Below, piece after piece: positions 1-64,000 of a stretch of DNA of 64,000 nucleotides. Under the pieces are notes generated by a model. It ran no database searches and was not told the origin of the DNA. It saw nothing but the letters and a program-made list of their open reading frames with translations. The position numbers and the translations under genes were made by a program. Source of the stretch: Corallococcus soli (GTDB lineage Bacteria > Myxococcota > Myxococcia > Myxococcales > Myxococcaceae); NCBI RefSeq assembly GCF_014930455.1, contig NZ_JAAIYO010000003.1, positions 310,001-374,000 on the forward strand, read 5' to 3'. The first letter of the stretch is position 1; every line of letters begins with the position of its first letter.

Positions 1-1
1 T

Positions 2-706
2 CCGCCCACGCCGCAGGAGCTGGTCGAGCGCATCCCGGACACCGACTACAACCAGGGCCGCTTCGAGGGAAACCCCCTGCTGCAGCCCACCACGGTGGAC
101 ACCTTCGAGCTGGGCGCGGACCTCATCCAGGCCGCCGGTGACACCCGCGTGCGCGTGCGCGGCAACGCCTTCCTGCAGAACTTCTCCTCGCCCATCACCC
201 CGGTGGACACCAGCGGCAACATCGTGCCCCTGCGCAACCGCGAGCTGGGCGTGCGCGTATACGGCGTGGAGGCGGAGGCGCGGCTGGAGGCGTCGAAGCG
301 CGCCGCCGCGTGGGTGAACGCCAGCCTGTCGCGCGCGCAGGACCTGGAGCTGCCGGGCCAGTCCCGACTGCTCACGGACGTGCCCCAGGCCCGCTTCAAC
401 GCCGGCGTGTCCATGCCCCTGGGGGACTGGGTGAACCTGGACGTGGTGGTGCGCTCCGGCGCCGAGCGCCGCAACAACAGCCGCTCCACGCTGGAGCTCA
501 TCCGCCGCTACAAGATCCCCGCCTACAGCCTCATCACGGCGCAGCTGCGCTCCGAGCCCATCCTGGAGCACTTCGAGGTGACGCTCTTCGCGCAGAACCT
601 CTTCGACCACGACCTGCGCGACGACGTGCCCCGCCCGGACCGTCTCACCGGACTGCTGCCGCGCGAGGGCGTGTCCGGTTACCTCACCCTGAGGGCCTTC
701 TACTGA
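2..706 (+). CDS. TonB-dependent receptor, C-terminal part (5' end outside window)
   Basis: The frame is open from the first bases of the window and ends at 706, giving about 234 residues of a longer protein. The sequence alternates short hydrophobic beta-strands with polar turns (for example the stretches ending FLQNF, VYGVEAEARLE and EVTLFAQNLFD). It finishes YLTLRAFY, with the C-terminal aromatic residue expected of an outer-membrane beta-barrel. 'LFAQNLFDHDLRDDV' near the end is typical of the last strands of TonB-dependent receptors. The plug domain and TonB box would lie upstream and cannot be checked. The stop codon overlaps the start of the next gene (TGATG), so the two are probably translated together. 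The transported substrate cannot be inferred. Confidence 0.8.
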   Translation, partial: PPTPQELVERIPDTDYNQGRFEGNPLLQPTTVDTFELGADLIQAAGDTRVRVRGNAFLQNFSSPITPVDTSGNIVPLRNRELGVRVYGVEAEARLEASKRAAAWVNASLSRAQDLELPGQSRLLTDVPQARFNAGVSMPLGDWVNLDVVVRSGAERRNNSRSTLELIRRYKIPAYSLITAQLRSEPILEHFEVTLFAQNLFDHDLRDDVPRPDRLTGLLPREGVSGYLTLRAFY

Positions 707-1536
707 TGGACCGCCGCTTCCTCGCCGCCGCGCTCGCCGGGCTCACGCTGCTGCCCGGGTGTCTTGCATACAACGATTCCTGCGCCCCGCTGGTGGACGA
801 CCCCGACGCCGTCGTCGGCTACGTGGGCGAGGAGGTCTACCTGGACAAGACCTTCACCCGGCACGACAACAACGCGCTGGGGCAGCTGGCCGCGGACGCC
901 TTCCTCCACGCCGAGGACGGCGCGGCGAAGCCCACCGAGCTGGGCATCATCAACGGCGGCTCGCTGCGCGACGAGGGACTGTGCGTCACCCGCACGTCCC
1001 TGCGCTCGGGGCCGCTCTCCAACGGCGTGCTCCATGAGGTGATGCTCTTCGAGAACCTCGTGGTGACGGTGGACCTCACGGAGAAGCAGCTCGTGGCCCT
1101 CTTCGAGCACTCGGTGGCGACCCTGGCCACGGAAGGGCAGGCCATCGTGTCGCCCTCGGGCGCGTTCCTCCAGGTGTCCGACGGCACCACCCTGCGCGTG
1201 GACTGCGCCCGCCCGTCCGGCCAGCGCGTGAAGGAGCTGCGCGTGCGCGGCCGCGCGGTGTCCCTGCCCGCGCGCGAGGACGCGTCCATCCGCTACCGCG
1301 TGGCGATGTCCGCGTTCGTGCTGGAGGGGGGCGACGGCTACGGCAGCATCCTGGGCAACGCGGGGCAGGACCCGGACCGCAACCCGGTGCAGGCGCGCAG
1401 GCTGGGAGGCACGGACACCAACCTCACGGCGGCCTACATGAAGAACACGTACCCCAGCCCGGTCCAGGCGCTGAAGGAGGCCCCGCGCGTCATCTTCGAG
1501 AACTGCGCCCGGCCCGCCAGACCCGCTCCGCGCTGA
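706..1536 (+). CDS. Lipoprotein with an isolated 5'-nucleotidase C-terminal domain
   Basis: This 276-residue protein starts with ATG at 706, overlapping the receptor stop by one base. It has a lipoprotein signal peptide (MDRRFLAAALAGLTLLPGC, lipobox LPGC) and is probably membrane-anchored. The mature part carries marks of the 5'-nucleotidase C-terminal domain: LGQLAADAFL, IINGGSLRDEG, LFENLVVTVDLTEKQLVALFEH and YRVAMSAFVLEGGDGY. The N-terminal metallophosphoesterase domain of full-length enzymes, with its metal-binding Asp/His motifs, is missing, so hydrolysis is not expected from this chain alone. A role in nucleotide or ligand capture for the upstream receptor is inference from the overlap only. 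Confidence 0.75.
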   Translation: MDRRFLAAALAGLTLLPGCLAYNDSCAPLVDDPDAVVGYVGEEVYLDKTFTRHDNNALGQLAADAFLHAEDGAAKPTELGIINGGSLRDEGLCVTRTSLRSGPLSNGVLHEVMLFENLVVTVDLTEKQLVALFEHSVATLATEGQAIVSPSGAFLQVSDGTTLRVDCARPSGQRVKELRVRGRAVSLPAREDASIRYRVAMSAFVLEGGDGYGSILGNAGQDPDRNPVQARRLGGTDTNLTAAYMKNTYPSPVQALKEAPRVIFENCARPARPAPR

Positions 1537-1594
1537 AAAGCCAGCAGCACGAAGCAGGACCTCGAGGGCCGGGGCGAGGGGACGGACGCCTCCG

Positions 1595-1876
1595 CTACGT
1601 CTTGGAGGGCTCGTCCGGGGAGGCCGGGGCGCTGGCCACCACCGCCGCGGGAGCGGCAGCGGGGGCCTGGGCCACGGCGGCCACCTGCCGCGGGGGCAGG
1701 GGGCCGAGCACGTCGTTCATCGAGGGCATCCGACGGATGTCGGCGCGGGCCACCTTCCACGCCTGCTGGACGATCCACGAGAGGGAACGGTCCTGCCGGT
1801 TCGCCTCACGCTGGATCTCCTCCAGCATCTCCTCGGGGAAGTAGAGCGACTGCTTGCGATGATCCGTGGTGGCCAT
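1595..1876 (-). CDS. Small TIGR04563-like protein, copy 1
   Basis: This 93-residue protein starts MATTDHRKQSLYFPEEML. It contains the conserved block KQSLYFPEEMLEEIQ-EANRQDRSLSW followed by VQQAWK, which I recognise as a small uncharacterised protein family of Myxococcales (TIGR04563-like). The short strand followed by two helices is reminiscent of ribbon-helix-helix DNA-binding proteins, but that is inference. The C-terminal 35 residues are Ala/Pro-rich and probably disordered. The ATG at 1876 is chosen because homology to copy 2 begins there. The start lies 8 bp downstream of the stop of copy 2, with GGAG about 11 bases upstream, so the two form an operon. Confidence 0.7.
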   Translation of the reverse strand: MATTDHRKQSLYFPEEMLEEIQREANRQDRSLSWIVQQAWKVARADIRRMPSMNDVLGPLPPRQVAAVAQAPAAAPAAVVASAPASPDEPSKT

Positions 1877-1884
1877 TGCCGGGG

Positions 1885-2088
1885 CTACTCCTCGCGAGGG
1901 TCCTGGCGTTCGTCGCCAGTGACGTCGTTGACGGCAGGGAATGACTTGATGCGCTCGCGGGCGATCTTCCAGGCCTGCTGCACCACCCATGAGAGGGAAC
2001 GGTCCTGCCGGTTCGCCTCCTCCTGGATCTCCTTCAGCATCTCCTCGGGGAAGTACAGCGACTGCTTGCGCTTGTCGGTGCCTGCCAT
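1885..2088 (-). CDS. Small TIGR04563-like protein, copy 2
   Basis: This 67-residue protein starts MAGTDKRKQSLYFPEEML and is nearly identical to copy 1 through the core (EIQEEANRQDRSLSWVVQQAWK). It has a short acidic C-terminus instead of the Ala/Pro tail. The two genes are also very alike at the DNA level, which points to a recent tandem duplication or gene conversion. Function is unknown. A ribbon-helix-helix-like DNA-binding role is possible from the predicted fold. It is the first gene of the two-gene minus-strand unit. Confidence 0.7.
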   Translation of the reverse strand: MAGTDKRKQSLYFPEEMLKEIQEEANRQDRSLSWVVQQAWKIARERIKSFPAVNDVTGDERQDPREE

Positions 2089-2559
2089 ACCTGGGTCTCC
2101 GGGGCGGATTCGAGGTGACGACCTGAACACACCGGAGCGGTTATCCGACAGACTCCCTGAAGGGTCAACGGTTTCGGAGCACTCGTGCGTGCGCGCGGAC
2201 GCTGAACGCTCCGCTTCCGACATTGCGCGGCCCCTCCAGGAGCGCCCAGGCGGCAAAGAAGGAGGAGGGGCGGAAAAAAGGAAACGCCCCGGCCTCCACG
2301 AGGGAAGCCGGGGCGTTTCGGAAAGAGGGACCGCCAGGAGCGAATCTCCAAGCGGCCCCGTGGGCCCAGAGGGGGAGGGGGGGGACCCCTAGGCCCAACA
2401 CCATGAAGTCCAGAACGTCCGACCAACATCCACGGGGCGCCGTTCTATTTCCGCCCCGCGACCGCCGGTTGTGGGGATCATGCCAACCGCTCCCCACACC
2501 TTCCTGCCACCGCGACTCTGTAACCCGGTCATCCGTGGGTGCATTCCTTCGCCGCCGCC
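2089..2559. other. 470-bp divergent intergenic region
   Basis: This is the non-coding stretch between the two small minus-strand genes and tilS. It contains a strong hairpin with a T-tract on the minus strand (see 2281-2319) and a purine-rich, G-run segment around 2377-2393. It presumably holds promoters for both directions. I could not identify convincing -35/-10 pairs. Open frames crossing it lack support. Confidence 0.5.
2281..2319 (-). terminator. Orphan intrinsic terminator
   Basis: A perfect 13-bp inverted repeat pairs GAAACGCCCCGGC at 2281-2293 with GCCGGGGCGTTTC at 2307-2319, with a 13-nt spacer that can itself pair (CCTC/GAGG). Read on the minus strand, the stem is followed by CTTTTTTCC, the layout of a Rho-independent terminator. 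No minus-strand gene lies immediately upstream of it (2320-2538), so it may end a small RNA or act as an attenuator ahead of the gene at 2088. Confidence 0.6.
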
Positions 2560-3933
2560 ATGCCCCGTGCTTCTCCTGAAGTCCCGCCGCTGGCCCCCCT
2601 GCTCGCCCGCTCCTACGCCGACCATGGCCTCGCCGCGCGTTCGGTGCTGCTGGCCGTCTCCGGAGGGGCGGACTCCACCGCGCTGCTCGTGGGCACGGCC
2701 CGCATCCGGGAAGCGCTGGGCCTGCGCGTGGAGGTGGCCACGTTCGACCATGGCCTCAGGGGCGGGTCCGCGCAGGAGGCGGCCTCCGTCGCGAGGCTGG
2801 CCGCCCGCCTGGGCCTGCCCTGCCATGTCCGCGCGCTCGCGCTGTCCCCTGGGGCCGGCGTCGAGGCCCGGGCGCGCGAGGCGCGCTACGCGACGCTGGA
2901 GGCGCTGCGCGGGGAGCGGGACCTGGCAGCCATCGCCACCGGGCACACGATGAACGACCAGGCGGAGACCCTGTTGATGCGCCTGGCGCGTGGCACCGCG
3001 CTCCGGGGGGCCCGGGGCATCCACGCGGAGGCGTCCCGGCTCGTCCGCCCCCTGCTCGGGTGTTCGCGGGCGGACGTGCTCGCCTTCCTGGCCGCCGAGG
3101 GACAGGCCTATGTCGAGGATCCGATGAACGCGGACCCGGCCTTCTTCCGCACCCGCGTGCGCAGGGACGCGCTGCCCGCGTTGGATCGCGCGGCGGGGTT
3201 CAGCACGCTCGCGCACCTGGCGAATTTTGCCCGGCTCGCGGCGGAGGACGAAGCCCTGCTGGAGCGGTTGGCGGACGCATCCTGGGAGCGGCTGTCGCTG
3301 CCCGGAGGCGGCCTGGACGCGGTGGGGGTGGGCGCGCTGGAGGCGCCGCTGCGGCGTCGGGTGCTCGCACGGCTGCTGGACGCGGCCGGGGCGCGGGTGG
3401 ACCAGGGCACGCTGGAGCGGGTGATGGACGCGGTGCGCCGCGCGGGCACCACGCCCCTCAGCGGTGGCTCTTCGCTGAGGGCCACCGGAGGACGCGTGCG
3501 CTGCGTGGGCCCCACCCGGACGGTGGCTCCCGGGCCGCTGCTGCTCACGGGACCCGGGGCGGCGGGGGACTTCGGCGCGTGGCATTTCCGGGTGGCGGAA
3601 GGATCCGTGCCCCCGGGCGTGTTGGAGTTCGCGCTGGGGAAGGAGGCGGCGTGGCCGCTCATGGTTCGCTCCCGGAGGGCAGGGGACCGTGTCCACACGC
3701 GGTCGGGGCACCGCAAGGTGCAGGACGTGCTGGTGGATGCCCGCGTTCCAGCGGAGGCGCGCGACGCGCAACCGGTGGTGGTGGACGCGGACGGAAGGCT
3801 CTTGTGGCTTCCAGGGGTCCTGGCCGCCGTGGGGGTCCAGAAAAGGGGCCAGGGCGTCAGCGAGGTGGCTTCCCGACACTCGCTGTGGGCGTCGCCGCCG
3901 CTCTCAAGCGAACACCCGGGGCCTCCGTTATAG
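2560..3933 (+). CDS. tilS: tRNA(Ile)-lysidine synthetase
   Basis: TilS ligates lysine to C34 of the CAU-anticodon tRNA-Ile with ATP, so that it reads AUA. The 457-residue protein has the PP-loop motif SGGADS at residues 34-39. It also has the N-type ATPase segments (TFDHGLRGGSAQE, ATGHTMNDQAETLLMRL) and a C-terminal TilS domain (RRAGDR, HRKVQDVLVDARVP, WLPGVLA). Length fits the family. The ATG at 2560 is preferred. An in-frame GTG at 2539 would add seven residues. Neither start has a clear Shine-Dalgarno sequence. In many bacteria tilS lies beside ftsH, as here, which supports the call. Confidence 0.93.
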   Translation: MPRASPEVPPLAPLLARSYADHGLAARSVLLAVSGGADSTALLVGTARIREALGLRVEVATFDHGLRGGSAQEAASVARLAARLGLPCHVRALALSPGAGVEARAREARYATLEALRGERDLAAIATGHTMNDQAETLLMRLARGTALRGARGIHAEASRLVRPLLGCSRADVLAFLAAEGQAYVEDPMNADPAFFRTRVRRDALPALDRAAGFSTLAHLANFARLAAEDEALLERLADASWERLSLPGGGLDAVGVGALEAPLRRRVLARLLDAAGARVDQGTLERVMDAVRRAGTTPLSGGSSLRATGGRVRCVGPTRTVAPGPLLLTGPGAAGDFGAWHFRVAEGSVPPGVLEFALGKEAAWPLMVRSRRAGDRVHTRSGHRKVQDVLVDARVPAEARDAQPVVVDADGRLLWLPGVLAAVGVQKRGQGVSEVASRHSLWASPPLSSEHPGPPL

Positions 3934-3977
3934 AGTCGATGCCTCGAAACAGGGGATGGTCGCGCACCCCTAAATAG

Positions 3978-4005
3978 TTGAGGGCTTTTTGCTGTTGCTG
4001 ATACG
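3978..4005 (+). promoter_or_regulatory. Possible sigma-70-type promoter before ftsH
   Basis: TTGAGG at 3978-3983 and GATACG at 4000-4005 are separated by 16 bp, about 110 bp upstream of the ftsH start. The tilS-ftsH gap is 180 bp, so a separate promoter is plausible. The hexamers are only moderate matches. Confidence 0.3.
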
Positions 4006-4114
4006 GTCCGTCGCTGGCCTGCACACAGGCGGGCGCCGGGCACATGACGAACTTCGCCGGGGTTCTTCCTGGCACGGCCCTCATCCCGCCGAGTACCGAA
4101 AGGGCAGCTGAAAC

Positions 4115-6031
<1,917 letters not shown>

Positions 6032-6058
6032 TCGCCTCCCAGGTTCCGCTGAAGTGAC

Positions 6059-6093
6059 GAAGGCCCTTCCCGCGACTGTCGGGGAGGGCCTTC
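6059..6093 (+). terminator. Hairpin terminator after ftsH
   Basis: GAAGGCCCTTCCC (6059-6071) pairs with GGGGAGGGCCTTC (6081-6093), a 13-bp stem with one G-T wobble and a 9-nt loop. The following TGCTTTG is only partly T-rich. It begins 28 bp after the ftsH stop. Confidence 0.6.
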
Positions 6094-6213
6094 TGCTTTG
6101 CTCCCACGCGGGGCCGGGCCTTCACGCGTTCGTGACGTCGCCCTTTCCGTGGACCCCGGGAAGCGGCGACACTGGGCCTTCCGCCAGGCCCGTGCCTCCG
6201 AGGTGTCCCGACC

Positions 6214-7437
6214 GTGCTGCGTGCCCGCCTCATCTCCCGTGACCGCCCCGACGACCTGATGCTGGCGCTGCGCCGGCTGAACCTCTCCATGCGCTCCTGT
6301 CAGCAGCTGACGCGCGAGCTGGGGCACGCGCAGGTGCTGGTGACGGGGGGACGTCCGTCCTACGAGGAGGAGCTGCTGCCCGAATACGGCACCCGCGAGC
6401 GCGAGCAGTTCCCGGCCTGGGTGTCGGGCAAGGCCAGCGACCGCGCCGGGGACTCGCTCCTGTCCGGCAGCCGCAAGCAGTTCGAGAAGCTCATCACCCT
6501 GGCGCGCAAGTCCCCCCGCACGGACGCGCTGGCGCGGGCGCTGGAGGCCGTGCTCGAACTCCAGGTGACGCCCGTGCTGGAGCTGGGCGGCCGCACGTTC
6601 GAGTGGGGCACGCGCACGTACGTGATGGGCGTGGTGAACGTGACGCCCGACAGCTTCTCCGACGGGGGCCGGTTCCCGGACGCGGCCAGCGCGGTGGAGC
6701 ACGGGGTGGCGCTGGCGGAGGCCGGCGCGGACATCCTCGACGTGGGCGGAGAGTCCACGCGGCCGGGGTCGCTCCCGGTGTCCGCGGAGGAGGAATTGGC
6801 GCGCGTGCTCCAGGTGGTGGAGGGCCTGCGCGCGCGCACGTCGGTGCCCATCTCCGTGGACACCATGAAGGCGTCGGTGGCGACGGAGGTGCTCAAGGCC
6901 GGCGCCCACCTCATCAACGACGTCACCGGCTTCCACTTCGACCCCGCGCTGCCCGGCGTGGTGGCCGCCGCGGGCGCCGCCTGCTGCCTGATGCACACGC
7001 AGGGCATGCCCCGGTCGATGCAGCAGGCACCCCACTACGAGGACGTGGTGAGCGAGGTGATGGAGTACCTGGAGCAGGGGGTGCTCCAGGCGCTGCTGGC
7101 GGGCATCCCGCGCGAGCGCATCCTGTTGGATCCAGGCATCGGCTTCGGCAAGACGCTGGAGCACAACCTCTTCCTGCTGCGCCGGCTGGAGGAGCTGCGC
7201 GGGCTGGGACAGCCGCTGCTCGTGGGCACCAGCCGCAAGTCCTTCCTGGGGACGCTGGCGGGCGGCAGGGGCCCCACCGAGCGGCTGGCGGCCACGCTGG
7301 GGTCCGTGGCGGCCATGGCGGTGATGGGCGGCGCGGACGTGGTCCGGGTGCACGACGTGACCGAGGCGCGAGACGCGCTGGCGGTGGCGGATGCCATCCG
7401 CAGGGCCCGGGGTGGCGGCGACCTGTATGGCGCCTGA
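6214..7437 (+). CDS. folP: Dihydropteroate synthase with N-terminal extension
   Basis: DHPS condenses dihydropterin pyrophosphate with p-aminobenzoate in folate synthesis. The 407-residue protein has a standard DHPS core from about residue 126. Its motifs are MGVVNVTPDSFSDGG (138-152), DVGGESTRPG, the DTMKASV segment, LINDVTG, DPGIGFGKT and GTSRKSFLG. Ahead of the core are about 125 residues with no DHPS motif, roughly doubling the usual N-terminus. I do not recognise a domain there. The GTG start at 6214 is the longest option in frame. The gene stands between the ftsH terminator and glmM, all on the plus strand. Confidence 0.93.
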   Translation: MLRARLISRDRPDDLMLALRRLNLSMRSCQQLTRELGHAQVLVTGGRPSYEEELLPEYGTREREQFPAWVSGKASDRAGDSLLSGSRKQFEKLITLARKSPRTDALARALEAVLELQVTPVLELGGRTFEWGTRTYVMGVVNVTPDSFSDGGRFPDAASAVEHGVALAEAGADILDVGGESTRPGSLPVSAEEELARVLQVVEGLRARTSVPISVDTMKASVATEVLKAGAHLINDVTGFHFDPALPGVVAAAGAACCLMHTQGMPRSMQQAPHYEDVVSEVMEYLEQGVLQALLAGIPRERILLDPGIGFGKTLEHNLFLLRRLEELRGLGQPLLVGTSRKSFLGTLAGGRGPTERLAATLGSVAAMAVMGGADVVRVHDVTEARDALAVADAIRRARGGGDLYGA

Positions 7438-7515
7438 CGCACGCAACCCCGACCGTCACAAAGAGGCCAGGCGGGCATGCCTGGGTGCTTGCCTGGTGGT
7501 GGACCCGTCCCTACG

Positions 7516-7545
7516 TTCGAGCCCGCGTGACGGAAGGGGTATAAG
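7516..7545 (+). promoter_or_regulatory. Likely promoter of glmM
   Basis: TTCGAG (7516-7521) and TATAAG (7540-7545) are separated by 18 bp, predicting a start of transcription about 50 bp before the glmM ATG. The -10 is one of the best matches in this GC-rich window. It lies inside a small GGGG/CCCC inverted repeat. Confidence 0.45.
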
Positions 7546-7604
7546 CCCCGGGACGTGAGCGAGGCCGGAAACACTCCGGCGTGCGAAAGGTTGGAGCGGG
7601 ACAC

Positions 7605-8999
7605 ATGGCGTACAGGATGAACATGCCCCCCAAGGAAGCGCAGAAGACGGAGCGGCTGTTCGGCACGGACGGCGTCCGCGGCGTCGCCAACGTCTACCCG
7701 ATGACGGCCGAGGTCGCGATGAAGCTGGGGCGCGCGCTCGCGTACCTCATCCGCAACGGCCCGCACCGGCACCGCGTCATCGTGGGCAAGGACACGCGAC
7801 TGTCCGGCTACATGCTGGAGCAGGCGCTGTCCGCCGGCCTCATCTCCATGGGCGTCGACGTGGAGCAGGTGGGCCCGCTGCCCACGCCCGGCATCTCCAA
7901 CCTCACCACGTCCATGCGCGCGGACGCGGGCGCGGTCATCTCCGCCTCCCACAATCCCTACCAGGACAACGGCATCAAGTTCTTCTGGCGCGACGGCTTC
8001 AAGCTGCCGGACGAGACGGAGGCCAAGATTGAAGAGCTGGTCTCCAGCGGTGAAATCGACAACATCCGCCCCACGGCCACCAAGATCGGCCGCGCCATCC
8101 GCCTGGAGGACGCGCGGGGCCGCTACATCGTCTACCTGAAGGCCACGTTCCCCCGCGAGCTGACGCTGGAGGGGATGACCATCGTGGTGGATTGCGCCAA
8201 CGGCGCGGCCTACAAGACGGCGCCCGCGGTGCTGGAGGAGCTGGGCGCGAAGGTCATCGCGCTGGGCGTGTCTCCGGACGGCAAGAACATCAACCACAAG
8301 TGCGGCGCGCTCCACCCGGAGGGGCTGGCCAAGGCGGTGGTGAAGCACGGCGCCAACCTGGGCGTGGCGCTGGACGGTGACGCGGACCGCCTCATCGTCG
8401 TGGACGAGAAGGGCAACGTCGTGGACGGCGATGCCATCATGGCCATCTGCACGGGGGAGCTCGTCGCGCGCAAGGAGTTGAAGAAGAAGACGCTCGTCGC
8501 CACGGTGATGAGCAACATCGGCCTGGAGCGCGCGGTGGCGCAGTGGGGCGTGAAGGTCGCGCGCACCCGCGTGGGCGACCGGCACGTCGTGGACGAGATG
8601 CGCCGCAATGGCTACAGCCTGGGCGGCGAGCAGAGCGGCCACCTCATCTTCCTGAACCACACCACCACGGGCGACGGCACGCTCGCGGCGCTCCAGCTGC
8701 TGGCGGTGATGTGCCGCCACGGCAAGCCCCTGAGCGAGCTGGCCTCCATCTTCCAGCCGGTGCCCCAGACGCTGCTCAACGTGGTGGTGAAGCAGCGCCG
8801 GGAGCTGGGCGAGCTGCCCACGGTGATGAAGGCCATCAAGAACGTGGAGCAGAAGCTGGGCGCCTCCGGCCGCGTGCTGGTGCGCTTCTCCGGCACGGAG
8901 CCCAAGGCCCGCGTCCTCATCGAAGGCGAGGACGCCGCGCGCAACGAGGCGTATGCCCGGGAGATCGTCGAGGCGATCTCCAAGGCCCTCAACGGTTAG
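7605..8999 (+). CDS. glmM: Phosphoglucosamine mutase
   Basis: GlmM converts glucosamine-6-phosphate to glucosamine-1-phosphate for peptidoglycan and lipopolysaccharide precursors. The 464-residue protein has the four phosphohexomutase signatures. These are the phosphoserine loop SASHNP (113-118, active Ser115), metal-binding DGDADR (257-262), sugar-binding GGEQSGH, and the phosphate-binding [16 protein letters not shown] near the C-terminus. The ATG at 7605 is chosen because GGAG lies 8 bases upstream. A GTG 24 bases further up is possible but less well placed. The core starts [11 protein letters not shown] at residue 19. Confidence 0.96.
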
Positions 9000-9037
9000 C
9001 AGGGCGGGACTTCCGTCCTGTGCCCCTCGCAGGACGG

Positions 9038-9066
9038 TTGACTTCCGGACGCCGGCCACGAATAGA
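9038..9066 (+). promoter_or_regulatory. Likely promoter of the pdxJ-acpS-nnrDE-tsaE run
   Basis: TTGACT (9038-9043) and AATAGA (9061-9066) are separated by 17 bp, 63 bp upstream of the pdxJ ATG. It follows the glmM stop by 38 bp and precedes four tightly packed genes. Confidence 0.45.
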
Positions 9067-9128
9067 GGGGCCGGCGCGGGCCCGGGCCCCGGACAATCCC
9101 GCACCTCGCGCCAGGTGAGGAGCGGTCG

Positions 9129-9854
9129 ATGGGACAGCGACTGGGTGTCAACGTGGATCACGTGGCGACGCTGCGGCAGGCGCGGCGCACCGTGTATCCG
9201 GATCCGGTGACGGCGGCGGCGTTGGCGGAGCTGGCCGGCGCCCGGCAGATCACCATCCACCTGCGCGAGGACCGGCGCCACATTCAGGACCGGGACCTGC
9301 GCATCCTCCGCGACACGGTGCAGACGCTCCTGAACCTGGAGATGGCCGCCACCGCGGAGATGGTGAAGATCGCCTACGAGTACAAGCCGGACGTGGTGAC
9401 GCTCGTCCCCGAGCGGCGCGAGGAACTCACCACCGAGGGCGGCCTGGAGGTCGCGGGCCAGCGCGAAACCATCGCGAAGATCATCAAGAATTTGAAGGAC
9501 GGGGAGATCGCCGTCTCGCTGTTCATTGATCCGGACCTGGACCAGGTGCGCGCGTCGCACAAGGTGAACGCGGACCGGGTGGAGCTGCACACGGGGCGCT
9601 ACTGCGAGGCGCGCAACGACAAGGAGCGCGCGCGGGAGCTGGCGCGCATCGTGGACGCGGCCAAGGCGAGCGCGAAGCTGGGCATGGGCGTGGCCGCGGG
9701 CCACGGGCTCAACTACGACAACGTGCAGGCCATCGCGCGCATCCAGGAGATCGACGAGCTGAACATCGGGCACGCCATCGTCGGGCGCGCGGTGCTGGTG
9801 GGCTTCGAGCGCGCGGTGCGTGAGATGTTGGACCTCATGCGCGACGCCAGGTAG
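9129..9854 (+). CDS. pdxJ: Pyridoxine 5'-phosphate synthase
   Basis: PdxJ closes the pyridine ring of vitamin B6 from 1-deoxy-D-xylulose 5-phosphate and 3-amino-2-oxopropyl phosphate. The 241-residue protein is full length and shows the family signature throughout: [15 protein letters not shown] at the N-terminus, [52 protein letters not shown] and GHGLNYDNV. The C-terminus contains the expected [16 protein letters not shown] phosphate-binding region. The ATG at 9129 follows a GAGG-rich stretch. It is followed after 5 bp by acpS, a common pairing. Confidence 0.97.
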
Positions 9855-9859
9855 CCGGC

Positions 9860-10234
9860 ATGCCCATCGTCGGCCTGGGGTTGGACCTCTGCTCCATCGA
9901 GCGCATCCAGCGCATCCTCGACGGTCCGCGCAAGGACGCCTTCCTCGCGCGCGTGTACACCGAGGGTGAGCGGGCCTACTGCGCGCCCCGCCACGACGCG
10001 GCCAGCGCCTTCGCGGCCCGGTTCGCGGCCAAGGAGGCGCTGGTGAAGGCGATGGGGGTTCCGCCCGGGGTGCACTGGAAGGACATGGAGGTGGTGCGCG
10101 AGGGCGGCCCGCCGCGCTTCGTGCTCTCCGGCGTGGCCCGTGAAGTGATGGAAGCGCGAGGGTGGGAGGCGATGCTCGCGCTCACCCATGATGCCGGCGT
10201 GGCCGCGGCCACGGTGGTGCTCCAGACGAAGTGA
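9860..10234 (+). CDS. acpS: Holo-[acyl-carrier-protein] synthase
   Basis: AcpS transfers 4'-phosphopantetheine from CoA to the serine of acyl carrier protein. The 124-residue protein has the magnesium-binding GLDLCSIERI motif (Asp9) and the second signature ARFAAKEALVKAMG (Glu59), followed by the conserved central loop. Length matches the AcpS group and not the larger Sfp group that usually serves NRPSs. It starts 5 bp after pdxJ and is probably in the same transcript. Confidence 0.95.
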   Translation: MPIVGLGLDLCSIERIQRILDGPRKDAFLARVYTEGERAYCAPRHDAASAFAARFAAKEALVKAMGVPPGVHWKDMEVVREGGPPRFVLSGVAREVMEARGWEAMLALTHDAGVAAATVVLQTK

Positions 10235-10253
10235 AGCAGGAAGGACTGAAGCC

Positions 10254-11786
10254 ATGCAGCGCGTGCTGACCGCCGTCCAGATGCGTGAAGCCGAAGCGGC
10301 CGCCCAGGAGCGTCACGGGATGCCCTCCGGGTTGTTGATGGAGAACGCGGGCCGCGCGCTCGCGGACGCCGCCCGGAGCGTCGCGGGCCCGGGCGGGCGC
10401 TTCACCGTGCTCTGCGGCCCCGGCAACAACGGCGGGGACGGGCTCGTCGCCGCGCGCTTCCTCCTGGAGGGCGGCGCGCGCGTGGTGGTGTCGCTGGTGG
10501 GGGACGCGGCGAAGCTCACGGCGGAGTCGAAGCGCAACCTCCAGGCGCTGGAGGGCTTCGGTGAGTCGCCCCGCGCCTTCGAGGCGCTGCCGGAGGCGGG
10601 CGCGGGCGACGTGGTGGTGGATGCGCTCTTCGGCACCGGCCTGCGCCGCGCGCCGGAAGGGGCGTTCGCGGATGCGATTGGCACCGTGGCGCGGTGGCGG
10701 CGCGCGGGGGCGAGGGTGGTGGCGGCGGACGTGCCGTCAGGTCTCCAGAGCGACACCGCGGAGCCCTTCGCGCTGTGCGTGGAGGCGGACGTCACGGTGG
10801 CCTTCGGGTTCCTGAAGCCCGCGCATGAGCTGGAGCCCGGCGCGTCGCTGTGCGGGGACGTGCGGCGGGTGGACATCGGGCTGGGTGGGGAGTCCGCCCG
10901 GGCCGTGTCCGGCGCGGAGCTGCTGCGGGTGGAGGAGGAGGACGCGCGCGAGGTGATCCCCGCGCGCCGCGCGGACACGCACAAGGGCACCTACGGCCAC
11001 GTGCTGGTGGTGGCGGGCAGCCCCGGCAAGACGGGCGCTGCGGCCATGGTGGCGCTGTCGGCGCTGCGCAGCGGCGTGGGGCTGGTGACGGTGGCCGCGC
11101 GCGCGGAGGCGCTGCCGTGGGTGATGGCGCACTCGCCGGAGATCATGGGCATCGCGCTGCCGGGGGACGGGCCGCTGGGCAAGGGCGACCTGGAGGCGCT
11201 CCAGGCCGCGCTGGAGGGCAAGGACGCGCTGGTGATGGGACCGGGCATCCCCCGGGGGCCGGAGACGGGCGCGTTGATTGGCGACCTGCTGGCGACGGTG
11301 GACGTGCCCGCCGTGCTGGACGCGGACGCCCTCAACGCCGTCGCGGAGGACCTCACGGTGCTGCGCCGGGCGAAGGGCCCCGTGCTGCTCACGCCGCACC
11401 CGGGCGAGATGGCCCGGCTGTGGGGGCGGACCACCAAGGACGTGCAGCAGCACCGCGTGGGCGTGGCGCTGAACCTGGCCACGTCGCTCAACGTGACGGT
11501 GGTGCTCAAGGGCTCGCGCACGCTCATCGCGGAGCCGGGCGGGCGCGTGTTCATCAACCCCACGGGCAACGCGGGCATGGCCACGGGTGGCACGGGTGAC
11601 GTGCTGTCGGGCGTGTGCGGCGCGCTGCTCGCGCAGGGCATCAAGCTGCCCCGGGCCGCGTGGACGGCGGTGTACGCGCACGGGCTCGCGGGCGACCTCG
11701 CGGCGAAGCGGCGGGGCCTGATGGGCCTCATCGCCACGGACCTGCTGGAGGACCTGGGATCGGTCTGGCTGCGGTGGGGACGGTGA
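10254..11786 (+). CDS. nnr: Bifunctional NAD(P)HX epimerase / ADP-dependent dehydratase
   Basis: This fusion repairs hydrated NAD(P)H: the N-terminal YjeF_N domain epimerises NAD(P)HX and the C-terminal ribokinase-like domain dehydrates it. The 510-residue protein shows the epimerase motif GPGNNGGDG at 55-63. In the second domain it has the substrate/ATP-loop sequence NPTGNAGMATGGTGDVLSG around residue 446. Linker and order match the usual two-domain protein. The ATG at 10254 is chosen because AAGGA lies upstream and homology starts with VLTAVQMREAE. The stop overlaps the start of tsaE by 4 bp. Confidence 0.95.
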   Translation: MQRVLTAVQMREAEAAAQERHGMPSGLLMENAGRALADAARSVAGPGGRFTVLCGPGNNGGDGLVAARFLLEGGARVVVSLVGDAAKLTAESKRNLQALEGFGESPRAFEALPEAGAGDVVVDALFGTGLRRAPEGAFADAIGTVARWRRAGARVVAADVPSGLQSDTAEPFALCVEADVTVAFGFLKPAHELEPGASLCGDVRRVDIGLGGESARAVSGAELLRVEEEDAREVIPARRADTHKGTYGHVLVVAGSPGKTGAAAMVALSALRSGVGLVTVAARAEALPWVMAHSPEIMGIALPGDGPLGKGDLEALQAALEGKDALVMGPGIPRGPETGALIGDLLATVDVPAVLDADALNAVAEDLTVLRRAKGPVLLTPHPGEMARLWGRTTKDVQQHRVGVALNLATSLNVTVVLKGSRTLIAEPGGRVFINPTGNAGMATGGTGDVLSGVCGALLAQGIKLPRAAWTAVYAHGLAGDLAAKRRGLMGLIATDLLEDLGSVWLRWGR

Positions 11787-12262
11787 GCGGGCCCACGCGC
11801 ACGCGGCGCCTGGTGTCCCCATCCCCGGAGGAGACGCACCGGCTGGGCGTGAAGCTGGGAACGCTGCTGGCGCCCGGGGACTTCGTGGGCCTCGTGGGCG
11901 ACCTGGGCGCGGGCAAGACGCACCTGGTGCGCGGCGTGGCGGAGGGGGCGGGCGTGGCGAAGTCGGAGGTCGCGAGCCCCACCTTCGCCATCGTGTACCC
12001 GTACGAGGGCCGCATCCCGCTGTACCACGCGGACCTGTACCGACTGGCGGACTACGAGGAGCTGTACGCCACCGGCTTCGTGGACATGGTGGCGGACAAC
12101 GACCGCGCGATGCTGGTGGAGTGGCTGGACCGCATCCCCCAGGCCGCTCCGCGCGAGCACCTGCGCGTCACGCTGCGCCACGAAGGGGAGGCCGCGCGGA
12201 GCTTGGAAGCGGAGGCCTTCGGCGAGCGTCCCGCCGCGCTGCTGGAGGCGTGGCTCGGCTGA
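11783..12262 (+). CDS. tsaE: tRNA threonylcarbamoyladenosine biosynthesis ATPase TsaE
   Basis: TsaE is the ATPase partner of TsaB/TsaD in making t6A37 of ANN-decoding tRNAs. The 159-residue protein has Walker A GDLGAGKT at 39-46, the conserved SPTFAIVYPYEG and the LYHADLYRL stretch. The GTG at 11783 overlaps the nnr stop (GTGA), which favours translational coupling and fixes the start just ahead of the conserved N-terminus. The nnr-tsaE pairing is common in bacteria. Its 3' end runs into a tandem-repeat region. Confidence 0.93.
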   Translation: MSGPTRTRRLVSPSPEETHRLGVKLGTLLAPGDFVGLVGDLGAGKTHLVRGVAEGAGVAKSEVASPTFAIVYPYEGRIPLYHADLYRLADYEELYATGFVDMVADNDRAMLVEWLDRIPQAAPREHLRVTLRHEGEAARSLEAEAFGERPAALLEAWLG

Positions 12263-12283
12263 AGGAGGTCATCAGGCCTCGGG

Positions 12284-12471
12284 CCTCGAAGTCAGGCCTA
12301 GCGGAAGCAGCGCGGCTCAGTCAGTTCATGAGCCTCGACGTCAGGCATCGCGGAGGCAGCGCGGCTCAGTCAGTCCAGGAGCCTCGACGTCAGGCATGGC
12401 GGAGGCTGCGCGGCTCCGGCCATGAGCCTTGATGTCGGGTGCGGCGGGAAGCAGCGCCGTCAGGCCGCGCT
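12284..12471. repeat. 49-bp imperfect tandem repeat, about 3.7 copies
   Basis: Units begin at 12284, 12333, 12382 and 12427, each opening with CCTCGA-GTCAGGC or a variant, followed by GCGGA-GC-GCGCGGCT. The first two full units are 49 bp, the third is 45 bp, and the fourth is degenerate and runs into the 3' end of the amidotransferase gene. The CTCAGTCAGT segment within units 1 and 2 is itself a short repeat. The array fills the gap between the convergent genes tsaE and the amidotransferase. No protein is encoded there. Confidence 0.75.
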
Positions 12472-13335
12472 GCCCTGAGTCGGCTCGGGCGGACGCGGGC
12501 CCAGCACGCCTTCGGCCAGCGTCTGCACCTTCCAGCGGCGGAAGACGAGCCGCGCGTCCACGCCCACCACGTCCTCTTCATCCACCGGCACCCAGTGGGG
12601 GCCGCCGCACAGCGACTCGCTGGCGATGAGGAACTGCTGGAGCGGGACGTCCGTGTGCGGCGCGCGCAGCGCTTCGGGGCAGCCGCCGATGCCGGAGGAG
12701 ATGAAGAGCGTGCGGTTGCGGCGCGTGGCCACCATCGCCTCGCCGTCGGTGACGAGGAAGTTCATCGCGGAGCGCTCCTTCGGCTCGCGGCTCCCCGGCA
12801 CGTCCGTCATCGTGGACACGAGCGTCATCGTCTCCGCGAGCGCCCGCGCCATCGCCTCCGCGGGCACCGACCCGTCGAGCGGGCCCCACTCCGCGAGCCG
12901 CGTCAGGAACAAATAGAAGCAGCGCTCGCTGTCGGTGGTGCCCTTGATGTTGACGCGCAGCTCCGGGTGGATGAGCGCCTCCACGGCGGCCTTGTGCTTC
13001 GCGAACTCGCGCAGCGTGCCGTTGTGCACGAATGACCAGCGGCCGTAGTGGAACGGGTGCGAGTTGCGGATCTCCACCGCGCCCACGCTCGCGAGCCGGA
13101 TGTGCGCGACCACCGTGCGCGCGGACACCTGGCTCGACACGCGCTCGAAGTCAGGGTCGCTGTGCGCGGGACCCACACCATGCGCGACCAGCGGCGAGCA
13201 TTCCTGCCCGTACGAGGCGATGCCCCAGCCGTCCTTGTGCTCGCGCGACTGGATGAGGAGGGAATTCCTCTCCGTCACCAGGGCGGTATGGACAGCAGCG
13301 GGGACCGCGGATCTGAACCCAAATAGTCGGCACAT
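12460..13335 (-). CDS. Class II glutamine amidotransferase (YafJ-type)
   Basis: The 291-residue protein begins MCRLFGF, so that after removal of Met the catalytic N-terminal cysteine is exposed, as in Ntn-type class II amidotransferases. HKDGWGIASYG, VVAHIRLASVG, NSHPFHYGRWSFVHNGTL and NIKGTTDSERCFY are the conserved active-site and glutamine-binding segments of the YafJ/EgtC-like group. It is a stand-alone amidotransferase domain with no synthetase domain, and the acceptor is not known. It lies next to the hut genes on the same strand, but the 87-bp gap gives no firm evidence of one operon. Confidence 0.88.
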   Translation of the reverse strand: MCRLFGFRSAVPAAVHTALVTERNSLLIQSREHKDGWGIASYGQECSPLVAHGVGPAHSDPDFERVSSQVSARTVVAHIRLASVGAVEIRNSHPFHYGRWSFVHNGTLREFAKHKAAVEALIHPELRVNIKGTTDSERCFYLFLTRLAEWGPLDGSVPAEAMARALAETMTLVSTMTDVPGSREPKERSAMNFLVTDGEAMVATRRNRTLFISSGIGGCPEALRAPHTDVPLQQFLIASESLCGGPHWVPVDEEDVVGVDARLVFRRWKVQTLAEGVLGPRPPEPTQGSAA

Positions 13336-13422
13336 GGTGGCAGCTGATCTCTACAACGGCCGGCCCACGAGAGAAGTTCCACTTGCCCCCTCGGACGATG
13401 GCCGTTGTTCAGCGGCGCGCAC

Positions 13423-14697
13423 TCAGGGACAGCATTCCATCCGCGCGCGGCCCACCACCCGTCCACTCTTCACCACCACCCGCGCGTGGCTGATTCCCAG
13501 ATGATAGGGCAGGTGCCTGTAGCTGCGACAGCCGAAGACCACCAGGTCGCCCGCATCACCCACGGCCAGCCGCCCCTGCCGTTGCAACCCCAAGCACTGC
13601 GCGGCGCCCCGGGTGGCGGCCCAGTACGCCTCGGCGGCCGTCAGGCCGTTCTCCAGACAGGCGAGCCCCAGCACCAGCGCCAGGTTTTCCGTCATGGAGG
13701 AACCGGGGTTCACGTTGGAACCCAAAGCAATGTTGACGCCCGCGTCGCGCAGCTTCCGGCCGGGCGCGTAGGGGCGCATGCGCAGGAAGAGGGTGGAGGT
13801 GGGCACGAGCACGGCGGTGACGTTCGCGGCGGCGAGCGCGCGGACGCCTTCGTCCGTCACCTGCTCCAGGTGGTCCGCGCTGGAGGCCCCCACTTCGGCG
13901 GCAAGGGCGGAGGCCCCGCAGGCGGTGAGCTGGTCCGCGTGCAGGCGCGGCGTGAGGCCCAGCGCCTTGCCCGCGAGCAGCAGGCGGCGGGACTCGTCCA
14001 CGGTGAAGGCGCTGTCCTCCGTGAAGACGTCGCAGAAGCGCGCCAGTCCCTCGCGGGCCACCGCGGGGAGGATTTCATTGATGCACAGGTCCAGGTAGTC
14101 GCCCCGGCGCCCCTGGTACTCCGCCGGCACCGCGTGCGCGCACAGGAGCGTGGGCACCAGCTCCAGCGGGGACAGCGCGCCCAGGCGGCGCACCGCGCGC
14201 AGCATCTTCAGCTCGTGCTCCAGCGACAGGCCGTAGCCGCTCTTCACCTCCGCGGTCGTCACGCCCTGCGCGAGCAGCCGCTCCAGGCGGGGCAGGGCGA
14301 GCCGCGCGAGCTCCTCCTCGCTGGCCGCGCGCGTGGCGCCCACCGTGTTGACGATGCCGCCGCCCGCCTTCGCGATCTCCAGGTACGTGGCGCCCTGGTT
14401 GCGCAGGTCGAACTCCGCGGAGCGCTCCCCCGCGAAGACCAGGTGCGTGTGCGGATCCACGAAGCCCGGGCCCACGAAGCCGCCTTCGGCGTCGATGATC
14501 TCCGTCGCGTCCGTGAGCGCGCCCTTCGGCAGGTCCGCCTCCCTGCCCACGAAGGCCACGCGGCCCTGGCGCAGGCCCACGCACGCTGCGGGGCGCGGGG
14601 TGAGGGCGACTTCAGCGGGCTCGCGGTGCGTGCCCTCCACGGTGAGCACTTCGGACGTGTTGCGGATCCACAGGTCCAGGGCTTCGGTTTGCATCAC
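13423..14697 (-). CDS. hutI: Imidazolonepropionase
   Basis: HutI hydrolyses 4-imidazolone-5-propionate to N-formimino-glutamate in histidine degradation. The 424-residue amidohydrolase has the metal motif DPHTH (His83, His85), GATYLEIAKAGGGI, the LRADAQ-like segment ARLHADQLTACG, and SSADHLEQV. The GTG at 14697 is preferred because GGAGGA lies 8 bases upstream. ATG at 14694 is the alternative. The gene follows a lipoprotein gene by 2 bp and hutU by one gene, forming a minus-strand operon. No hutH or hutG is in the window. Confidence 0.95.
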   Translation of the reverse strand: MMQTEALDLWIRNTSEVLTVEGTHREPAEVALTPRPAACVGLRQGRVAFVGREADLPKGALTDATEIIDAEGGFVGPGFVDPHTHLVFAGERSAEFDLRNQGATYLEIAKAGGGIVNTVGATRAASEEELARLALPRLERLLAQGVTTAEVKSGYGLSLEHELKMLRAVRRLGALSPLELVPTLLCAHAVPAEYQGRRGDYLDLCINEILPAVAREGLARFCDVFTEDSAFTVDESRRLLLAGKALGLTPRLHADQLTACGASALAAEVGASSADHLEQVTDEGVRALAAANVTAVLVPTSTLFLRMRPYAPGRKLRDAGVNIALGSNVNPGSSMTENLALVLGLACLENGLTAAEAYWAATRGAAQCLGLQRQGRLAVGDAGDLVVFGCRSYRHLPYHLGISHARVVVKSGRVVGRARMECCP

Positions 14698-14699
14698 GG

Positions 14700-15431
14700 T
14701 CAGCGTCCTCCACGCACTCCAGCGATGGGCACGTTCCAGCTCGCTCCATTCGCGTGCGCCCGGCCGTAGCCGCCGGACACCTCCAGCTTCGACTTGCCTG
14801 CGCTCAACGAAATCTGCGCCGCCACCACCGCGCCGTAATAGAGGGCGGTCTGCTGCGAGCCGGGATTCACCAGCGACCGGTGCGCGCCCACGAAGGGCAC
14901 CAGCCCCAGCGACACGCCGGCCTCCGGCTGCACGGTGAAGGCACAGGTGCCCTCCAGGCCGAACAGGCTGTTCGTGCTGTCCGTCTCGCCCAGGCCGAAG
15001 TCCGACGCGCCCCGCACCGCGAACGCCGGGGCCAGGCCCACCGTCGGCGTACCGATGTAGTACGACAGGCCCGAATAGAGGCCGTAGCCCGGCACCGGCG
15101 CGAGGAAGAACTCCCCCTGGAGCCCGACGTGCAGCGACAGCCGCTCATCCAGCGGCAGCGTCACCGCGCCGTCGAAGGCGACGCCCCACTGCTCGGTGTC
15201 GAAGGGCTTCGCGTCGCCCTGGAAGGCGCCGTCCAGCTCCCCGCGCTCGGACAGCTGCGGGGCGTTGAGGCGGGGGCCGGTGCGGAAGCCGACCTGGTAG
15301 AAGCGCTCCGTGGAGAGGCCCGGCCCCATGCGCATCACCATGGGCCCGGTGGTGGTGGGCCTGCAGCCCGCGAGCACGCCCAACACCCCAGTCGTCACGA
15401 ACGCGAGGATCCGGCTTGGCATCCGGCGCAC
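14700..15431 (-). CDS. Lipoprotein of unknown function within the hut operon
   Basis: The 243-residue protein has a lipoprotein signal (RILAFVTTGVLGVLAGC, lipobox LAGC). The rest is Gly- and aromatic-rich with alternating hydrophobic residues (GVAFDGAVTLPLDERLSLHVGLQGEFFLAPV, YSGLSYYIGTP, LEVSGGYGRA), suggesting an outer-membrane-associated beta-rich fold. I do not recognise a family. It sits between hutU (1 bp gap) and hutI (2 bp gap), so it is almost certainly co-transcribed with them, which suggests a role at the surface in histidine or urocanate use. GTG at 15431 is used. ATG at 15422 would remove three residues. Confidence 0.75.
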   Translation of the reverse strand: MRRMPSRILAFVTTGVLGVLAGCRPTTTGPMVMRMGPGLSTERFYQVGFRTGPRLNAPQLSERGELDGAFQGDAKPFDTEQWGVAFDGAVTLPLDERLSLHVGLQGEFFLAPVPGYGLYSGLSYYIGTPTVGLAPAFAVRGASDFGLGETDSTNSLFGLEGTCAFTVQPEAGVSLGLVPFVGAHRSLVNPGSQQTALYYGAVVAAQISLSAGKSKLEVSGGYGRAHANGASWNVPIAGVRGGR

Positions 15432-15432
15432 T

Positions 15433-17088
<1,656 letters not shown>

Positions 17089-17219
17089 GCGGAGGACTCC
17101 TGGATAGGTGGCGCGGGAGAGGGCGCCCGGGCGGGCACCCTAACCGAACCTCCCACGTCGCGGGGGAACGCCGTGCGCGGCATGTCCCCTCGCGAACCCA
17201 GGCGGCTGGACGCCGTGCG

Positions 17220-17651
17220 TCAGTAGTCCTTGCGCGTCGTCACGGAGGCACTGAAGCCGTAGACCTCACCCGTCGTGTAGAACTTGAAGTAGCCGCCCAC
17301 AGCGGCGGTCAGTCCGTACGCGCTGCCAGTGCAGCCGCCGCAGACGAGCACGCCGTTGCGGCGGACGTTCCAGAGCCCCGTGATTTCATACGCGGTGGCC
17401 GTGCTGGCCGGAGAGCCGACGAGCTCGAAGTCGTACTCGTTGCCGCCCGCGAAGCCGTGGAAGTTCAGGAACGCGGTGCGGGTGGTCACGTTCCAGCTGA
17501 CCACCGCGTTGGAGCTCGTGACCGGGAGCGAGCCCGCGGTGTCGTCCTTCACGAACAGGCCCTTGCTGGACCAGATGCTGTGCACGTCCGCGGCCAGGGC
17601 AGGGAGGGACACCAGCAGCGCGGCGACGACGAGGGAGCGGAACGACTTCAT
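17220..17651 (-). CDS. Secreted protein of unknown function
   Basis: The 143-residue protein starts MKSFRSLVVAALLVSLPALA, a Sec signal peptide with probable cleavage after ALA. The mature part (about 123 residues) is beta-rich and hydrophilic, with a Cys pair in a VCGGC motif and many aromatic and Gly residues. I recognise no family. The ATG at 17651 is chosen because GGAGG lies 7 bases upstream. An upstream in-frame ATG (17678) would spoil the signal peptide. It diverges from the molybdoenzyme gene at 17853. Confidence 0.7.
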   Translation of the reverse strand: MKSFRSLVVAALLVSLPALAADVHSIWSSKGLFVKDDTAGSLPVTSSNAVVSWNVTTRTAFLNFHGFAGGNEYDFELVGSPASTATAYEITGLWNVRRNGVLVCGGCTGSAYGLTAAVGGYFKFYTTGEVYGFSASVTTRKDY

Positions 17652-17733
17652 GGGGGAACCTCCAAGAGGGGTGAACACGCGGTGTCGGGGGACACTGCGC
17701 GTGAACCCATCCTGCCTGAAGACCGCAAAGCTT

Positions 17734-17756
17734 GATAATGCTGCCTTGTCATTATT
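17734..17756. promoter_or_regulatory. AT-rich inverted repeat in a divergent promoter region
   Basis: GATAATG (17734-17740) and CATTATT (17750-17756) form a near-perfect inverted repeat 9 bp apart, in one of the few AT-rich patches of the window. It lies 83 bp upstream of the secreted-protein gene and 97 bp upstream of the molybdoenzyme gene, so it could be an operator for either. This is inference from position and symmetry only. Confidence 0.3.
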
Positions 17757-17852
17757 GACGGAGATTCCTGCTCAATCCCCGCGCTGTCGGGAAGTCGGGA
17801 GCGGGGTAGAGTCGCGCACCCGGAAGAGGAAGACCCGGCACGAAGGTGGGAC

Positions 17853-20240
17853 ATGGCCAAGGCACCACGACAGGGGGAGGACGCGGACGTGAAGGCGGAG
17901 GCCCTGGCGGTGCCGGCGGCCCAGCCACCCGTGGAGGCCCGGCCCCCGGACGTGGGGGACGTGAAGACGGTGGCGGGGGGCGCCTCCGCGGTGCTGCACG
18001 CGCTCAAGCACGTCCTGGGTGAAGCGGGGCCGTGGCGCGGCGGCAAGCTGCTCTGGAAGATCAACCAGACGGATGGCTTCGACTGTCCGGGGTGCGCGTG
18101 GCCGGATCCCTCTCACCGGTCCGCGAACGAGTACTGCGAAAACGGCGCGAAGGCGGTGGCGGAGGAGGGGACGCGCGAGCGCGTGACGCCGGAGTTCTTC
18201 CGCGAGTGGAGCGTGGCGAAGCTCGCAGAGCAGTCGGACCTGTGGCTGGGCAAGGCGGGGCGGCTGACGCACCCGATGGTGCTGCGCGAGGGCGCCACGC
18301 ACTACGAGCCCGTGTCCTGGGAGGACGCGTTCGCGCTGGTGGCGGAGGAGCTGAACGCGCTGGGGTCGCCGGACGAGGCGTGCTTCTACACGTCCGGCCG
18401 CACGAGCAACGAAGCCGCGTTCCTGTACCAGTTGTTCGTGCGGCAGTTCGGCACCAACAACCTGCCGGACTGCTCCAACATGTGCCACGAGTCCAGCGGC
18501 ACGGGCCTCACGGAGACGCTGGGCATTGGCAAGGGCTCCGTCACGCTGGAGGACTTCGACCACGCGCAGGCCATCTTCGTGATTGGCCAGAACCCGGGGA
18601 CGAACCACCCGCGCATGCTGACGGCGCTCCAGGCCGCCGCGCGCCGGGGCTGTGAGATCGTCAGCATCAACCCGCTGCCGGAGGCGGGGCTCAACCGCTT
18701 CAAGCACCCGCAGGAGGTCCTGCACCTGCTGGGCCCGGGCACCGCGCTCAACAAGCTGTTCCTCCAGGTGCGCATCAACGGCGACGTCGCGCTCCTCCAG
18801 GGGCTGGGCAAGGCGCTGCTGGAGCGCGAGGCGAAGGCGCCGGGCACCGTGGTGGACCGGGCGTTCGTCGAGGGCAGGACGGCGGGCTTCGACGCCTACG
18901 CGGCGCACCTCGCCACGGTGTCGTGGGACGACGTGGTGGAGCAGGGCGGCGTGCCCCGCGACCAGATCGAGGCCGCGGCGGACATCCTGGCGCGCTCCGA
19001 GCGCACCATCTTCTGCTGGGCCATGGGCCTCACCCAGCACCGCAACGCGGTGGGCAACGTGCAGGAGGTGGTCAACCTGACGCTCCTGCGCGGGAGCATT
19101 GGCAAGGCGGGCGCGGGCGTGTGCCCGGTGCGTGGCCACAGCAACGTGCAGGGCGACCGCACCATGGGCATCTGGGAGCACCCCCGGCCCGCGTTCCTGG
19201 ATGCGCTGGAGCGCGAGTTCGCCTTCTCGCCGCCGCGCGAGCCCGGCCTGGACACGGTGGGCACGCTCAAGGCCCTGCACGACGGACGGGTGAAGGTGTT
19301 CTTCGCGCTGGGCGGCAACTTCCTGTCGGCCACGCCGGACACGGAGTTCACCGCGGCGGGGCTGCGACGCGCGCGCCTCACGGTGCAGGTGTCCACCAAG
19401 CTCAACCGCGCGCACCTGGTGCACGGAAGGCGCGCGTTGATCCTCCCGTGCCTGGGCCGCACCGAACACGACGTGCAGGCCACGGGGCGGCAGTTCGTCA
19501 CCGTGGAGGACTCCATGGGGATGGTGCACGCGTCGCGCGGCGCGGTGACGCCCGCGTCCGAGCACCTGCTCAGCGAGCCCGTCATCGTCGCGCGGCTGGC
19601 GCACGCGGTGCTGGGGACGCGCTCGACGGTGCCCTGGCTGTCGCTGGTGGAGGACTACGACCTGGTGCGCGAGCGCATCTCGCGCTGCATCCCGGGCTTC
19701 GACGACTTCAACCGCCGCGTGCGCGAGCCCGGGGGCTTCGCGCTGCCCAACGGCCCGCGCGAGGGGCGCTTCCCCACGCCGGACGGCAAGGCCCACTTCA
19801 CCGTGCACGCCATGCCGCGCCTGGAGCTGGGGCCCGGCCAGCTGCTGATGATGACGCTGCGCTCGCATGATCAATACAACACCACCGTGTATGGCCTGGA
19901 CGACCGCTACCGGGGCATCCACCAGGGCCGGCGCGTGGTGTTCCTGCACCCGGAGGACGTGAAGGCGCGGGGGCTGACGGCGGGGCAGCTGGTGGACCTC
20001 ACCAGCCACTTCCAGGGGGAGACGCGCGTGGCCCGGGAGTTCCGGGTGGTGCCGTACAACATCCCCCGCTCGTGCGCGGCCACGTACTTCCCGGAGGCGA
20101 ACGTGCTGGTGCCGGTGGACAGCCACGCGGAGAAGAGCCGCACGCCCACGTCGAAGTCCGTCGTCATCACCGTGGCCCCCAGTCCGGGCGCCGGGGCCTC
20201 GTCGCAAGCCGGCGCTCCGGATGACGCGAGGCCCGGGTGA
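17853..20240 (+). CDS. FdhF/YdeP family molybdopterin oxidoreductase
   Basis: The 795-residue protein belongs to the formate-dehydrogenase-alpha-like YdeP family. The N-terminal iron-sulphur/cofactor region has DCPGCAWPD (Cys78, Cys81) and YCENGAKA (Cys95). NMCHESSGTGLTETLGIGKGSVTLEDF and FVIGQNPGTNHPRML are the molybdopterin-guanine-dinucleotide binding segments, and the C-terminal MopB domain contains LRSHDQYNTTVYGLDDRYRG. There is no in-frame TGA or selenocysteine. The physiological substrate of this family is not established (E. coli YdeP has been linked to acid resistance). The stop overlaps the next gene by 4 bp. Confidence 0.9.
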   Translation: MAKAPRQGEDADVKAEALAVPAAQPPVEARPPDVGDVKTVAGGASAVLHALKHVLGEAGPWRGGKLLWKINQTDGFDCPGCAWPDPSHRSANEYCENGAKAVAEEGTRERVTPEFFREWSVAKLAEQSDLWLGKAGRLTHPMVLREGATHYEPVSWEDAFALVAEELNALGSPDEACFYTSGRTSNEAAFLYQLFVRQFGTNNLPDCSNMCHESSGTGLTETLGIGKGSVTLEDFDHAQAIFVIGQNPGTNHPRMLTALQAAARRGCEIVSINPLPEAGLNRFKHPQEVLHLLGPGTALNKLFLQVRINGDVALLQGLGKALLEREAKAPGTVVDRAFVEGRTAGFDAYAAHLATVSWDDVVEQGGVPRDQIEAAADILARSERTIFCWAMGLTQHRNAVGNVQEVVNLTLLRGSIGKAGAGVCPVRGHSNVQGDRTMGIWEHPRPAFLDALEREFAFSPPREPGLDTVGTLKALHDGRVKVFFALGGNFLSATPDTEFTAAGLRRARLTVQVSTKLNRAHLVHGRRALILPCLGRTEHDVQATGRQFVTVEDSMGMVHASRGAVTPASEHLLSEPVIVARLAHAVLGTRSTVPWLSLVEDYDLVRERISRCIPGFDDFNRRVREPGGFALPNGPREGRFPTPDGKAHFTVHAMPRLELGPGQLLMMTLRSHDQYNTTVYGLDDRYRGIHQGRRVVFLHPEDVKARGLTAGQLVDLTSHFQGETRVAREFRVVPYNIPRSCAATYFPEANVLVPVDSHAEKSRTPTSKSVVITVAPSPGAGASSQAGAPDDARPG

Positions 20241-22492
20241 GCCTGTCCGTGCCCATGCCGTCGTCGGCCGAAACCGGTTGGCCGGAGTCGCTCCAGCCGC
20301 TGCATGCGCAGGTGGCGGCGGCGGCGGCGCAGGAGGCCGTGGCGCTGAGCGCGGGCTGGCGGGAGGACTTCGCCCGCTGGGTGCGGGGCGCTTCGCTGGA
20401 GGAGCGCACGCGGGCCCAGGCCACGGCGTGGGAGCGGCTGTCCCCGGGCGAGCGCAGCCCGGGCGAAGTGCTCTTCCTGCTGTCCTCGTGCAGTGAGCTG
20501 CTCTGGCCCTACGCGGAGCCGCCCCCGGGCCTGCTGCGGCAGCTGCTCGCCCGGCAGCGCGAAGCGGTGGCGATGCTCCGCGAGGCGGGGGACCCCGAGG
20601 GCGCGGAGCGGCTCCAGCGCGAGACGGACGCCTCGCTGTCCACCGTGCTCACGCGCTACCTGAAGCGCCACCCGGACGCGCTCCTGTCGCTGGTGCGGGG
20701 CGTGCCGTGCACCTTCGACGGCCGCGCGCTGCGCTTCCAGGACGCGGTGGACGTGGACCTGAAGCAGGTGCTGGGCGCGGGGCCGAAGTCGGTGGGGCTG
20801 CTGGAGCAGCTGCGCTCGCTCTTGCCCGACACGCGGGAGGAGGGCCGGGACCGGCTCTCCGAGTTCATCCGCACGCGCGCGGCCCGCATTCCCTGGCGCG
20901 AGGCGAGCGAGGTGCTGGGCGAGCGGCTCTTCGCGCTGGCCACGTCGCCGGACGGTCGCGGCGGGATGCGCGGCTTCCTCGCGTGCTACCCCAACGGGCG
21001 CAAGGAGCCGGACTGGTGTTCGCGCGCGGGCCTGCTGCTGGCGCGCACGGTGGAGGTGGGCGGGCCGCCCGCGGTGGTGGAGAACCTGTGCGAGCTGCTC
21101 ACGCTCTTCGATTCGCCCCCGGTGGACGGGCTGCGCGGGGCGCTGGGCGCGCTGGTGCAGAGCGACTTCGAGACGGCGGCGGACCTGGGCCACGCGCGGT
21201 TCGTGTTGGATCACTGCCAGGGCACGATGCGCAAGAAGGAGCCCGCGCTGGCGCTCGCGCTGCTGTGGCTGGAGGAGCGGCTGTTCCGCGCGGCCGTGCG
21301 GCGGGGCGCGCCGGAGGCCTTCGAGCGGCGCACCCGGGCCCGCGCGCGGCTGGAGTCGCTGCCCGGCTTCGAGCACCTGGTGTGGCTGGCGGAGGAGTGC
21401 GCGGAGGTGTGGCCGCGCTTCCGGACGTCCGCGCGGCCCGGGTTGGATGGGCTCGTGGCGTGGCGCGCGGAGGTGACGCAGCGCATGGGCAAGAAGCCCG
21501 TGCTGCGCAAGGCGGCCATCGAGTTCCTCCTGTGGTGCGCGCCGGACGAGGCCTCCTCGGAGGCGGAGCTGGCGGCGCTGGCGCTGGTGCGCACCGCGAC
21601 GGACCGGCGGCTGGTGCGCAAGATGCTGGAGCACCCGTCCCCCAAGGCCCGCTTCCGCGCGCGCTCGCTCCAGTCCTGGCTCCAGGCCGGGGCGGGGCAG
21701 GGCAGGACCCCGGCGCCGGTGGAGGCCACCGAGCCCGCGACGCTGACGGCCTCCCTGCGCCACCTGCACGCGACGCGCGCGGTGCCGGTGGGCGGGCGCA
21801 CCTGGCTGCGCGACCGCGACCTGGAGGACCTGCTGGTGGGCGCGGTGGGGCGCGTGGAGGCGGACGTCGCCTCGCGCCACCCGGAGCGCTTCCGCGAGGA
21901 GACCGCGGAGCTCGTCGCGGGGCTGCTGGAGGGCGTGCGCTCGGAGCTGGAGCGCATCCACGCGGACCTGGGCTCGCTGCTGGCCCAGGGGCGGGCCTCG
22001 CCGCTGTCCCTGACGATGACCGTGCACCGCCAGCCGCCCCGGGCGCCCGAAGCCGGCGTGGAGGTGGCCTTCATCGTGTCCGTGGAGCGCGAGGGCTTCG
22101 TGCGCACGCGCCGCGTGGTCCGGATGCCGGTGGCGAAGCTGGAGCAGCGCGGCGAGGGCCAGTGGCTGCCCACGTTCCGGCTGGGCCGCGAGCGGCTGGA
22201 CGCGCTGCTTTCGCGCACGGAGGCCGCCTTCTGCCTCTTCCTGGTGCCCGCCTTCGTGCGCGCCGAGTGCTGGGTGGTGCCGGCGCGACTGGCCCGGGCG
22301 CTGATGGAGACGCAAGGCGCGCTGGCCGGCGTGCCCCGTGAAGCGGCGCAGGGCGTGTCCCGGCCGCTGGCGCAGTGGCTGGTCTACGACGTGCTGGGCC
22401 TGTGGGTGGGCGACGAGCGGCCCGACGTGGTGGACGCGGCCCGGGCCGAGGACACCGGCGCGGACTTCGTGGTGGACCTGACCGTGCGCTGA
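20237..22492 (+). CDS. Large protein of unknown function coupled to the YdeP-like oxidoreductase
   Basis: The 751-residue protein has a GTG start overlapping the previous stop (GTGA). I recognise no domain. It is rich in Leu, Arg, Ala and Glu and looks mainly helical (repeated [18 protein letters not shown] and LARALME type helices). It has no signal peptide or transmembrane segment, so it is probably cytoplasmic. A C-terminal section (about 600-740) is more beta-like ([38 protein letters not shown]). Coupling to the molybdoenzyme is the only functional clue. A chaperone or partner role would be inference. Confidence 0.75.
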
Positions 22493-22656
22493 AGTCCCCC
22501 TCCCGGGCGGCGGAGAACGCCCCAGGGAAATGTCCGGGAATATCCAGAAGGCCCAGCGTAAGGGCTGAGGAGGGTGCTGGGACACCGTCCGGGACAGGGG
22601 CCCAGGAGCTCCGTCCGTCCGCAGAGGGGGAAGTCCATCAAGCGCAGGGGGGCTGG

Positions 22657-23862
22657 ATGAGGAGCGTTTCCTCAATGAAGACGTCGAGCGAGGGGGTCGC
22701 CGTGTCGCGTTTCCAAGGCGTGCTGAAGACGGAGCGCAAGGGCGCGCGCATGCGGTCTCCGGATGAGCGTCCGGGGACCTTCGTGCATGGGGTCCGGTGG
22801 CGTCAGGCCCAAACGCGGGGGGGCGGCGGCGCCGGCGGGGTGTCGCTCTCCGCGCGGTGCGAGGCGCAGGAGGGGAGCGTCGCGCCGTCGTGTCCGGAGC
22901 GTGTCGCGGAGTGGGCGACCTTCGGGGACCTGGTGGCCACGTCCGCCGTGGCGCGGGCCAGCTTTGACTGGATGGAGCGCGCGGCGTCGTGCAGCGCCAC
23001 GGTGTTGCTGGAAGGGGAGACGGGCACGGGGAAGAGCCGGGCCGCGCTCGCCATCCACCGCGCGGGGGCGCGTGCGAGCGCGCCCTTCCTGGTCGTGGAC
23101 TGCGGCGCGCTTCCGGCCAACCTGCTGGAGAGCGAGCTGTTCGGGCATGAGAAGGGCGCCTTCACCGGGGCCATCCAGCGCCGCGTGGGCGCGTTCGAGG
23201 AAGCCGACGGCGGCACCATCTTCCTGGATGAGATTGGCGAGCTGCCCTCGGAGCTGCAGCCCAAGCTGCTGCGCGTGCTGGAGAACCGGGAGATCCGCCG
23301 CCTGGGCTCCAACACGCATCAAGCGGTCAACGTGCGCGTCATCGCGGCCACGCACCGCGACCTGCGCGCGGAGGTGCAGGCGGGCCGCTTCCGGGCGGAC
23401 CTCTTCTTCCGCCTCGCGGTGGTGGGCATCCCGATCCCCTCGCTGCGCGAGCGCACGGAGGACGTCCCGCTCATCGCCGAGCGCATCCTCGCGGGGCTGG
23501 GCGCCACGCCCGCGCAGGTGGCGTCGCTGACCACGCCGGACTTCCTCGCGCAGCTCCAGAGGGCCCCGTGGCCGGGCAACGTGCGCGAGCTGCGAAACCA
23601 CCTGGAGCGGTGCGTCGTCTTCCAGAGCGCGCTGCCGCCCCCGGTGTCCGGGACTGGCGTCCAGACCCCGGCCCCCCGTTCCGTGGACGCGTTGCTGACG
23701 TACGCGGAGTCCCGCCGCAGGGCGCTGGAGTCCTTCGAGCACGACTACGTGGAGGCGCTCCTCAAGCTGCACGGAGGCAAGGTGTCCCAGGCCGCCGCCG
23801 CCGCGGACATGGACCGCGTGTACCTGTACCGCCTCCTGCGCCGGCATGGCCTCAAGAGCTGA
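22657..23862 (+). CDS. Sigma-54-dependent enhancer-binding protein without a recognisable sensor domain
   Basis: The 401-residue protein is an AAA+ activator of sigma-54 RNA polymerase. It has Walker A GETGTGKS at 120-127, the sigma-54 contact loop GAFTGA at 167-172 (intact), Walker B TIFLDE at 187-192, arginine-rich sensor region LFFRLAVV, and [16 protein letters not shown] Fis-type helix-turn-helix ([24 protein letters not shown]) forms the C-terminus. The first 90 residues contain no receiver, FHA, GAF or PAS motif that I can see. The ATG at 22657 is preceded by AGGGGGG. ATG at 22675 is the alternative. Confidence 0.88.
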
Positions 23863-23956
23863 AGCCGGGCTGGATCCGGGCCGGGGGCGTGCCGAAGCCG
23901 CCGGGCCGTTCACAAAACTCGCGCGGGATGAGGACGGGTGGCGGAGAATCCCGCCC

Positions 23957-24826
23957 ATGTCCGCCACCATCTTCGACCTGCACACGCTCCCCGCGATGCC
24001 CGCCGCGCTCCTGCGGGCGGCCTTCACCCGCAGGAACGCGCGCGGCACGTCCCTGCCGGACATGACGCTGCGCGTGCACGGCTGCCGCGCCTCCCCGGAG
24101 CTGCTGGCGCGCTACCGCGACGCGTGCGGCTTCGATGCCGACGGCTTCCTGCCGGTGACGTACCCCCAGGTGCTGGCGACGCCGCTGCACCTGGGCCTGC
24201 TGGGCCTGCCCGACTTCCCGTACCCCGTGCTGGGCACCGTGCACGTGCGCAATCAGATCGCGCAGCACCGCCGCATCGCGGACACCGTGCCGCTCACCAT
24301 GTCCTGCCACTTCGAGGGACCCCGGGAGGTGCCCGCGGGCCACGAGTTCGACGTGCACACCCGCGTCGAAGCCGAGGAGAGCGGCGAGCTGCTCTGGCAG
24401 GCCGTCACCACCATGCTGCGCCGCCACGGGGCCCGGAAGGACAAGGACGCGGGGCGCAAGGACCGGCCGCCGGAGGACGCGCGTTTCGCCGCGAGCCGCC
24501 CCGCCCCCTGGACCGTTCCCGCCGACACCGGTCGCCGCTACGCGCGGGCCTCCGGCGACTTCAACCCCATCCACCTCACCGCCCTCACGGCGCGGCCCTT
24601 CGGATTCCCGCGCGCCATCGCCCACGGCATGTGGACGCTCGCACGCTGCGTGGCGGAGCTGGGCGAGGCGGCCCACCCGGACGCGCTCACCCTGGACTGC
24701 GACTTCAAGAAGCCCCTGCTCCTGCCAGCCCGGGTGACGTTCCAGACGGCCCGCGAGCCCGGGGGCGTGGCGTTCCGGGTGCTGTCGGAGGAGGGGAAGC
24801 CGCACCTGCTGGGGCGGCTGGGCTGA
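23957..24826 (+). CDS. MaoC-like hydratase/dehydratase
   Basis: The 289-residue protein has a C-terminal hot-dog domain with the hydratase-2 motif ASGDFNPIHL (Asp201, Asn203, His206) followed by HGMWTLARCV, as in MaoC and (R)-enoyl-CoA hydratases. The N-terminal half (LPVTYPQVLATPLHLGLL, LGTVHVRNQI) looks like a second, non-catalytic hot-dog half, giving the double hot-dog arrangement of the family. It probably acts on acyl-CoA or acyl-ACP thioesters. The ATG at 23957 matches the start of conserved sequence. It is convergent with the XRE regulator. Confidence 0.82.
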   Translation: MSATIFDLHTLPAMPAALLRAAFTRRNARGTSLPDMTLRVHGCRASPELLARYRDACGFDADGFLPVTYPQVLATPLHLGLLGLPDFPYPVLGTVHVRNQIAQHRRIADTVPLTMSCHFEGPREVPAGHEFDVHTRVEAEESGELLWQAVTTMLRRHGARKDKDAGRKDRPPEDARFAASRPAPWTVPADTGRRYARASGDFNPIHLTALTARPFGFPRAIAHGMWTLARCVAELGEAAHPDALTLDCDFKKPLLLPARVTFQTAREPGGVAFRVLSEEGKPHLLGRLG

Positions 24827-24871
24827 CCACCGAGCGACCTGCCGTCGGGCCGGAGGACGGCCCGCCCGGCG

Positions 24872-25108
24872 TCAGTCGCTCAGCTCCGGGAGGTCCGGCA
24901 GGCTGTCCGGATCCAGCTTCATCATCGCGCACAGCCGGCTCAACGTCGGGATGGTGGGCACCATCACGCCGCGCTCGACACGGGCCAGGACTTCCACCCC
25001 CAGCTCCAGATGTTCGGCGACTTCCTCCATGGAGAGCCCCGCCTGCTGCCGCGCCGTCTTCAGCGCCGCGCCAAGCGCTTCGGCCCGCTCTCTCCGACTC
25101 TGTGTCAT
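24872..25108 (-). CDS. XRE-family transcriptional regulator (small helix-turn-helix protein)
   Basis: The 78-residue protein is essentially a single Cro/C1-type helix-turn-helix: ALGAALKTARQQAGLSMEEVAEHLELGVEVLARVERGVMVPTIPTLSRLCAMMKLDPDSL. The ATG at 25108 is chosen because the helix-turn-helix begins about 10 residues later and no sense is seen upstream. It diverges from mutT across a 338-bp gap and could regulate genes on either side. The target is unknown. Confidence 0.85.
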   Translation of the reverse strand: MTQSRRERAEALGAALKTARQQAGLSMEEVAEHLELGVEVLARVERGVMVPTIPTLSRLCAMMKLDPDSLPDLPELSD

Positions 25109-25446
25109 TCCCCGAGCATGGCGCCATCCGGCCCTGGCGTCACTTGAATCCCACACGCACCGCTTCCGGACGGTGGCCCGCCCAGGGACCTGTCCCTCCC
25201 GGCGTGAAGTCCCCAACAGCACGCCGACCCCAGGGCCCGCTGGACCGGCCCTCCCGGCCCTCCCCACCGCCGCCCGGACCGGTGGCGCCCGCCAGCCAGG
25301 GGGCGGGCATGGCGGGGTGGACGCCCGTCCAGGGCATGCGCACGCTGCCTGGGAGAAGGGGCCTGCGGCATTGGCGCCGGTCGGGGCCTGTGTTAGGCCG
25401 CCGCTCCCTGCCCGTGGTTCATGGGACACCCATCGAGGAGAAGTGA
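25109..25446. other. 338-bp divergent gap
   Basis: This stretch lies between the XRE gene (minus) and the Nudix gene (plus). It is GC-rich and contains a good promoter for the plus-strand gene (25371-25399). Otherwise I see only Pro/Gly/Ala-coding-like sequence without a supported frame, and no hairpin with a T-tract. Confidence 0.5.
25371..25399 (+). promoter_or_regulatory. Likely promoter of the Nudix hydrolase gene
   Basis: TTGGCG (25371-25376) and TAGGCC (25394-25399) are separated by 17 bp, with TG upstream of the -10 (TGTTAGGCC). The inferred transcription start is about 40 bp before the ATG at 25447. Confidence 0.45.
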
Positions 25447-25854
25447 ATGACCCGTCGTCACGTGCGCGTCGTCGGCGCGATGCTCCAGAACGATCAGGGT
25501 CGCTACCTCATCACCCAGCGGCCTCCCAAGGCGACGCTGCCCCTGCTGTGGGAGTTTCCGGGCGGCCGGGTGGAGGAGGGGGAGGACGACGCCGCGGCGC
25601 TCGCCCGCGAACTCCAGGAAGAGATGGGCGTCCGCATCGTGGTGCTGGAGCAGGTGATGCACACCCACCACGAGTACCCCACCTACGACATCGACTTCCG
25701 CGTGTTCCGCTGCCAGCTGAGCGACCGCGGGGCGGAGATCCAGCACCTGCGCGTGCACGACCACCGCTGGGTGGCGCTGGAGGAGATGGGGCAGTACCGC
25801 TTCCCTGACGCGGACGCCAAGACGCTGGCCCGGTTGCTGGACCTGGACCACTGA
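25447..25854 (+). CDS. mutT: Nudix hydrolase, MutT-like
   Basis: The 135-residue protein has a complete Nudix box (Gx5Ex7REUxEExGU) from Gly40 to Val62: Glu46, Arg54, Glu55, Glu58 and Glu59 are all present. It starts MTRRHVRVVGAMLQNDQGRYLITQRPP and includes LWEFPGGRVEEGE, the pattern of MutT/8-oxo-dGTP diphosphatases, so removal of oxidised nucleotides is likely. GGAGAAG lies just upstream of the ATG. It is followed after 2 bp by a lipoprotein gene. The exact substrate cannot be fixed from sequence, so the symbol is tentative. Confidence 0.85.
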   Translation: MTRRHVRVVGAMLQNDQGRYLITQRPPKATLPLLWEFPGGRVEEGEDDAAALARELQEEMGVRIVVLEQVMHTHHEYPTYDIDFRVFRCQLSDRGAEIQHLRVHDHRWVALEEMGQYRFPDADAKTLARLLDLDH

Positions 25855-25856
25855 CC

Positions 25857-26792
25857 GTGCGCCCCCTCTCGCGTCTGCTCGCCACCGCGGCCCTGCTGCT
25901 GGGGTCCGCCTGCTCCAGCTCCCGTCCCACCCCGTCCGCCTCCGAAGTCCCCGATGCCGGCGCGCAGGTGCCCGCCACCGGCCTGGAGGGCTGCACGCTC
26001 TACGCGGACGGCCGCAAGACGGGCACCGTGCCCCGGCAGGTCCCGGAGCTGTCCGGCCTGGCCGCCAGCCAGCGCCACCCCGGCATCTTCTGGGGACACA
26101 ACGACTCCAACAACGCCTTCGAGCTGTTCGCCCTGGACGAGGCGGGCGCCGTGAAGGCCACGCTGACGCTCACCGGCGCGGATCCGCGCGACATCGAGGA
26201 CGTGGCGGTGGGGCCGTGCGCGCCGGGGCAGAAGGCCACCTGCGTCTTCCTGGCGGACACCGGCGACAACTTCGAGCGACGCAAGGAGGTGCGCCTGTTC
26301 CGGCTGGCGGAGCCGGAGTCGCTCGCGGACGCCACGCTCCCGGTGGAGGCGCTGCCCTTCACCTATGAAGACGGCGCGCACGACACCGAGTCGCTCATCA
26401 TCGACGCCCGCTCCGGCCGCATCGCGGTGCTGACGAAGACGCGCGTGTCGCTGGGCGACCTGTACGCCGTGGAGGGCCTGGCGCCGGGGGGCTCCGGCAA
26501 GGCGCGGAAGCTGGGCACCCTGCGCGTGCCCGAGGACGTGGACCGGCTGTCCACCGGCGCCGCGCTGCACCCGTCGGGCGAGCGCCTGCTGGTGCGCACG
26601 TACACGCGCGTCTGGGAGGTCCGCAAGCCGGGCGCGAAGCGCCTGGAGGATCTGATCCAGGCCCAGGTGGTGGAGGTGCCCGGCGCCAGCCAGGCCCAGG
26701 CAGAGGCCATTACCTTTCTACAGGACGGGCGCGGCTACCTGCTGGGCAGTGAGTTCACGGGGGAGCCCCTGGTCCGCGTGGATTGCCGCTGA
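25857..26792 (+). CDS. Lipoprotein with beta-propeller-like repeats
   Basis: The 311-residue protein starts with GTG at 25857, 2 bp after mutT, and has a lipoprotein signal (LLATAALLLGSACSSS). Segments PELSGLAASQRHPGIFWGHNDSNNAFELFALDEAG, RDIEDVAVG, LADTGDN and DTESLIIDARSGRIAVLTK recall six-bladed propellers of the esterase-like/PE-PGRS-associated type. No catalytic residue set is clear. It probably sits in the envelope. It is likely co-transcribed with mutT, but no functional link is obvious. Confidence 0.7.
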   Translation: MRPLSRLLATAALLLGSACSSSRPTPSASEVPDAGAQVPATGLEGCTLYADGRKTGTVPRQVPELSGLAASQRHPGIFWGHNDSNNAFELFALDEAGAVKATLTLTGADPRDIEDVAVGPCAPGQKATCVFLADTGDNFERRKEVRLFRLAEPESLADATLPVEALPFTYEDGAHDTESLIIDARSGRIAVLTKTRVSLGDLYAVEGLAPGGSGKARKLGTLRVPEDVDRLSTGAALHPSGERLLVRTYTRVWEVRKPGAKRLEDLIQAQVVEVPGASQAQAEAITFLQDGRGYLLGSEFTGEPLVRVDCR

Positions 26793-26890
26793 TCCAACAC
26801 TCCGGCGGGCCTCAGTTGTCATCCCGTCACGACCGGCGGTTGACGGCTTGGCGCGGGTGACCATCTTTGGCCGGCTAAGGGAACCGTCAC

Positions 26891-26902
26891 ACGACATGTC
26901 GT
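26891..26902. promoter_or_regulatory. Perfect 12-bp palindrome upstream of the second ftsH
   Basis: ACGACATGTCGT is perfectly symmetrical and lies 30 bp before the ftsH GTG, flanked by CAC and TGTGTG. Its position is right for an operator. TTGACG with ATCTTT 17 bp downstream (26840-26868) is a weak candidate promoter just upstream. Confidence 0.3.
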
Positions 26903-26932
26903 CTGTGTGTACGGGGGAGGGGGAGGGCGAGC

Positions 26933-28996
26933 GTGCCGACGATGAAGCCACAGGACCTGCCGCCGGGGATGGGCCCGCGCGGAAAGAAGAGCGACAAGCC
27001 AACACCCACGAAAGGTGGGTTCAAGTTCGGCTCACCACTGGGCTACATCCTCCTGCTCGTCCTGGGGTTCCTGCTGTTCCGGAACGTGTTTCAGGACGCG
27101 GGTGTTCGCCGGGTGTCGTACAGCCAGCTGCGCGACGCGGTGGAGAACGGCCAGTTCAGCCGGGTGCAGATCTCCAACGAATGGGTGAAGGGGTTCCTCA
27201 AGGACAACGCCCAGCCGCCGCCGCCGGCGTCAGGCGAGCGGGGCACGCTGCGCAGCGAGCCCAGCGCGCTGCCGTGGATGGCCTACCGCGTCCCCGGGGA
27301 CGAGGGGCTGGTGCCGCTGCTGGAGCAGAAGGGCGTCCAGTTCGAGGCGGTGCCGCAGTCCAGCTTCAGTGAGGTGTTGTGGATCTGGCTCATCCCCATG
27401 GGCCTGCTCATCCTCTTCTGGAGCTTCATGATGCGCCGGATGTCCGGCGGCATGGGCCAGGGCCCGCAGAGCGTCATGAGCTTCGGCAAGACGCGCGCGA
27501 AGGTCCAGGCGGAGAACGACACCGGCGTGGGCTTCAAGGACGTGGCCGGCGTCGACGAGGCCGTGGACGAGCTTCGGGAGATCGTGGAGTTCCTCAAGAC
27601 GCCGGAGAAGTTCCGCCGCCTGGGTGGCCGCATCCCCAAGGGCGTGCTGCTCGTGGGCCCTCCGGGCACGGGCAAGACGCTGCTGGCGCGCGCCGTCGCC
27701 GGTGAGGCAGGGGTGCCGTTCTTCAACCTCTCCGGTTCGGAGTTCGTGGAGATGTTCGTGGGCGTGGGCGCGGCCCGTGTCCGCGACCTGTTCGCCCAGG
27801 CCACGGCCAAGGCGCCGTGCATCATCTTCATCGACGAGCTGGACGCCATCGGCAAGAGCCGCAACTCAGGGGTGGCCGGCGGTCATGACGAGCGCGAGCA
27901 GACGCTCAACCAGCTGCTCGCGGAGATGGACGGCTTCGACAGCCGCGCGGGCCTCATCATCCTGGCGGCGACGAACCGTCCGGAGATCCTGGACAGCGCG
28001 CTGATGCGCCCGGGCCGGTTCGATCGGCAGGTGCTGGTGGACCGTCCGGACAAGCGCGGCCGCGAGCAGGTGCTGGAGATCCACGCCAAGGGCGTGAAGC
28101 TGGGCACCGACGTGGACCTGAAGCAGATCGCCTCCCGCACGCCGGGCTTCGCCGGCGCGGACCTGGCCAACGTGGTGAACGAAGCGGCGCTGCTGGCCGC
28201 GCGCAAGAACCGCGACGCGGTGATGCGGGCGGACTTCGAGGAGGCCATCGAGCGCGTGGTGGCGGGCCTGGAGAAGAAGAACCGCCGCATGAACGAGCGC
28301 GAGAAGGAGATCGTCGCGCACCACGAGGCGGGCCACGCGGTGGTGGGCTGGATGCTGCCGTACGCCGAACGGGTGACGAAGGTGTCCATCATCCCGCGAG
28401 GCCTGGCGGCGCTGGGCTACACCATGTCGCTGCCCCTGGAAGACCGCTACCTCATGTCCGTGGACGAGCTGCGCGACAAGATGGCGGGGATGATGGGCGG
28501 CCGTGCCGCGGAGGAGCTCTTCATCGGCGAGGTGTCCACGGGCGCCTCCAACGACATCAAGCAGGCGACGGAGATCGCCAAGATGATGGTCCGCGACTAC
28601 GGCATGAGCAGCCTGGGGCCGGTGGCGCTGAGCGGGGAGCAGGGTCCGGGCTTCTTGAGGAGCGCGGGCCTGCCGGAGTCGCGCAGCTACTCCGAACAGA
28701 CGGCGCGCATGATCGACGACGAGGTCCGCAAGATGGTCTCCGAGGCGCTCGACCGCGCCCGCGAGGTCCTCAGCGTGAACCGCGACAAGGTGGAGGCCCT
28801 GGCGGCGCGGCTCCTGGCGACGGAGGTCATCGAGGAGGAGGCGATGACCGCCATCCTGGGGCCCAAGGTGCTGGCGCAGCGGGGACTGCTGCACCCGGAG
28901 GCCCGCACGGTCATCTCCGCGCATCCGGTGGGCAGCGGCGAAGCCGAGCCGGGCATGCCGCCCACGCAGCACGCGCAGGGCAAGCTCGACTCCTGA
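26933..28996 (+). CDS. ftsH: ATP-dependent zinc metalloprotease FtsH (second copy)
   Basis: The 687-residue protein has all FtsH landmarks. TM1 is at about 34-50 after a Lys/Pro-rich N-terminus, and TM2 at about 147-167. Walker A GPPGTGKT is at 242-249, Walker B IIFIDE at 297-302 and zinc site HEAGH at 464-468. It is diverged from the copy at 4115 mainly in the periplasmic domain, which has a Pro-rich insert (about 92-112), and in a longer C-terminus. GTG at 26933 follows GGGAGGGCGA closely. ATG at 26942 is possible. Two FtsH proteins suggest different substrates or membranes. A large hairpin follows the stop. Confidence 0.96.
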
Positions 28997-29022
28997 GTGC
29001 TTGCCTGCCCCCCGGGCAGACC

Positions 29023-29068
29023 TTCGCCCACCGGATCCACCGCCAGCCTGCGGTGGCCGGTGGGCGAA
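29023..29068 (+). terminator. Long hairpin between ftsH and the small region 1.1-like gene
   Basis: TTCGCCCACCGG-AT-CCACCGC (29023-29043) pairs with GCGGTGGCCGGTGGGCGAA (29050-29068), a 19-bp stem with a 2-nt bulge and a 6-nt loop. ATTACTTTTGG follows. It could terminate ftsH or act as an attenuator in the leader of the next gene, whose Shine-Dalgarno begins 17 bp further on. Confidence 0.6.
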
Positions 29069-29098
29069 ATTACTTTTGGCAAACAAGGAGGCGTCGCC

Positions 29099-29347
29099 GT
29101 GGAGAACCGCATTGGGAAGAGCTACGTCGCGCGGAAGTCGTTGTTCGCCAAGGGCCTCAAGGAAGGCCGGCTCACGGTGCAGGAGATCGAGGAGGCGCTG
29201 CCCCCGGGGACGCTGACGGCCGCCGAGCGCTGGCTCCTCTACTACTCGCTCAGGGCCGCCCAGGTGGAGATCATCGACGAGGTGACGGGGCAGGTGGATC
29301 ACGGCTTCATGGCCGAGGCCCCACCCGCGGCCCCTTCCAGTCACTAG
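29099..29347 (+). CDS. Small protein resembling sigma-70 region 1.1
   Basis: The 82-residue protein has a GTG start preceded by AAGGAGG 7 bases upstream, the best ribosome binding site in the window. Residues 23-61 (GRLTVQEIEEALPPG, then helices ending VEIIDE) follow the pattern of region 1.1 of primary sigma factors, in which a helix with 'LT-EEI-E-LP' is followed by helices and the motif 'IEVVDE'. No sigma regions 1.2-4 follow, so it is a free-standing domain. Region 1.1 is acidic and blocks promoter DNA binding by free sigma. A regulatory role at RNA polymerase is inference. It lies between ftsH and grpE. Confidence 0.65.
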   Translation: MENRIGKSYVARKSLFAKGLKEGRLTVQEIEEALPPGTLTAAERWLLYYSLRAAQVEIIDEVTGQVDHGFMAEAPPAAPSSH

Positions 29348-29352
29348 GTGCG

Positions 29353-29380
29353 TTGACAGGGCCGCCCTCGCGGTTAGGTT
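29353..29380 (+). promoter_or_regulatory. Likely promoter of grpE
   Basis: A perfect TTGACA (29353-29358) and TAGGTT (29375-29380) are separated by 16 bp. It lies 5 bp after the stop of the small upstream gene and about 50 bp before the grpE ATG. No CIRCE-type inverted repeat is seen. Confidence 0.5.
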
Positions 29381-29432
29381 CGCGCCGCGTATCAAGGTCC
29401 GCTCTTTCAACCCCCCTGGTGCAGGTTCGACA

Positions 29433-30029
29433 ATGGACGGCAAGCCCCGCAGCGACGAGACCCCGGAGACGCAGTCCCCCGCCAGCGAGGCGGGGGAGGC
29501 TTCTTCGACCGACTTCCCGGAGGACCGCGAGGCCGCATCGGACGGCGAGGTGACGCGGCTCCAGACGGAGCTGGAGGCGGCCCGCCGCCGGGTGAACGAG
29601 CTGGCCCGGGCCTACCAGGACCTCAACAAGGACCGCGAGGAGTTCAAGCAGCGGCTGACGCGCGAGCGTGAGCGGATGATCGACGTGGAGCGCGGCAATG
29701 TCGCCGGCACGCTCCTGGAGGCCATCGACGAGCTGGACCTGGCGCTGGGCTCCAGCCAGCAGGACACGTCCCCCCTGGCCCAGGGGGTGCGGATGATCCG
29801 CGACAGCCTCCTGGCCAAGGCCCAGGCCACCGGCATCGAGCGGCTCCAGGTGGTCGGCCGTCCCTACGACCCCAACGTGGCCGAGGCGGCGGACATGGAG
29901 ATCACCCCCGTGCCGGAGGACGACCAGAAGGTCGTCGCCGAGTTCCGCGCGGGCTACCGCCTGAAGGACCGCGTCATCCGCCCCGCCCGGGTGAAGGTGG
30001 CCCGGTACGTGGCCCCGGCCCAGGCCTGA
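29433..30029 (+). CDS. grpE: Nucleotide exchange factor GrpE
   Basis: GrpE releases ADP from DnaK. The 198-residue protein has a disordered acidic N-terminus (about 1-38), a long coiled coil (about 40-90, EVTRLQTELEAARRRVNELARAYQDL), and the C-terminal beta domain with the conserved GIERL...GRPYDPNVAEAADM, VAEFRAGYRLKDRVIRPARVKVAR. Length fits. dnaK and dnaJ are not adjacent. An HtrA-type protease follows, so this is a small protein-quality-control neighbourhood together with ftsH. Confidence 0.95.
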   Translation: MDGKPRSDETPETQSPASEAGEASSTDFPEDREAASDGEVTRLQTELEAARRRVNELARAYQDLNKDREEFKQRLTRERERMIDVERGNVAGTLLEAIDELDLALGSSQQDTSPLAQGVRMIRDSLLAKAQATGIERLQVVGRPYDPNVAEAADMEITPVPEDDQKVVAEFRAGYRLKDRVIRPARVKVARYVAPAQA

Positions 30030-30061
30030 GCGGCCCGGCGCCCGGCGCCGGAGTCGTCCAC

Positions 30062-30110
30062 GGAGGCCCCCTTCCTGATCGCCAGCGCGTCGGGAAGGGT
30101 GGGGCCCTCC
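30062..30110 (+). terminator. Imperfect hairpin between grpE and the HtrA gene
   Basis: GGAGGCCCCCTTCC (30062-30075) can pair with GGGAAGGGTGGGGCCCTCC (30092-30110) with small bulges. No T-tract follows, so termination would be weak or Rho-assisted. Confidence 0.35.
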
Positions 30111-30131
30111 ACGCTGTTGGGGCCTGACGCC

Positions 30132-31664
30132 ATGGCCCGCCGTGTAAGCTGCCGCTCCGTGCCCGTCCGACTGTTCAGCGTTCTCTGCGTGTTGGCGCTC
30201 GCCCCGGTGGCGGAGGCCGCCGAGGATCCGCTCCTGCCCTGGCTCCAGGCCCGGGTGCGCGAACACACCGCCTTCTTCGCCGCCCCGCCACCGCCCTCCG
30301 TCGTGAGCGAGGGCACGGTGGGCCCCTCCGCCCTGTGGCGTGAGCGCGCGCCCGGGAGCGCGGGCGTCCCCCAGTTCGTCCCGCCCACGTCGCTGGCGCC
30401 GTTGATCCGCGCCGTGGAGGCGGGCGTCGTGAACATCACCACGGTGGGCCCCGGGGCGCTGCCGGGGGCGGTGAAGCGCTCCACCGGCTCCGGTTTCGTG
30501 CTGACGCCCGACGGGCTCGTCGTCACCAACAACCACGTGGTGGCCAACGCCCAGGGCCCGGTGGTGGCCCCGAAGGGCGGCGTCACCCCGAACAAGGGGG
30601 GCCCGCGCGAGGTGCCCGTCCAGCAGGTGTCCGTGCGGCTGGCGGACGGCCGCGAGTTCCCCGCGGAGGTGGTGGGCCGCGACGCGTCCACGGACGTGGC
30701 GCTCCTGCGCCTGAGCGGCGCGGGGCTGGGGACGCTGCCGGCGGTGTTCCTGGGGGACTCGGACGTGTTGGAGGTGGGGGACTGGGTGGTGGCCATCGGC
30801 AACCCGTTCGGCCTGGACCACTCGGTGGCGCACGGGATGATCTCCGCGAAGGAGCGCGTGCTGGGCGTGGGCCAGTTCGACGACTTCATCCAGACGGACG
30901 CGCTCATCAACCCCGGCAACTCCGGCGGCCCGCTCTTCAACATGCGCGGCGAGGTGATTGGCGTGAACACCGCCATCATCAGCGAGGGCCAGGGCATCGG
31001 CTTCGCGGTGCCCATCAACCTGGTGAAGGACCTGCTGCCCAACCTGCGGGAGAACGGCAAGCTGGAGCGCGGGTGGCTGGGCGTCGTCATCAACGAGGAC
31101 GGCCAGCACTCCACCACCACGGCGCCGGTGGTGAAGGACGTCTACCGGGGCAGCCCCGCCGCCGCCGCGAACATCCGCCCCGGGGACCGGCTGGTGGCGG
31201 TGAACGGCCGGCCCATTGGCAGCTACCTCCAGCTGCTGCGCAAGGTGGCGCTCCTGGCCCCGGGCACGGAGGCGAAGCTGACGCTCCTGCGCGAGGGCGG
31301 CACCCAGGAGGTCGCGGTGCGGCTGGTGGCGCGCCCAGCGCAGGAGGCCACCGAGGGCCTGGCCAACCGGGGCGGCAGCACCACGAACGACCTGGGGCTC
31401 GTCCTGCGCGACCTGACGCCGGAGGTGGCCGCGCCCCTGGGCTACGACGCCTTCGTGGGCGCGCTGGTGTCCGGCATCGTCCCGCGCAGCGCGGCGGAGC
31501 AGTCCGGCCTGCGCGCCGGCGACGTCATCACCGAGGTGAACCGTCGCCGGGTGAAGGACGCCGCCGGGGTGAAGGCCGCCCTGGAGCGGGGCAGCGCGGG
31601 GGCCAGCATCCTCCTGCGCGTCCAGCGGGGCGACGCGCTCCAGTACATCGCCATCGCCCGCTGA
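30132..31664 (+). CDS. HtrA/DegP-like periplasmic serine protease
   Basis: The 510-residue protein has a Sec signal (VPVRLFSVLCVLALAPVAEA). It has a trypsin-like domain with the triad His135 (VTNNHVVA), Asp188 (STDVALLRL) and Ser264 (INPGNSGGPLF), and two PDZ domains (about 325-405 and 415-500, each with a GL/GDRLVAVNG-type loop). About 20 residues (VVAPKGGVTPNKGGPREVPV) are inserted after the catalytic His, resembling a short LA loop. ATG at 30132 is used. GTG at 30159, 9 bases after a TAAGCT that could be a -10 box, would also leave an intact signal peptide. It probably degrades damaged envelope proteins. Confidence 0.92.
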   Translation: MARRVSCRSVPVRLFSVLCVLALAPVAEAAEDPLLPWLQARVREHTAFFAAPPPPSVVSEGTVGPSALWRERAPGSAGVPQFVPPTSLAPLIRAVEAGVVNITTVGPGALPGAVKRSTGSGFVLTPDGLVVTNNHVVANAQGPVVAPKGGVTPNKGGPREVPVQQVSVRLADGREFPAEVVGRDASTDVALLRLSGAGLGTLPAVFLGDSDVLEVGDWVVAIGNPFGLDHSVAHGMISAKERVLGVGQFDDFIQTDALINPGNSGGPLFNMRGEVIGVNTAIISEGQGIGFAVPINLVKDLLPNLRENGKLERGWLGVVINEDGQHSTTTAPVVKDVYRGSPAAAANIRPGDRLVAVNGRPIGSYLQLLRKVALLAPGTEAKLTLLREGGTQEVAVRLVARPAQEATEGLANRGGSTTNDLGLVLRDLTPEVAAPLGYDAFVGALVSGIVPRSAAEQSGLRAGDVITEVNRRRVKDAAGVKAALERGSAGASILLRVQRGDALQYIAIAR

Positions 31665-31695
31665 AGCGGTGGGGCCCGCCAGGGGCCCCCCGCGC

Positions 31696-32334
31696 CTACT
31701 TCGAGCCGGCGGCGTCCTTGCCGTTGAGCCACAGGCCCATGTGTCCGCCGCTGCGGCCCTCGGTGAGGAGCACGCTCTCCACGCGGGCGTTCACGCCGTA
31801 GATCTTCCCGCCGCCCTTCTTGGGCATGGACCACACGCTCTGCGGCGTGAAGACGACCTGCGCGCGCACGCCCCGCGTGGAGAACAGCCGGCTGAAGACG
31901 CCGCCGTTCCACCCGTCCGGCGCCGTGCCGCTCACCGTGAGGTAGTTCATCAGCGGGTTGCCCTGGGCGTCCGTCTTCTTGGGCGCGCCGTGGGTGAGCG
32001 CGTACTTCCCGCCCCCGAAGAAGGGCGTGATGTTGATGGTGTAGTCGTTGGTGCCGGGGTTGTAGTCGCCCGCGGACAGCATGGTGGCGTCGTCCTCGGT
32101 GATGATCATGTACAGCTTCTTGCCCGTGTACTTCTTGCGGAAGGCCTCCGCGTTGGCCTTGCACTGAGGGTCCACGAAGGCCCCGTCGCACTCGCCCACG
32201 TACTTCTCCAGGAAGGCCCCCAGGCCACCCAGGGGCTCGGACTCGTCGCGCAGCTTCGCGAAGCGCTTGTCCACGTCAGCCAGGGCGAGCGTGGGCACAA
32301 GGAGGGCAAAGGCGACGGCCAGGAAGCGGTTCAC
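31696..32334 (-). CDS. Secreted protein of unknown function
   Basis: The 212-residue protein has a Sec signal (MNRFLAVAFALLVPTLALA, cleavage before DVDKRF) and a GTG start with GGAG 9 bases upstream. The mature part has two Cys (in VGECDGAFVDPQC), YMIITEDDATMLSAGDYNPGTNDYTINITPFFGGG, and a basic C-terminus. I recognise no characterised family. It seems to be a small myxobacterial periplasmic protein. It converges on the HtrA gene, separated by a GC-rich inverted repeat (31671-31689). Confidence 0.65.
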   Translation of the reverse strand: MNRFLAVAFALLVPTLALADVDKRFAKLRDESEPLGGLGAFLEKYVGECDGAFVDPQCKANAEAFRKKYTGKKLYMIITEDDATMLSAGDYNPGTNDYTINITPFFGGGKYALTHGAPKKTDAQGNPLMNYLTVSGTAPDGWNGGVFSRLFSTRGVRAQVVFTPQSVWSMPKKGGGKIYGVNARVESVLLTEGRSGGHMGLWLNGKDAAGSK

Positions 32335-32440
32335 GGGCGGAGACTCCAGAAGAAGAGGGGGATGACGACCGGGGGATGCTGCCACTTTCGGCCGCGCCGG
32401 GGGCAGGGCTTTCCCATGGGTGGGGTACGGTGGGGCGGGG

Positions 32441-32486
32441 TGGATGTAGGTAGATAAGTTGCCTACATGTAGCCACCATGTAGTTT
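32441..32486 (+). promoter_or_regulatory. ATGTAG repeats and possible promoter of the PilZ gene
   Basis: ATGTAG occurs at 32444-32449, 32467-32472 and 32478-32483. The middle copy lies in a perfect palindrome CTACATGTAG (32463-32472). TTGCCT (32459-32464) and TAGTTT (32481-32486), 16 bp apart, could be the promoter, so the repeats would overlap it as an operator. Confidence 0.35.
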
Positions 32487-32522
32487 GTCCCTGTCACCCC
32501 CTGTTTCGGAGGCACCCCCGCC

Positions 32523-32882
32523 ATGAACACCCAGCCGCAGGAACGCCGCACCCACCTCCGATTCGACAAGATCTTCACCGTGTACCTGTCCACGCAGGAC
32601 GGGATGATGCGGGGGATTGGCCGCAACATCAGCGCGCGGGGCATGTTCATCGAGGTGCGCGACTCGCTGGGGCTGGGCGAGAAGCTGAAGGTGACGTTCG
32701 CGGGCGAGGACGGCACGGAGATGACGTGCCTGTGCGAGGTGCGCTACCAGGTGGCGCTGGCCTTCGGGCGCAAGGATGGGCGTCCGGGCAACAGCCGTGG
32801 CGTGGGCCTGCGCATCGTGGCGTACGAGACGATGGACGACGCGCCGCTGCTCCTGGTGGACCGCGAGCGGGTGATGCACTGA
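32523..32882 (+). CDS. PilZ-domain protein (c-di-GMP receptor)
   Basis: The 119-residue protein is a single PilZ domain. RRTHLR near the N-terminus supplies the RxxxR motif, and NISARGMFIE supplies the (D/N)xSxxG motif, the two elements that bind cyclic di-GMP. The remaining beta-barrel strands (LKVTFAGEDGTEMTCLCEVRYQV, GVGLRIVAY) fit. The protein probably transmits c-di-GMP levels to a partner such as motility or polysaccharide machinery, but which partner is unknown. It converges on gdhA. Confidence 0.88.
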   Translation: MNTQPQERRTHLRFDKIFTVYLSTQDGMMRGIGRNISARGMFIEVRDSLGLGEKLKVTFAGEDGTEMTCLCEVRYQVALAFGRKDGRPGNSRGVGLRIVAYETMDDAPLLLVDRERVMH

Positions 32883-32889
32883 AAGACCG

Positions 32890-32935
32890 CGGGGCACGGC
32901 CCTTCCCCTCTGAAGCGGGAAGACACCGTGCCCCG
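32890..32935. terminator. Bidirectional hairpin between the PilZ gene and gdhA
   Basis: CGGGGCACGG (32890-32899) and CCGTGCCCCG (32926-32935) form a perfect 10-bp stem. Inside it CTTCCC (32902-32907) pairs with GGGAAG (32917-32922). It sits between convergent stop codons. T-tracts are lacking. Confidence 0.5.
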
Positions 32936-32961
32936 GGCGTGGGACGTCGAAGGAGCTGGGA

Positions 32962-34512
32962 CTACTGCGAGAAGCCTTCGAGCAGGTAGTGCGCTTCGAT
33001 GCGCTTGAGCGCGAGGATCATCGCGGCGCAGCGGCTGTCCACGTTCTTGCCGATGCAGTACGGGCGGCTGTCGTGCATCTCCGTCTTGCGCGGCTGGTTG
33101 CGCGAGATGTCGCGGATGATGCGGTAGTTGCGCTTCATGGCGCGCTCGAGGCGCTGATCGACCTCCGCCTCGCTCCAGCGCTCCATGCGCTTGTTCTGGA
33201 TCCACTCGTAGTAGCTGACCGTCACGCCGCCGGCGTTGGCGATGATGTCCGGGATGAGCTCGATGCCGCGCTTCTGCAGGACGCGGTCGGCCTCCGGGGT
33301 GGTGGGGCCGTTGGCGCCCTCGGCGATGAGCTTCACCTTCAGGCGCTCGGCGACGTCGGCGGTGATCTCGCCCCCCAGGGCGGCGGGGACGAGGATGTCC
33401 GCCTGCACGTCCCAGAGGTCCTTCTTCTCGATGCGCTGGGCGCCGGGGAACCCGATGACGGAGCGCTTGAGGTTCTTCGGGTCGGCCACGTAGGCGGCCA
33501 GCGCGTTCACGTCGATGCCGTCGCCGTTGAAGATGGAGCCGTCGGCGTCGTTCACCGCGAGCAGGCGCGCGCCCATGTTGCCCAGGATGATGGCGGCGTG
33601 GCTGCCCACGTTGCCGAAGCCCTGGAGGACGAAGGTCTTGCCCTTCACGCTCTCGCCGCGGTCGGCGTAGTAGTCCTCGATGCAGAACGCGACGCCCTGG
33701 CCGGTGGCCTTGCCGCGGCCTTCCGAACCGCCGATGCGCACGTCCTTGCCGGTGACGATGCCGCGCAGGTTGTGGCGCTCGCGCTCACCGTCGGAGAACT
33801 GGCGGTAGAGCAGCGCCATGATCTCCGGGTTCGTGCCCACGTCCGGCGCCGGGATGTCGATGTTCGGCCCGATGAGGCTCTTGAGCCGGTACATGAAGCG
33901 CAGGGTGATGGCTTGGATCTCCTCGCGGCCGTACTCGCGGGGATCGATCTGGATGCCGCCCTTGCCGCCGCCGAAGGGAACCTCCGCGATGGCGGTCTTC
34001 CAGGTCATCTCCGCGGCGAGCGCCTTGAAGAGGTCCAGGGACACTTCGCGGTGGTAGCGCAGGCCGCCCTTGTAGGGGCCACGGGCCTGGTTGTGCTGGA
34101 CGCGGTAGGCCTTGAAGCGCTGCGACTCACCGGGGACCAGCTGGTAGACGAGCCCGTCCGGCAGGCGCAGGTGGCCGTGGCGGATGGCGACGTCGGAGCC
34201 CAGCAGCGCGCGGCCGTTGAGGATGATGTTGCCGTTGGCCAGGCGCTCCAGGCCCTCGGTGTTGCGCACCTGCGTGACGGACAGGTCGGCGAAGGACTTG
34301 GCCTCCTCGGGCAGCAGGGGGACGAGCCGGTCCTTGAGCTTCGCGGTGACGTAGAAGATGTGCTCGTAGTCGGGCTCCTCGAGCTCCAGACGCACCCGCT
34401 TGTCCAGGCCGATGAGATCCGCCGCGAAGTGGAAGATCTCCATCGCCTCCGTGTAGATGGTGCGCTTGGGCGTAGGGGCCGGGGCGCGCATGAAAGTCTC
34501 TTCGCTGGCCAT
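32962..34512 (-). CDS. gdhA: Glutamate dehydrogenase (Glu/Leu/Phe/Val dehydrogenase family)
   Basis: The enzyme interconverts glutamate with 2-oxoglutarate and ammonia. The 516-residue protein has GPYKGGLRYH (substrate Lys148), the catalytic lysine loop PFGGGKGGI (Lys184), PAPDVGTNPEIMALL, and a Rossmann domain with LQGFGNVGSHAA. It also has IAEGANGPTTPEAD and IIANAGGVTVSYYEW. The N-terminus is about 80 residues longer than minimal hexameric enzymes and contains no obvious extra domain. The ATG at 34512 has AAGGAG 11 bases upstream. A good promoter and a palindrome lie upstream. Coenzyme preference cannot be told. Confidence 0.95.
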   Translation of the reverse strand: MASEETFMRAPAPTPKRTIYTEAMEIFHFAADLIGLDKRVRLELEEPDYEHIFYVTAKLKDRLVPLLPEEAKSFADLSVTQVRNTEGLERLANGNIILNGRALLGSDVAIRHGHLRLPDGLVYQLVPGESQRFKAYRVQHNQARGPYKGGLRYHREVSLDLFKALAAEMTWKTAIAEVPFGGGKGGIQIDPREYGREEIQAITLRFMYRLKSLIGPNIDIPAPDVGTNPEIMALLYRQFSDGERERHNLRGIVTGKDVRIGGSEGRGKATGQGVAFCIEDYYADRGESVKGKTFVLQGFGNVGSHAAIILGNMGARLLAVNDADGSIFNGDGIDVNALAAYVADPKNLKRSVIGFPGAQRIEKKDLWDVQADILVPAALGGEITADVAERLKVKLIAEGANGPTTPEADRVLQKRGIELIPDIIANAGGVTVSYYEWIQNKRMERWSEAEVDQRLERAMKRNYRIIRDISRNQPRKTEMHDSRPYCIGKNVDSRCAAMILALKRIEAHYLLEGFSQ

Positions 34513-34572
34513 GATGGAACGTGCTCCTTGAGGGCCCTTCCTGAGTGGGGGCCGCAGGGGAAAGCGGGGCCC

Positions 34573-34601
34573 TTATGTGCACAGGCTCCACAGGGGGTCA
34601 A
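34573..34601 (-). promoter_or_regulatory. Likely promoter of gdhA
   Basis: On the minus strand TTGACC (34601-34596) and ACATAA (34578-34573) are separated by 17 bp, placing transcription start near 34566 and giving a leader of about 54 nt. Confidence 0.5.
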
Positions 34602-34620
34602 CCGCTGCGGAGATCGTCAA

Positions 34621-34639
34621 TTCTCCAAATAGTGGAGAA
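34621..34639. promoter_or_regulatory. Perfect 7-5-7 palindrome upstream of the gdhA promoter
   Basis: TTCTCCA (34621-34627) and TGGAGAA (34633-34639) are perfectly inverted around AATAG. The element is centred about 64 bp upstream of the inferred gdhA transcription start, a usual place for an activator site. The regulator is unknown. Confidence 0.4.
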
Positions 34640-34763
34640 AAGACGCGCACTTAGCCGACGCGCTGTGTCACCCCGCCGGATGCGCCGTGTCATGGATGTC
34701 AGGGCTTCTGGATGGAAGAAGCGGCGGTGACTTCGGGCGGGCGAGCGGTGGGCGAAATTCTGC

Positions 34764-34792
34764 TTGCGGGGCCCGGAACCGGATGGTACTTA
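34764..34792 (+). promoter_or_regulatory. Promoter of tRNA-Thr
   Basis: TTGCGG (34764-34769) and TACTTA (34787-34792) are separated by exactly 17 bp. The inferred start is about 14 nt before the mature tRNA 5' end. Confidence 0.55.
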
Positions 34793-34813
34793 CGCGCCGC
34801 TTTCAGCCGTCGC

Positions 34814-34889
<76 letters not shown>

Positions 34890-34896
34890 AAAGAAG

Positions 34897-34931
34897 AAGG
34901 CCGGTTGCCCCCAGGGCAGCCGGCCTTTTTT
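34897..34931 (+). terminator. Intrinsic terminator of tRNA-Thr
   Basis: AAGGCCGGTTGCCC (34897-34910) pairs with GGGCAGCCGGCCTT (34914-34927), a 14-bp stem with one G-T wobble and a 3-nt loop, followed by a run of six T including the stem end. It is the clearest intrinsic terminator in the window. Confidence 0.85.
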
Positions 34932-34958
34932 GTTTCCAGGCGTGGCCTGGAGGTCCGC

Positions 34959-36320
34959 ATGCGGCTGCCGTGGTGGGTGCTGTGCCTGCTCTGGGCGCTG
35001 GTGGGGTGCGGTGGGGCAGCGCGGGTCATCCGGATCGAGACGGGCGCGGGTTCTCCGCCCATCGTCCATGCTCCCCGCGCGGAAGGTGTCGCCGGAGCGA
35101 TTGAGCTGGATGACGACGCGGTGCGGTCGGCGGTGGCGCGGTGGGCTCGGACCCTTTCTCTGTCCGTGCATCCCCAGGAGGCGGCCCGACGCCTGTTCGA
35201 GGTGGATCCCCGGAGCGGGTCGTATCTCTTCGACGTGCGCAGCCGACGGATGAACCCGCTGGGTCCTGGCGAGCACCTGACGGCCGAGGTGTCCCATGCG
35301 GATGCGGAGCTGACGCGTGCCTATCTGCGCTGGTGCGTGCGGACGGGGCGTCAGGGTGACTGTCTGGGGCTGTTGGCGGAGGGGCCCATGCTCACGGGAG
35401 ATGCGCGTTTCACGCTGGCCATGGCCATGGCGAGGGGCGCGGTGTTGGAGGCGCTCTGGGACGCGGTCAAGGACACCGCCCATCCGGAGGCGCTGATGCA
35501 GGCTGCGTTGTGGACGGCGGCCACCTACGCGCTGCTCTGGGCCGTCCCGGAGCCGATGACGAAGGGCGTGGCGGCGGTGCTCACGGCGGGGGTCATCCTC
35601 TATGTGGGTCTCGACACGTTCTGGGGGCTCGTGCAGGGCTTCCGACGTCTGATGGTCGAGGCAGACCGGGCGGTGACGTTCGATGAACTGCGCGATGCCG
35701 GGGAGCGCTTCGGGAAGGTGATGGGCCGCGACGCGGCACGGGCGTTCGTCCTGCTGACGACCGCGGCCATCGGAAGCACGGGCGCGACGCTGGGGGCGAA
35801 GCTGCAAGGGTTGCCAGGGGCCGCACAGGTAGCGGCAGGGGCTGAAGCTCGGATGGGGGTGGGGTTCGCGGTGGTGGCCCAGGTCGAAGAAGTGGCCCTG
35901 GCCGTGGACGGCTTCACCGTGACCATTGCCCCAGGGGCCGTGGCGATGTCCTCACGAGGGGCGCACACGTCGGGGAGTGGGACCGGTGCGCGTCCCGTGA
36001 AGGCGTGGAAATCCTTCAGCGGGTTCAAGAAGGCCATGGGGCCAGCGGGCCAGGGAAGACAGTGGCACCACGTTGTTGAGCAGACGCCAGGAAACGTGCA
36101 GCGGTTTGGACCCGAGTCCTTACACAATGCTGAGAACGTCATCCCCCTGGATGAGGCATTGCATCGGCGAGTGAGTTCGTTCTACTCCACGAAACAGCCT
36201 GAACTCATTGGTACATCACGCCTCACGGTGCGTCAGTGGCTGAGTACCCAATCGTATCAGGCCCAGCGTGACTTTGGCCTGTTGGCTATTGAGAACATCC
36301 GAAAAGGCCTATGGCCATGA
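34959..36320 (+). CDS. SitA-like polymorphic lipoprotein toxin
   Basis: The 453-residue protein has a lipoprotein signal (MRLPWWVLCLLWALVGC, lipobox Cys17), with GGAGG just upstream of its ATG. The middle has hydrophobic segments (about 181-226) and the DRAVTFDELRDAGERFGKVMGRDAARAFVLL stretch that I associate with SitA swarm-inhibition toxins, which myxobacteria pass between cells by outer-membrane exchange. The C-terminal tip (about 346-453) has WHHVVEQ (369-375) and SLHNAENVIPLDEALHRRVSSFYS, a His-rich nuclease-like motif. The last 300 bases are lower in GC than the rest, as expected for a swapped toxin module. It overlaps the immunity gene by 4 bp. Toxin activity is inferred. Confidence 0.78.
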   Translation: MRLPWWVLCLLWALVGCGGAARVIRIETGAGSPPIVHAPRAEGVAGAIELDDDAVRSAVARWARTLSLSVHPQEAARRLFEVDPRSGSYLFDVRSRRMNPLGPGEHLTAEVSHADAELTRAYLRWCVRTGRQGDCLGLLAEGPMLTGDARFTLAMAMARGAVLEALWDAVKDTAHPEALMQAALWTAATYALLWAVPEPMTKGVAAVLTAGVILYVGLDTFWGLVQGFRRLMVEADRAVTFDELRDAGERFGKVMGRDAARAFVLLTTAAIGSTGATLGAKLQGLPGAAQVAAGAEARMGVGFAVVAQVEEVALAVDGFTVTIAPGAVAMSSRGAHTSGSGTGARPVKAWKSFSGFKKAMGPAGQGRQWHHVVEQTPGNVQRFGPESLHNAENVIPLDEALHRRVSSFYSTKQPELIGTSRLTVRQWLSTQSYQAQRDFGLLAIENIRKGLWP

Positions 36321-36667
36321 GTGCTGATGCGCTGGTCAATCAGTTCGCCGAAAACGTGGTCGCGCAGACTGATGCAGTCTGGCGCGGTGATACCAAGGCT
36401 GCAAACAGGCATGCAAGAAAGTACATCAACGCATTCGACAAGCTTCGTGCGCTCGGGGATGAGGGTCGCCAATCGCTGACCGTGTTGTTCGAGCATCCGC
36501 GCATGGATGTTCGTGTCATGGCTGCTGCCTACCTGCTTCGTTATCGGACGAAGGATGCGATTGCGGTATTGAATGATGCAGCCAGAGGGGAGGGGTTCGT
36601 GCCCTTCAAGGCAACACAGGCGCTGAAAAGGTGGGAGGAGGGCACCTGGGCCCTCGATCCGGAGTGA
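36317..36667 (+). CDS. Probable immunity protein (SitI-like, DUF2019-like)
   Basis: The 116-residue protein overlaps the toxin stop by ATGA at 36317 and is the only candidate immunity gene. An ATG at 36311 is too close to the AAAAGG ribosome site. It is helical: QFAENVVAQTDAVWRGDTKAANRHARKYINAFDKLRALGD and VRVMAAAYLLRYRTKDAIAVLNDAARGEGFVPFKATQALKRWEEG resemble HEAT-like DUF2019 proteins, often found beside toxins. GC content is low for this genome, like the toxin tip. There is no signal peptide, so it acts in the cytoplasm. Confidence 0.72.
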   Translation: MSADALVNQFAENVVAQTDAVWRGDTKAANRHARKYINAFDKLRALGDEGRQSLTVLFEHPRMDVRVMAAAYLLRYRTKDAIAVLNDAARGEGFVPFKATQALKRWEEGTWALDPE

Positions 36668-36696
36668 CACCGGTGGAAGGAGTTCAGCGTGTGTTC

Positions 36697-38211
36697 TCAG
36701 CCCGCCATCACGCTGTCCGGGCTGGCCGGGCCGCCGTGGGAGGAGAACCGCAGGTTCGGGTCCACCACCGAGCCCTCCCGGAGCAGCTTGACGTCCGCGT
36801 GGTAGTCCATGGACATCAGCCACGGGGCCTCGTCGCTCCGACGCGGCAGGGTGTCGAGTGCGCGCTTCACGTACCCGGCGTCGAAGTCGAGCAGCGGCCG
36901 GGTCGGCATCGCCGGGTCGCTCAGCTCGGGGGTGCAGGTGGTGTGGCCGTGCGCGTCCATGTGCGTGAGCAGGCGGCAGAAGTGTTCGCACAGCAGGCCG
37001 ATCTTCAAGGTCCAGGATGCGTTGGTGTAGCCGACGGCGAAGGCGAAGTTCGGCACTCCGCTGAGCATCATGCCCCGGTAGGCCACCGTTTCCGGCAGGC
37101 GCACCGGCGCCCCGTTGACGGTCAATGCGATGCCTCCGAGCGCCTGGAGGTTCAACCCGGTCGCGGTGACGATGATGTCGGCCTCAAGCTCCCTGCCTGA
37201 CTTCAACTGGAGGCCCTTCTCGGTGAAGGTTTCGATGTGGTCCGTGGCCACCGAGGCCCGGCCGCTGGAGATGGCCTTGAAGAGGTCCGCGTCCGGGACC
37301 ACGCACAGCCGCTGATCCCACGGGTTGTAGGGCGGGTTGAAGTGCTCGTCGATGGGATAGCCCTTCGGCAGCTCCCTGGCGTTCACGAAGCGGATGAAGC
37401 GCCGGGCCGCACGCGGGAAGCGCTGACAGAAGCGCCAGAGGAAGCGCTGCAGCGCGATGTTCTTCCGCCGCGTGAGCGCGTGGGCCTGTTTCTTCGGCAG
37501 CAGCTTGCGCGCGAGCTTCGCGAACAGGTCCTCGGCGGGCGTGGGCAGGACGTAAGAGGGCGTGCGCTGGAGCATCGTCACATGCGCGGCCGTGTTTGCC
37601 ATTGCTGGCACGAGGGTCACGGCGGTGGCGCCGCTCCCGATCACGACGACGCGCTTGCCGCTGTAGTCCAGGTCCTCCGGCCAGTGCTGGGGATGGATGA
37701 CGCGGCCCTGGAAGCGCGCGGTCCCCTCGAAATGGGGCGTGAACCCCTGGTCGTAGCGGTAGTAGCCGCTGGCGCAGAACAGCCACCGGCACGAGAGCTT
37801 CTTGCGCTCCCCCGTGTCGGTGCGCTCGACGTCGACCACCCACCGGGCGTCGCTGCTGGACCAGGCGGCGCCGTGCACCCGGTGGTGGAGTCGGATCCTG
37901 CGGTCAATCCCGTACTCCGCCACGGTCTCGCGCAGGTAGGCGAGAATGGCTTCCGCGCCGGCAATCGACTTGTTGCTCGTCCACGCCTTGAATTCGTAGC
38001 CGAGCGTGTGCAGGTCCGAGTCGGAGCGAATACCGGGGTAGCGGAAGAGATCCCACGTTCCACCGGTGGCCCCACGGGCTTCGAGGACGGCGTACGACTT
38101 CGACGGGTGGTCCCGCTGGAGATAACAGGCGGCCCCAATCCCCGAGATGCCGGCACCGACGATCAGCACGTCGACGTGTTCAGGGAGGTCTGCGTCGCGC
38201 GGGGGGGACAT
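36697..38211 (-). CDS. Flavin-binding monooxygenase, Baeyer-Villiger type
   Basis: The 504-residue protein has an N-terminal FAD Rossmann motif GAGISG (19-24), and a second NADPH Rossmann motif GSGATA (192-197). Between them lies the Baeyer-Villiger fingerprint FxGxxxHxxxWP as [12 protein letters not shown] (167-178). It therefore probably inserts oxygen into a ketone or oxidises a heteroatom using NADPH and O2. The substrate is unknown. The ATG at 38211 has GGAG 6 bases upstream. It lies between the toxin pair and the RiPP operon and could be independent of both. Confidence 0.88.
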
Positions 38212-38468
38212 GGCGGGCTCCGTTGCTCGGTCAGCGTGGGGGCGCGGTGAACGCCCTGAGCACGCGTTGGTCGAAGGATGGTGAAAGGAGGTCGCCCGGA
38301 CAAGGTTCAAGGGAGTTGGACCTACCGCTCGTCGCCGACCGTCTCCGGGTGGTGGGAGCCGCCGTGCCAGTTGTGTTGGACGGGCATCACCCTGCGGTCC
38401 AGGGGCGTTGTGAATGGGAGAGGGCTCCTTCAGGCTTCTGCAGAGCACATCGATATCAGGAGGCGACC

Positions 38469-38648
38469 ATGGGCAAGGGTGGCGGTGGTGGAAAAGGCAA
38501 TGCGGGCGGTAGCCAGGGCGGGGGAGGAGGGAGCAAGGGCGGCAGCGGGAGCAACGGCGGAAACGGTAGTTCCGTCAGGCCCCCCAATGGCCCGAGCACC
38601 ACGGGAAGGCCCTCCGGCGATGGCCGGGGCAACAACCCTCCCAAGTGA
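38469..38648 (+). CDS. Small Gly-rich protein
   Basis: The 59-residue protein is about 45 percent glycine with Ser, Asn, Lys and Pro ([38 protein letters not shown]). Its ATG follows AGGAGG with a 6-base spacer, a much stronger ribosome site than most here, which supports real translation. It has no signal peptide. Low-complexity composition means homology will be hard to judge. It is convergent with the dehydratase gene, ending 24 bp before the latter's stop, and may be unrelated to it. An unstructured or adhesive role would be a guess. Confidence 0.5.
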
Positions 38649-38672
38649 TGGGGGCTCGTCCTCGCAGATGCC

Positions 38673-40556
38673 CTATGGAGCGCGCGTTCGCGCGGGCTCC
38701 CGCAGTTCGCCCAGGGTGACGTGAAGCTCTCGCTGCTTCCACGAGAACGTCAGGCGCTGGCCGACCTGCTTCCAGTCGAAGGACACCTGCCCGTGCTCGG
38801 GGGACTTCAGGTCCAGGTGGACTCCCAGCCGTGCATCGGTGACGGTGTGCCGGGCGCTGTCGCGGAAGACGAAGGCCACGGCGTCGCGCACCGCCACCCC
38901 TAGGTTCGCGAGGGTGAATCGCTCTCCCTCCAGGACGGGCAGCGAGGGCGGGGCGTTCGGCTCCAGGAAGCGCTGCGGTCCCGCACGCCGTGTCTTCAGC
39001 GCTCCTTCCACTCCCGTCAGGTAGAGCAGGGGACCTCCCTGCGCCTCCCTGAAGAAGTACGGCACGTCGAGCCGGCCCAACTGCTCCGCCTCCTCCCGGC
39101 TGAACCGGCCACGCGGTGAGGAGGGCTTGCCGGAGGACAGCACCTGCCGGTCCAGCGCTTCGCCATACACCGAGGTGGGCTTGACCAGCACCCGGACGAA
39201 CCGATTCCGTGACGCACGCTTCAGGAACTTCACGACCCGGGGGCGCTCCAACAGCAGCAGCGTCCAGAGGTCGAACAGGCCGCGCAGGAACGCCGGGAGG
39301 TACGCGCCGAAGCCAACGTTTCCCTGCGTGTCCGCGACCACCGAGCGCGTCTCCTCCCGCGCCCAGGGCCGTGTCCTCCTTTCGAGCCGCAGCACGCCTC
39401 CGCGCGTCTCCGTGAAACACACCCGCGGGCCGCCTTCGGTGCACCACCGCGCGCTGCGCTCGAAGCCTACGTGGTGGTTTCCTCCGTCACTTGCATCGTT
39501 GATGAGCCCGGTCTCCGGAAGCCGTTGGACGGGGGCGAAGAACACCTCCAGGTCCACCGGATAGGCCATGGGCCTCCGGTCCTTGCTCCTGGCTCCGACC
39601 AGGACGTTGCCCGCGAAGAGATCGCCCATTCCCAGCGCGAAGCACGCGGCGGTGAGCGAACCGGCGCGATGCCAGAAGCGCTCCGCTTCCCGGGGCTCCA
39701 GCCGACAGCCCTCCAGCCGCAGGTGCTCCGCTTCCCGCAACGTGCCCCACTGCCGGGGACGGGGGATCCACTCCTGCCAGCTGTAGGCGAACCGGTCCGC
39801 TCCACGGCCCTCCAGGATCCGCATCGTGGGCAGGTGCACCGCTCCGGACGCCGCGGGGCGCCCGTTGAGCCATTCGAAGAGGGAGCTTCCCGCGCGGCCC
39901 TCGTATAGGAACAGCGCTTCACCTCCCGCGGGCCTCGGCTTGTAGGCCAGTGCTCCGCCCTTGCGAAAGCGCAGCCTCAACACGCACTGCCGTCCGTTGT
40001 GCGTCTCCTCCGGGTTCGCCCACACGCCCACCACCGGACCGGTGAAGCCCTCCCGCTGGAACACCCCCGCTCGCAAATCCCTTCGCAGCCGGATGAGGAA
40101 GCGCGCGAAGAACGCCTGGAACCCCTTCCACAGCGCGCCCAGGTCGGGCGGCTCGGCGCCCTCGTTCGTGGCGGCGCACTGCGTGAAGGCGTCGGTGATC
40201 AACGGGCCGAACAGCTCCGCGTTGCTCAGCGTGAGCACCCGAGGGCCGAAGAGTCCCGGATGTCCTCCGGCCGTGCTCCGACACCACGCCCCCAGCTCCT
40301 CCAGGAGCTCCACCAGGGGATGGAAGCCGGGCCGGGCCAGCAGGGCATGGATGCGCCGAGCATCTTCTTCGCCGTGCAGGGCCCTCGCGACCTGGAGCAC
40401 GCCTTCGGGACCTTCGCGGACCACGGGCGGGAAGAAGCCGGTGGCCCGTCCCCTTCGCACCGCCTCCACCAACCCGCGCGCCCGCGGTGGCAGGGGCGGT
40501 AGGGGACCCGGACGCGGCTTCGGGATGCCTCGGGGCAGGACGGTCTTCCGGGGCAT
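38673..40556 (-). CDS. LanM-type lanthipeptide dehydratase (DUF4135-like) without cyclase domain
   Basis: The 627-residue protein resembles the N-terminal dehydratase half of class II lanthipeptide synthetases, which phosphorylate and then eliminate Ser/Thr of a precursor. Visible motifs are ETHNGRQ (184-190, Glu in place of the usual Asp), ALAYKPR (Lys206), GDLFAGN (311-316, Phe where LanM has the motif His), PVDLE (Asp335) and RVLVKPTSVY (Arg455 and Thr461, matching the phosphate-elimination pair). There is no C-terminal LanC domain or zinc ligands. ATG at 40556 is chosen because an attenuator hairpin lies between the precursor and this codon. ATG at 40625 is possible. Confidence 0.75.
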   Translation of the reverse strand: MPRKTVLPRGIPKPRPGPLPPLPPRARGLVEAVRRGRATGFFPPVVREGPEGVLQVARALHGEEDARRIHALLARPGFHPLVELLEELGAWCRSTAGGHPGLFGPRVLTLSNAELFGPLITDAFTQCAATNEGAEPPDLGALWKGFQAFFARFLIRLRRDLRAGVFQREGFTGPVVGVWANPEETHNGRQCVLRLRFRKGGALAYKPRPAGGEALFLYEGRAGSSLFEWLNGRPAASGAVHLPTMRILEGRGADRFAYSWQEWIPRPRQWGTLREAEHLRLEGCRLEPREAERFWHRAGSLTAACFALGMGDLFAGNVLVGARSKDRRPMAYPVDLEVFFAPVQRLPETGLINDASDGGNHHVGFERSARWCTEGGPRVCFTETRGGVLRLERRTRPWAREETRSVVADTQGNVGFGAYLPAFLRGLFDLWTLLLLERPRVVKFLKRASRNRFVRVLVKPTSVYGEALDRQVLSSGKPSSPRGRFSREEAEQLGRLDVPYFFREAQGGPLLYLTGVEGALKTRRAGPQRFLEPNAPPSLPVLEGERFTLANLGVAVRDAVAFVFRDSARHTVTDARLGVHLDLKSPEHGQVSFDWKQVGQRLTFSWKQRELHVTLGELREPARTRAP

Positions 40557-40589
40557 CGGTGACGTTGCCTCTCCCAGGCTGAAAAGAAA

Positions 40590-40621
40590 CGGGCGTGGAT
40601 CGAGCAACCCGACCCACGCCC
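40590..40621 (-). terminator. Attenuator/leaky terminator between precursor and dehydratase genes
   Basis: GGGCGTGG (40591-40598) and CCACGCCC (40614-40621) form an 8-bp stem that extends by two pairs past one mismatch. On the minus strand the stem is followed by GTTTCTTTTCA. This is the typical place for a partial terminator that keeps precursor mRNA in excess over enzyme mRNA. Confidence 0.55.
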
Positions 40622-40641
40622 GCATCAGGAACAACGCCGTT

Positions 40642-40788
40642 CTAGACCATGCAGTAGACGCGGATACACGTACCGCGCGCCTTCGTGGAGGTGGGCACCG
40701 TGGCCTTCTCCATCTCACGCATCATCTGCACCAGCTTCTGCTTGGCCTGCTTGGACGACCGGGGGGCCTTCGCCTTCTTCTTGAGCAT
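40642..40788 (-). CDS. Putative RiPP (lanthipeptide-like) precursor peptide
   Basis: The 48-residue peptide starts with ATG at 40788, preceded by GGAGGAG. Residues 1-28 form a Lys-rich amphipathic leader (MLKKKAKAPRSSKQAKQKLV, QMMREMEKA) and the C-terminal part TVPTSTKARG-TCIRVYCMV has four Thr, one Ser and two Cys (Thr30, Thr33, Ser34, Thr35, Thr40, Cys41, Cys46). It lies between a JmjC oxygenase gene and a dehydratase gene with a leaky terminator behind it, the usual layout of a precursor gene. No Gly-Gly cleavage site is present, and the leader/core boundary is inferred. Confidence 0.7.
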   Translation of the reverse strand: MLKKKAKAPRSSKQAKQKLVQMMREMEKATVPTSTKARGTCIRVYCMV

Positions 40789-40838
40789 GACACTCCTCCG
40801 TCGATTGGGCTGACTGCGCGTACAGCGTGGGACGTGTT

Positions 40839-42200
40839 TCAAGATGCGTCAAGCGGTGGATGCGGACTGTTTCCCTGTCCCTGCGTCAGCGCGCGGCAGG
40901 CGTGAAGCTTTTCCAGCACGCTGCGCATCCCTTCACGCGTTGCGGCAATCACATCCACGTCCGGCGCCGTTCTACCGCCTGAACGAAATGGCCGCAGCAG
41001 GTCTCCGACGCGCGATTCCCGGCCTGATGCCAGCTCCTTGAACAGCTTCGCGACTGCCTGCCCGCCCCCCTTGCCTCGAAGGGCCTGTCCGTTGGCCGCG
41101 CAGATCCAGCGGGTCGTGTCCTCCTGTTCGAGGACGATGGGGAAGCGCGCGTCCGCGTGCACGCGGTCCCCGTCCCGCAGCCGCTTCGTGGGGGCGGGGT
41201 CCGGCACGGGCTGGAAGCCCCCGGAGGTGAGGCGCTTGAGCCACGTCTCCTGGATGTGCCGACGCGCGTCGCGGGGCCGGCTCACGTCGCGGAAGGCCTC
41301 GACCGCTTCGGAGAGCGCGCGGGGCAGCACCGTGGGCAGGCGGCCTCCGGCCCTGAGCGCATCTCGCATCAACGGGGAGGCGTCCACCCTGGCGAGGCGC
41401 GTCTGCGTCCACTCGTGGTCGGCGAGGGACGTCTCGTCGATCATCCCTCGCAGCAGGTCGTCCACGGCGTAGACGGTGCGGTGCTCCGTGAGCGGGATTC
41501 CCACGTTCACGCTCGTGGTCACGCCCGCGCCCGCGCTCTCTCCGACGTGGTAGTAGGTCGAGGGCCAGTAGAGGATGTCCCCGGGCTCGACCTCCGCGAC
41601 GAAGGAGTCCTTCAGGTAGGGCTGGTAGTCGAGCACCGTGGAGACGTCCTCCTTCCAGGGCCGCTTGCGCCAGAACCGCATCCGCTTGCGCCCCCTGAGC
41701 GCGAAGAGGAAGGTGGTGAAGCGGTCCAGGTGGACGCCCACGGGGCTGTGTTCGTACGTTCCATGGAACAGCGTCGTGATGCCTCCCGTGATGGGCAGGC
41801 CGACGCGCTTCCACAGCTCCGCGAAGAAGGCTCGCTCACGGCTCCACAGCCCGTATCCGGAGCTGTGCAGGCTGGAGATGATCAGCGCATACCGCTTCGC
41901 GCCCACCTCGGCCGCGATGCGCGCGTCGTAGGCCTCCAGCGAACCGTCCGACGCGCGGGGGAGCCAGGGCTTGAGGACGAGCTGCCGCGACCGGTCCACG
42001 GTGAAGGTGACATCCGGCCGCGAGTCCACGGCGTAGCTCCGCTCCAGGTATCGCCGGGTCGCGCCCGCGGAGGCGTCGAAGACATCCGTGAGCGTGAAGG
42101 GCGAGGCGCCGGTGCCCTTGAAGAGCACCGGCCGCTGGTTCCAGTAGCGCGCGACGAAGGTGTCCCAATCAAAGCGGCGGGTGGTTTCAAGCGCGGACAT
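40839..42200 (-). CDS. JmjC/cupin-type Fe(II)/2-oxoglutarate oxygenase
   Basis: The 453-residue protein resembles bacterial JmjC (cupin_4) hydroxylases of the ribosomal-oxygenase type. The iron triad is complete: His157 and Asp159 in VGVHLDRFTTFLFALRG and His218 in YWPSTYYHVGES. The C-terminal region (about 360-440, WICAANGQALRG...) is a probable winged-helix-like domain shared with the next gene. In the RiPP operon it is the likely tailoring hydroxylase acting on the precursor, for instance on Arg, Tyr or Val. It starts 3 bp after the paralogue's stop. The substrate is inference. Confidence 0.8.
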   Translation of the reverse strand: MSALETTRRFDWDTFVARYWNQRPVLFKGTGASPFTLTDVFDASAGATRRYLERSYAVDSRPDVTFTVDRSRQLVLKPWLPRASDGSLEAYDARIAAEVGAKRYALIISSLHSSGYGLWSRERAFFAELWKRVGLPITGGITTLFHGTYEHSPVGVHLDRFTTFLFALRGRKRMRFWRKRPWKEDVSTVLDYQPYLKDSFVAEVEPGDILYWPSTYYHVGESAGAGVTTSVNVGIPLTEHRTVYAVDDLLRGMIDETSLADHEWTQTRLARVDASPLMRDALRAGGRLPTVLPRALSEAVEAFRDVSRPRDARRHIQETWLKRLTSGGFQPVPDPAPTKRLRDGDRVHADARFPIVLEQEDTTRWICAANGQALRGKGGGQAVAKLFKELASGRESRVGDLLRPFRSGGRTAPDVDVIAATREGMRSVLEKLHACRALTQGQGNSPHPPLDAS

Positions 42201-42203
42201 GGT

Positions 42204-43463
42204 TCAGCCCTCCTCCCTGGTCACGACCTGGAGCGCCCGCAGCCGCTGGAGTTTCTCCAGCACCGCGTCCAGCTCCTCCCGTTGCGCCCCTCGCCGTGCA
42301 AGCCGCCGAAGCTCCCCCACGGCGTGGGCTTCATCCGATGCCAGGGCCTTGAGGACCTCTTGCGCCACGGCGGTGCCCATCCCGGGGAAGACGTGGCCGT
42401 TGACCGCCCAGATCCACGGGCCCGGTCGCTCTCCCATCCGGATGATGTCCGCGGAGGGGACGCCCCGCACGAGGTCGGTGTCCCGCAGGGGCACGGCCTT
42501 GTCGGGCGGTGGGGCCGGTTCCAGACCGCATGCGCTCACCCGCCTTGCCCAGATGATGCGCAGCGCCTGATGCACGTCGGGTGAGCGCAGCAGGGCTTCC
42601 AGGTCATCGGCGGTCCGCTCCAGGGGCGGGGCCGTGGTGCGCTTGCCCTTGCGCGGTCGGCGCCAGGGGTAGGGGAGGTAGGGCACGGCTTCATCGTGCG
42701 CGGAGCGTGCTTCCAGGAGCGCCACGAGCACCTCCTTGACCGCGTCCGTCGGCCGGCTCCCCTGGACGGGGACCCACAGTCGCAGGGCCATGCAGTCACC
42801 CCGCGCCTCATCCAAGTGCCAGAGGCGCGAGGGGGTGTAGAGCCACTCTCCCTCGCCGGCCTCCAGGGTCGTGGCGTCGGCGTGGTGGCGGTCGAAGTCG
42901 ACGGTCTCTCCAGGAGCGTCGCCCCAGAGCTTCTCCCAGAGGCGCACGCGCAACCGTCCGTGGAGCACCAGCGTGAACAGGGCGTGATTCGGGCGCTTCG
43001 CGACGCCCCGAGGGTTCTGGGGAAAGTTCCCCAGCAGCAGCTCGCTGACGATGGGGAGGACCGGAACGCCGACGCGCTCCAGCAGCCCCCGGACGAAGCG
43101 GCGGACGGGATCCCAGAGGGTGAAGTCGAACATGAACGGTTGCTCGACGAAGAGCTGGAACGGTCTGCCACCCAGGCCTGCGGAGGCCCGGCGGACGTAG
43201 TCGCTGACGCCCGCGTCGTCTTCTCCGGGGAGCAGCGGTCCCGGCGCGCCGAGCTGCGCGGTCTCCACGAAGAGCCGCACGTCCGGCAGCGCCCGGAAGC
43301 GCGTCCCGAAGCGGAAGGGCGCGCAGACCGCCACGAGGCTCCGGAAGACCTGCTCCGGGGAGACGACGGGGACGTCCAGGGACAGGTGCGCCGGCGCCTT
43401 CTCCCAGTGGCGACGCACGAACGATTCCCAATCGGGTTCGCGGCTCATCACGGCTCCGGTCAT
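42204..43463 (-). CDS. JmjC-like protein lacking the iron ligands
   Basis: The 419-residue paralogue of the neighbouring oxygenase starts similarly (DWESFVRRHWEKAP against DWDTFVARYWNQRP) and ends with the same C-terminal domain (PWIWAVNGHVFPG). At the iron site VGVHLD is replaced by RGVAKR (155-157 region), so the His and Asp are missing, although a distal His216 (RLWHLDEA) remains. It is therefore probably an inactive partner, for example a precursor-binding subunit. ATG at 43463 overlaps the upstream stop (ATGA), which supports this start over ATG at 43448. Confidence 0.75.
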   Translation of the reverse strand: MTGAVMSREPDWESFVRRHWEKAPAHLSLDVPVVSPEQVFRSLVAVCAPFRFGTRFRALPDVRLFVETAQLGAPGPLLPGEDDAGVSDYVRRASAGLGGRPFQLFVEQPFMFDFTLWDPVRRFVRGLLERVGVPVLPIVSELLLGNFPQNPRGVAKRPNHALFTLVLHGRLRVRLWEKLWGDAPGETVDFDRHHADATTLEAGEGEWLYTPSRLWHLDEARGDCMALRLWVPVQGSRPTDAVKEVLVALLEARSAHDEAVPYLPYPWRRPRKGKRTTAPPLERTADDLEALLRSPDVHQALRIIWARRVSACGLEPAPPPDKAVPLRDTDLVRGVPSADIIRMGERPGPWIWAVNGHVFPGMGTAVAQEVLKALASDEAHAVGELRRLARRGAQREELDAVLEKLQRLRALQVVTREEG

Positions 43464-44011
43464 GACGGCAGGTAGCGCCGCTGGAGGCGCCGAGCGTAGG
43501 TGCGCAGGGACGGCAGCTCCATCTGTTTTCGCCGTGCGTCCACCGCGTCAGCCTTTTCGATGGGGTAGGGGACGAGCTCGCCCTTCACCTTGCGGAACTT
43601 CGTCCCATAGAGCTGCTTCTTTCCAGCGCGCATGCGCACCACGTCGGTGAGGTAGGCGACCTGCTGGAGGGGGACCTCGCCCTGGGCCGCTGCGTCCTGG
43701 AGCCGGCGCAGGCATTGGCGATGGAAGGTGAGGGAGCACTCGGCGTGGAGGACGAGCCGGCACGCCGCAGCCGCTGCGGCGCGGCCCACCAGGGTGTGTC
43801 CGGGCCAGCCGTGTTCCTGGATGACGTCGCGCAGCCAGGCGATGCCCGCGGTGGTGAGGGCGGTGAGTTTTCGTTCCAGCGCGCGATCCTTGAACTCCGT
43901 CGCGGTCCACTCCGAGCGCAGCGCATGGTCGAGGCGGTCGAGCCGCAGCAGGTGGCCCCGCAGCTCGCGGTCCAGCGCGGTCTGCTTCACCGTTCGTTTG
44001 CGTGTCGCCAT
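43460..44011 (-). CDS. DUF6624-like protein heading the RiPP operon
   Basis: The 183-residue protein has a conserved helical core: GWPGHTLVGRAAAAAACRLVLHAECSLTFHRQCLRRLQDAAAQGEVPLQQVAYLTDVV and QLYGTKF, which I recognise as DUF6624, a family of unknown function. It has no signal or transmembrane segment and a basic N-terminus. ATG at 44011 is chosen at the start of the basic region. GGAGG lies rather far (about 12 bases) upstream. The stop overlaps the next gene by ATGA. Its position as first gene implies it belongs to the pathway or its control. Confidence 0.7.
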   Translation of the reverse strand: MATRKRTVKQTALDRELRGHLLRLDRLDHALRSEWTATEFKDRALERKLTALTTAGIAWLRDVIQEHGWPGHTLVGRAAAAAACRLVLHAECSLTFHRQCLRRLQDAAAQGEVPLQQVAYLTDVVRMRAGKKQLYGTKFRKVKGELVPYPIEKADAVDARRKQMELPSLRTYARRLQRRYLPS

Positions 44012-44146
44012 GGCACGGAGGGCTCCTCCCTGAAAGGGGGGCCAGCATCGCGCACTGGACGGTTGTGGTGAATCCTGACGGCACGGAAGGGGAGCGGCGC
44101 AGGGAACCCTCGACGCTTGTTCCGACCCGTGCCAGCGTCCCGCCTC

Positions 44147-44785
44147 GTGACGCCCTACGACAAGATCTTCGAGAACAACAAGCGCTGGGCCGACGAGCAG
44201 CTGCGCTCGGACCCGGATTTCTTCACCAGGCTCTCGCAGTCGCAGCAGCCTGACTTCCTGTACATCGGATGCTCCGACAGCCGCGTCCCGGCGAACCAGA
44301 TCATGGGACTGGCGCCCGGTGACGTGTTCGTGCACCGCAACGTCGCCAACCTGGTCAACAACGTCGACCTCAACGTGATGTCCGTCATCAACTACGCCGT
44401 GCGGCAGCTCGACGTGAAGCACATCATCGTCTGCGGGCACTACGGTTGTGGCGGTGTGCGGGCGGCGATGCAGCCCAAGGACCTGGGCATCCTCAACCCC
44501 TGGCTGCGCAACATCCGGGACGTGTACCGCTTCCACAAGCAGGAGCTGGACGGCATCGCGGAGGAGTCGCGGCGCTATGAGCGGCTGGTGGAACTCAACG
44601 TCCTGGAGCAGAGCATCAACATCATCAAGACGGCCGCCGTGCAGAAGTCCTACCTGGCGCGAGGCTTTCCCACCGTGCATGCCTGGGTGTTCGACATGCG
44701 CAACGGCATCATCAACGACCTGAAGCTGGACTTCGTGCAGACGCTGCACAACATCCAGGAGGTCTACGACTTGACGAAGGATTGA
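44147..44785 (+). CDS. can: Beta-carbonic anhydrase
   Basis: The enzyme interconverts CO2 and bicarbonate. The 212-residue protein has the zinc ligands of beta enzymes: Cys42 and Asp44 in IGCSDSRVP, and His98 and Cys101 in ICVCGHYGCGG-type sequence (VCGHYGCGGV). HRNVANLVNNVDLNVMSVINYAV and LNVLEQSINI match the E. coli Can group throughout. GTG at 44147 is chosen because the conserved YDKIFENNKRW begins there. It diverges from the RiPP operon over 135 bp. Confidence 0.95.
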   Translation: MTPYDKIFENNKRWADEQLRSDPDFFTRLSQSQQPDFLYIGCSDSRVPANQIMGLAPGDVFVHRNVANLVNNVDLNVMSVINYAVRQLDVKHIIVCGHYGCGGVRAAMQPKDLGILNPWLRNIRDVYRFHKQELDGIAEESRRYERLVELNVLEQSINIIKTAAVQKSYLARGFPTVHAWVFDMRNGIINDLKLDFVQTLHNIQEVYDLTKD

Positions 44786-44852
44786 GCTCTGGCGGTGCGG
44801 CTGGGTTCGCTTCCAGCCCTTCACCGGCCTCCTCCTTCTGCATAATCACGGC

Positions 44853-46007
44853 ATGAGGCCTGGACCCATGACCGCCCCCCTGCTCGCCGCCGCCGTCCTC
44901 TTCTCCGGCCTCGTCGGATGTGCCAGCACCCGAGCGCTTCCGTCGGGTGACGCACGCACGGTGGATGCCCTCTTTCGCGACTACGACGGCCCGGACCTCC
45001 CGGGCGCCAGCGTCGTCGTGATTCATGACGGGCAGGTCGTGCTCCGTCGGGCGTACGGTCTGGCCGAACTGGAGCAGCGAACGCCCGCCACGCCGGAGAG
45101 CAACTACCGGCTGGCTTCGCTCTCCAAGCAGTTCACGGCCACGGCCATCCTGCTGCTGGTCCAGGACGGCAGGCTCCGGCTCGATGATCGCGTGGTGGAC
45201 GTGCTCCCCGGGTTCCCTCCCTCCTTGCGGGAGGTCCGCGTCCACCACCTGCTCCAGCACACGTCGGGCATCTGGGATTACGAAGACTTCGTCCCGCCCA
45301 CGCAGACGGTGCAGGTGAAGGACCGGGACGTGCTGACGTTGCTCTCCCGCACGGACCGGACCTGGTTCGCACCGGGAACAGCGGTGCGCTACAGCAACTC
45401 CGGCTACGCGGTGCTCGCCCTCATCGTGGAGCAGGTGGGGGGCATGCCCTTCGCCCGCTTCCTGCACGAACGCGTCTTCGTCCCCAGCGGCATGCGCTCC
45501 ACCGTGGCGCACGAGGAAGGCGTCTCCTCCGTACCCCGCCGCGCGTATGGCTACGCCGCCGGCCCGACCGGCTTCATCCCCCGGGACCAGAGCCCCACCA
45601 GCGCGGTCCTGGGCGATGGCGGCATCTATGCGTCCGTGGTGGACCTGGTGGCGTGGGACCGGGCGCTGGAGTCGCAGGCGCTGCTGCTCGCGGAGACCCG
45701 GAGGCAGGCCTGGACTCCGCCGACGCTCCCGGACGGCACGCGCTCGCGCTACGGCTTCGGCTGGTTCGTCGACGAGGACGGCGGACGCCAGCGGCTGTCA
45801 CACCACGGTGAGACGTGTGGCTTCACCAACGCCATCGTGAAGTATCCGGAGCAGCGCCTCACGGTCATCGTCCTGACGAACCGCGCGGGCGGTGCTCCGT
45901 GGACGCTCGCCCAGCGCGTCGCGGACCTGTGGCTCGGCGGACCCGCGAAGGAAGGGCCTGCCTCGGCCCGTGCGTGGCCGTTCGAGACCCTGCCCAACGC
46001 GCACTGA
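44853..46007 (+). CDS. Beta-lactamase-fold serine hydrolase, lipoprotein
   Basis: The 384-residue protein has a lipoprotein signal with Cys23 (LVGC). It has the class C beta-lactamase/PBP fold: SxxK as SLSK (Ser89, Lys92), the second motif YSN (180-182), and a C-terminal HHG (in SHHGETCGF) in place of KTG. This set is typical of beta-lactamase-related esterases and D-Ala-D-Ala peptidase-like proteins, and not proof of antibiotic resistance. CATAAT (44841-44846) lies 6 bases before the ATG, suggesting a leaderless message. It is convergent with the PD40 protein. Confidence 0.88.
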   Translation: MRPGPMTAPLLAAAVLFSGLVGCASTRALPSGDARTVDALFRDYDGPDLPGASVVVIHDGQVVLRRAYGLAELEQRTPATPESNYRLASLSKQFTATAILLLVQDGRLRLDDRVVDVLPGFPPSLREVRVHHLLQHTSGIWDYEDFVPPTQTVQVKDRDVLTLLSRTDRTWFAPGTAVRYSNSGYAVLALIVEQVGGMPFARFLHERVFVPSGMRSTVAHEEGVSSVPRRAYGYAAGPTGFIPRDQSPTSAVLGDGGIYASVVDLVAWDRALESQALLLAETRRQAWTPPTLPDGTRSRYGFGWFVDEDGGRQRLSHHGETCGFTNAIVKYPEQRLTVIVLTNRAGGAPWTLAQRVADLWLGGPAKEGPASARAWPFETLPNAH

Positions 46008-46062
46008 CCGCGGGGGACCTGGATGCCCTGTCCATGGACGCCAGGGCCCCGCGCGGGGTTCT

Positions 46063-47004
46063 TCAGCGCCAGAGGCAGAGCGTGTCGAGGTGGTAGAAGT
46101 CCGACGGCGTGAAGGGGTCCCACGTCTGCCGCACGAAGTAGAGGTGGCGCAGGTCGTTGCTCAGCGTGGGGTGGAACTCATCCTTCACCGTGTTCACCGC
46201 CGGCCCCAGGTTGAGGGCCTGGGTCCAGGTGCCCGCGACGTTGAAGCTCACGTAGAGGTCGCCCAACCCGTAGCCTCCGGGGCGGTTCAGCGACGCGAAG
46301 ACCAGCACCCGCCCATCCGGGGACACCCACGGGTTGTACTCCCAGGTGTCGGGGCTGTTCAGCGCGGGGCCCAGGTTCTCCGGCGCCGCGTAGCTCCGGC
46401 CCTGACGCCGCGCGCGGTACAGCTCGAAGTCCGTTTCGAACGTGCCGCTCGCGAAGTAGAGCGTCCCGTCACGCGTCACGCTCACGTAGAGCTCCTGCTT
46501 CGGCGTGTTCACGCGCGCGCCCAGGTGTTCGGGCTCCCCCCAGCCTCCTCCCCGGACGCGGTGCACCACCCAGAGGTCGGTGTCCTCGCGCTCCGGGCCG
46601 CCGTTCACGGGCCGGGTGGAGGAGAAGAAGAGCGACTGCCCATCCGGTGAGACGAACGGATCCGAATCCCTGTACGTGCCCGAGAACGACACCACCTCCC
46701 CCGGGCCGTAGTGGCCGTTGTGCAGCCGCGTCACGTAGATGGCCTGGTAGGGCGGCTGGTCGGATTCGACGTGGTAGTACGCCGTCCTCCCGTCCGGATC
46801 GAACACCAGCCGGTACTCCGAACGGTCCTCCAGGGAGATCTCCCCCGGCGCGAACAGGCTGCCCCCTGGCTCGCACCAGGGCCCGGAGGCGGAGGACGAC
46901 TCCGGCTCAAGGGCCTGGGCTCCGGCGGTGCCGGACACCGTCACCACGGAGAGGGCGAGGAAGAGGCTCTTCGACCACGACTGGAGCTTCGCGAAACGCC
47001 GCAT
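46063..47004 (-). CDS. Secreted PD40/WD40-like beta-propeller protein
   Basis: The 313-residue protein has a signal peptide (MRRFAKLQSWSKSLFLALSVVTVSGTAGA) and several PD40-type repeats of TolB-like propellers: RLVFDPDGRTAYYHV, DPFVSPDGQSLFFSS, VSVTRDGTLYFAS, NPWVSPDGRVLVFAS and HPTLSNDLRHLYFV. The ATG at 47004 is chosen because AAGGAG lies 6 bases upstream. The ATG at 47010 abuts that site. It probably sits in the periplasm or outside the cell as a binding or scaffold protein. No enzyme motif is seen. Confidence 0.82.
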   Translation of the reverse strand: MRRFAKLQSWSKSLFLALSVVTVSGTAGAQALEPESSSASGPWCEPGGSLFAPGEISLEDRSEYRLVFDPDGRTAYYHVESDQPPYQAIYVTRLHNGHYGPGEVVSFSGTYRDSDPFVSPDGQSLFFSSTRPVNGGPEREDTDLWVVHRVRGGGWGEPEHLGARVNTPKQELYVSVTRDGTLYFASGTFETDFELYRARRQGRSYAAPENLGPALNSPDTWEYNPWVSPDGRVLVFASLNRPGGYGLGDLYVSFNVAGTWTQALNLGPAVNTVKDEFHPTLSNDLRHLYFVRQTWDPFTPSDFYHLDTLCLWR

Positions 47005-47116
47005 GTGCATCTCCTTTGCTGAAGCCACCGTCGCCCGTCGGCGGCGAAGGCGTCCAAGGAGATGTGACGAACCGTGGAGGGTCCGGGATGAACGGTGGAG
47101 TCGCCGCGCGCGGGCC

Positions 47117-47902
47117 CTACGTCGGCAGCTCGAGCGCGCGCTGCACCTGGGCGCGATAGCTGCGCCCCGAGGTCAGCCGCGTGCCGTCCCGCAGGACGAA
47201 CACGTACTCACCCGGGGGGAGCGGCTCCACCTCCTCGATGCGGTCCAGCCGCACGATGAACGAGCGGTGCGCGCGCAGGAACTGCTTCGGGTCGAGCTTC
47301 GCCTCCAGGGCGCTCAGCGTCTCACGCGTGAGGTGGGACTGCTTCCCCACCTGCACGGAGACATAGTTGCCCTCCGCCGTCAGGTAGTCGATGTCCTCCA
47401 CCTGGAGGAAGCGCATGCGCCAGCCCACCCGGGCCACCAGCCGCGTCACGTAGCGCTCGGGTTCGTGGGGCGGACGGCGGGTGAGCGCTTCGAGCCGGGC
47501 GAGCAGCTCCGTGTCCAGCGGGGACGCCAGGGCCTTGCGACGGTCGCGTGCCCTCGCGAGGCTCTGACGGAAGCGCTCCCGGTCGAACGGCTTGAGCAGG
47601 TAGTCGAGCGCGTTGGCCTCGAACGCCTGCACCGCGAAGTCGCGGTGGGCCGTCACGAAGATGACCGCGGGCGGGGACTCCGGCGGCAGCGCGCGCAGGA
47701 CGCCGAACCCGTCCGGCCCCGGCATCTGCACGTCCAGCAGGACGAGGTCCGGCCGCTCGGCGTCAATCGCCGCGATGGCTTCGTTGCCGTTACGGCACTC
47801 CCCCACGAGCTGCATGTCGCCGGCCTCGGCCAGCAGGTCCTTCAGCCGCTCGCGGGCGAGCCGCTCGTCGTCGACGATGAGCACGCGCAAGGGGGCGCTC
47901 AC
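47117..47902 (-). CDS. LytTR-family response regulator
   Basis: The 261-residue protein has a receiver domain (acidic pair at 11-12, phosphoacceptor Asp57 in VLLDVQMPG, and the conserved Lys in LLKPFD) and a C-terminal LytTR DNA-binding domain (about 155-261; VEDIDYLTAEGNYVSVQVG, LRAHRSFIVRLDRIEEVEPLPPGEYVFVLRDG). The GTG at 47902 overlaps the stop of the kinase gene by 4 bp, so the two are translationally coupled. The target genes are unknown. LytTR regulators often control envelope or transport functions. Confidence 0.93.
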   Translation of the reverse strand: MSAPLRVLIVDDERLARERLKDLLAEAGDMQLVGECRNGNEAIAAIDAERPDLVLLDVQMPGPDGFGVLRALPPESPPAVIFVTAHRDFAVQAFEANALDYLLKPFDRERFRQSLARARDRRKALASPLDTELLARLEALTRRPPHEPERYVTRLVARVGWRMRFLQVEDIDYLTAEGNYVSVQVGKQSHLTRETLSALEAKLDPKQFLRAHRSFIVRLDRIEEVEPLPPGEYVFVLRDGTRLTSGRSYRAQVQRALELPT

Positions 47903-48951
47903 GGGGCCGGCTCCGTGTGGAAGGGCAGGGCGAGCGCCACCGTGGTGCCGCCGCCCACGGCGTCCCGCAGCTCCAGGCGGTGGGCGCCGCCGTAGAGCTG
48001 CACCAGGCGCTCGCGGGTGATGCTCAACCCCCGCCCGCCTCCCGTGCTCCGGGAGACGTCCGCCGGAGCCTCCTGGAGGCCCACCCCGTCGTCCCGCACC
48101 TCCAGGTGCAGCTCGGCGCCCGCGCGCCGCGCGACCAGCGTCACCGTGCCCGGTTCGGTGCCCGGCGCGATGCCGTGCTGGATGGCGTTCTCCACGAGCG
48201 GCTGGAGCACCAGGTGGGGGACGTGCGCGGCGAGGGCGTCCTCGGCGATGTCCTGCTTCACCGTGAGCCGGTCCGCGAAGCGCACCCCCTGGATGTCCAG
48301 GTAGGGCTGGAGGGCGCGCAGCTCGTCCTGGAGCGACACCTCCTCGGTGGCCGCGGCGTCGAGCGCGCCGCGCAGCAGGTCGCTCAGCCGCGCGATCATC
48401 CGCTCGCTGCCGTCCGGGTCGCGGTGCACCAGGGCGGAGATGGAGTGCAGGGTGTTGAAGAGGAAGTGGGGGTGGAGCTGCGCCTTGAGCGCGTGCAGCT
48501 GCGCGCGGGCGAGCTGCGTCTCCCGCAGCCGGAGCTGGTCCGCGTAGTAGAGGGCGTGCGCCACGCCGAGCACCGTCATGTAGATGAACGGATTGGAGAG
48601 CAGGGCGTGCATGAGCACGTTCTCGAAGGGGGGCCGTACGTCGTACCAGCCCACCCAGGGGTCCAGGCTGAAGATGATCGTCGCGCGGATGGACGCGATG
48701 ACGAGCACGCCGCCCAGGTGGAGCGCGACGCGCGAAGCCCAGCGCCGTCGCTCCAGGGGGAAGCGCAGGCCGAGCTGGAGGATGGCGACGGAGAGGGGCA
48801 CCCAGAGCAGGTGGGCGCTCAGCGACGTGAAGAGCGCGTGCGACCAGCTCACTCCCCGGACGGAGTGATCCTCGCTCGCGCCGGCCAGACCCGCCAGCGT
48901 CCAGTACGCGAATGCGGCCGCCCACGCCTGCCATGTCCCGCGACGTCCCAT
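47899..48951 (-). CDS. LytS/YehU-type sensor histidine kinase
   Basis: The 350-residue protein has several hydrophobic N-terminal segments (about 8-25, 40-62, 74-96 and 112-136), then the His_kinase motif AQLHPHFLFNTLHSI with the likely phosphoacceptor His162. It also has an ATPase domain with the N box (VLQPLVENAIQHGI), VRDDGVGL and GRGLSITRERL. There is no large sensory domain, so the membrane part is the sensor. The ATG at 48951 lies 8 bases after a CATAGT that could be a -10 element, suggesting a leaderless transcript. It pairs with the LytTR regulator. Confidence 0.93.
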   Translation of the reverse strand: MGRRGTWQAWAAAFAYWTLAGLAGASEDHSVRGVSWSHALFTSLSAHLLWVPLSVAILQLGLRFPLERRRWASRVALHLGGVLVIASIRATIIFSLDPWVGWYDVRPPFENVLMHALLSNPFIYMTVLGVAHALYYADQLRLRETQLARAQLHALKAQLHPHFLFNTLHSISALVHRDPDGSERMIARLSDLLRGALDAAATEEVSLQDELRALQPYLDIQGVRFADRLTVKQDIAEDALAAHVPHLVLQPLVENAIQHGIAPGTEPGTVTLVARRAGAELHLEVRDDGVGLQEAPADVSRSTGGGRGLSITRERLVQLYGGAHRLELRDAVGGGTTVALALPFHTEPAP

Positions 48952-49034
48952 GGGCCGGCACTATGCTTGATGCGGCGCCCTCCAACCATGGCCCCGCCGG
49001 GACGTGATGGGCCCGTCCGGTGTAAAGGGGGCGG

Positions 49035-49859
49035 ATGAACGACGTGAACCTGATGGAGATCGCGCGGCGTTTCGAGCGCAAGCAGGCCGAGGCCGTGGTC
49101 GCGCTGGCGACGGAGTCCGCCCCCCTGGCGGATGGCTGGATGGTGTTCGGGGGCGTGGGCTCCTACGTGAACAAGTCCTGCGGCTACGGCCACGGGCGGG
49201 AGGTCACCGGCGCGGAGCTGGATGCGCTGGTGGAGTTCTTCTCCTCGCGTGGGGTGGAGCCCAAGGCGGAAATCAGCCCGTTCGTCCCGGTGACGCTGCT
49301 GCATGCGCTGGCGGAGCGGGGCTTCGTGCTGCGCGAGTTCGAAACGGTGCTGTACCGGCCGCTGCGCGACGTGGAGGCGCTGCGCAAGCTGGGCCAGGGC
49401 GCGCCCTCGGAGCTGGTCATCAAGCGCGTGGACCCGAGCGACGACGCTGCGGTGCGCACCTTCGCCGAGGTCTCCGGCAGCGGCTTCGTGCCGGAGGGGG
49501 AGAAGATGTCGGACCTCTTCCTGTCGCTGGGCATGAAGGGCGCGCGCACGCCGGGGACGGACGCGTTCGTGGCGTGGCTGGACGGCGTGCCCGTGGGCGC
49601 GGGGGGCTGCGAGTCGAGCGAGGGGCTCACGACGCTGTTCGGCACGTCGGTGCTGCCCGCGTACCGTCGCCGCGGGATTCAGCAGGCCCTCATCGCCGCC
49701 CGGCTGGCGCGGGGCGTGGAGCGGGGCAGCGACCTGGCCGCCATCATGTCCGCGCCCGGCATCCCCACCGAGCGCAACGCCATGCGGCTGGGCTTCCTCA
49801 TGGCCTACTGCCGCGCCGTGCTGGTGAAGCACGGCGCGGGGCTGGCGCCCTCCCCGTAG
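49035..49859 (+). CDS. GNAT-family N-acetyltransferase
   Basis: The 274-residue protein has a C-terminal GNAT domain with the acetyl-CoA binding motif in LFGTSVLPAYRRRGIQQALIAARL (RRRGIQ matching Q/RxxGxG/A) and GIPTERNAMRLGFLMAYCRAVLVK at the end. The N-terminal 120 residues (VVALATESAPLADGWMVFGG, SYVNKSCGYGHG) are a second, degenerate GNAT-like half, as in tandem-GNAT proteins. The substrate is unknown. It converges on the NRPS gene with a 2-bp gap, which does not imply involvement. Confidence 0.85.
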   Translation: MNDVNLMEIARRFERKQAEAVVALATESAPLADGWMVFGGVGSYVNKSCGYGHGREVTGAELDALVEFFSSRGVEPKAEISPFVPVTLLHALAERGFVLREFETVLYRPLRDVEALRKLGQGAPSELVIKRVDPSDDAAVRTFAEVSGSGFVPEGEKMSDLFLSLGMKGARTPGTDAFVAWLDGVPVGAGGCESSEGLTTLFGTSVLPAYRRRGIQQALIAARLARGVERGSDLAAIMSAPGIPTERNAMRLGFLMAYCRAVLVKHGAGLAPSP

Positions 49860-49861
49860 GT

Positions 49862-52800
49862 TCAGGGCTCCGTGGCCGGTGCGAGGCTCCGGAGCCCTGC
49901 CTCCAGTCGCTCCGCGAGGCCCTGGACGTTCGGGGCCTTGAGCAGCGTGTAGTGGTTGCCCGGCAGCGTCTGGCGCACCAGCTCGCCGTCGATGAGCGCC
50001 TCCCAGCCGTCATCCCTGGCGGGCCCTTCGCCCGCTTGCAGCAGCAGGACGCGGCCCGCGTACCGTCCAGGGCGGTAGTGCTTCAGCGCCCGCAGGTTCT
50101 GGGTGAACACCTGGAGGAGCGTTTGCCCCTGGGCGCCCTGCGCTTCCGGCGCGGCGAGCTGCCCCTGGTCGAGCTCGAAGAGGGCCGCGACCTCCTGGGG
50201 GTCCCCCACGTCGAACGCCACCCGGTCATCCTTCGCCGGGCTGGGGTCGACGAGCGCGAGCAGCGCCACCGTCTCACCCCGCGCCTGGAGCTGGCGGGCC
50301 ATCTCGTAGGCCACCACGCCGCCCATGGACCAGCCGCCCAGTCGGTAGGGCCCCTGGGGCTGCACGGCGCGGAGGGCGTCCACGTAGAGCGCCGCCATCG
50401 CTTCCACCGTGTCCAGTGGGGGGCGCTCTCCCTCCAGCCCCTGTGACTGGAGTCCATGGAAGGGCTGATCCGGGCCGAGCTGCTTCGCCAGCTCCGCGTA
50501 CGCCAGCACGTTGCCTCCCACCGGGTGGACGCAGAAGAAGGGCGGCTGGCTGCCCCCGGGCTGGATGGGCACGAGCGGGGAGAAGGTCGTGGGCGCCCTT
50601 CGCAGCAGCAGGGCCAGGGCCTCCACCGTGGGGGCCTGGAACAGCGCGGCCAGTGGCAGGTCGCGGTGGAGCCGCTCGCGGATGCGCGCCATCAGCTTCA
50701 AGGCGAGCAGGGAGTGGCCTCCCAGGTCGAAGAACGGCTGGGTCACCCCGATGGGGCTCCGGCCCAGCAGCTCCTCCCAGAGCGCCACCAGCTCCCGCTC
50801 CAGCGCGTCGCGCGGCGCGATGACGGTGTGCTCCAGCAGGGGCCCGCGGTCGACGTCCGGGGGTAGGGGCTTCTCCGGGACGACCTTGCGGCCCAGGGCT
50901 TCGGCGTCGAGCAGGGGCCGGCGATCCAGGGGCGCGTCGGGCGCGGTGAGGGCGTCTTCCAGCAGCCGGGTCCATTGCTCCATCAGGTGCTGGACCGTGG
51001 CGGCATCGAAGAGCTCCGCGCTGTAGGAGAGCGAGCCCTGGAAGCCTTCGGGGATGCGGACGAGGGCGAGGTCCAGGTCGAACTTCGCCAGCGGCGCGCT
51101 CACCTCCAGGGCCGTCAACGTCAGGTCAGGGAGGCCCACCTCCGACTCCGGGGTGTTGTGCAGGGAGAAGACGGCCTGGAACAGCGGCGTGCGTCCCAGG
51201 TCGCGCCTGGGTTGGAGGGCCTCCACCAGCCGCTCGAAGGGGACGTCCTGGTGTTCGTACGCGTCCAGCGTGGTGGCGCGCACCTGGGCGACCAACTTGC
51301 GGAAGGACGTGTCCGCGCCGAAGCGGGCCCGGAGCACGAGCGTGTTGATGAAGAAGCCGATGAGACCTTCGGTGTTCGCGTGCCGCCGGCCCGCGATGGG
51401 CGTGCCCACCAGCACGTCGTCCTGGCCGGCGTAGCGGGACAGCAGCGCCTGGAACGCGGCCATCAGCACCATGAAGGGCGTGGCGCCCTCGTGCTTCGCC
51501 AGGGACTCCACCGCGTCGCTCAGGGCCGGGGACAGGGCCACGCGGAGGATGTCCCCCTGGGACGAGCGCTTCGCCGGACGGGGCCGGTCGGTGGGCAGCG
51601 CCAGCTCCAGCGGGGCTCCGGCGAGCTGCCGCCGCCACCAGTCGAGCTGACCCTCCAGCACCGCGCCCTCCAGCCACGTCCGCTGCCACACGGCGTAGTC
51701 CGCGTACTGCACGGGCAGCTCGGGCAGGGGGGAGGGGTGGCCCTGGCGGAAGGCTTCGTAGAGCGCCACCAGCTCGCGCACGAGCACCCCGAAGGACCAG
51801 CCGTCCGACACGGTGTGGTGCAGGCACAGGAGCAGCAGGTGGTCGCGCGCGCCCAGGGGCAGGAGCGTGAAGCGCGCCAGCGGCCCCCTGCCCAGGTCGA
51901 ACGGTCGCAGCGCGTCGCGGGTCGCCCGCCGCCGGGCCTCGGCTTCGCGCGCGTCCTCGGGCAGGTGGCCCAGGTGCTCGATGCGCAGCACCCCGGGCCG
52001 GGCCGGGTGGACGCGCTGGCGCGGCTCTCCGTCCCGCGCTTCGTATGTGGTGCGCAGGACTTCGTGTCGCTGCACCAGCGCGTCGAAGGCCTGCTGGAGG
52101 GCGGACACCTCCAAGGTGCCGGACAGCCGCAGCGCGAAGGGCATGTTGTAGAGCGGGCTGCCCGGCTCCAACTGGTCGATGAACCAAAGCCGCTGCTGCG
52201 CGAAGGACAGCGGTGGCGGCTCCTCCTGTCTCGCCCGGGTGAGGGGTGGCAGGGCGGTGGACCTCGCCGCTTCCGGCAGCCGCTTCGCGAGGGCCGCCAC
52301 GGTGGGGGACTCGAAGAGGGTCCGCACGGCCAGCTCCACGCCGAAGCGCGCGCGCACCCGGGCCACCACCTGCGTGGCCAGGAGCGAGTGGCCGCCCAGC
52401 TCGAAGAAGTTGTCGTGGCGCCCCACGGCGGGCACGCGCAGCAGCTCACCCCAGAGGGCCGCGAGGCGCTCCTCGGTGGGCTCGGTCGGGGCTTCGTAGG
52501 TGCTCGCCGGAAGGTGTGACGCATCCGGGGCGGGCAGGGCCTTGCGGTCCACCTTCCCGTTGGGCGTCAACGGCAGCGCGGACAGGGCCACGAACGCGGT
52601 GGGCACCATGGAGTCGGGCAGGTGCTTGCGCAGGTGTTCGCGCAAGGGGGCGGTGTCCACCTGGGGCGCGACGTAGGCCACGAGGCGCGCATCGCCTGGA
52701 GCGTCCTCGCGCACCAGGACCACCGCGTCCCGGACGTCCGGGTGCGTGCGCAGCGTGGCTTCGATTTCGCCGGGCTCGATGCGGTGGCCGCGCAGCTTCA

Positions 52801-55800
52801 CCTGGAAGTCCAGGCGGCCCATGAACTCCAGCGTCCCATCCTCGCGCCAGCGCGCCTTGTCCCCCGTGCGGTACAGGCGCGCGCCGGGCTCGGGGCTGAA
52901 GGGGTCGGGGAGGAAGCGCTCCGCGGTCAGGTGTGGCCGGCCCAGGTAGCCCCGGGCGAGCCCTTCGCCCGCGATGCACAGCTCTCCGGGCAGGCCGAAG
53001 GGCGTCAGCTCCTGGCGCGCGTCGAGCACGTAGGCGCGCAGGTTATGCAGCGGCCGTCCGATGACGGGCCGGGCGTGGGACGTGCCCTGGATGTCCCAGA
53101 CGGTGGCGTCCACGGTGCACTCCGTGGGGCCGTAGGCGTTGAAGGCCCGCGTGCGCCGGGCCGCGGCGAGCTGGGTCCAGAGCACTTCGTCCACCGCCTC
53201 GCCGCCGACGGTCAGCAACGACGGCGGACGGGCGCGCTCCAGCATCCCGGCCTCCAGCAGGGGCTTGAGCTGCGCGGGGGTGCAGTCCAGCGCGTCCACC
53301 CGCGTCGCCTCCAGCCACGCGAGCAGCTGCTCCGGATCCCTCCGCGCATCCTCGGGGACGATGCAGAGGCAGTGGCCGTCCAGGAGGTGGAGGAGCTGGG
53401 CGATGGAGGCGTCGAAGTGCAGCGGCGCGTTGAGCGTGACGCGCTGACCGGGCGTCAGGCCGGCGTAGACGGACCGCTTCAGCGCGGCACGCAGGTGGAG
53501 CACCGAGCGGTGCCGCACCATCACGCCCTTGGGCATGCCCGTGGAGCCGGACGTGTAGATGACGTACGCCAGATTTCCAGCGAGCGCCGACGAAGGCGGG
53601 GCCTGTCGGGACCGCGCGGACAGCCGCTCCTGTTCGTCGTCGAGCCGCACCACCTGGGGTACGTCCGGGCTCCACGCCTCCGCGAGGGCCCGCGAGGTCA
53701 CGAGTACGGAGGCGCCGCAGTCGCGCAGGAGCAGGGACCTGCGCGCGGCGGGGGCCGCGGAGTCCAGGGGCACGAAGGCGCCCCCGGCCTTGAGCACCGC
53801 GAGCAGCGCGACGATGGCGTCCACCGAGCGCTCCAGGCACAGCCCCACCGTCACCTCCGGTCCCACGCCCCGGGCCCGCAGCTCCCAGGCGAGCTGGTTG
53901 GCGCGAACGTCGAGCTGTTCGAAGCAGAGCGTCGTCTCCTCGAACGCCACGGCGTCCGCGTGCGGGGTGCGCGCCGCCTGTTGTTCGAAGTGTCCGTGCA
54001 GCGTGCCTTCGCGCTCGAAGTCCGTGACGTCGCCACGGCCGATGGCCAGCAGGTTCGCCCGGTCCTCCGGTGTGACGAGCGACAGCTCCCGCAGCGGCGC
54101 ATCCGGCCGGGCGAGCGCGGCCTCCAGCAGCACGCGCAGGTGGGTGACGAGCCGCGTGGGCGTCGGGCGCTCGAACAGGTCCGTGGCGTACTCCAGCGTC
54201 CCTTGGAAGCCGTCCTCCTGTCGGTGCAGGTCCAGGCTCAGGTCGAACTGGGACATGACGCGGTCGCCGATGCGCGCCGGACGGAAGGTGAGGCCGGGCA
54301 CCGACAGCTCCGCCACCGGGGCGTTCTGGAGCGCGAACATCACCTGGAAGAGCGGCATGCGGCCCAGGTCGCGCGTCTGTTGCAGCGACTCCACCAGCCG
54401 CTCGAACGGGATGTCCTGGTGCTCGTAGGCGCCCAGCGTGGTGGCGCGCACCTGGGCCAGCAGCTCCCGGAACGTCGTCCGGGGACCGAAGCTTCCGCGC
54501 AGCACCAGCGTGTTGACGAAGAAGCCGATGAGGCCTTCGGTCTCCGCGTTGCGGCGGTTCGCGATGGGCGAGCCCACCAGCACGTCGTCCTGCCCGGCGT
54601 GGCGGTGCAGCACCGTCTGGAAGGCCGCGAGCAGCACCATGAAGGGCGTGACGTTCTCCCGCGAGGCCAGGGCCTCCACCTGTTCGGCCAGGTGCTGGGG
54701 CAGGTGCACCGGCACGCGGTCGCCGCGCTGGGTGGAGACGGCGGGGCGGGGCTTGTCGGTGGGGAGCTCCAGGACGCGGGGCGCTCCGGCCAGCTGCTGC
54801 TTCCACCAGTCGAGCTGGGCTCGCAGCGCTTCGCCCTGGAGCCAGCCGCGCTGCCAGAGGGCGAAGTCCGCGTACTGCACGGGCAGCTCCGGGAGCACGG
54901 GCGCCCGACCTTCGTGCAGGGCTTCGTAGAGGGCGGTCAGCTCCCGGGCCAGCACGCCCAGGGACCAGCCGTCGGACACGATGTGGTGCAGGTGGAGCAC
55001 CAGCACGTGCTCCTGCGCGTCCAGCTTCAGCAGCAGGGCGCGAATCACCGGCCCGTGCTCCAGGTCGAACGGGCGCTGGGACTCGGCCGTCGCCAGGCGC
55101 TCCGCCTCCCGCTGCCGCTCCTCGGCGGACTCCCACCCCGTCAGGTCCACGCGCTCCAGGGGCACGGGGGCCGCGTCGCGGATGTGCTGCACGGGCTGGA
55201 CGCCGTCCACGCGGAAGGTGGTGCGCAGCGCTTCGTGCCGCGCCACCAGCGCATCCAGGCTTCCTCGCAGCGCGGCCTCGTCCAGCGCCCCGAGGAGCGT
55301 CAGGGCGAAGGGCATGTTGTAGAGGCTGCTGCCCGGCTCCAGTTGATCGATGAACCACAGCCGCTGCTGCGCGAACGACAGCGGCAGGGCGGCGGGCCTC
55401 GGCGCGCGCGTGAGGGGCGGCACCCCGGACGTGCCCGCGAAGGTGGAGAGGCGGGCCGCGAGCGTGGCCACGGTGGGCGCGTTGAACAGCTCGCCCAGGG
55501 GCAGTTCCACCCCCAGCATCCGGCGGATCCGCGACACCACCTGCGTGGCCAGCAGTGAGTGGCCGCCCAGCTCGAAGAAGTCGTCGTGGATGCCCACCGC
55601 TCCGGGCTCCAGGTGCAGCACCTCCGCCCAGATGGCGGCGAGCTGCGTCTCTACCGCATCGCGGGGCCCTTCGCGCGTCGTGCCTTCGGGCCGGGACGCT
55701 TCGGGCGCGGGCAGGGCCTTGCGGTCCACCTTGCCGTTCGGGGACAGCGGCAGGGCCGGCAGCTCCACCCACGCGGACGGCACCAGGGGATCGGAGAGCT

Positions 55801-58800
55801 GCTGACGTGCGAACGCCCGCACGCGGTCCATGTCCAGGCCGGCCTCCACGGGCACCAGGTAGGCCACGAGCCGCTTCTCTCCGGGCACGTCCTCGCGCGC
55901 AACCACCACGGCCTCCCGGACGTCGGGGGACTGGCGCAGCACGGCCTCCACCTCACCGGGTTCGATGCGGAAGCCGCGGATCTTCAACTGGAAGTCGGTG
56001 CGGCCCAGGAACTCCAGGGTCCCGTCCTCGCGCCAGCGGGTCTTGTCGCCGGTGCGGTAGAGGCGCGCGCCAGGCGTGGTGCTGAACGGATGCGGGACGA
56101 AGCGCTCGGCGGTGAGGTCGGGCCGCCGGAGGTAGCCCCACGCGAGGCCGTCGCCTCCGACGTACAGCTCCCCGGGGACCCCGGGCGGGAGGGGTTCGAG
56201 CCCCGCGTCCAGCACCCACGCGGTGGAGTGGGACAGGGGCCGGCCAATGGGCACCGCTGTGGCCACGGTGTCCCCGGCGCGCAGCGTGTGCGTGGCGGAG
56301 AAGGTGGTGTTCTCCGTGGGGCCGTAGCCGTTGACGAACACGGCGTCCGGCGCCATCCGCGCCAGGTGTTCGCGGACGCGCTGCACGGGCAGCACGTCGC
56401 CGCCGGCCAGCACCTGCCTCACGCGCGCGAGGGAGGCGCCTTCGTGCAGGACCATCTGTTCAAACAGCGCGGCGGTGAGCCACAGGGTGGTGATGCCCTC
56501 GGTCGTCAGCAGCGTGCCCAGCTCCGACAGCGACAGCGCGCCCGGGGGGGCCATCACGAGTCTGGCGCCATTGAGGAGCGGGCCCCAGACCTCCAGCGTG
56601 GATGCGTCGAACGCGACCGGGGCGACCTGGAGGAACACCTCATCGGGCCCGGCTTCAATGAAGCGGGTGCCCCGGACGAGCCGCACGATGCCCCGGTGCG
56701 GCACGGTGACGCCCTTGGGGCGGCCGGTGCTCCCCGACGTGAACATCACGTAGGCCAGCGCTTCGGCGGGCACCCGCACGTCCAGCGGCGTGACGGGCTG
56801 CTTCGCGAGCAGGTCCGCCTCCGCGTCCAGGAGCACGAGCAGCCCGGCCTCCGACGGCAGTTCATCCGCCAGCGCCTCCTGCGTGACGAGCACGCCGACG
56901 CCCGCCTCCTGGAGGATCCACGAGGTGCGCGCGGCGGGGGCCTTCGCCTCCACCGGCACGTAGGCCGCGCCGGCCTTGAGGATGCCGAGCATGCCGGTGA
57001 TGAGCTCCGGCGAGCGCTCCACGCACAGGCCCACCCGGTCTCCCGGGCGCACGCCCATGCGCCGCAGGTGGTGCGCCAGCTGGTTCGACTGCTGCTCCAG
57101 CGCGGCGTAGGTGAGTTCGCGCGCTGTTCCCGCTGTCGCGCCCACGGGGAGGGCGCCGGTGCTTCCGGGGGCCCGCACCGCGATGGCGTCGGGCGTGCGC
57201 GCGGCCTGCTCCGTGAACAGCATGGGCACGGACGCGTCGCGCGGGTACTGCGCGGCGGTGTCGTTCCAGGCCACCAGCACCCGCTGGCGCTCCTCGGCGG
57301 TGAGCCACGGCAGGCGCGCGAGCTGGGTCGAGGGGGAGGCCACCGCGGCGTCGAGCAGCACGCGCAGGTGCCGGGCCATGCCGGCCACGGTCTCCGGCGT
57401 GAACAGGGCGGTGTTGAAGTTGATGCCGCCCGCGAAGCCCTCTGGCGCGCGGTGCAGCAACCACTCCAGGTCGAAGCGGATCGCTCCCGGGTCGGCGTTC
57501 ATCGGCTGGAGCGACAGGCCGGGCAGCTCCAGCTTCGGCAGCGGCGCGTTCTGCAGCGTGAAGGTGACCTGGAAGAAGGGCGTGCGGGCCGGGTCGCGCG
57601 TGGGGTGCAGCGCTTCGACGAGCTTCTCGAAGGGGAGGTCCTGGTGCTCGTAGGCGCCCAGGGTGGTGTCCCGCACCTGGGTGAGCAGCGCGCGGAACGT
57701 GTCCTGGGGGCGCAGCCGGGTGCGCAGGACGACGGTGTTCGCGAAGTAGCCGATGAGGGCTTCGGCTTCGGCGTGGCGGCGCCCCGCGATGGGGGAGCCC
57801 ACGAGCACGTCGTCCTGGCCGGCGTAGCGCCCCAGCAGCACCTGGAAGGCCGCGAGCAGCACCATGAACGGCGTCACGCCCTCCCTGCGCGCCAGGGCCT
57901 CCAGCGCTTCGCTGGACGTGCGGGACAGGGTGAGGGGCAGGAGCGCGCCCTGGAAGGACTGCCGGGCCGGACGCGGGTGGTCCGTGGGCAGCTCCAGGTG
58001 GGACGGCGCGCCTTCGAGCTGCTGGCGCCAGTAGCCGAGCTGGTGCTCCAGCACCTCGCCTCGCAGCCAGTCACGCTGCCACAGCGCGTGGTCGGCGTAC
58101 TGCACCGGCAGCTCGGGCAGGGGGGACGCAAGGCCGCGGGAGAGGGTGGCGTAGAGCGTGCCCATCTCGCGCACGAGGACGCCGGTGGACCAGCCATCCG
58201 AGATGATGTGGTGCTGGTTGAGCACCAGGACGTGCTCGGTGGGCGACAGCTTCAGCAGGAGCGCGCGGATGAGCGGGCCCTGCTCCAGGTCGAACGGGCT
58301 GCGCGTCTCCTCCCGTGCGAGCTTCGCCGCTTCGGCGTGGCGCTGCTCCGGGTCGGTGATGCCCGTGAGGTCCACCTGTCGTACCGGCAGGGGGAGGACA
58401 GGGTGGATGACCTGCTCCGGGTCACCTTCGTGCGCGCGGAACGTGGTGCGCAGGGCTTCATGCCGGCGCATCAGCTCGTCGAAGCTCCGCTGGAGCGCGG
58501 CGAGGTCCACCGTGCCCTCCAGCTTGAGCGCGAGCGGGACGTGATAGGCCGCGTCCGCGACGCCGAGCTGATGGATGAACCACAGCCGCTGCTGGGCGAA
58601 GGACAACGGCAGCACGGCGGGCCGCTCCCTGCGCGTCAGCGGCGTGAGCGCTCCCGGGGCCGGCACCTCGTGGGTCTGGGCCTGCTGCCAGCCCGTGGTG
58701 TCCGCGTACCGCACCAGCCGGTGGTGCCAGCCGGGCTCCTGCTGGCCCATGAACCAGACCGGTTGCCGTGCGACGGCTGCCTGCACGGGCACGGTCGCTG

Positions 58801-61800
58801 TCTCCAAGGCAGGGGGCGGGACGGGCCGTGACGCGGCCTCCGCTTCCGTGGCGGAGGTCGGCTTGCCGGAGAGGCGCCGCGAGAGGGTCTCCACCGTCGG
58901 CGCTTCGAAGAGCGTGCGCAGCGGCAGCTCCACGCCCAGACGTGCGCGGACCCGCGCCGCCACCTGCGTCGCGAGCAGGGAGTGGCCGCCCAGCTCGAAG
59001 AAGCTGTCCTGGACGCTGACGCGTTCGACGCCGAGCACCTGCGCGAAGATCTCCGCCAGCGTGCGCTCGGTGTCATCGCGCGGGGCGATGGGCTCTCCTC
59101 GCACGGGGGCCTGGGCCTCCGGGGCCGGCAGGGCCTTGCGGTCCACCTTGCCGCTGGACGTGAGGGGCAGGGCCTCCAGGACGACCAGCGCGGAGGGCAC
59201 CATGTACTCGGGCAGCCGCGTGTGCAGGTGCGCACGCAGGGCGGCGGTGTCGGGGGCCTCGCCTTCGGCGGTGACGTACGCGACGAGGCGCGGATCCCCC
59301 GCGTGCTCCTGCCGCACGATGGCCACGGCCTCGCGCACCCCCGGCCAGGACTGGAGCGCGGCTTCGACGTCTCCCAGCTCGATGCGGAAGCCCCGCAGCT
59401 TCACCTGGAAGTCGGCGCGGCCCAGGTACTCCAGCGTGCCGTCGGTGCGCCACCGGGCGATGTCGCCGGTGCGGTACAGCCGCGCGCCGGGCGTGTCACC
59501 GTGGGCGTCGGGGATGAAGCGCTCGGCGGTGAGGCCAGGCCGGCGCCAGTAGCCCCGGCCTACCTGCACGCCTCCGATGAACAGCTCGCCCGGGATGCCC
59601 ACGGGCACCGGCTGGTTCCTCCGGTCCAGCACGTACATCCGCGTGTTCGCCACGGGACGACCGATGGGGACGACGCGCAGGGCCGGGTCGCGCGGGCACT
59701 CCCAGGACGTCACGTCCACCGCGGCCTCGGTGGGGCCGTAGAGGTTGTGCAGCGCGGCGTGCGGCATGCGCGCCTGCGCCTTGTGCACCAGCTCCGCGGG
59801 CAGGGCTTCGCCGCTGCAAAGGATCCGGCGCAGCCGCGTCAGGTGCTCCAGGCCGGGCTCCTCCACGAAGGCCCGCAGCATGGACGGCACGAAGTGCGCC
59901 GTCGTCACGCCCTCCCGGGCCATCAACGCGTGGAGGTAGTCCGGCTCCTGATGGCCTCCGGGCCGGGCCAGCACCAGCCGCGCCCCCGTCATCAAGGGCC
60001 AGAAGAACTCCCAGACGGACACGTCGAAGCTGAAGGGCGTCTTCTGCAACACCGTGTCGCCGGGCGTCAGGCCGTAGCGCGCCTGCATCCAGCGCAGGCG
60101 GTTGACGATCCCCGCTTGCGCGTTCATCGCGCCCTTGGGGCGGCCCGTGCTGCCGGACGTGAAGATGACGTAGGCCAGCGCATCCTCGCCTGCCAGCGGC
60201 GGAGGCCGGCTGACGGACTGCTCCGCGATGGCGGTCCACTCCGTGTCCAGCGCGAGCAGGTGCGAGGCATGGGGAGCCATTGCCTCACGGAAGCGCTCCT
60301 GGATGAGGAGGACGGGCGCGGCGGTGTCCTCCAGCATCCCGGCGAGCCGCTCGCCCGGGGTCGCCGGATCCAACGGCACGTAGGCGGCGCCGGCCTTCAG
60401 GACGCCGAGCAGGGCGATGACCAGCTCCAGCGACCGCTCCAGGCAGACGCCCACCAGGGTCTCCGGCCCGACGCCCTGGGCGCGCAGGTGGTGCGCGAGC
60501 TGGTTGGCGCGCGCTTCGAGCTGACCGTAGGTGAGCCGCTGCGCCTCGAACTGGAGCGCGATGGCGTCCGGGGTGCGTTCGGCCTGGGACTCGAAGAGCT
60601 GGTGGAGGCTCGCGCCAGGGGGGAAGTCCACGCGCGTGTCGTTCCACCCGCGCAGCACCTGTTCGCGTGCCTCCGGGGAGAGCAGCGTCAGGCCCGCGAC
60701 CGGCGCGTCCGGCTCCGCGGTGACGGCCCTCGCCAGCGTCATGAGGTGCTCCGCCATCCGGGTCAGCGTCGCTTCGTCGAAGAGGGCGGTGGCGTACTCC
60801 AGGCGGCAGCGCAGCCCGTCGCGCTGCTCCCAGACCTCCAGCGTCAGGTCGAACTTGGACGTCGTCACCGGCACGTCCACGCCGCCGATGCGCAGGCCCT
60901 GGCCCTCCGTCGTCTGGGCCTCCGGTACGTTGATGACGTTGAGGATCGCCTGGAAGACCGGCGTGCGGCTCAGGTCGCGCGGCGCCTGGAGCACGTCCAC
61001 CAGTTGCTCGAACGGCATGTCCTGCCGCGCGTAGCCCCCCAGGGCCTGCTGCTTCACGCGGGAGATCAGCTCCCGGAAGCTCGGCGCGCCGTCGAGCTTC
61101 GCGCGGAAGGCGAGCGTGTTGACGAAGCAGCCCAGCAGGCCCTCCACCTCGGGGCGCGTGCGGCCTGCGATGGGGGTGCCCACCGCGAAGTCGTCCTGGC
61201 CGGAGTGGCGGGAGAGCAGCGCCTGGTAGAGCGCCATCAACACCATGAACGACGTGGCGCCTTCACGACGGCCCACGGCGAGCAGGGGCTCCGACACCTC
61301 GCGCGGCAGGTGGATGCGGTGGGCCGCGCCCGCGTAGGACTGCACGGCGGGCCGGGGCCGGTCGGTGGGCAGCTCCAACGGCGGCGCCCCCTGGAGCAGG
61401 TCCTTCCACCACCGCGCCTGCTCCTCCAGCACTGGCCCTGTCAGCCATTCACGCTGCCAGACGGCGTAGTCGGCGTACTGCACCGGCAGGGGCGGGAGGA
61501 CGGACGGCACGCCCGCGCTGGCGCAGGCGTAGAGGACGGGCAGCTCGCGGCTGAGGACCAGGGCACACCAGGCGTCGGAGACGACGTGGTGCAGGAGCAG
61601 GTGGAGGACGTGCGCGTCCGGCCCCATCCGCAGCAGGAGCGCGCGGGCGACGGGGCCCGTGTCCAGGCGGAAGGGCGTCGCGGTGTACGCCTGGCAGCGG
61701 CGCAGCATGGCGGCCTCGCGTGCCTCGGCCGTGTCCCCGGGGACGTCCTCGCGGTCCATCGGCAGCGTGCCGGTGGGGTGGATGTGCTGCACGGGCTGGG

Positions 61801-64000
61801 TGCTGGTGAGGCCGTAGGTGGTGCGAAGGACTTCGTGTCGCTCCACCAGGGCATCCAGCGCCGTCTGGAGCGCCCCCGCGTCCAGCGGGCCCGTGAGCCG
61901 GAAGATGATCGCGTTGTTGTAGGCGGTGCTCTCCGGCTCCAGCTCCTGGAGGTACCACAGGCGCTGCTGCGCGAAGGACAGCGGCAGTGGCCCGCGGCGC
62001 GGTGCGCGGGGAATCGCGCGGTCGGCTCCGGTGTCCGCCGTCGTGTCCACGGCCACGGCCCGGGACTCGGGGGCGCGGGTGTCGGAGGTGGGGCGCGGGG
62101 TGGGGAGCTTGAAGGCCGGAAGGGCCACGGGCTCGACGTGCCCGTCCGAGCGCAGGCGTACGGGACGCCCGGTGCGGTAGAGGCGCACGGACGGGTTCAG
62201 CGGGTGCGGGGCCTGGCGCCGTGCCGCGTCCGCGGGGGCCTTCCAGAAGGACGCGGGGAGGCCCGCGCCGGACAGGGCCAGCTCGCCAACGACGCCCGTG
62301 GGCACGGGCTCGCCCGCCGCGTCGAGCACCCAGGCCTGGAGCTCCGCCGACCGCGTCTCACCGGGAGCCCTGGGCAGCAGGCCTCCTTCGCGGGCCTCAC
62401 CCGCGAGCAGCACGGCGCTGCCCGAGCTGCGCTGGAGCGCCGAGGCCAGCTCCGTCGAGGCGCCCTCCAACACCCACGCGGACACCGGGGCCAGGGCTTC
62501 GCGCGCCTCCGGCATGTCGGCCAGGGTGCGGGCCAGCCGCGCGGTGGTGTTCACCAGCACCGCGCCGGACTGCCGGGCCAGGGCGAGCAGCTCCCCGACG
62601 CCGGTCTCCCGCTCACCCCGCACGCGCGTCTGGCGCGAGGACTCGTCCGCCACCAGGAGCTCGCGCAGCGTGGCCAGCCGCCGCAGGCCCTGCAGGACGA
62701 CGGGCGTCTCCAGCCCGAAGTCGATGAGGCACGTCACCTCGTCCACGTCCGAGGCGCGCACGTCGCGCAGCCGCTTGAGGCCACTGTCCACCGTGCCGAT
62801 GAGGCCGGTGCCCTTGGCGTGGTGCTCGAAGGTGTGCTCCAGCAGTGCGTCGATGTCCTCCTTCGAGATCTTGTTGAGTTCGCCCTGGTGTCCCTGGGCC
62901 GCCAGCAGCGACGCGGTGATGTCCGCGGAGCCGCGGAAGTAGCCGAGCAGCGGCTTGCGCACCTGCCGGAGGACCTCCGCTTCGTCGTCCCCCAGGAACG
63001 TGTGCAGCATGCAGGTGATGTGGCCGCGTCCCGGGTGGCCGTTGCGGCGCCACGCCTCGCGGTAGAGCGCCACCTTGGGCTTCAGCTCCTCCAGCGAGTG
63101 GGCGAAGAGGCCGGTGAGCACGCCCGCGCCCAGCTCTCCCGCGAGGCGGAAGGTCTCCGGGTTAGCGGTGGCCGTGAGCCACACGGGCAGCTCCGGCTGC
63201 ACGGGCTTCGGCCGCAGGCCCACCTCCACGGTGACGCCGTTGCCGCCCGGGCGCCGCTGGCGCTCTCCGCGCCACAGGGCCCGCAGCGTCTCCAGGTGGC
63301 GCAGGAGGATGTTGCGCCGGTCGGCGTAGTTCTGGGGCGCGAAGGTGAAGTCCTGGACGTGCCAGCCGGTGGCCACCGACACGTCCACGCGGCCCTGGGA
63401 CAGGTTGTCCACCACGGACCACTGCTCCGCGACGAGCAGCGGATCATGCAGGGGCAACACGACGCTGCCGGAGCGCAGGCGCAGGTTCTTCGTGACGGCG
63501 GCGAGCGCGGCGGAGACCACCGCGGGCTGCGGGTAGAGGCCACCGAAGGAATGGAAGTGACGCTCCGGCGTCCACACGGCGGAGAAGCCATTCGCGTCCG
63601 CGAACTTCGCGCCCTCCATCAGCAGCTCGTACTTGGGCCCGGACAGCGAGTCCTCGTCGTTGGCGAAGTAGGAGAGGCTGAGCTGTAGCGGCGAGGCCCC
63701 TTCGCTCCCGTGCGAGAGGCGCGACGCGATGGCCTCCGAGGGGAAGAGGACGCGCAGCCCGCGCGACAGGGCCCAGAGGGCTTCAAGCTCGGGCTTCTCG
63801 GGAGCGGGCTCGGAGGCGGCGAGCCAGGTGGTGCCCGGTGTCGGGCGGAGGCGTGCATCCAGGCCGGCGAAGAAGCCCGTCAGCGACGCATGGCTCAGCG
63901 CCCACGCCGGCTGGCCCGCGCCCAGGGGCAGCAGCCACGCGAGCGAGTCCGGCGCAGGCGGAGGGGACTCACCATGCGGCGCCACCGGCGCGTCGCCGTC
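49862..64000 (-). CDS. Nonribosomal peptide synthetase with luciferase-like monooxygenase domain (5' end outside window)
   Basis: More than 4,700 residues are open to the window edge. Numbering is from a GTG at 63985, which lies inside a domain and is probably not the start. Order: degenerate A domain interrupted by an FMN luciferase-like monooxygenase (about 98-440); A remnant to 640, with YRTGR for YRTGD and no A10 lysine; C1 (HHVVSDAW, His799); A1; T1 (Ser1669); a 90-residue Pro-rich linker; C2 (His1925); A2; T2 (Ser2810); C3 (His3000); A3; T3 (Ser3867); C4 (His4056); T4 (Ser4425); TE (GWSMGG, Ser4553). No epimerase is seen. By the GrsA positions the A codes read DVWHLSLVDK (Ser), DALWLGGTFK (Val-like) and DAADTGAVDK (Gln/Arg-like, uncertain). 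The last module lacks an A domain. Confidence 0.93.
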   Translation of the reverse strand, partial: DGDAPVAPHGESPPPAPDSLAWLLPLGAGQPAWALSHASLTGFFAGLDARLRPTPGTTWLAASEPAPEKPELEALWALSRGLRVLFPSEAIASRLSHGSEGASPLQLSLSYFANDEDSLSGPKYELLMEGAKFADANGFSAVWTPERHFHSFGGLYPQPAVVSAALAAVTKNLRLRSGSVVLPLHDPLLVAEQWSVVDNLSQGRVDVSVATGWHVQDFTFAPQNYADRRNILLRHLETLRALWRGERQRRPGGNGVTVEVGLRPKPVQPELPVWLTATANPETFRLAGELGAGVLTGLFAHSLEELKPKVALYREAWRRNGHPGRGHITCMLHTFLGDDEAEVLRQVRKPLLGYFRGSADITASLLAAQGHQGELNKISKEDIDALLEHTFEHHAKGTGLIGTVDSGLKRLRDVRASDVDEVTCLIDFGLETPVVLQGLRRLATLRELLVADESSRQTRVRGERETGVGELLALARQSGAVLVNTTARLARTLADMPEAREALAPVSAWVLEGASTELASALQRSSGSAVLLAGEAREGGLLPRAPGETRSAELQAWVLDAAGEPVPTGVVGELALSGAGLPASFWKAPADAARRQAPHPLNPSVRLYRTGRPVRLRSDGHVEPVALPAFKLPTPRPTSDTRAPESRAVAVDTTADTGADRAIPRAPRRGPLPLSFAQQRLWYLQELEPESTAYNNAIIFRLTGPLDAGALQTALDALVERHEVLRTTYGLTSTQPVQHIHPTGTLPMDREDVPGDTAEAREAAMLRRCQAYTATPFRLDTGPVARALLLRMGPDAHVLHLLLHHVVSDAWCALVLSRELPVLYACASAGVPSVLPPLPVQYADYAVWQREWLTGPVLEEQARWWKDLLQGAPPLELPTDRPRPAVQSYAGAAHRIHLPREVSEPLLAVGRREGATSFMVLMALYQALLSRHSGQDDFAVGTPIAGRTRPEVEGLLGCFVNTLAFRAKLDGAPSFRELISRVKQQALGGYARQDMPFEQLVDVLQAPRDLSRTPVFQAILNVINVPEAQTTEGQGLRIGGVDVPVTTSKFDLTLEVWEQRDGLRCRLEYATALFDEATLTRMAEHLMTLARAVTAEPDAPVAGLTLLSPEAREQVLRGWNDTRVDFPPGASLHQLFESQAERTPDAIALQFEAQRLTYGQLEARANQLAHHLRAQGVGPETLVGVCLERSLELVIALLGVLKAGAAYVPLDPATPGERLAGMLEDTAAPVLLIQERFREAMAPHASHLLALDTEWTAIAEQSVSRPPPLAGEDALAYVIFTSGSTGRPKGAMNAQAGIVNRLRWMQARYGLTPGDTVLQKTPFSFDVSVWEFFWPLMTGARLVLARPGGHQEPDYLHALMAREGVTTAHFVPSMLRAFVEEPGLEHLTRLRRILCSGEALPAELVHKAQARMPHAALHNLYGPTEAAVDVTSWECPRDPALRVVPIGRPVANTRMYVLDRRNQPVPVGIPGELFIGGVQVGRGYWRRPGLTAERFIPDAHGDTPGARLYRTGDIARWRTDGTLEYLGRADFQVKLRGFRIELGDVEAALQSWPGVREAVAIVRQEHAGDPRLVAYVTAEGEAPDTAALRAHLHTRLPEYMVPSALVVLEALPLTSSGKVDRKALPAPEAQAPVRGEPIAPRDDTERTLAEIFAQVLGVERVSVQDSFFELGGHSLLATQVAARVRARLGVELPLRTLFEAPTVETLSRRLSGKPTSATEAEAASRPVPPPALETATVPVQAAVARQPVWFMGQQEPGWHHRLVRYADTTGWQQAQTHEVPAPGALTPLTRRERPAVLPLSFAQQRLWFIHQLGVADAAYHVPLALKLEGTVDLAALQRSFDELMRRHEALRTTFRAHEGDPEQVIHPVLPLPVRQVDLTGITDPEQRHAEAAKLAREETRSPFDLEQGPLIRALLLKLSPTEHVLVLNQHHIISDGWSTGVLVREMGTLYATLSRGLASPLPELPVQYADHALWQRDWLRGEVLEHQLGYWRQQLEGAPSHLELPTDHPRPARQSFQGALLPLTLSRTSSEALEALARREGVTPFMVLLAAFQVLLGRYAGQDDVLVGSPIAGRRHAEAEALIGYFANTVVLRTRLRPQDTFRALLTQVRDTTLGAYEHQDLPFEKLVEALHPTRDPARTPFFQVTFTLQNAPLPKLELPGLSLQPMNADPGAIRFDLEWLLHRAPEGFAGGINFNTALFTPETVAGMARHLRVLLDAAVASPSTQLARLPWLTAEERQRVLVAWNDTAAQYPRDASVPMLFTEQAARTPDAIAVRAPGSTGALPVGATAGTARELTYAALEQQSNQLAHHLRRMGVRPGDRVGLCVERSPELITGMLGILKAGAAYVPVEAKAPAARTSWILQEAGVGVLVTQEALADELPSEAGLLVLLDAEADLLAKQPVTPLDVRVPAEALAYVMFTSGSTGRPKGVTVPHRGIVRLVRGTRFIEAGPDEVFLQVAPVAFDASTLEVWGPLLNGARLVMAPPGALSLSELGTLLTTEGITTLWLTAALFEQMVLHEGASLARVRQVLAGGDVLPVQRVREHLARMAPDAVFVNGYGPTENTTFSATHTLRAGDTVATAVPIGRPLSHSTAWVLDAGLEPLPPGVPGELYVGGDGLAWGYLRRPDLTAERFVPHPFSTTPGARLYRTGDKTRWREDGTLEFLGRTDFQLKIRGFRIEPGEVEAVLRQSPDVREAVVVAREDVPGEKRLVAYLVPVEAGLDMDRVRAFARQQLSDPLVPSAWVELPALPLSPNGKVDRKALPAPEASRPEGTTREGPRDAVETQLAAIWAEVLHLEPGAVGIHDDFFELGGHSLLATQVVSRIRRMLGVELPLGELFNAPTVATLAARLSTFAGTSGVPPLTRAPRPAALPLSFAQQRLWFIDQLEPGSSLYNMPFALTLLGALDEAALRGSLDALVARHEALRTTFRVDGVQPVQHIRDAAPVPLERVDLTGWESAEERQREAERLATAESQRPFDLEHGPVIRALLLKLDAQEHVLVLHLHHIVSDGWSLGVLARELTALYEALHEGRAPVLPELPVQYADFALWQRGWLQGEALRAQLDWWKQQLAGAPRVLELPTDKPRPAVSTQRGDRVPVHLPQHLAEQVEALASRENVTPFMVLLAAFQTVLHRHAGQDDVLVGSPIANRRNAETEGLIGFFVNTLVLRGSFGPRTTFRELLAQVRATTLGAYEHQDIPFERLVESLQQTRDLGRMPLFQVMFALQNAPVAELSVPGLTFRPARIGDRVMSQFDLSLDLHRQEDGFQGTLEYATDLFERPTPTRLVTHLRVLLEAALARPDAPLRELSLVTPEDRANLLAIGRGDVTDFEREGTLHGHFEQQAARTPHADAVAFEETTLCFEQLDVRANQLAWELRARGVGPEVTVGLCLERSVDAIVALLAVLKAGGAFVPLDSAAPAARRSLLLRDCGASVLVTSRALAEAWSPDVPQVVRLDDEQERLSARSRQAPPSSALAGNLAYVIYTSGSTGMPKGVMVRHRSVLHLRAALKRSVYAGLTPGQRVTLNAPLHFDASIAQLLHLLDGHCLCIVPEDARRDPEQLLAWLEATRVDALDCTPAQLKPLLEAGMLERARPPSLLTVGGEAVDEVLWTQLAAARRTRAFNAYGPTECTVDATVWDIQGTSHARPVIGRPLHNLRAYVLDARQELTPFGLPGELCIAGEGLARGYLGRPHLTAERFLPDPFSPEPGARLYRTGDKARWREDGTLEFMGRLDFQVKLRGHRIEPGEIEATLRTHPDVRDAVVLVREDAPGDARLVAYVAPQVDTAPLREHLRKHLPDSMVPTAFVALSALPLTPNGKVDRKALPAPDASHLPASTYEAPTEPTEERLAALWGELLRVPAVGRHDNFFELGGHSLLATQVVARVRARFGVELAVRTLFESPTVAALAKRLPEAARSTALPPLTRARQEEPPPLSFAQQRLWFIDQLEPGSPLYNMPFALRLSGTLEVSALQQAFDALVQRHEVLRTTYEARDGEPRQRVHPARPGVLRIEHLGHLPEDAREAEARRRATRDALRPFDLGRGPLARFTLLPLGARDHLLLLCLHHTVSDGWSFGVLVRELVALYEAFRQGHPSPLPELPVQYADYAVWQRTWLEGAVLEGQLDWWRRQLAGAPLELALPTDRPRPAKRSSQGDILRVALSPALSDAVESLAKHEGATPFMVLMAAFQALLSRYAGQDDVLVGTPIAGRRHANTEGLIGFFINTLVLRARFGADTSFRKLVAQVRATTLDAYEHQDVPFERLVEALQPRRDLGRTPLFQAVFSLHNTPESEVGLPDLTLTALEVSAPLAKFDLDLALVRIPEGFQGSLSYSAELFDAATVQHLMEQWTRLLEDALTAPDAPLDRRPLLDAEALGRKVVPEKPLPPDVDRGPLLEHTVIAPRDALERELVALWEELLGRSPIGVTQPFFDLGGHSLLALKLMARIRERLHRDLPLAALFQAPTVEALALLLRRAPTTFSPLVPIQPGGSQPPFFCVHPVGGNVLAYAELAKQLGPDQPFHGLQSQGLEGERPPLDTVEAMAALYVDALRAVQPQGPYRLGGWSMGGVVAYEMARQLQARGETVALLALVDPSPAKDDRVAFDVGDPQEVAALFELDQGQLAAPEAQGAQGQTLLQVFTQNLRALKHYRPGRYAGRVLLLQAGEGPARDDGWEALIDGELVRQTLPGNHYTLLKAPNVQGLAERLEAGLRSLAPATEP

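What the first reader, a model, noticed from the sequence alone, without database searches (positions are those of the whole stretch)
38673..44011. Compact RiPP operon combining a cyclase-less LanM dehydratase with two JmjC proteins
Five minus-strand genes are packed together: DUF6624-like, degenerate JmjC, intact JmjC, 48-residue precursor and LanM-type dehydratase. They have ATGA overlaps or tiny gaps and a leaky terminator after the precursor. Class II dehydratases are normally fused to LanC, and I know of no described lanthipeptide pathway that pairs one with JmjC-type hydroxylases. The product would be a dehydrated, hydroxylated peptide. Gene order and motifs are seen directly. The pathway is inference.
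Basis: partly seen in the sequence, partly recalled or inferred. Interest (0 to 1): 0.88.

Follow-up and report, generated by a model that had tools for sequence, protein, structure and literature searches.

The report
New peptide-modifying gene cassette in bacteria
Five small neighbouring genes look like a kit for making a chemically altered short peptide; the same kit, with the same short peptide ending, turns up in very different soil bacteria and does not match a peptide pathway that I could find described.

Summary
Window 38673-44011 (minus strand) carries DUF6624, a JmjC without its iron site, an intact JmjC, a 48-residue peptide ending GTCIRVYCMV, and a DUF4135-only (LanM dehydratase) gene. 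It is one case of a conserved cassette. In 96 family genomes, strong orthologues of JmjC, LanM and DUF6624 occur in the same 12. Of 28 loci fetched outside Myxococcaceae (Streptomyces, Kitasatospora, Lysobacter, Luteimonas and others), 26 carry the LanM, 25 a DUF6624 and 26 a precursor. All 55 small ORFs found with the ending (T/S)C-x3/4-YC lie at a cassette; none of 3497 control ORFs has it. Outside Myxococcaceae, DUF6624 is fused to the dehydratase where LanC normally sits (24 of 25). LanM catalytic residues are kept in 37 of 37 (Glu for Asp252; Thr/Ser at Thr512), except the DxH histidine (1 of 37). The iron triad is complete in 30 of 30 JmjC; no partner (0 of 31) has the HxD pair. Best reading: a RiPP pathway in which a dehydratase-DUF6624 unit dehydrates the Thr/Ser before Cys and one JmjC hydroxylates the core. 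Hydroxylation site, ring formation, export and activity are unknown. I found no description of it in the papers searched.

The parts
43460..44011 (-). DUF6624 protein (183 aa); elsewhere the C-terminal domain of the LanM-dehydratase fusion
   Evidence: (PF20329 60.8 bits)
42204..43463 (-). degenerate JmjC protein (419 aa), YcfD/NO66 fold, no HxD iron-binding pair, C-terminal winged-helix (RRE-like) domain; proposed peptide-binding partner
   Evidence: (no Pfam family)
40839..42200 (-). intact JmjC oxygenase (453 aa), H157-D159-H218 triad; proposed core hydroxylase
   Evidence: (closest PDB chains YcfD L16 arginine hydroxylase)
40642..40788 (-). precursor peptide (48 aa, stop included in the coordinates)
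   Evidence: ribosome site CGGAGGAGTGTC-ATG
40651..40671 (-). conserved core TCIRVYC (residues 40-46), also found in Streptomyces and Lysobacter precursors with different leaders
40589..40623 (-). hairpin, 16 pairs, with T-rich tail, between precursor and LanM; possible leaky terminator or 3' stabiliser of the precursor message
38673..40556 (-). DUF4135-only LanM dehydratase (627 aa), no LanC domain
   Evidence: fold of the fused relative L061

Best explanation
A ribosomally made, modified peptide (RiPP) pathway. Shown by sequence: a short precursor with a variable leader and a conserved C-terminal core (T/S)-C-x(3 or 4)-Y-C-x(1-5); a LanM-type dehydratase that keeps the phosphorylation and elimination residues (bar one) and works with, or is fused to, DUF6624 in place of LanC; one complete 2-oxoglutarate/Fe JmjC oxygenase; and a JmjC relative without an iron site. 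Inferred working: the inactive JmjC (with its winged-helix domain) and/or the active one hold the leader; the dehydratase-DUF6624 unit phosphorylates and dehydrates the invariant Thr/Ser just before the first Cys (-18 Da); the active JmjC adds one oxygen to the core (+16 Da), which most often reads C-x-R-x-Y-C; the second Cys may then add to the dehydro residue to close a 6- or 7-residue thioether ring, with DUF6624 helping, or the two Cys form a disulfide. A hairpin after the precursor may raise precursor message over that of the next gene. Leader removal and export probably use genes outside the cassette.
For: Four enzymes plus precursor in 25 of 28 non-Myxococcaceae loci, some cut or frame-broken in draft contigs; LanM and precursor in 26 of 28. 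Same 12 of 96 family genomes for three enzymes. 55 of 55 motif ORFs sit at a cassette, 0 of 3497 control ORFs. Identical cores with different leaders: RSCSRFIYCV in a Myxococcus-genus genome (L051) and Lysobacter (L059, L067, L081); TCIRVYC in the window, Streptomyces (L060, L061, L062, L064, L066, L071) and Lysobacter (L081). Fusion in 24 of 25 loci, confirmed by Pfam in the three tested. CylM residue equivalents kept in 37 of 37: E for D252, H254, K274, D347, N352, D364, R506; T512 T in 28 and S in 9 (roles from passages). LanM fold of the fusion: LicM2 Z 18.0, CylM Z 17.5. Fe triad 30 of 30. Hairpin: 37 of 45 loci. Related JmjC genes lie beside ATP-grasp, YcaO and TfuA genes in L052, i.e. 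other RiPP-like settings.
Against: The DxH histidine (His349 of CylM), a proposed catalytic residue, is kept in only 1 of 37, so phosphorylation may be slow or different; CylM H349A made only a little dehydrated peptide. Apart from the cassette, no gene family recurs in more than 3 of the named non-Myxococcaceae loci, except antisense shadow ORFs over dJmjC; the two such families I looked up are an acyl-CoA-ligase type and a LysR regulator, so no common transporter, protease or immunity gene was seen. Core Arg, the obvious target of a YcfD-like enzyme, is missing in 13 of 55 cores. dN/dS of precursor pairs is mixed, with dN above dS in several. Seven Myxococcus type-B operons lack a LanM and seven type-C operons lack DUF6624, so those need help in trans. 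L076 has no detectable DUF6624. No mass-spectrometric evidence.
Confidence: 0.72

Rival explanations
1. RiPP, but no thioether ring: the Thr/Ser is dehydrated to Dhb/Dha and stays open, the two Cys form a disulfide, and DUF6624 is only an activating or substrate-holding partner of the dehydratase (as the fused cyclase-like domain is in CcaM).
For: No LanC match in the LanM proteins tested, and a LanC-domain tblastn against L034-L086 and the window gave nothing below E 2. CcaM makes eight dehydro residues without lanthionine rings yet needs its fused C-terminal domain (passages). Two Cys are invariant by definition of the motif. DUF6624 is also reported in graspetide clusters, which are not lanthipeptides (passage).
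Against: A free Cys can add to a nearby Dhb without an enzyme (established chemistry, recalled); the two Cys would also serve a thioether, so conservation does not decide.
Confidence: 0.35
2. The LanM-like protein is a kinase only: the end product is a phosphopeptide, as for EmbM in phospeptin.
For: Cyclase-less LanM kinases exist. The DxH motif is altered in 36 of 37.
Against: EmbM lacks the elimination residues; here the equivalents of H254, R506 and T512 (as T or S) are kept, and D252 is Glu, in 37 of 37. The altered residue is on the phosphorylation side, not the elimination side.
Confidence: 0.12
3. Not a RiPP: a housekeeping protein-modifying set (JmjC ribosomal oxygenase type) with a fortuitous small ORF.
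For: The JmjC proteins are closest in sequence (intact one) and predicted fold (inactive one) to YcfD/NO66 ribosomal oxygenases.
Against: Patchy occurrence (12 of 96 genomes, only 1 of 16 in the window's genus) and 55 precursor ORFs with one ending, 2-3 per locus in 9 loci.
Confidence: 0.03

Closest known systems
Polytheonamide dehydratase PoyF with hydroxylase PoyI (proteusins)
   Same: LanM dehydratase domain without a cyclase, single dehydration of Thr, and a putative Fe/2-oxoglutarate hydroxylase in one pathway (passages of PMC9505594)
   Different: Polytheonamides use NHLP leaders, radical SAM enzymes and many other changes; no DUF6624 or JmjC pair is named in the passages; no TC...YC core
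Phospeptin kinase EmbM
   Same: LanM-like enzyme without cyclase (section read)
   Different: EmbM lacks elimination residues and its precursor has no Cys; here elimination residues are kept and the core has two Cys
Class II lanthipeptide synthetases LanM (CylM, LicM2)
   Same: Same dehydratase fold and same catalytic residues except the DxH His and Asp252 to Glu
   Different: LanC domain absent; DUF6624 in its place; NCBIfam LanM model scores 48.9 bits against a cut-off of 304
Dehydrazole synthetase CcaM (LanMbC)
   Same: DUF4135 dehydratase fused to a C-terminal domain that is needed for dehydration but makes no rings (passages)
   Different: Its C-terminal domain is a class III cyclase domain and its substrate carries azoles made by a YcaO; neither was seen here
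BipG/BpmG JmjC hydroxylase of biphenomycins
   Same: A JmjC protein that hydroxylates a residue in a RiPP core (Orn, passages)
   Different: Different pathway (MNIO and radical SAM), no dehydratase, no inactive JmjC partner mentioned in the passages read
Graspetide clusters with DUF6624 (groups 18, 20, 23, 42)
   Same: DUF6624 next to a RiPP synthetase; group 18 also has oxygenases (passage)
   Different: Graspetides are made by a graspetide synthetase (ATP-grasp, recalled); here DUF6624 is paired with or fused to a LanM dehydratase

Membership tests
RiPP pathway | short genetically encoded precursor beside modifying enzymes, conserved across genomes | tested here: met
   55 precursors, 45 of 47 loci with at least one
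RiPP pathway | leader/core division | tested here: met
   identical cores behind different leaders in Myxococcaceae, Lysobacter and Streptomyces; cleavage itself not shown
RiPP pathway | modified and released peptide product | not testable with these tools
   needs mass spectrometry
Class II lanthipeptide (LanM) | DUF4135 dehydratase with phosphorylation and elimination residues | tested here: met
   37 of 37 for seven positions (one of them always Glu for Asp252), T/S at T512; but the DxH His is kept in 1 of 37
Class II lanthipeptide (LanM) | LanC-like zinc cyclase domain in the same protein | tested here: not met
   no LANC_like match in P0002 or the four relatives scanned; LanC tblastn nothing below E 2 in 53 loci and the window; the own-genome canonical LanM does match LANC_like
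Class II lanthipeptide (LanM) | lanthionine or methyllanthionine in the product | not testable with these tools
   none
JmjC 2-oxoglutarate oxygenase | HxD...H iron triad | tested here: met
   intact JmjC 30 of 30 at each position
JmjC 2-oxoglutarate oxygenase (partner protein) | HxD...H iron triad | tested here: not met
   H157 0 of 31, D159 1 of 31, H218 8 of 31, although the predicted fold is YcfD-like
Graspetide | ATP-grasp ligase in the cluster | tested here: inconclusive
   none among the five operon proteins or the 10 other window genes scanned; flanks of the other loci were only clustered, not annotated
Proteusin (polytheonamide type) | NHLP leader | tested here: not met
   no Pfam family above cut-off for the window precursor and no NCBIfam family for the three precursors scanned
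Anti-phage defence system | match to known or candidate defence proteins | tested here: not met
   no meaningful PADLOC match among six proteins (best E 0.007 to a CARF model, 13 bits)

The most novel reading that the evidence does not exclude
A new class of thioether-forming synthetase in which DUF6624 has taken the place of LanC, so that DUF4135-DUF6624 plus a JmjC/pseudo-JmjC pair makes a hydroxylated ring peptide from (T/S)C-x(3/4)-YC cores; in several lineages the cassette makes a matched pair, one core with spacing 3 and one with spacing 4 (7 of 7 Myxococcus genomes with two operons, 3 Lysobacter and 3 Kitasatospora loci), which could act as a two-peptide product.
Probability: 0.35. Interest if true: 0.9.

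Novelty: new variant of a known kind. Interest (0 to 1): 0.77.

Why it matters
It adds a compact RiPP family, spread over three phyla, that a standard LanM model would not name: the window protein scores far under the NCBIfam LanM cut-off. It gives DUF6624, named in a single held paper, a definite enzymatic partner: a class II dehydratase, by fusion in the LanC position. That makes the question 'what can replace LanC, and what does DUF6624 do' directly testable with one co-expression experiment. The active/inactive JmjC pair is a second testable idea: a dead oxygenase kept as a peptide-holding subunit.

Tried and rejected
Considered and rejected: (a) chance small ORF: 55 of 55 motif ORFs at a cassette, 0 of 3497 elsewhere; the motif was written down after looking at the first precursors, so the test is of specificity, not a blind prediction, and the region counted as 'at a cassette' was wide (2982 of 6479 candidates). 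(b) Defence system: no PADLOC match. (c) Arg as the universal hydroxylation site: Arg lies between the Cys in 42 of 55 cores only, and L065, L073 and L079 each encode one core with and one without Arg. (d) Type-B operons as self-sufficient: they lack a LanM and are followed by a 496-aa protein without a Pfam family (L035); their seven genomes all carry a type-C operon with a LanM. (e) Selection test on precursors by dN/dS: inconclusive.

Led nowhere: the genome-contig scan with the single protein P0003 found nothing; the scan with alignment A1 worked, but its patterns limit it, so 33 loci is a lower bound. The JACS paper on SmaO/SmaX is not held; it is known here only through PMC13097080. Mantel correlations among the four proteins (r 0.875-0.943, 28 sequences) do not control for species relatedness. 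Prevalence in Streptomyces was not measured (one search gave an error).

Rows dropped before counts: L052 and L053 (weak JmjC homologues only) and L054-L057 and L084 (named copies of genomes already counted) from the precursor count; L056, L057, L084 and the frame-broken L070 from the LanM residue count; short or frame-broken members from A2-A4 (lists); L063 and L069 (no precursor) from the hairpin counts.
Full report
Observation. The five minus-strand genes exist at the stated places. Pfam finds DUF4135 in the last gene, JmjC_2 in the third and DUF6624 in the first; the second has no Pfam match. The peptide reads MLKKKAKAPRSSKQAKQKLVQMMREMEKATVPTSTKARGTCIRVYCMV and has a good ribosome site. 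A 16-pair hairpin with a T-rich tail follows it. The window lies in an unnamed 9.4 Mb genome in the same family as G074, whose 24110-base contig equals in length a Myxococcus vastator record that matches the cassette (taxonomy). Scanned neighbours of the operon in the window (FMO-like oxidoreductase, carbonic anhydrase, a beta-lactamase-type hydrolase, a PD40 protein, a histidine kinase, glutamate dehydrogenase, DUF6066, a trypsin/PDZ protease, GrpE, one without a family) do not look like part of it.

The family in near relatives. Among 96 genomes of the family, 36 have some JmjC match at E 0.001 or better, but strong orthologues (E below 1e-140) are in 12. The LanM search has 12 strong hits (E 5e-210 or better, the next being 5.8e-8) and the DUF6624 search 12 (E 8.7e-73 or better, the next 1.2e-35). 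They are the same 12 genomes. The window's genome is the only one of 16 in its genus. The thresholds were set after seeing the gaps, and relatedness is not corrected for. Weaker DUF6624 homologues (mostly 31-43% identical) occur in other genomes too, so DUF6624 as a whole is wider than the cassette. Twenty regions were fetched, 18 of which hold orthologous operons. With the window that gives 19 operons in three layouts: A, DUF6624-dJmjC-JmjC-precursor-LanM (window, L041-L044); B, the same without LanM (L034-L040); C, dJmjC-JmjC-precursor-LanM without DUF6624 (L045-L051). B and C occur together in the same seven genomes, so each such genome has one cassette LanM and one cassette-type DUF6624; six of the seven also have a more distant DUF6624.

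The family elsewhere. A scan of named genomes with a JmjC alignment found 33 loci: 5 of Myxococcaceae type (two filed as 'Comamonas sp. KCTC 72670', whose contig lengths equal those of G066) and 28 in Streptomyces, Kitasatospora, Catenulispora, Fodinicola, Stackebrandtia, Lysobacter, Luteimonas and related MAGs. Of the 28, 26 have the LanM, 25 a DUF6624 and all at least part of the dJmjC. The exceptions are L063 (no LanM or DUF6624 found), L069 (contig edge) and L076 (LanM without a detectable DUF6624). The usual order is precursor(s)-LanM-DUF6624-dJmjC-JmjC; Luteimonas loci (L080, L082, L083) have dJmjC first. In a crude gene clustering no other family recurs in more than 3 of these 28 loci, leaving out antisense shadow ORFs over dJmjC seen in 5; the representatives of two 3-locus families scanned are AMP-binding enzymes and a LysR regulator.

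The fusion. In 24 of the 25 non-Myxococcaceae loci that have both, DUF4135 and DUF6624 are in one open reading frame; the 25th, L070, is a draft contig with frame breaks. In L058 the LanM matches lie in more than one frame, so its fused ORF starts inside the LanM; in L073 the fused ORF runs on past the usual stop. Pfam confirms both domains in the three fusions tested. A canonical LanM has LanC in this position (own-genome example). A tblastn with that LanC domain found nothing below E 2 in L034-L086 and the window.

Catalytic residues. Structure and mutagenesis of CylM point to Lys274, Asp347, His349, Asn352 and Asp364 for phosphorylation, and Asp252, His254, Arg506 and Thr512 for elimination (passages of PMC4550811). 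I mapped these by aligning 37 family members to the window genome's own canonical LanM; the CylM numbering was transferred by motif from recall, not by a structural alignment. Seven positions are invariant (Glu for Asp252), Thr512 is T in 28 and S in 9, and His349 is kept only in L041. This contrasts with EmbM, which lacks the elimination residues (PMC9505594, section read). The AlphaFold2 model of the L061 fusion (mean pLDDT 89.8) matches LicM2 (Z 18.0, rmsd 3.5, 411 aligned) and CylM (Z 17.5, rmsd 3.5, 402 aligned).

The JmjC pair. The intact JmjC keeps H157, D159 and H218 in 30 of 30; the partner keeps H157 in 0 of 31, D159 in 1 of 31 and H218 in 8 of 31. The partner's model (mean pLDDT 88.4) nevertheless matches YcfD along its whole length (4ccl Z 17.1, rmsd 7.7, 339 aligned), including a C-terminal strand-then-three-helix domain. 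A published survey reports RRE-like domains fused to JmjC PF08007 proteins of fish and algae, with the closest bacterial JmjC homologues in RiPP-like contexts (PMC12710340, passage). In L052, weaker JmjC homologues sit beside an MvdD-type ATP-grasp protein and beside TfuA and YcaO proteins. In biphenomycin biosynthesis the JmjC protein BipG hydroxylates ornithine (PMC12707348, passages).

The precursors. In 47 loci (28 named, 19 Myxococcaceae) 6479 small ORF candidates were tested for (S/T)C-x(2-4)-YC-x(0-5)-end: 55 match, all in the cassette region and on the coding strand, and none of the 3497 outside. They are 36 in 26 of the 28 named loci and 19 in the 19 Myxococcaceae operons. The first residue is T in 44 and S in 11, the Cys-to-YC spacing is 3 in 32 and 4 in 23, and Arg follows at the second position in 39. 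The cores RSCSRFIYCV and TCIRVYC recur unchanged in distant bacteria behind different leaders. Six of the nine multi-precursor loci (L059, L065, L067, L073, L079, L081) hold one core of each spacing; L074 and L075 (spacing 3) and L080 (spacing 4) do not. The seven Myxococcus genomes with layouts B and C also hold one of each.

Expression. A hairpin just after the last precursor is more stable than 90% of 40 local control windows in 37 of 45 loci (median -30.4 against -20.7 kcal/mol). Only 9 of 45 also meet the T-rich-tail rule, so attenuation, message processing or stabilisation are all open.

Mechanism. Shown: conserved precursor, retained dehydratase residues bar one, one intact iron site, one lost iron site, fusion of DUF6624 to the dehydratase. 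Inferred: dehydration of the Thr/Ser before Cys (the only Ser/Thr fixed in the motif), one or more hydroxylations in the core, leader binding by the JmjC winged-helix domains, and a thioether or disulfide ring. DUF6624 is most simply a required partner of the dehydratase; that it is the cyclase is possible but unproven. For the window peptide the predictions are -18, +16 and -2 Da for dehydration, oxygenation and disulfide; a thioether leaves the mass of the dehydrated peptide unchanged.

Literature. Text searches: JmjC/lanthipeptide/DUF4135 (two of three terms; 11 papers listed, none holds both JmjC and DUF4135), RiPP with DUF6624, aminomalonic acid with graspetide, JmjC/RiPP/precursor peptide, SmaO/SmaX, CylM structure, DUF6624 alone (one paper), PoyF and related, a five-term search (none), class VI. 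Within that open-access library I found no description of this cassette; most subscription papers are not held. The name 'class VI' is already in use for streptococcal LanKCb (PMC12328550, passage).

Noticed in passing
L052 (G042:C11:163000-182000): A JmjC pair beside TfuA and YcaO, and a third JmjC beside an MvdD-like ATP-grasp protein: the same JmjC subfamily seems to serve thioamide/azole-type and graspetide-type clusters.
   Followed up: partly
L002 (G000:C6:167055-170618): A second DUF4135-only protein (566 aa frame) in the window's own genome, with the canonical DLHEEN motif and no LanC match; not linked to the cassette.
   Followed up: no
L001 (G000:C3:816232-820359): A canonical LanM with DUF4135 and LANC_like in the same genome.
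   Followed up: partly
window 38469-38648, + strand: A glycine-rich 59-residue ORF ([20 protein letters not shown]...) with a good ribosome site, convergent with the LanM gene.
   Followed up: no
L055 and L056: Records titled Comamonas sp. KCTC 72670 carry Myxococcus-type cassettes and share contig lengths with G066; the organism label looks wrong.
   Followed up: no
L059, L065, L067, L073, L079, L081; Myxococcus genomes with layouts B and C: Precursors come in pairs with Cys-to-YC spacing 3 and 4, as if two different peptides were made together.
   Followed up: partly
L041:12391-13875 (minus strand): An extra JmjC_2-positive gene directly downstream of and convergent with a layout-A operon.
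   Followed up: no
window 36697-38448, minus strand: An FMO-like flavin monooxygenase gene follows the operon on the same strand; its cluster is not among those listed as shared with the named loci.
   Followed up: partly
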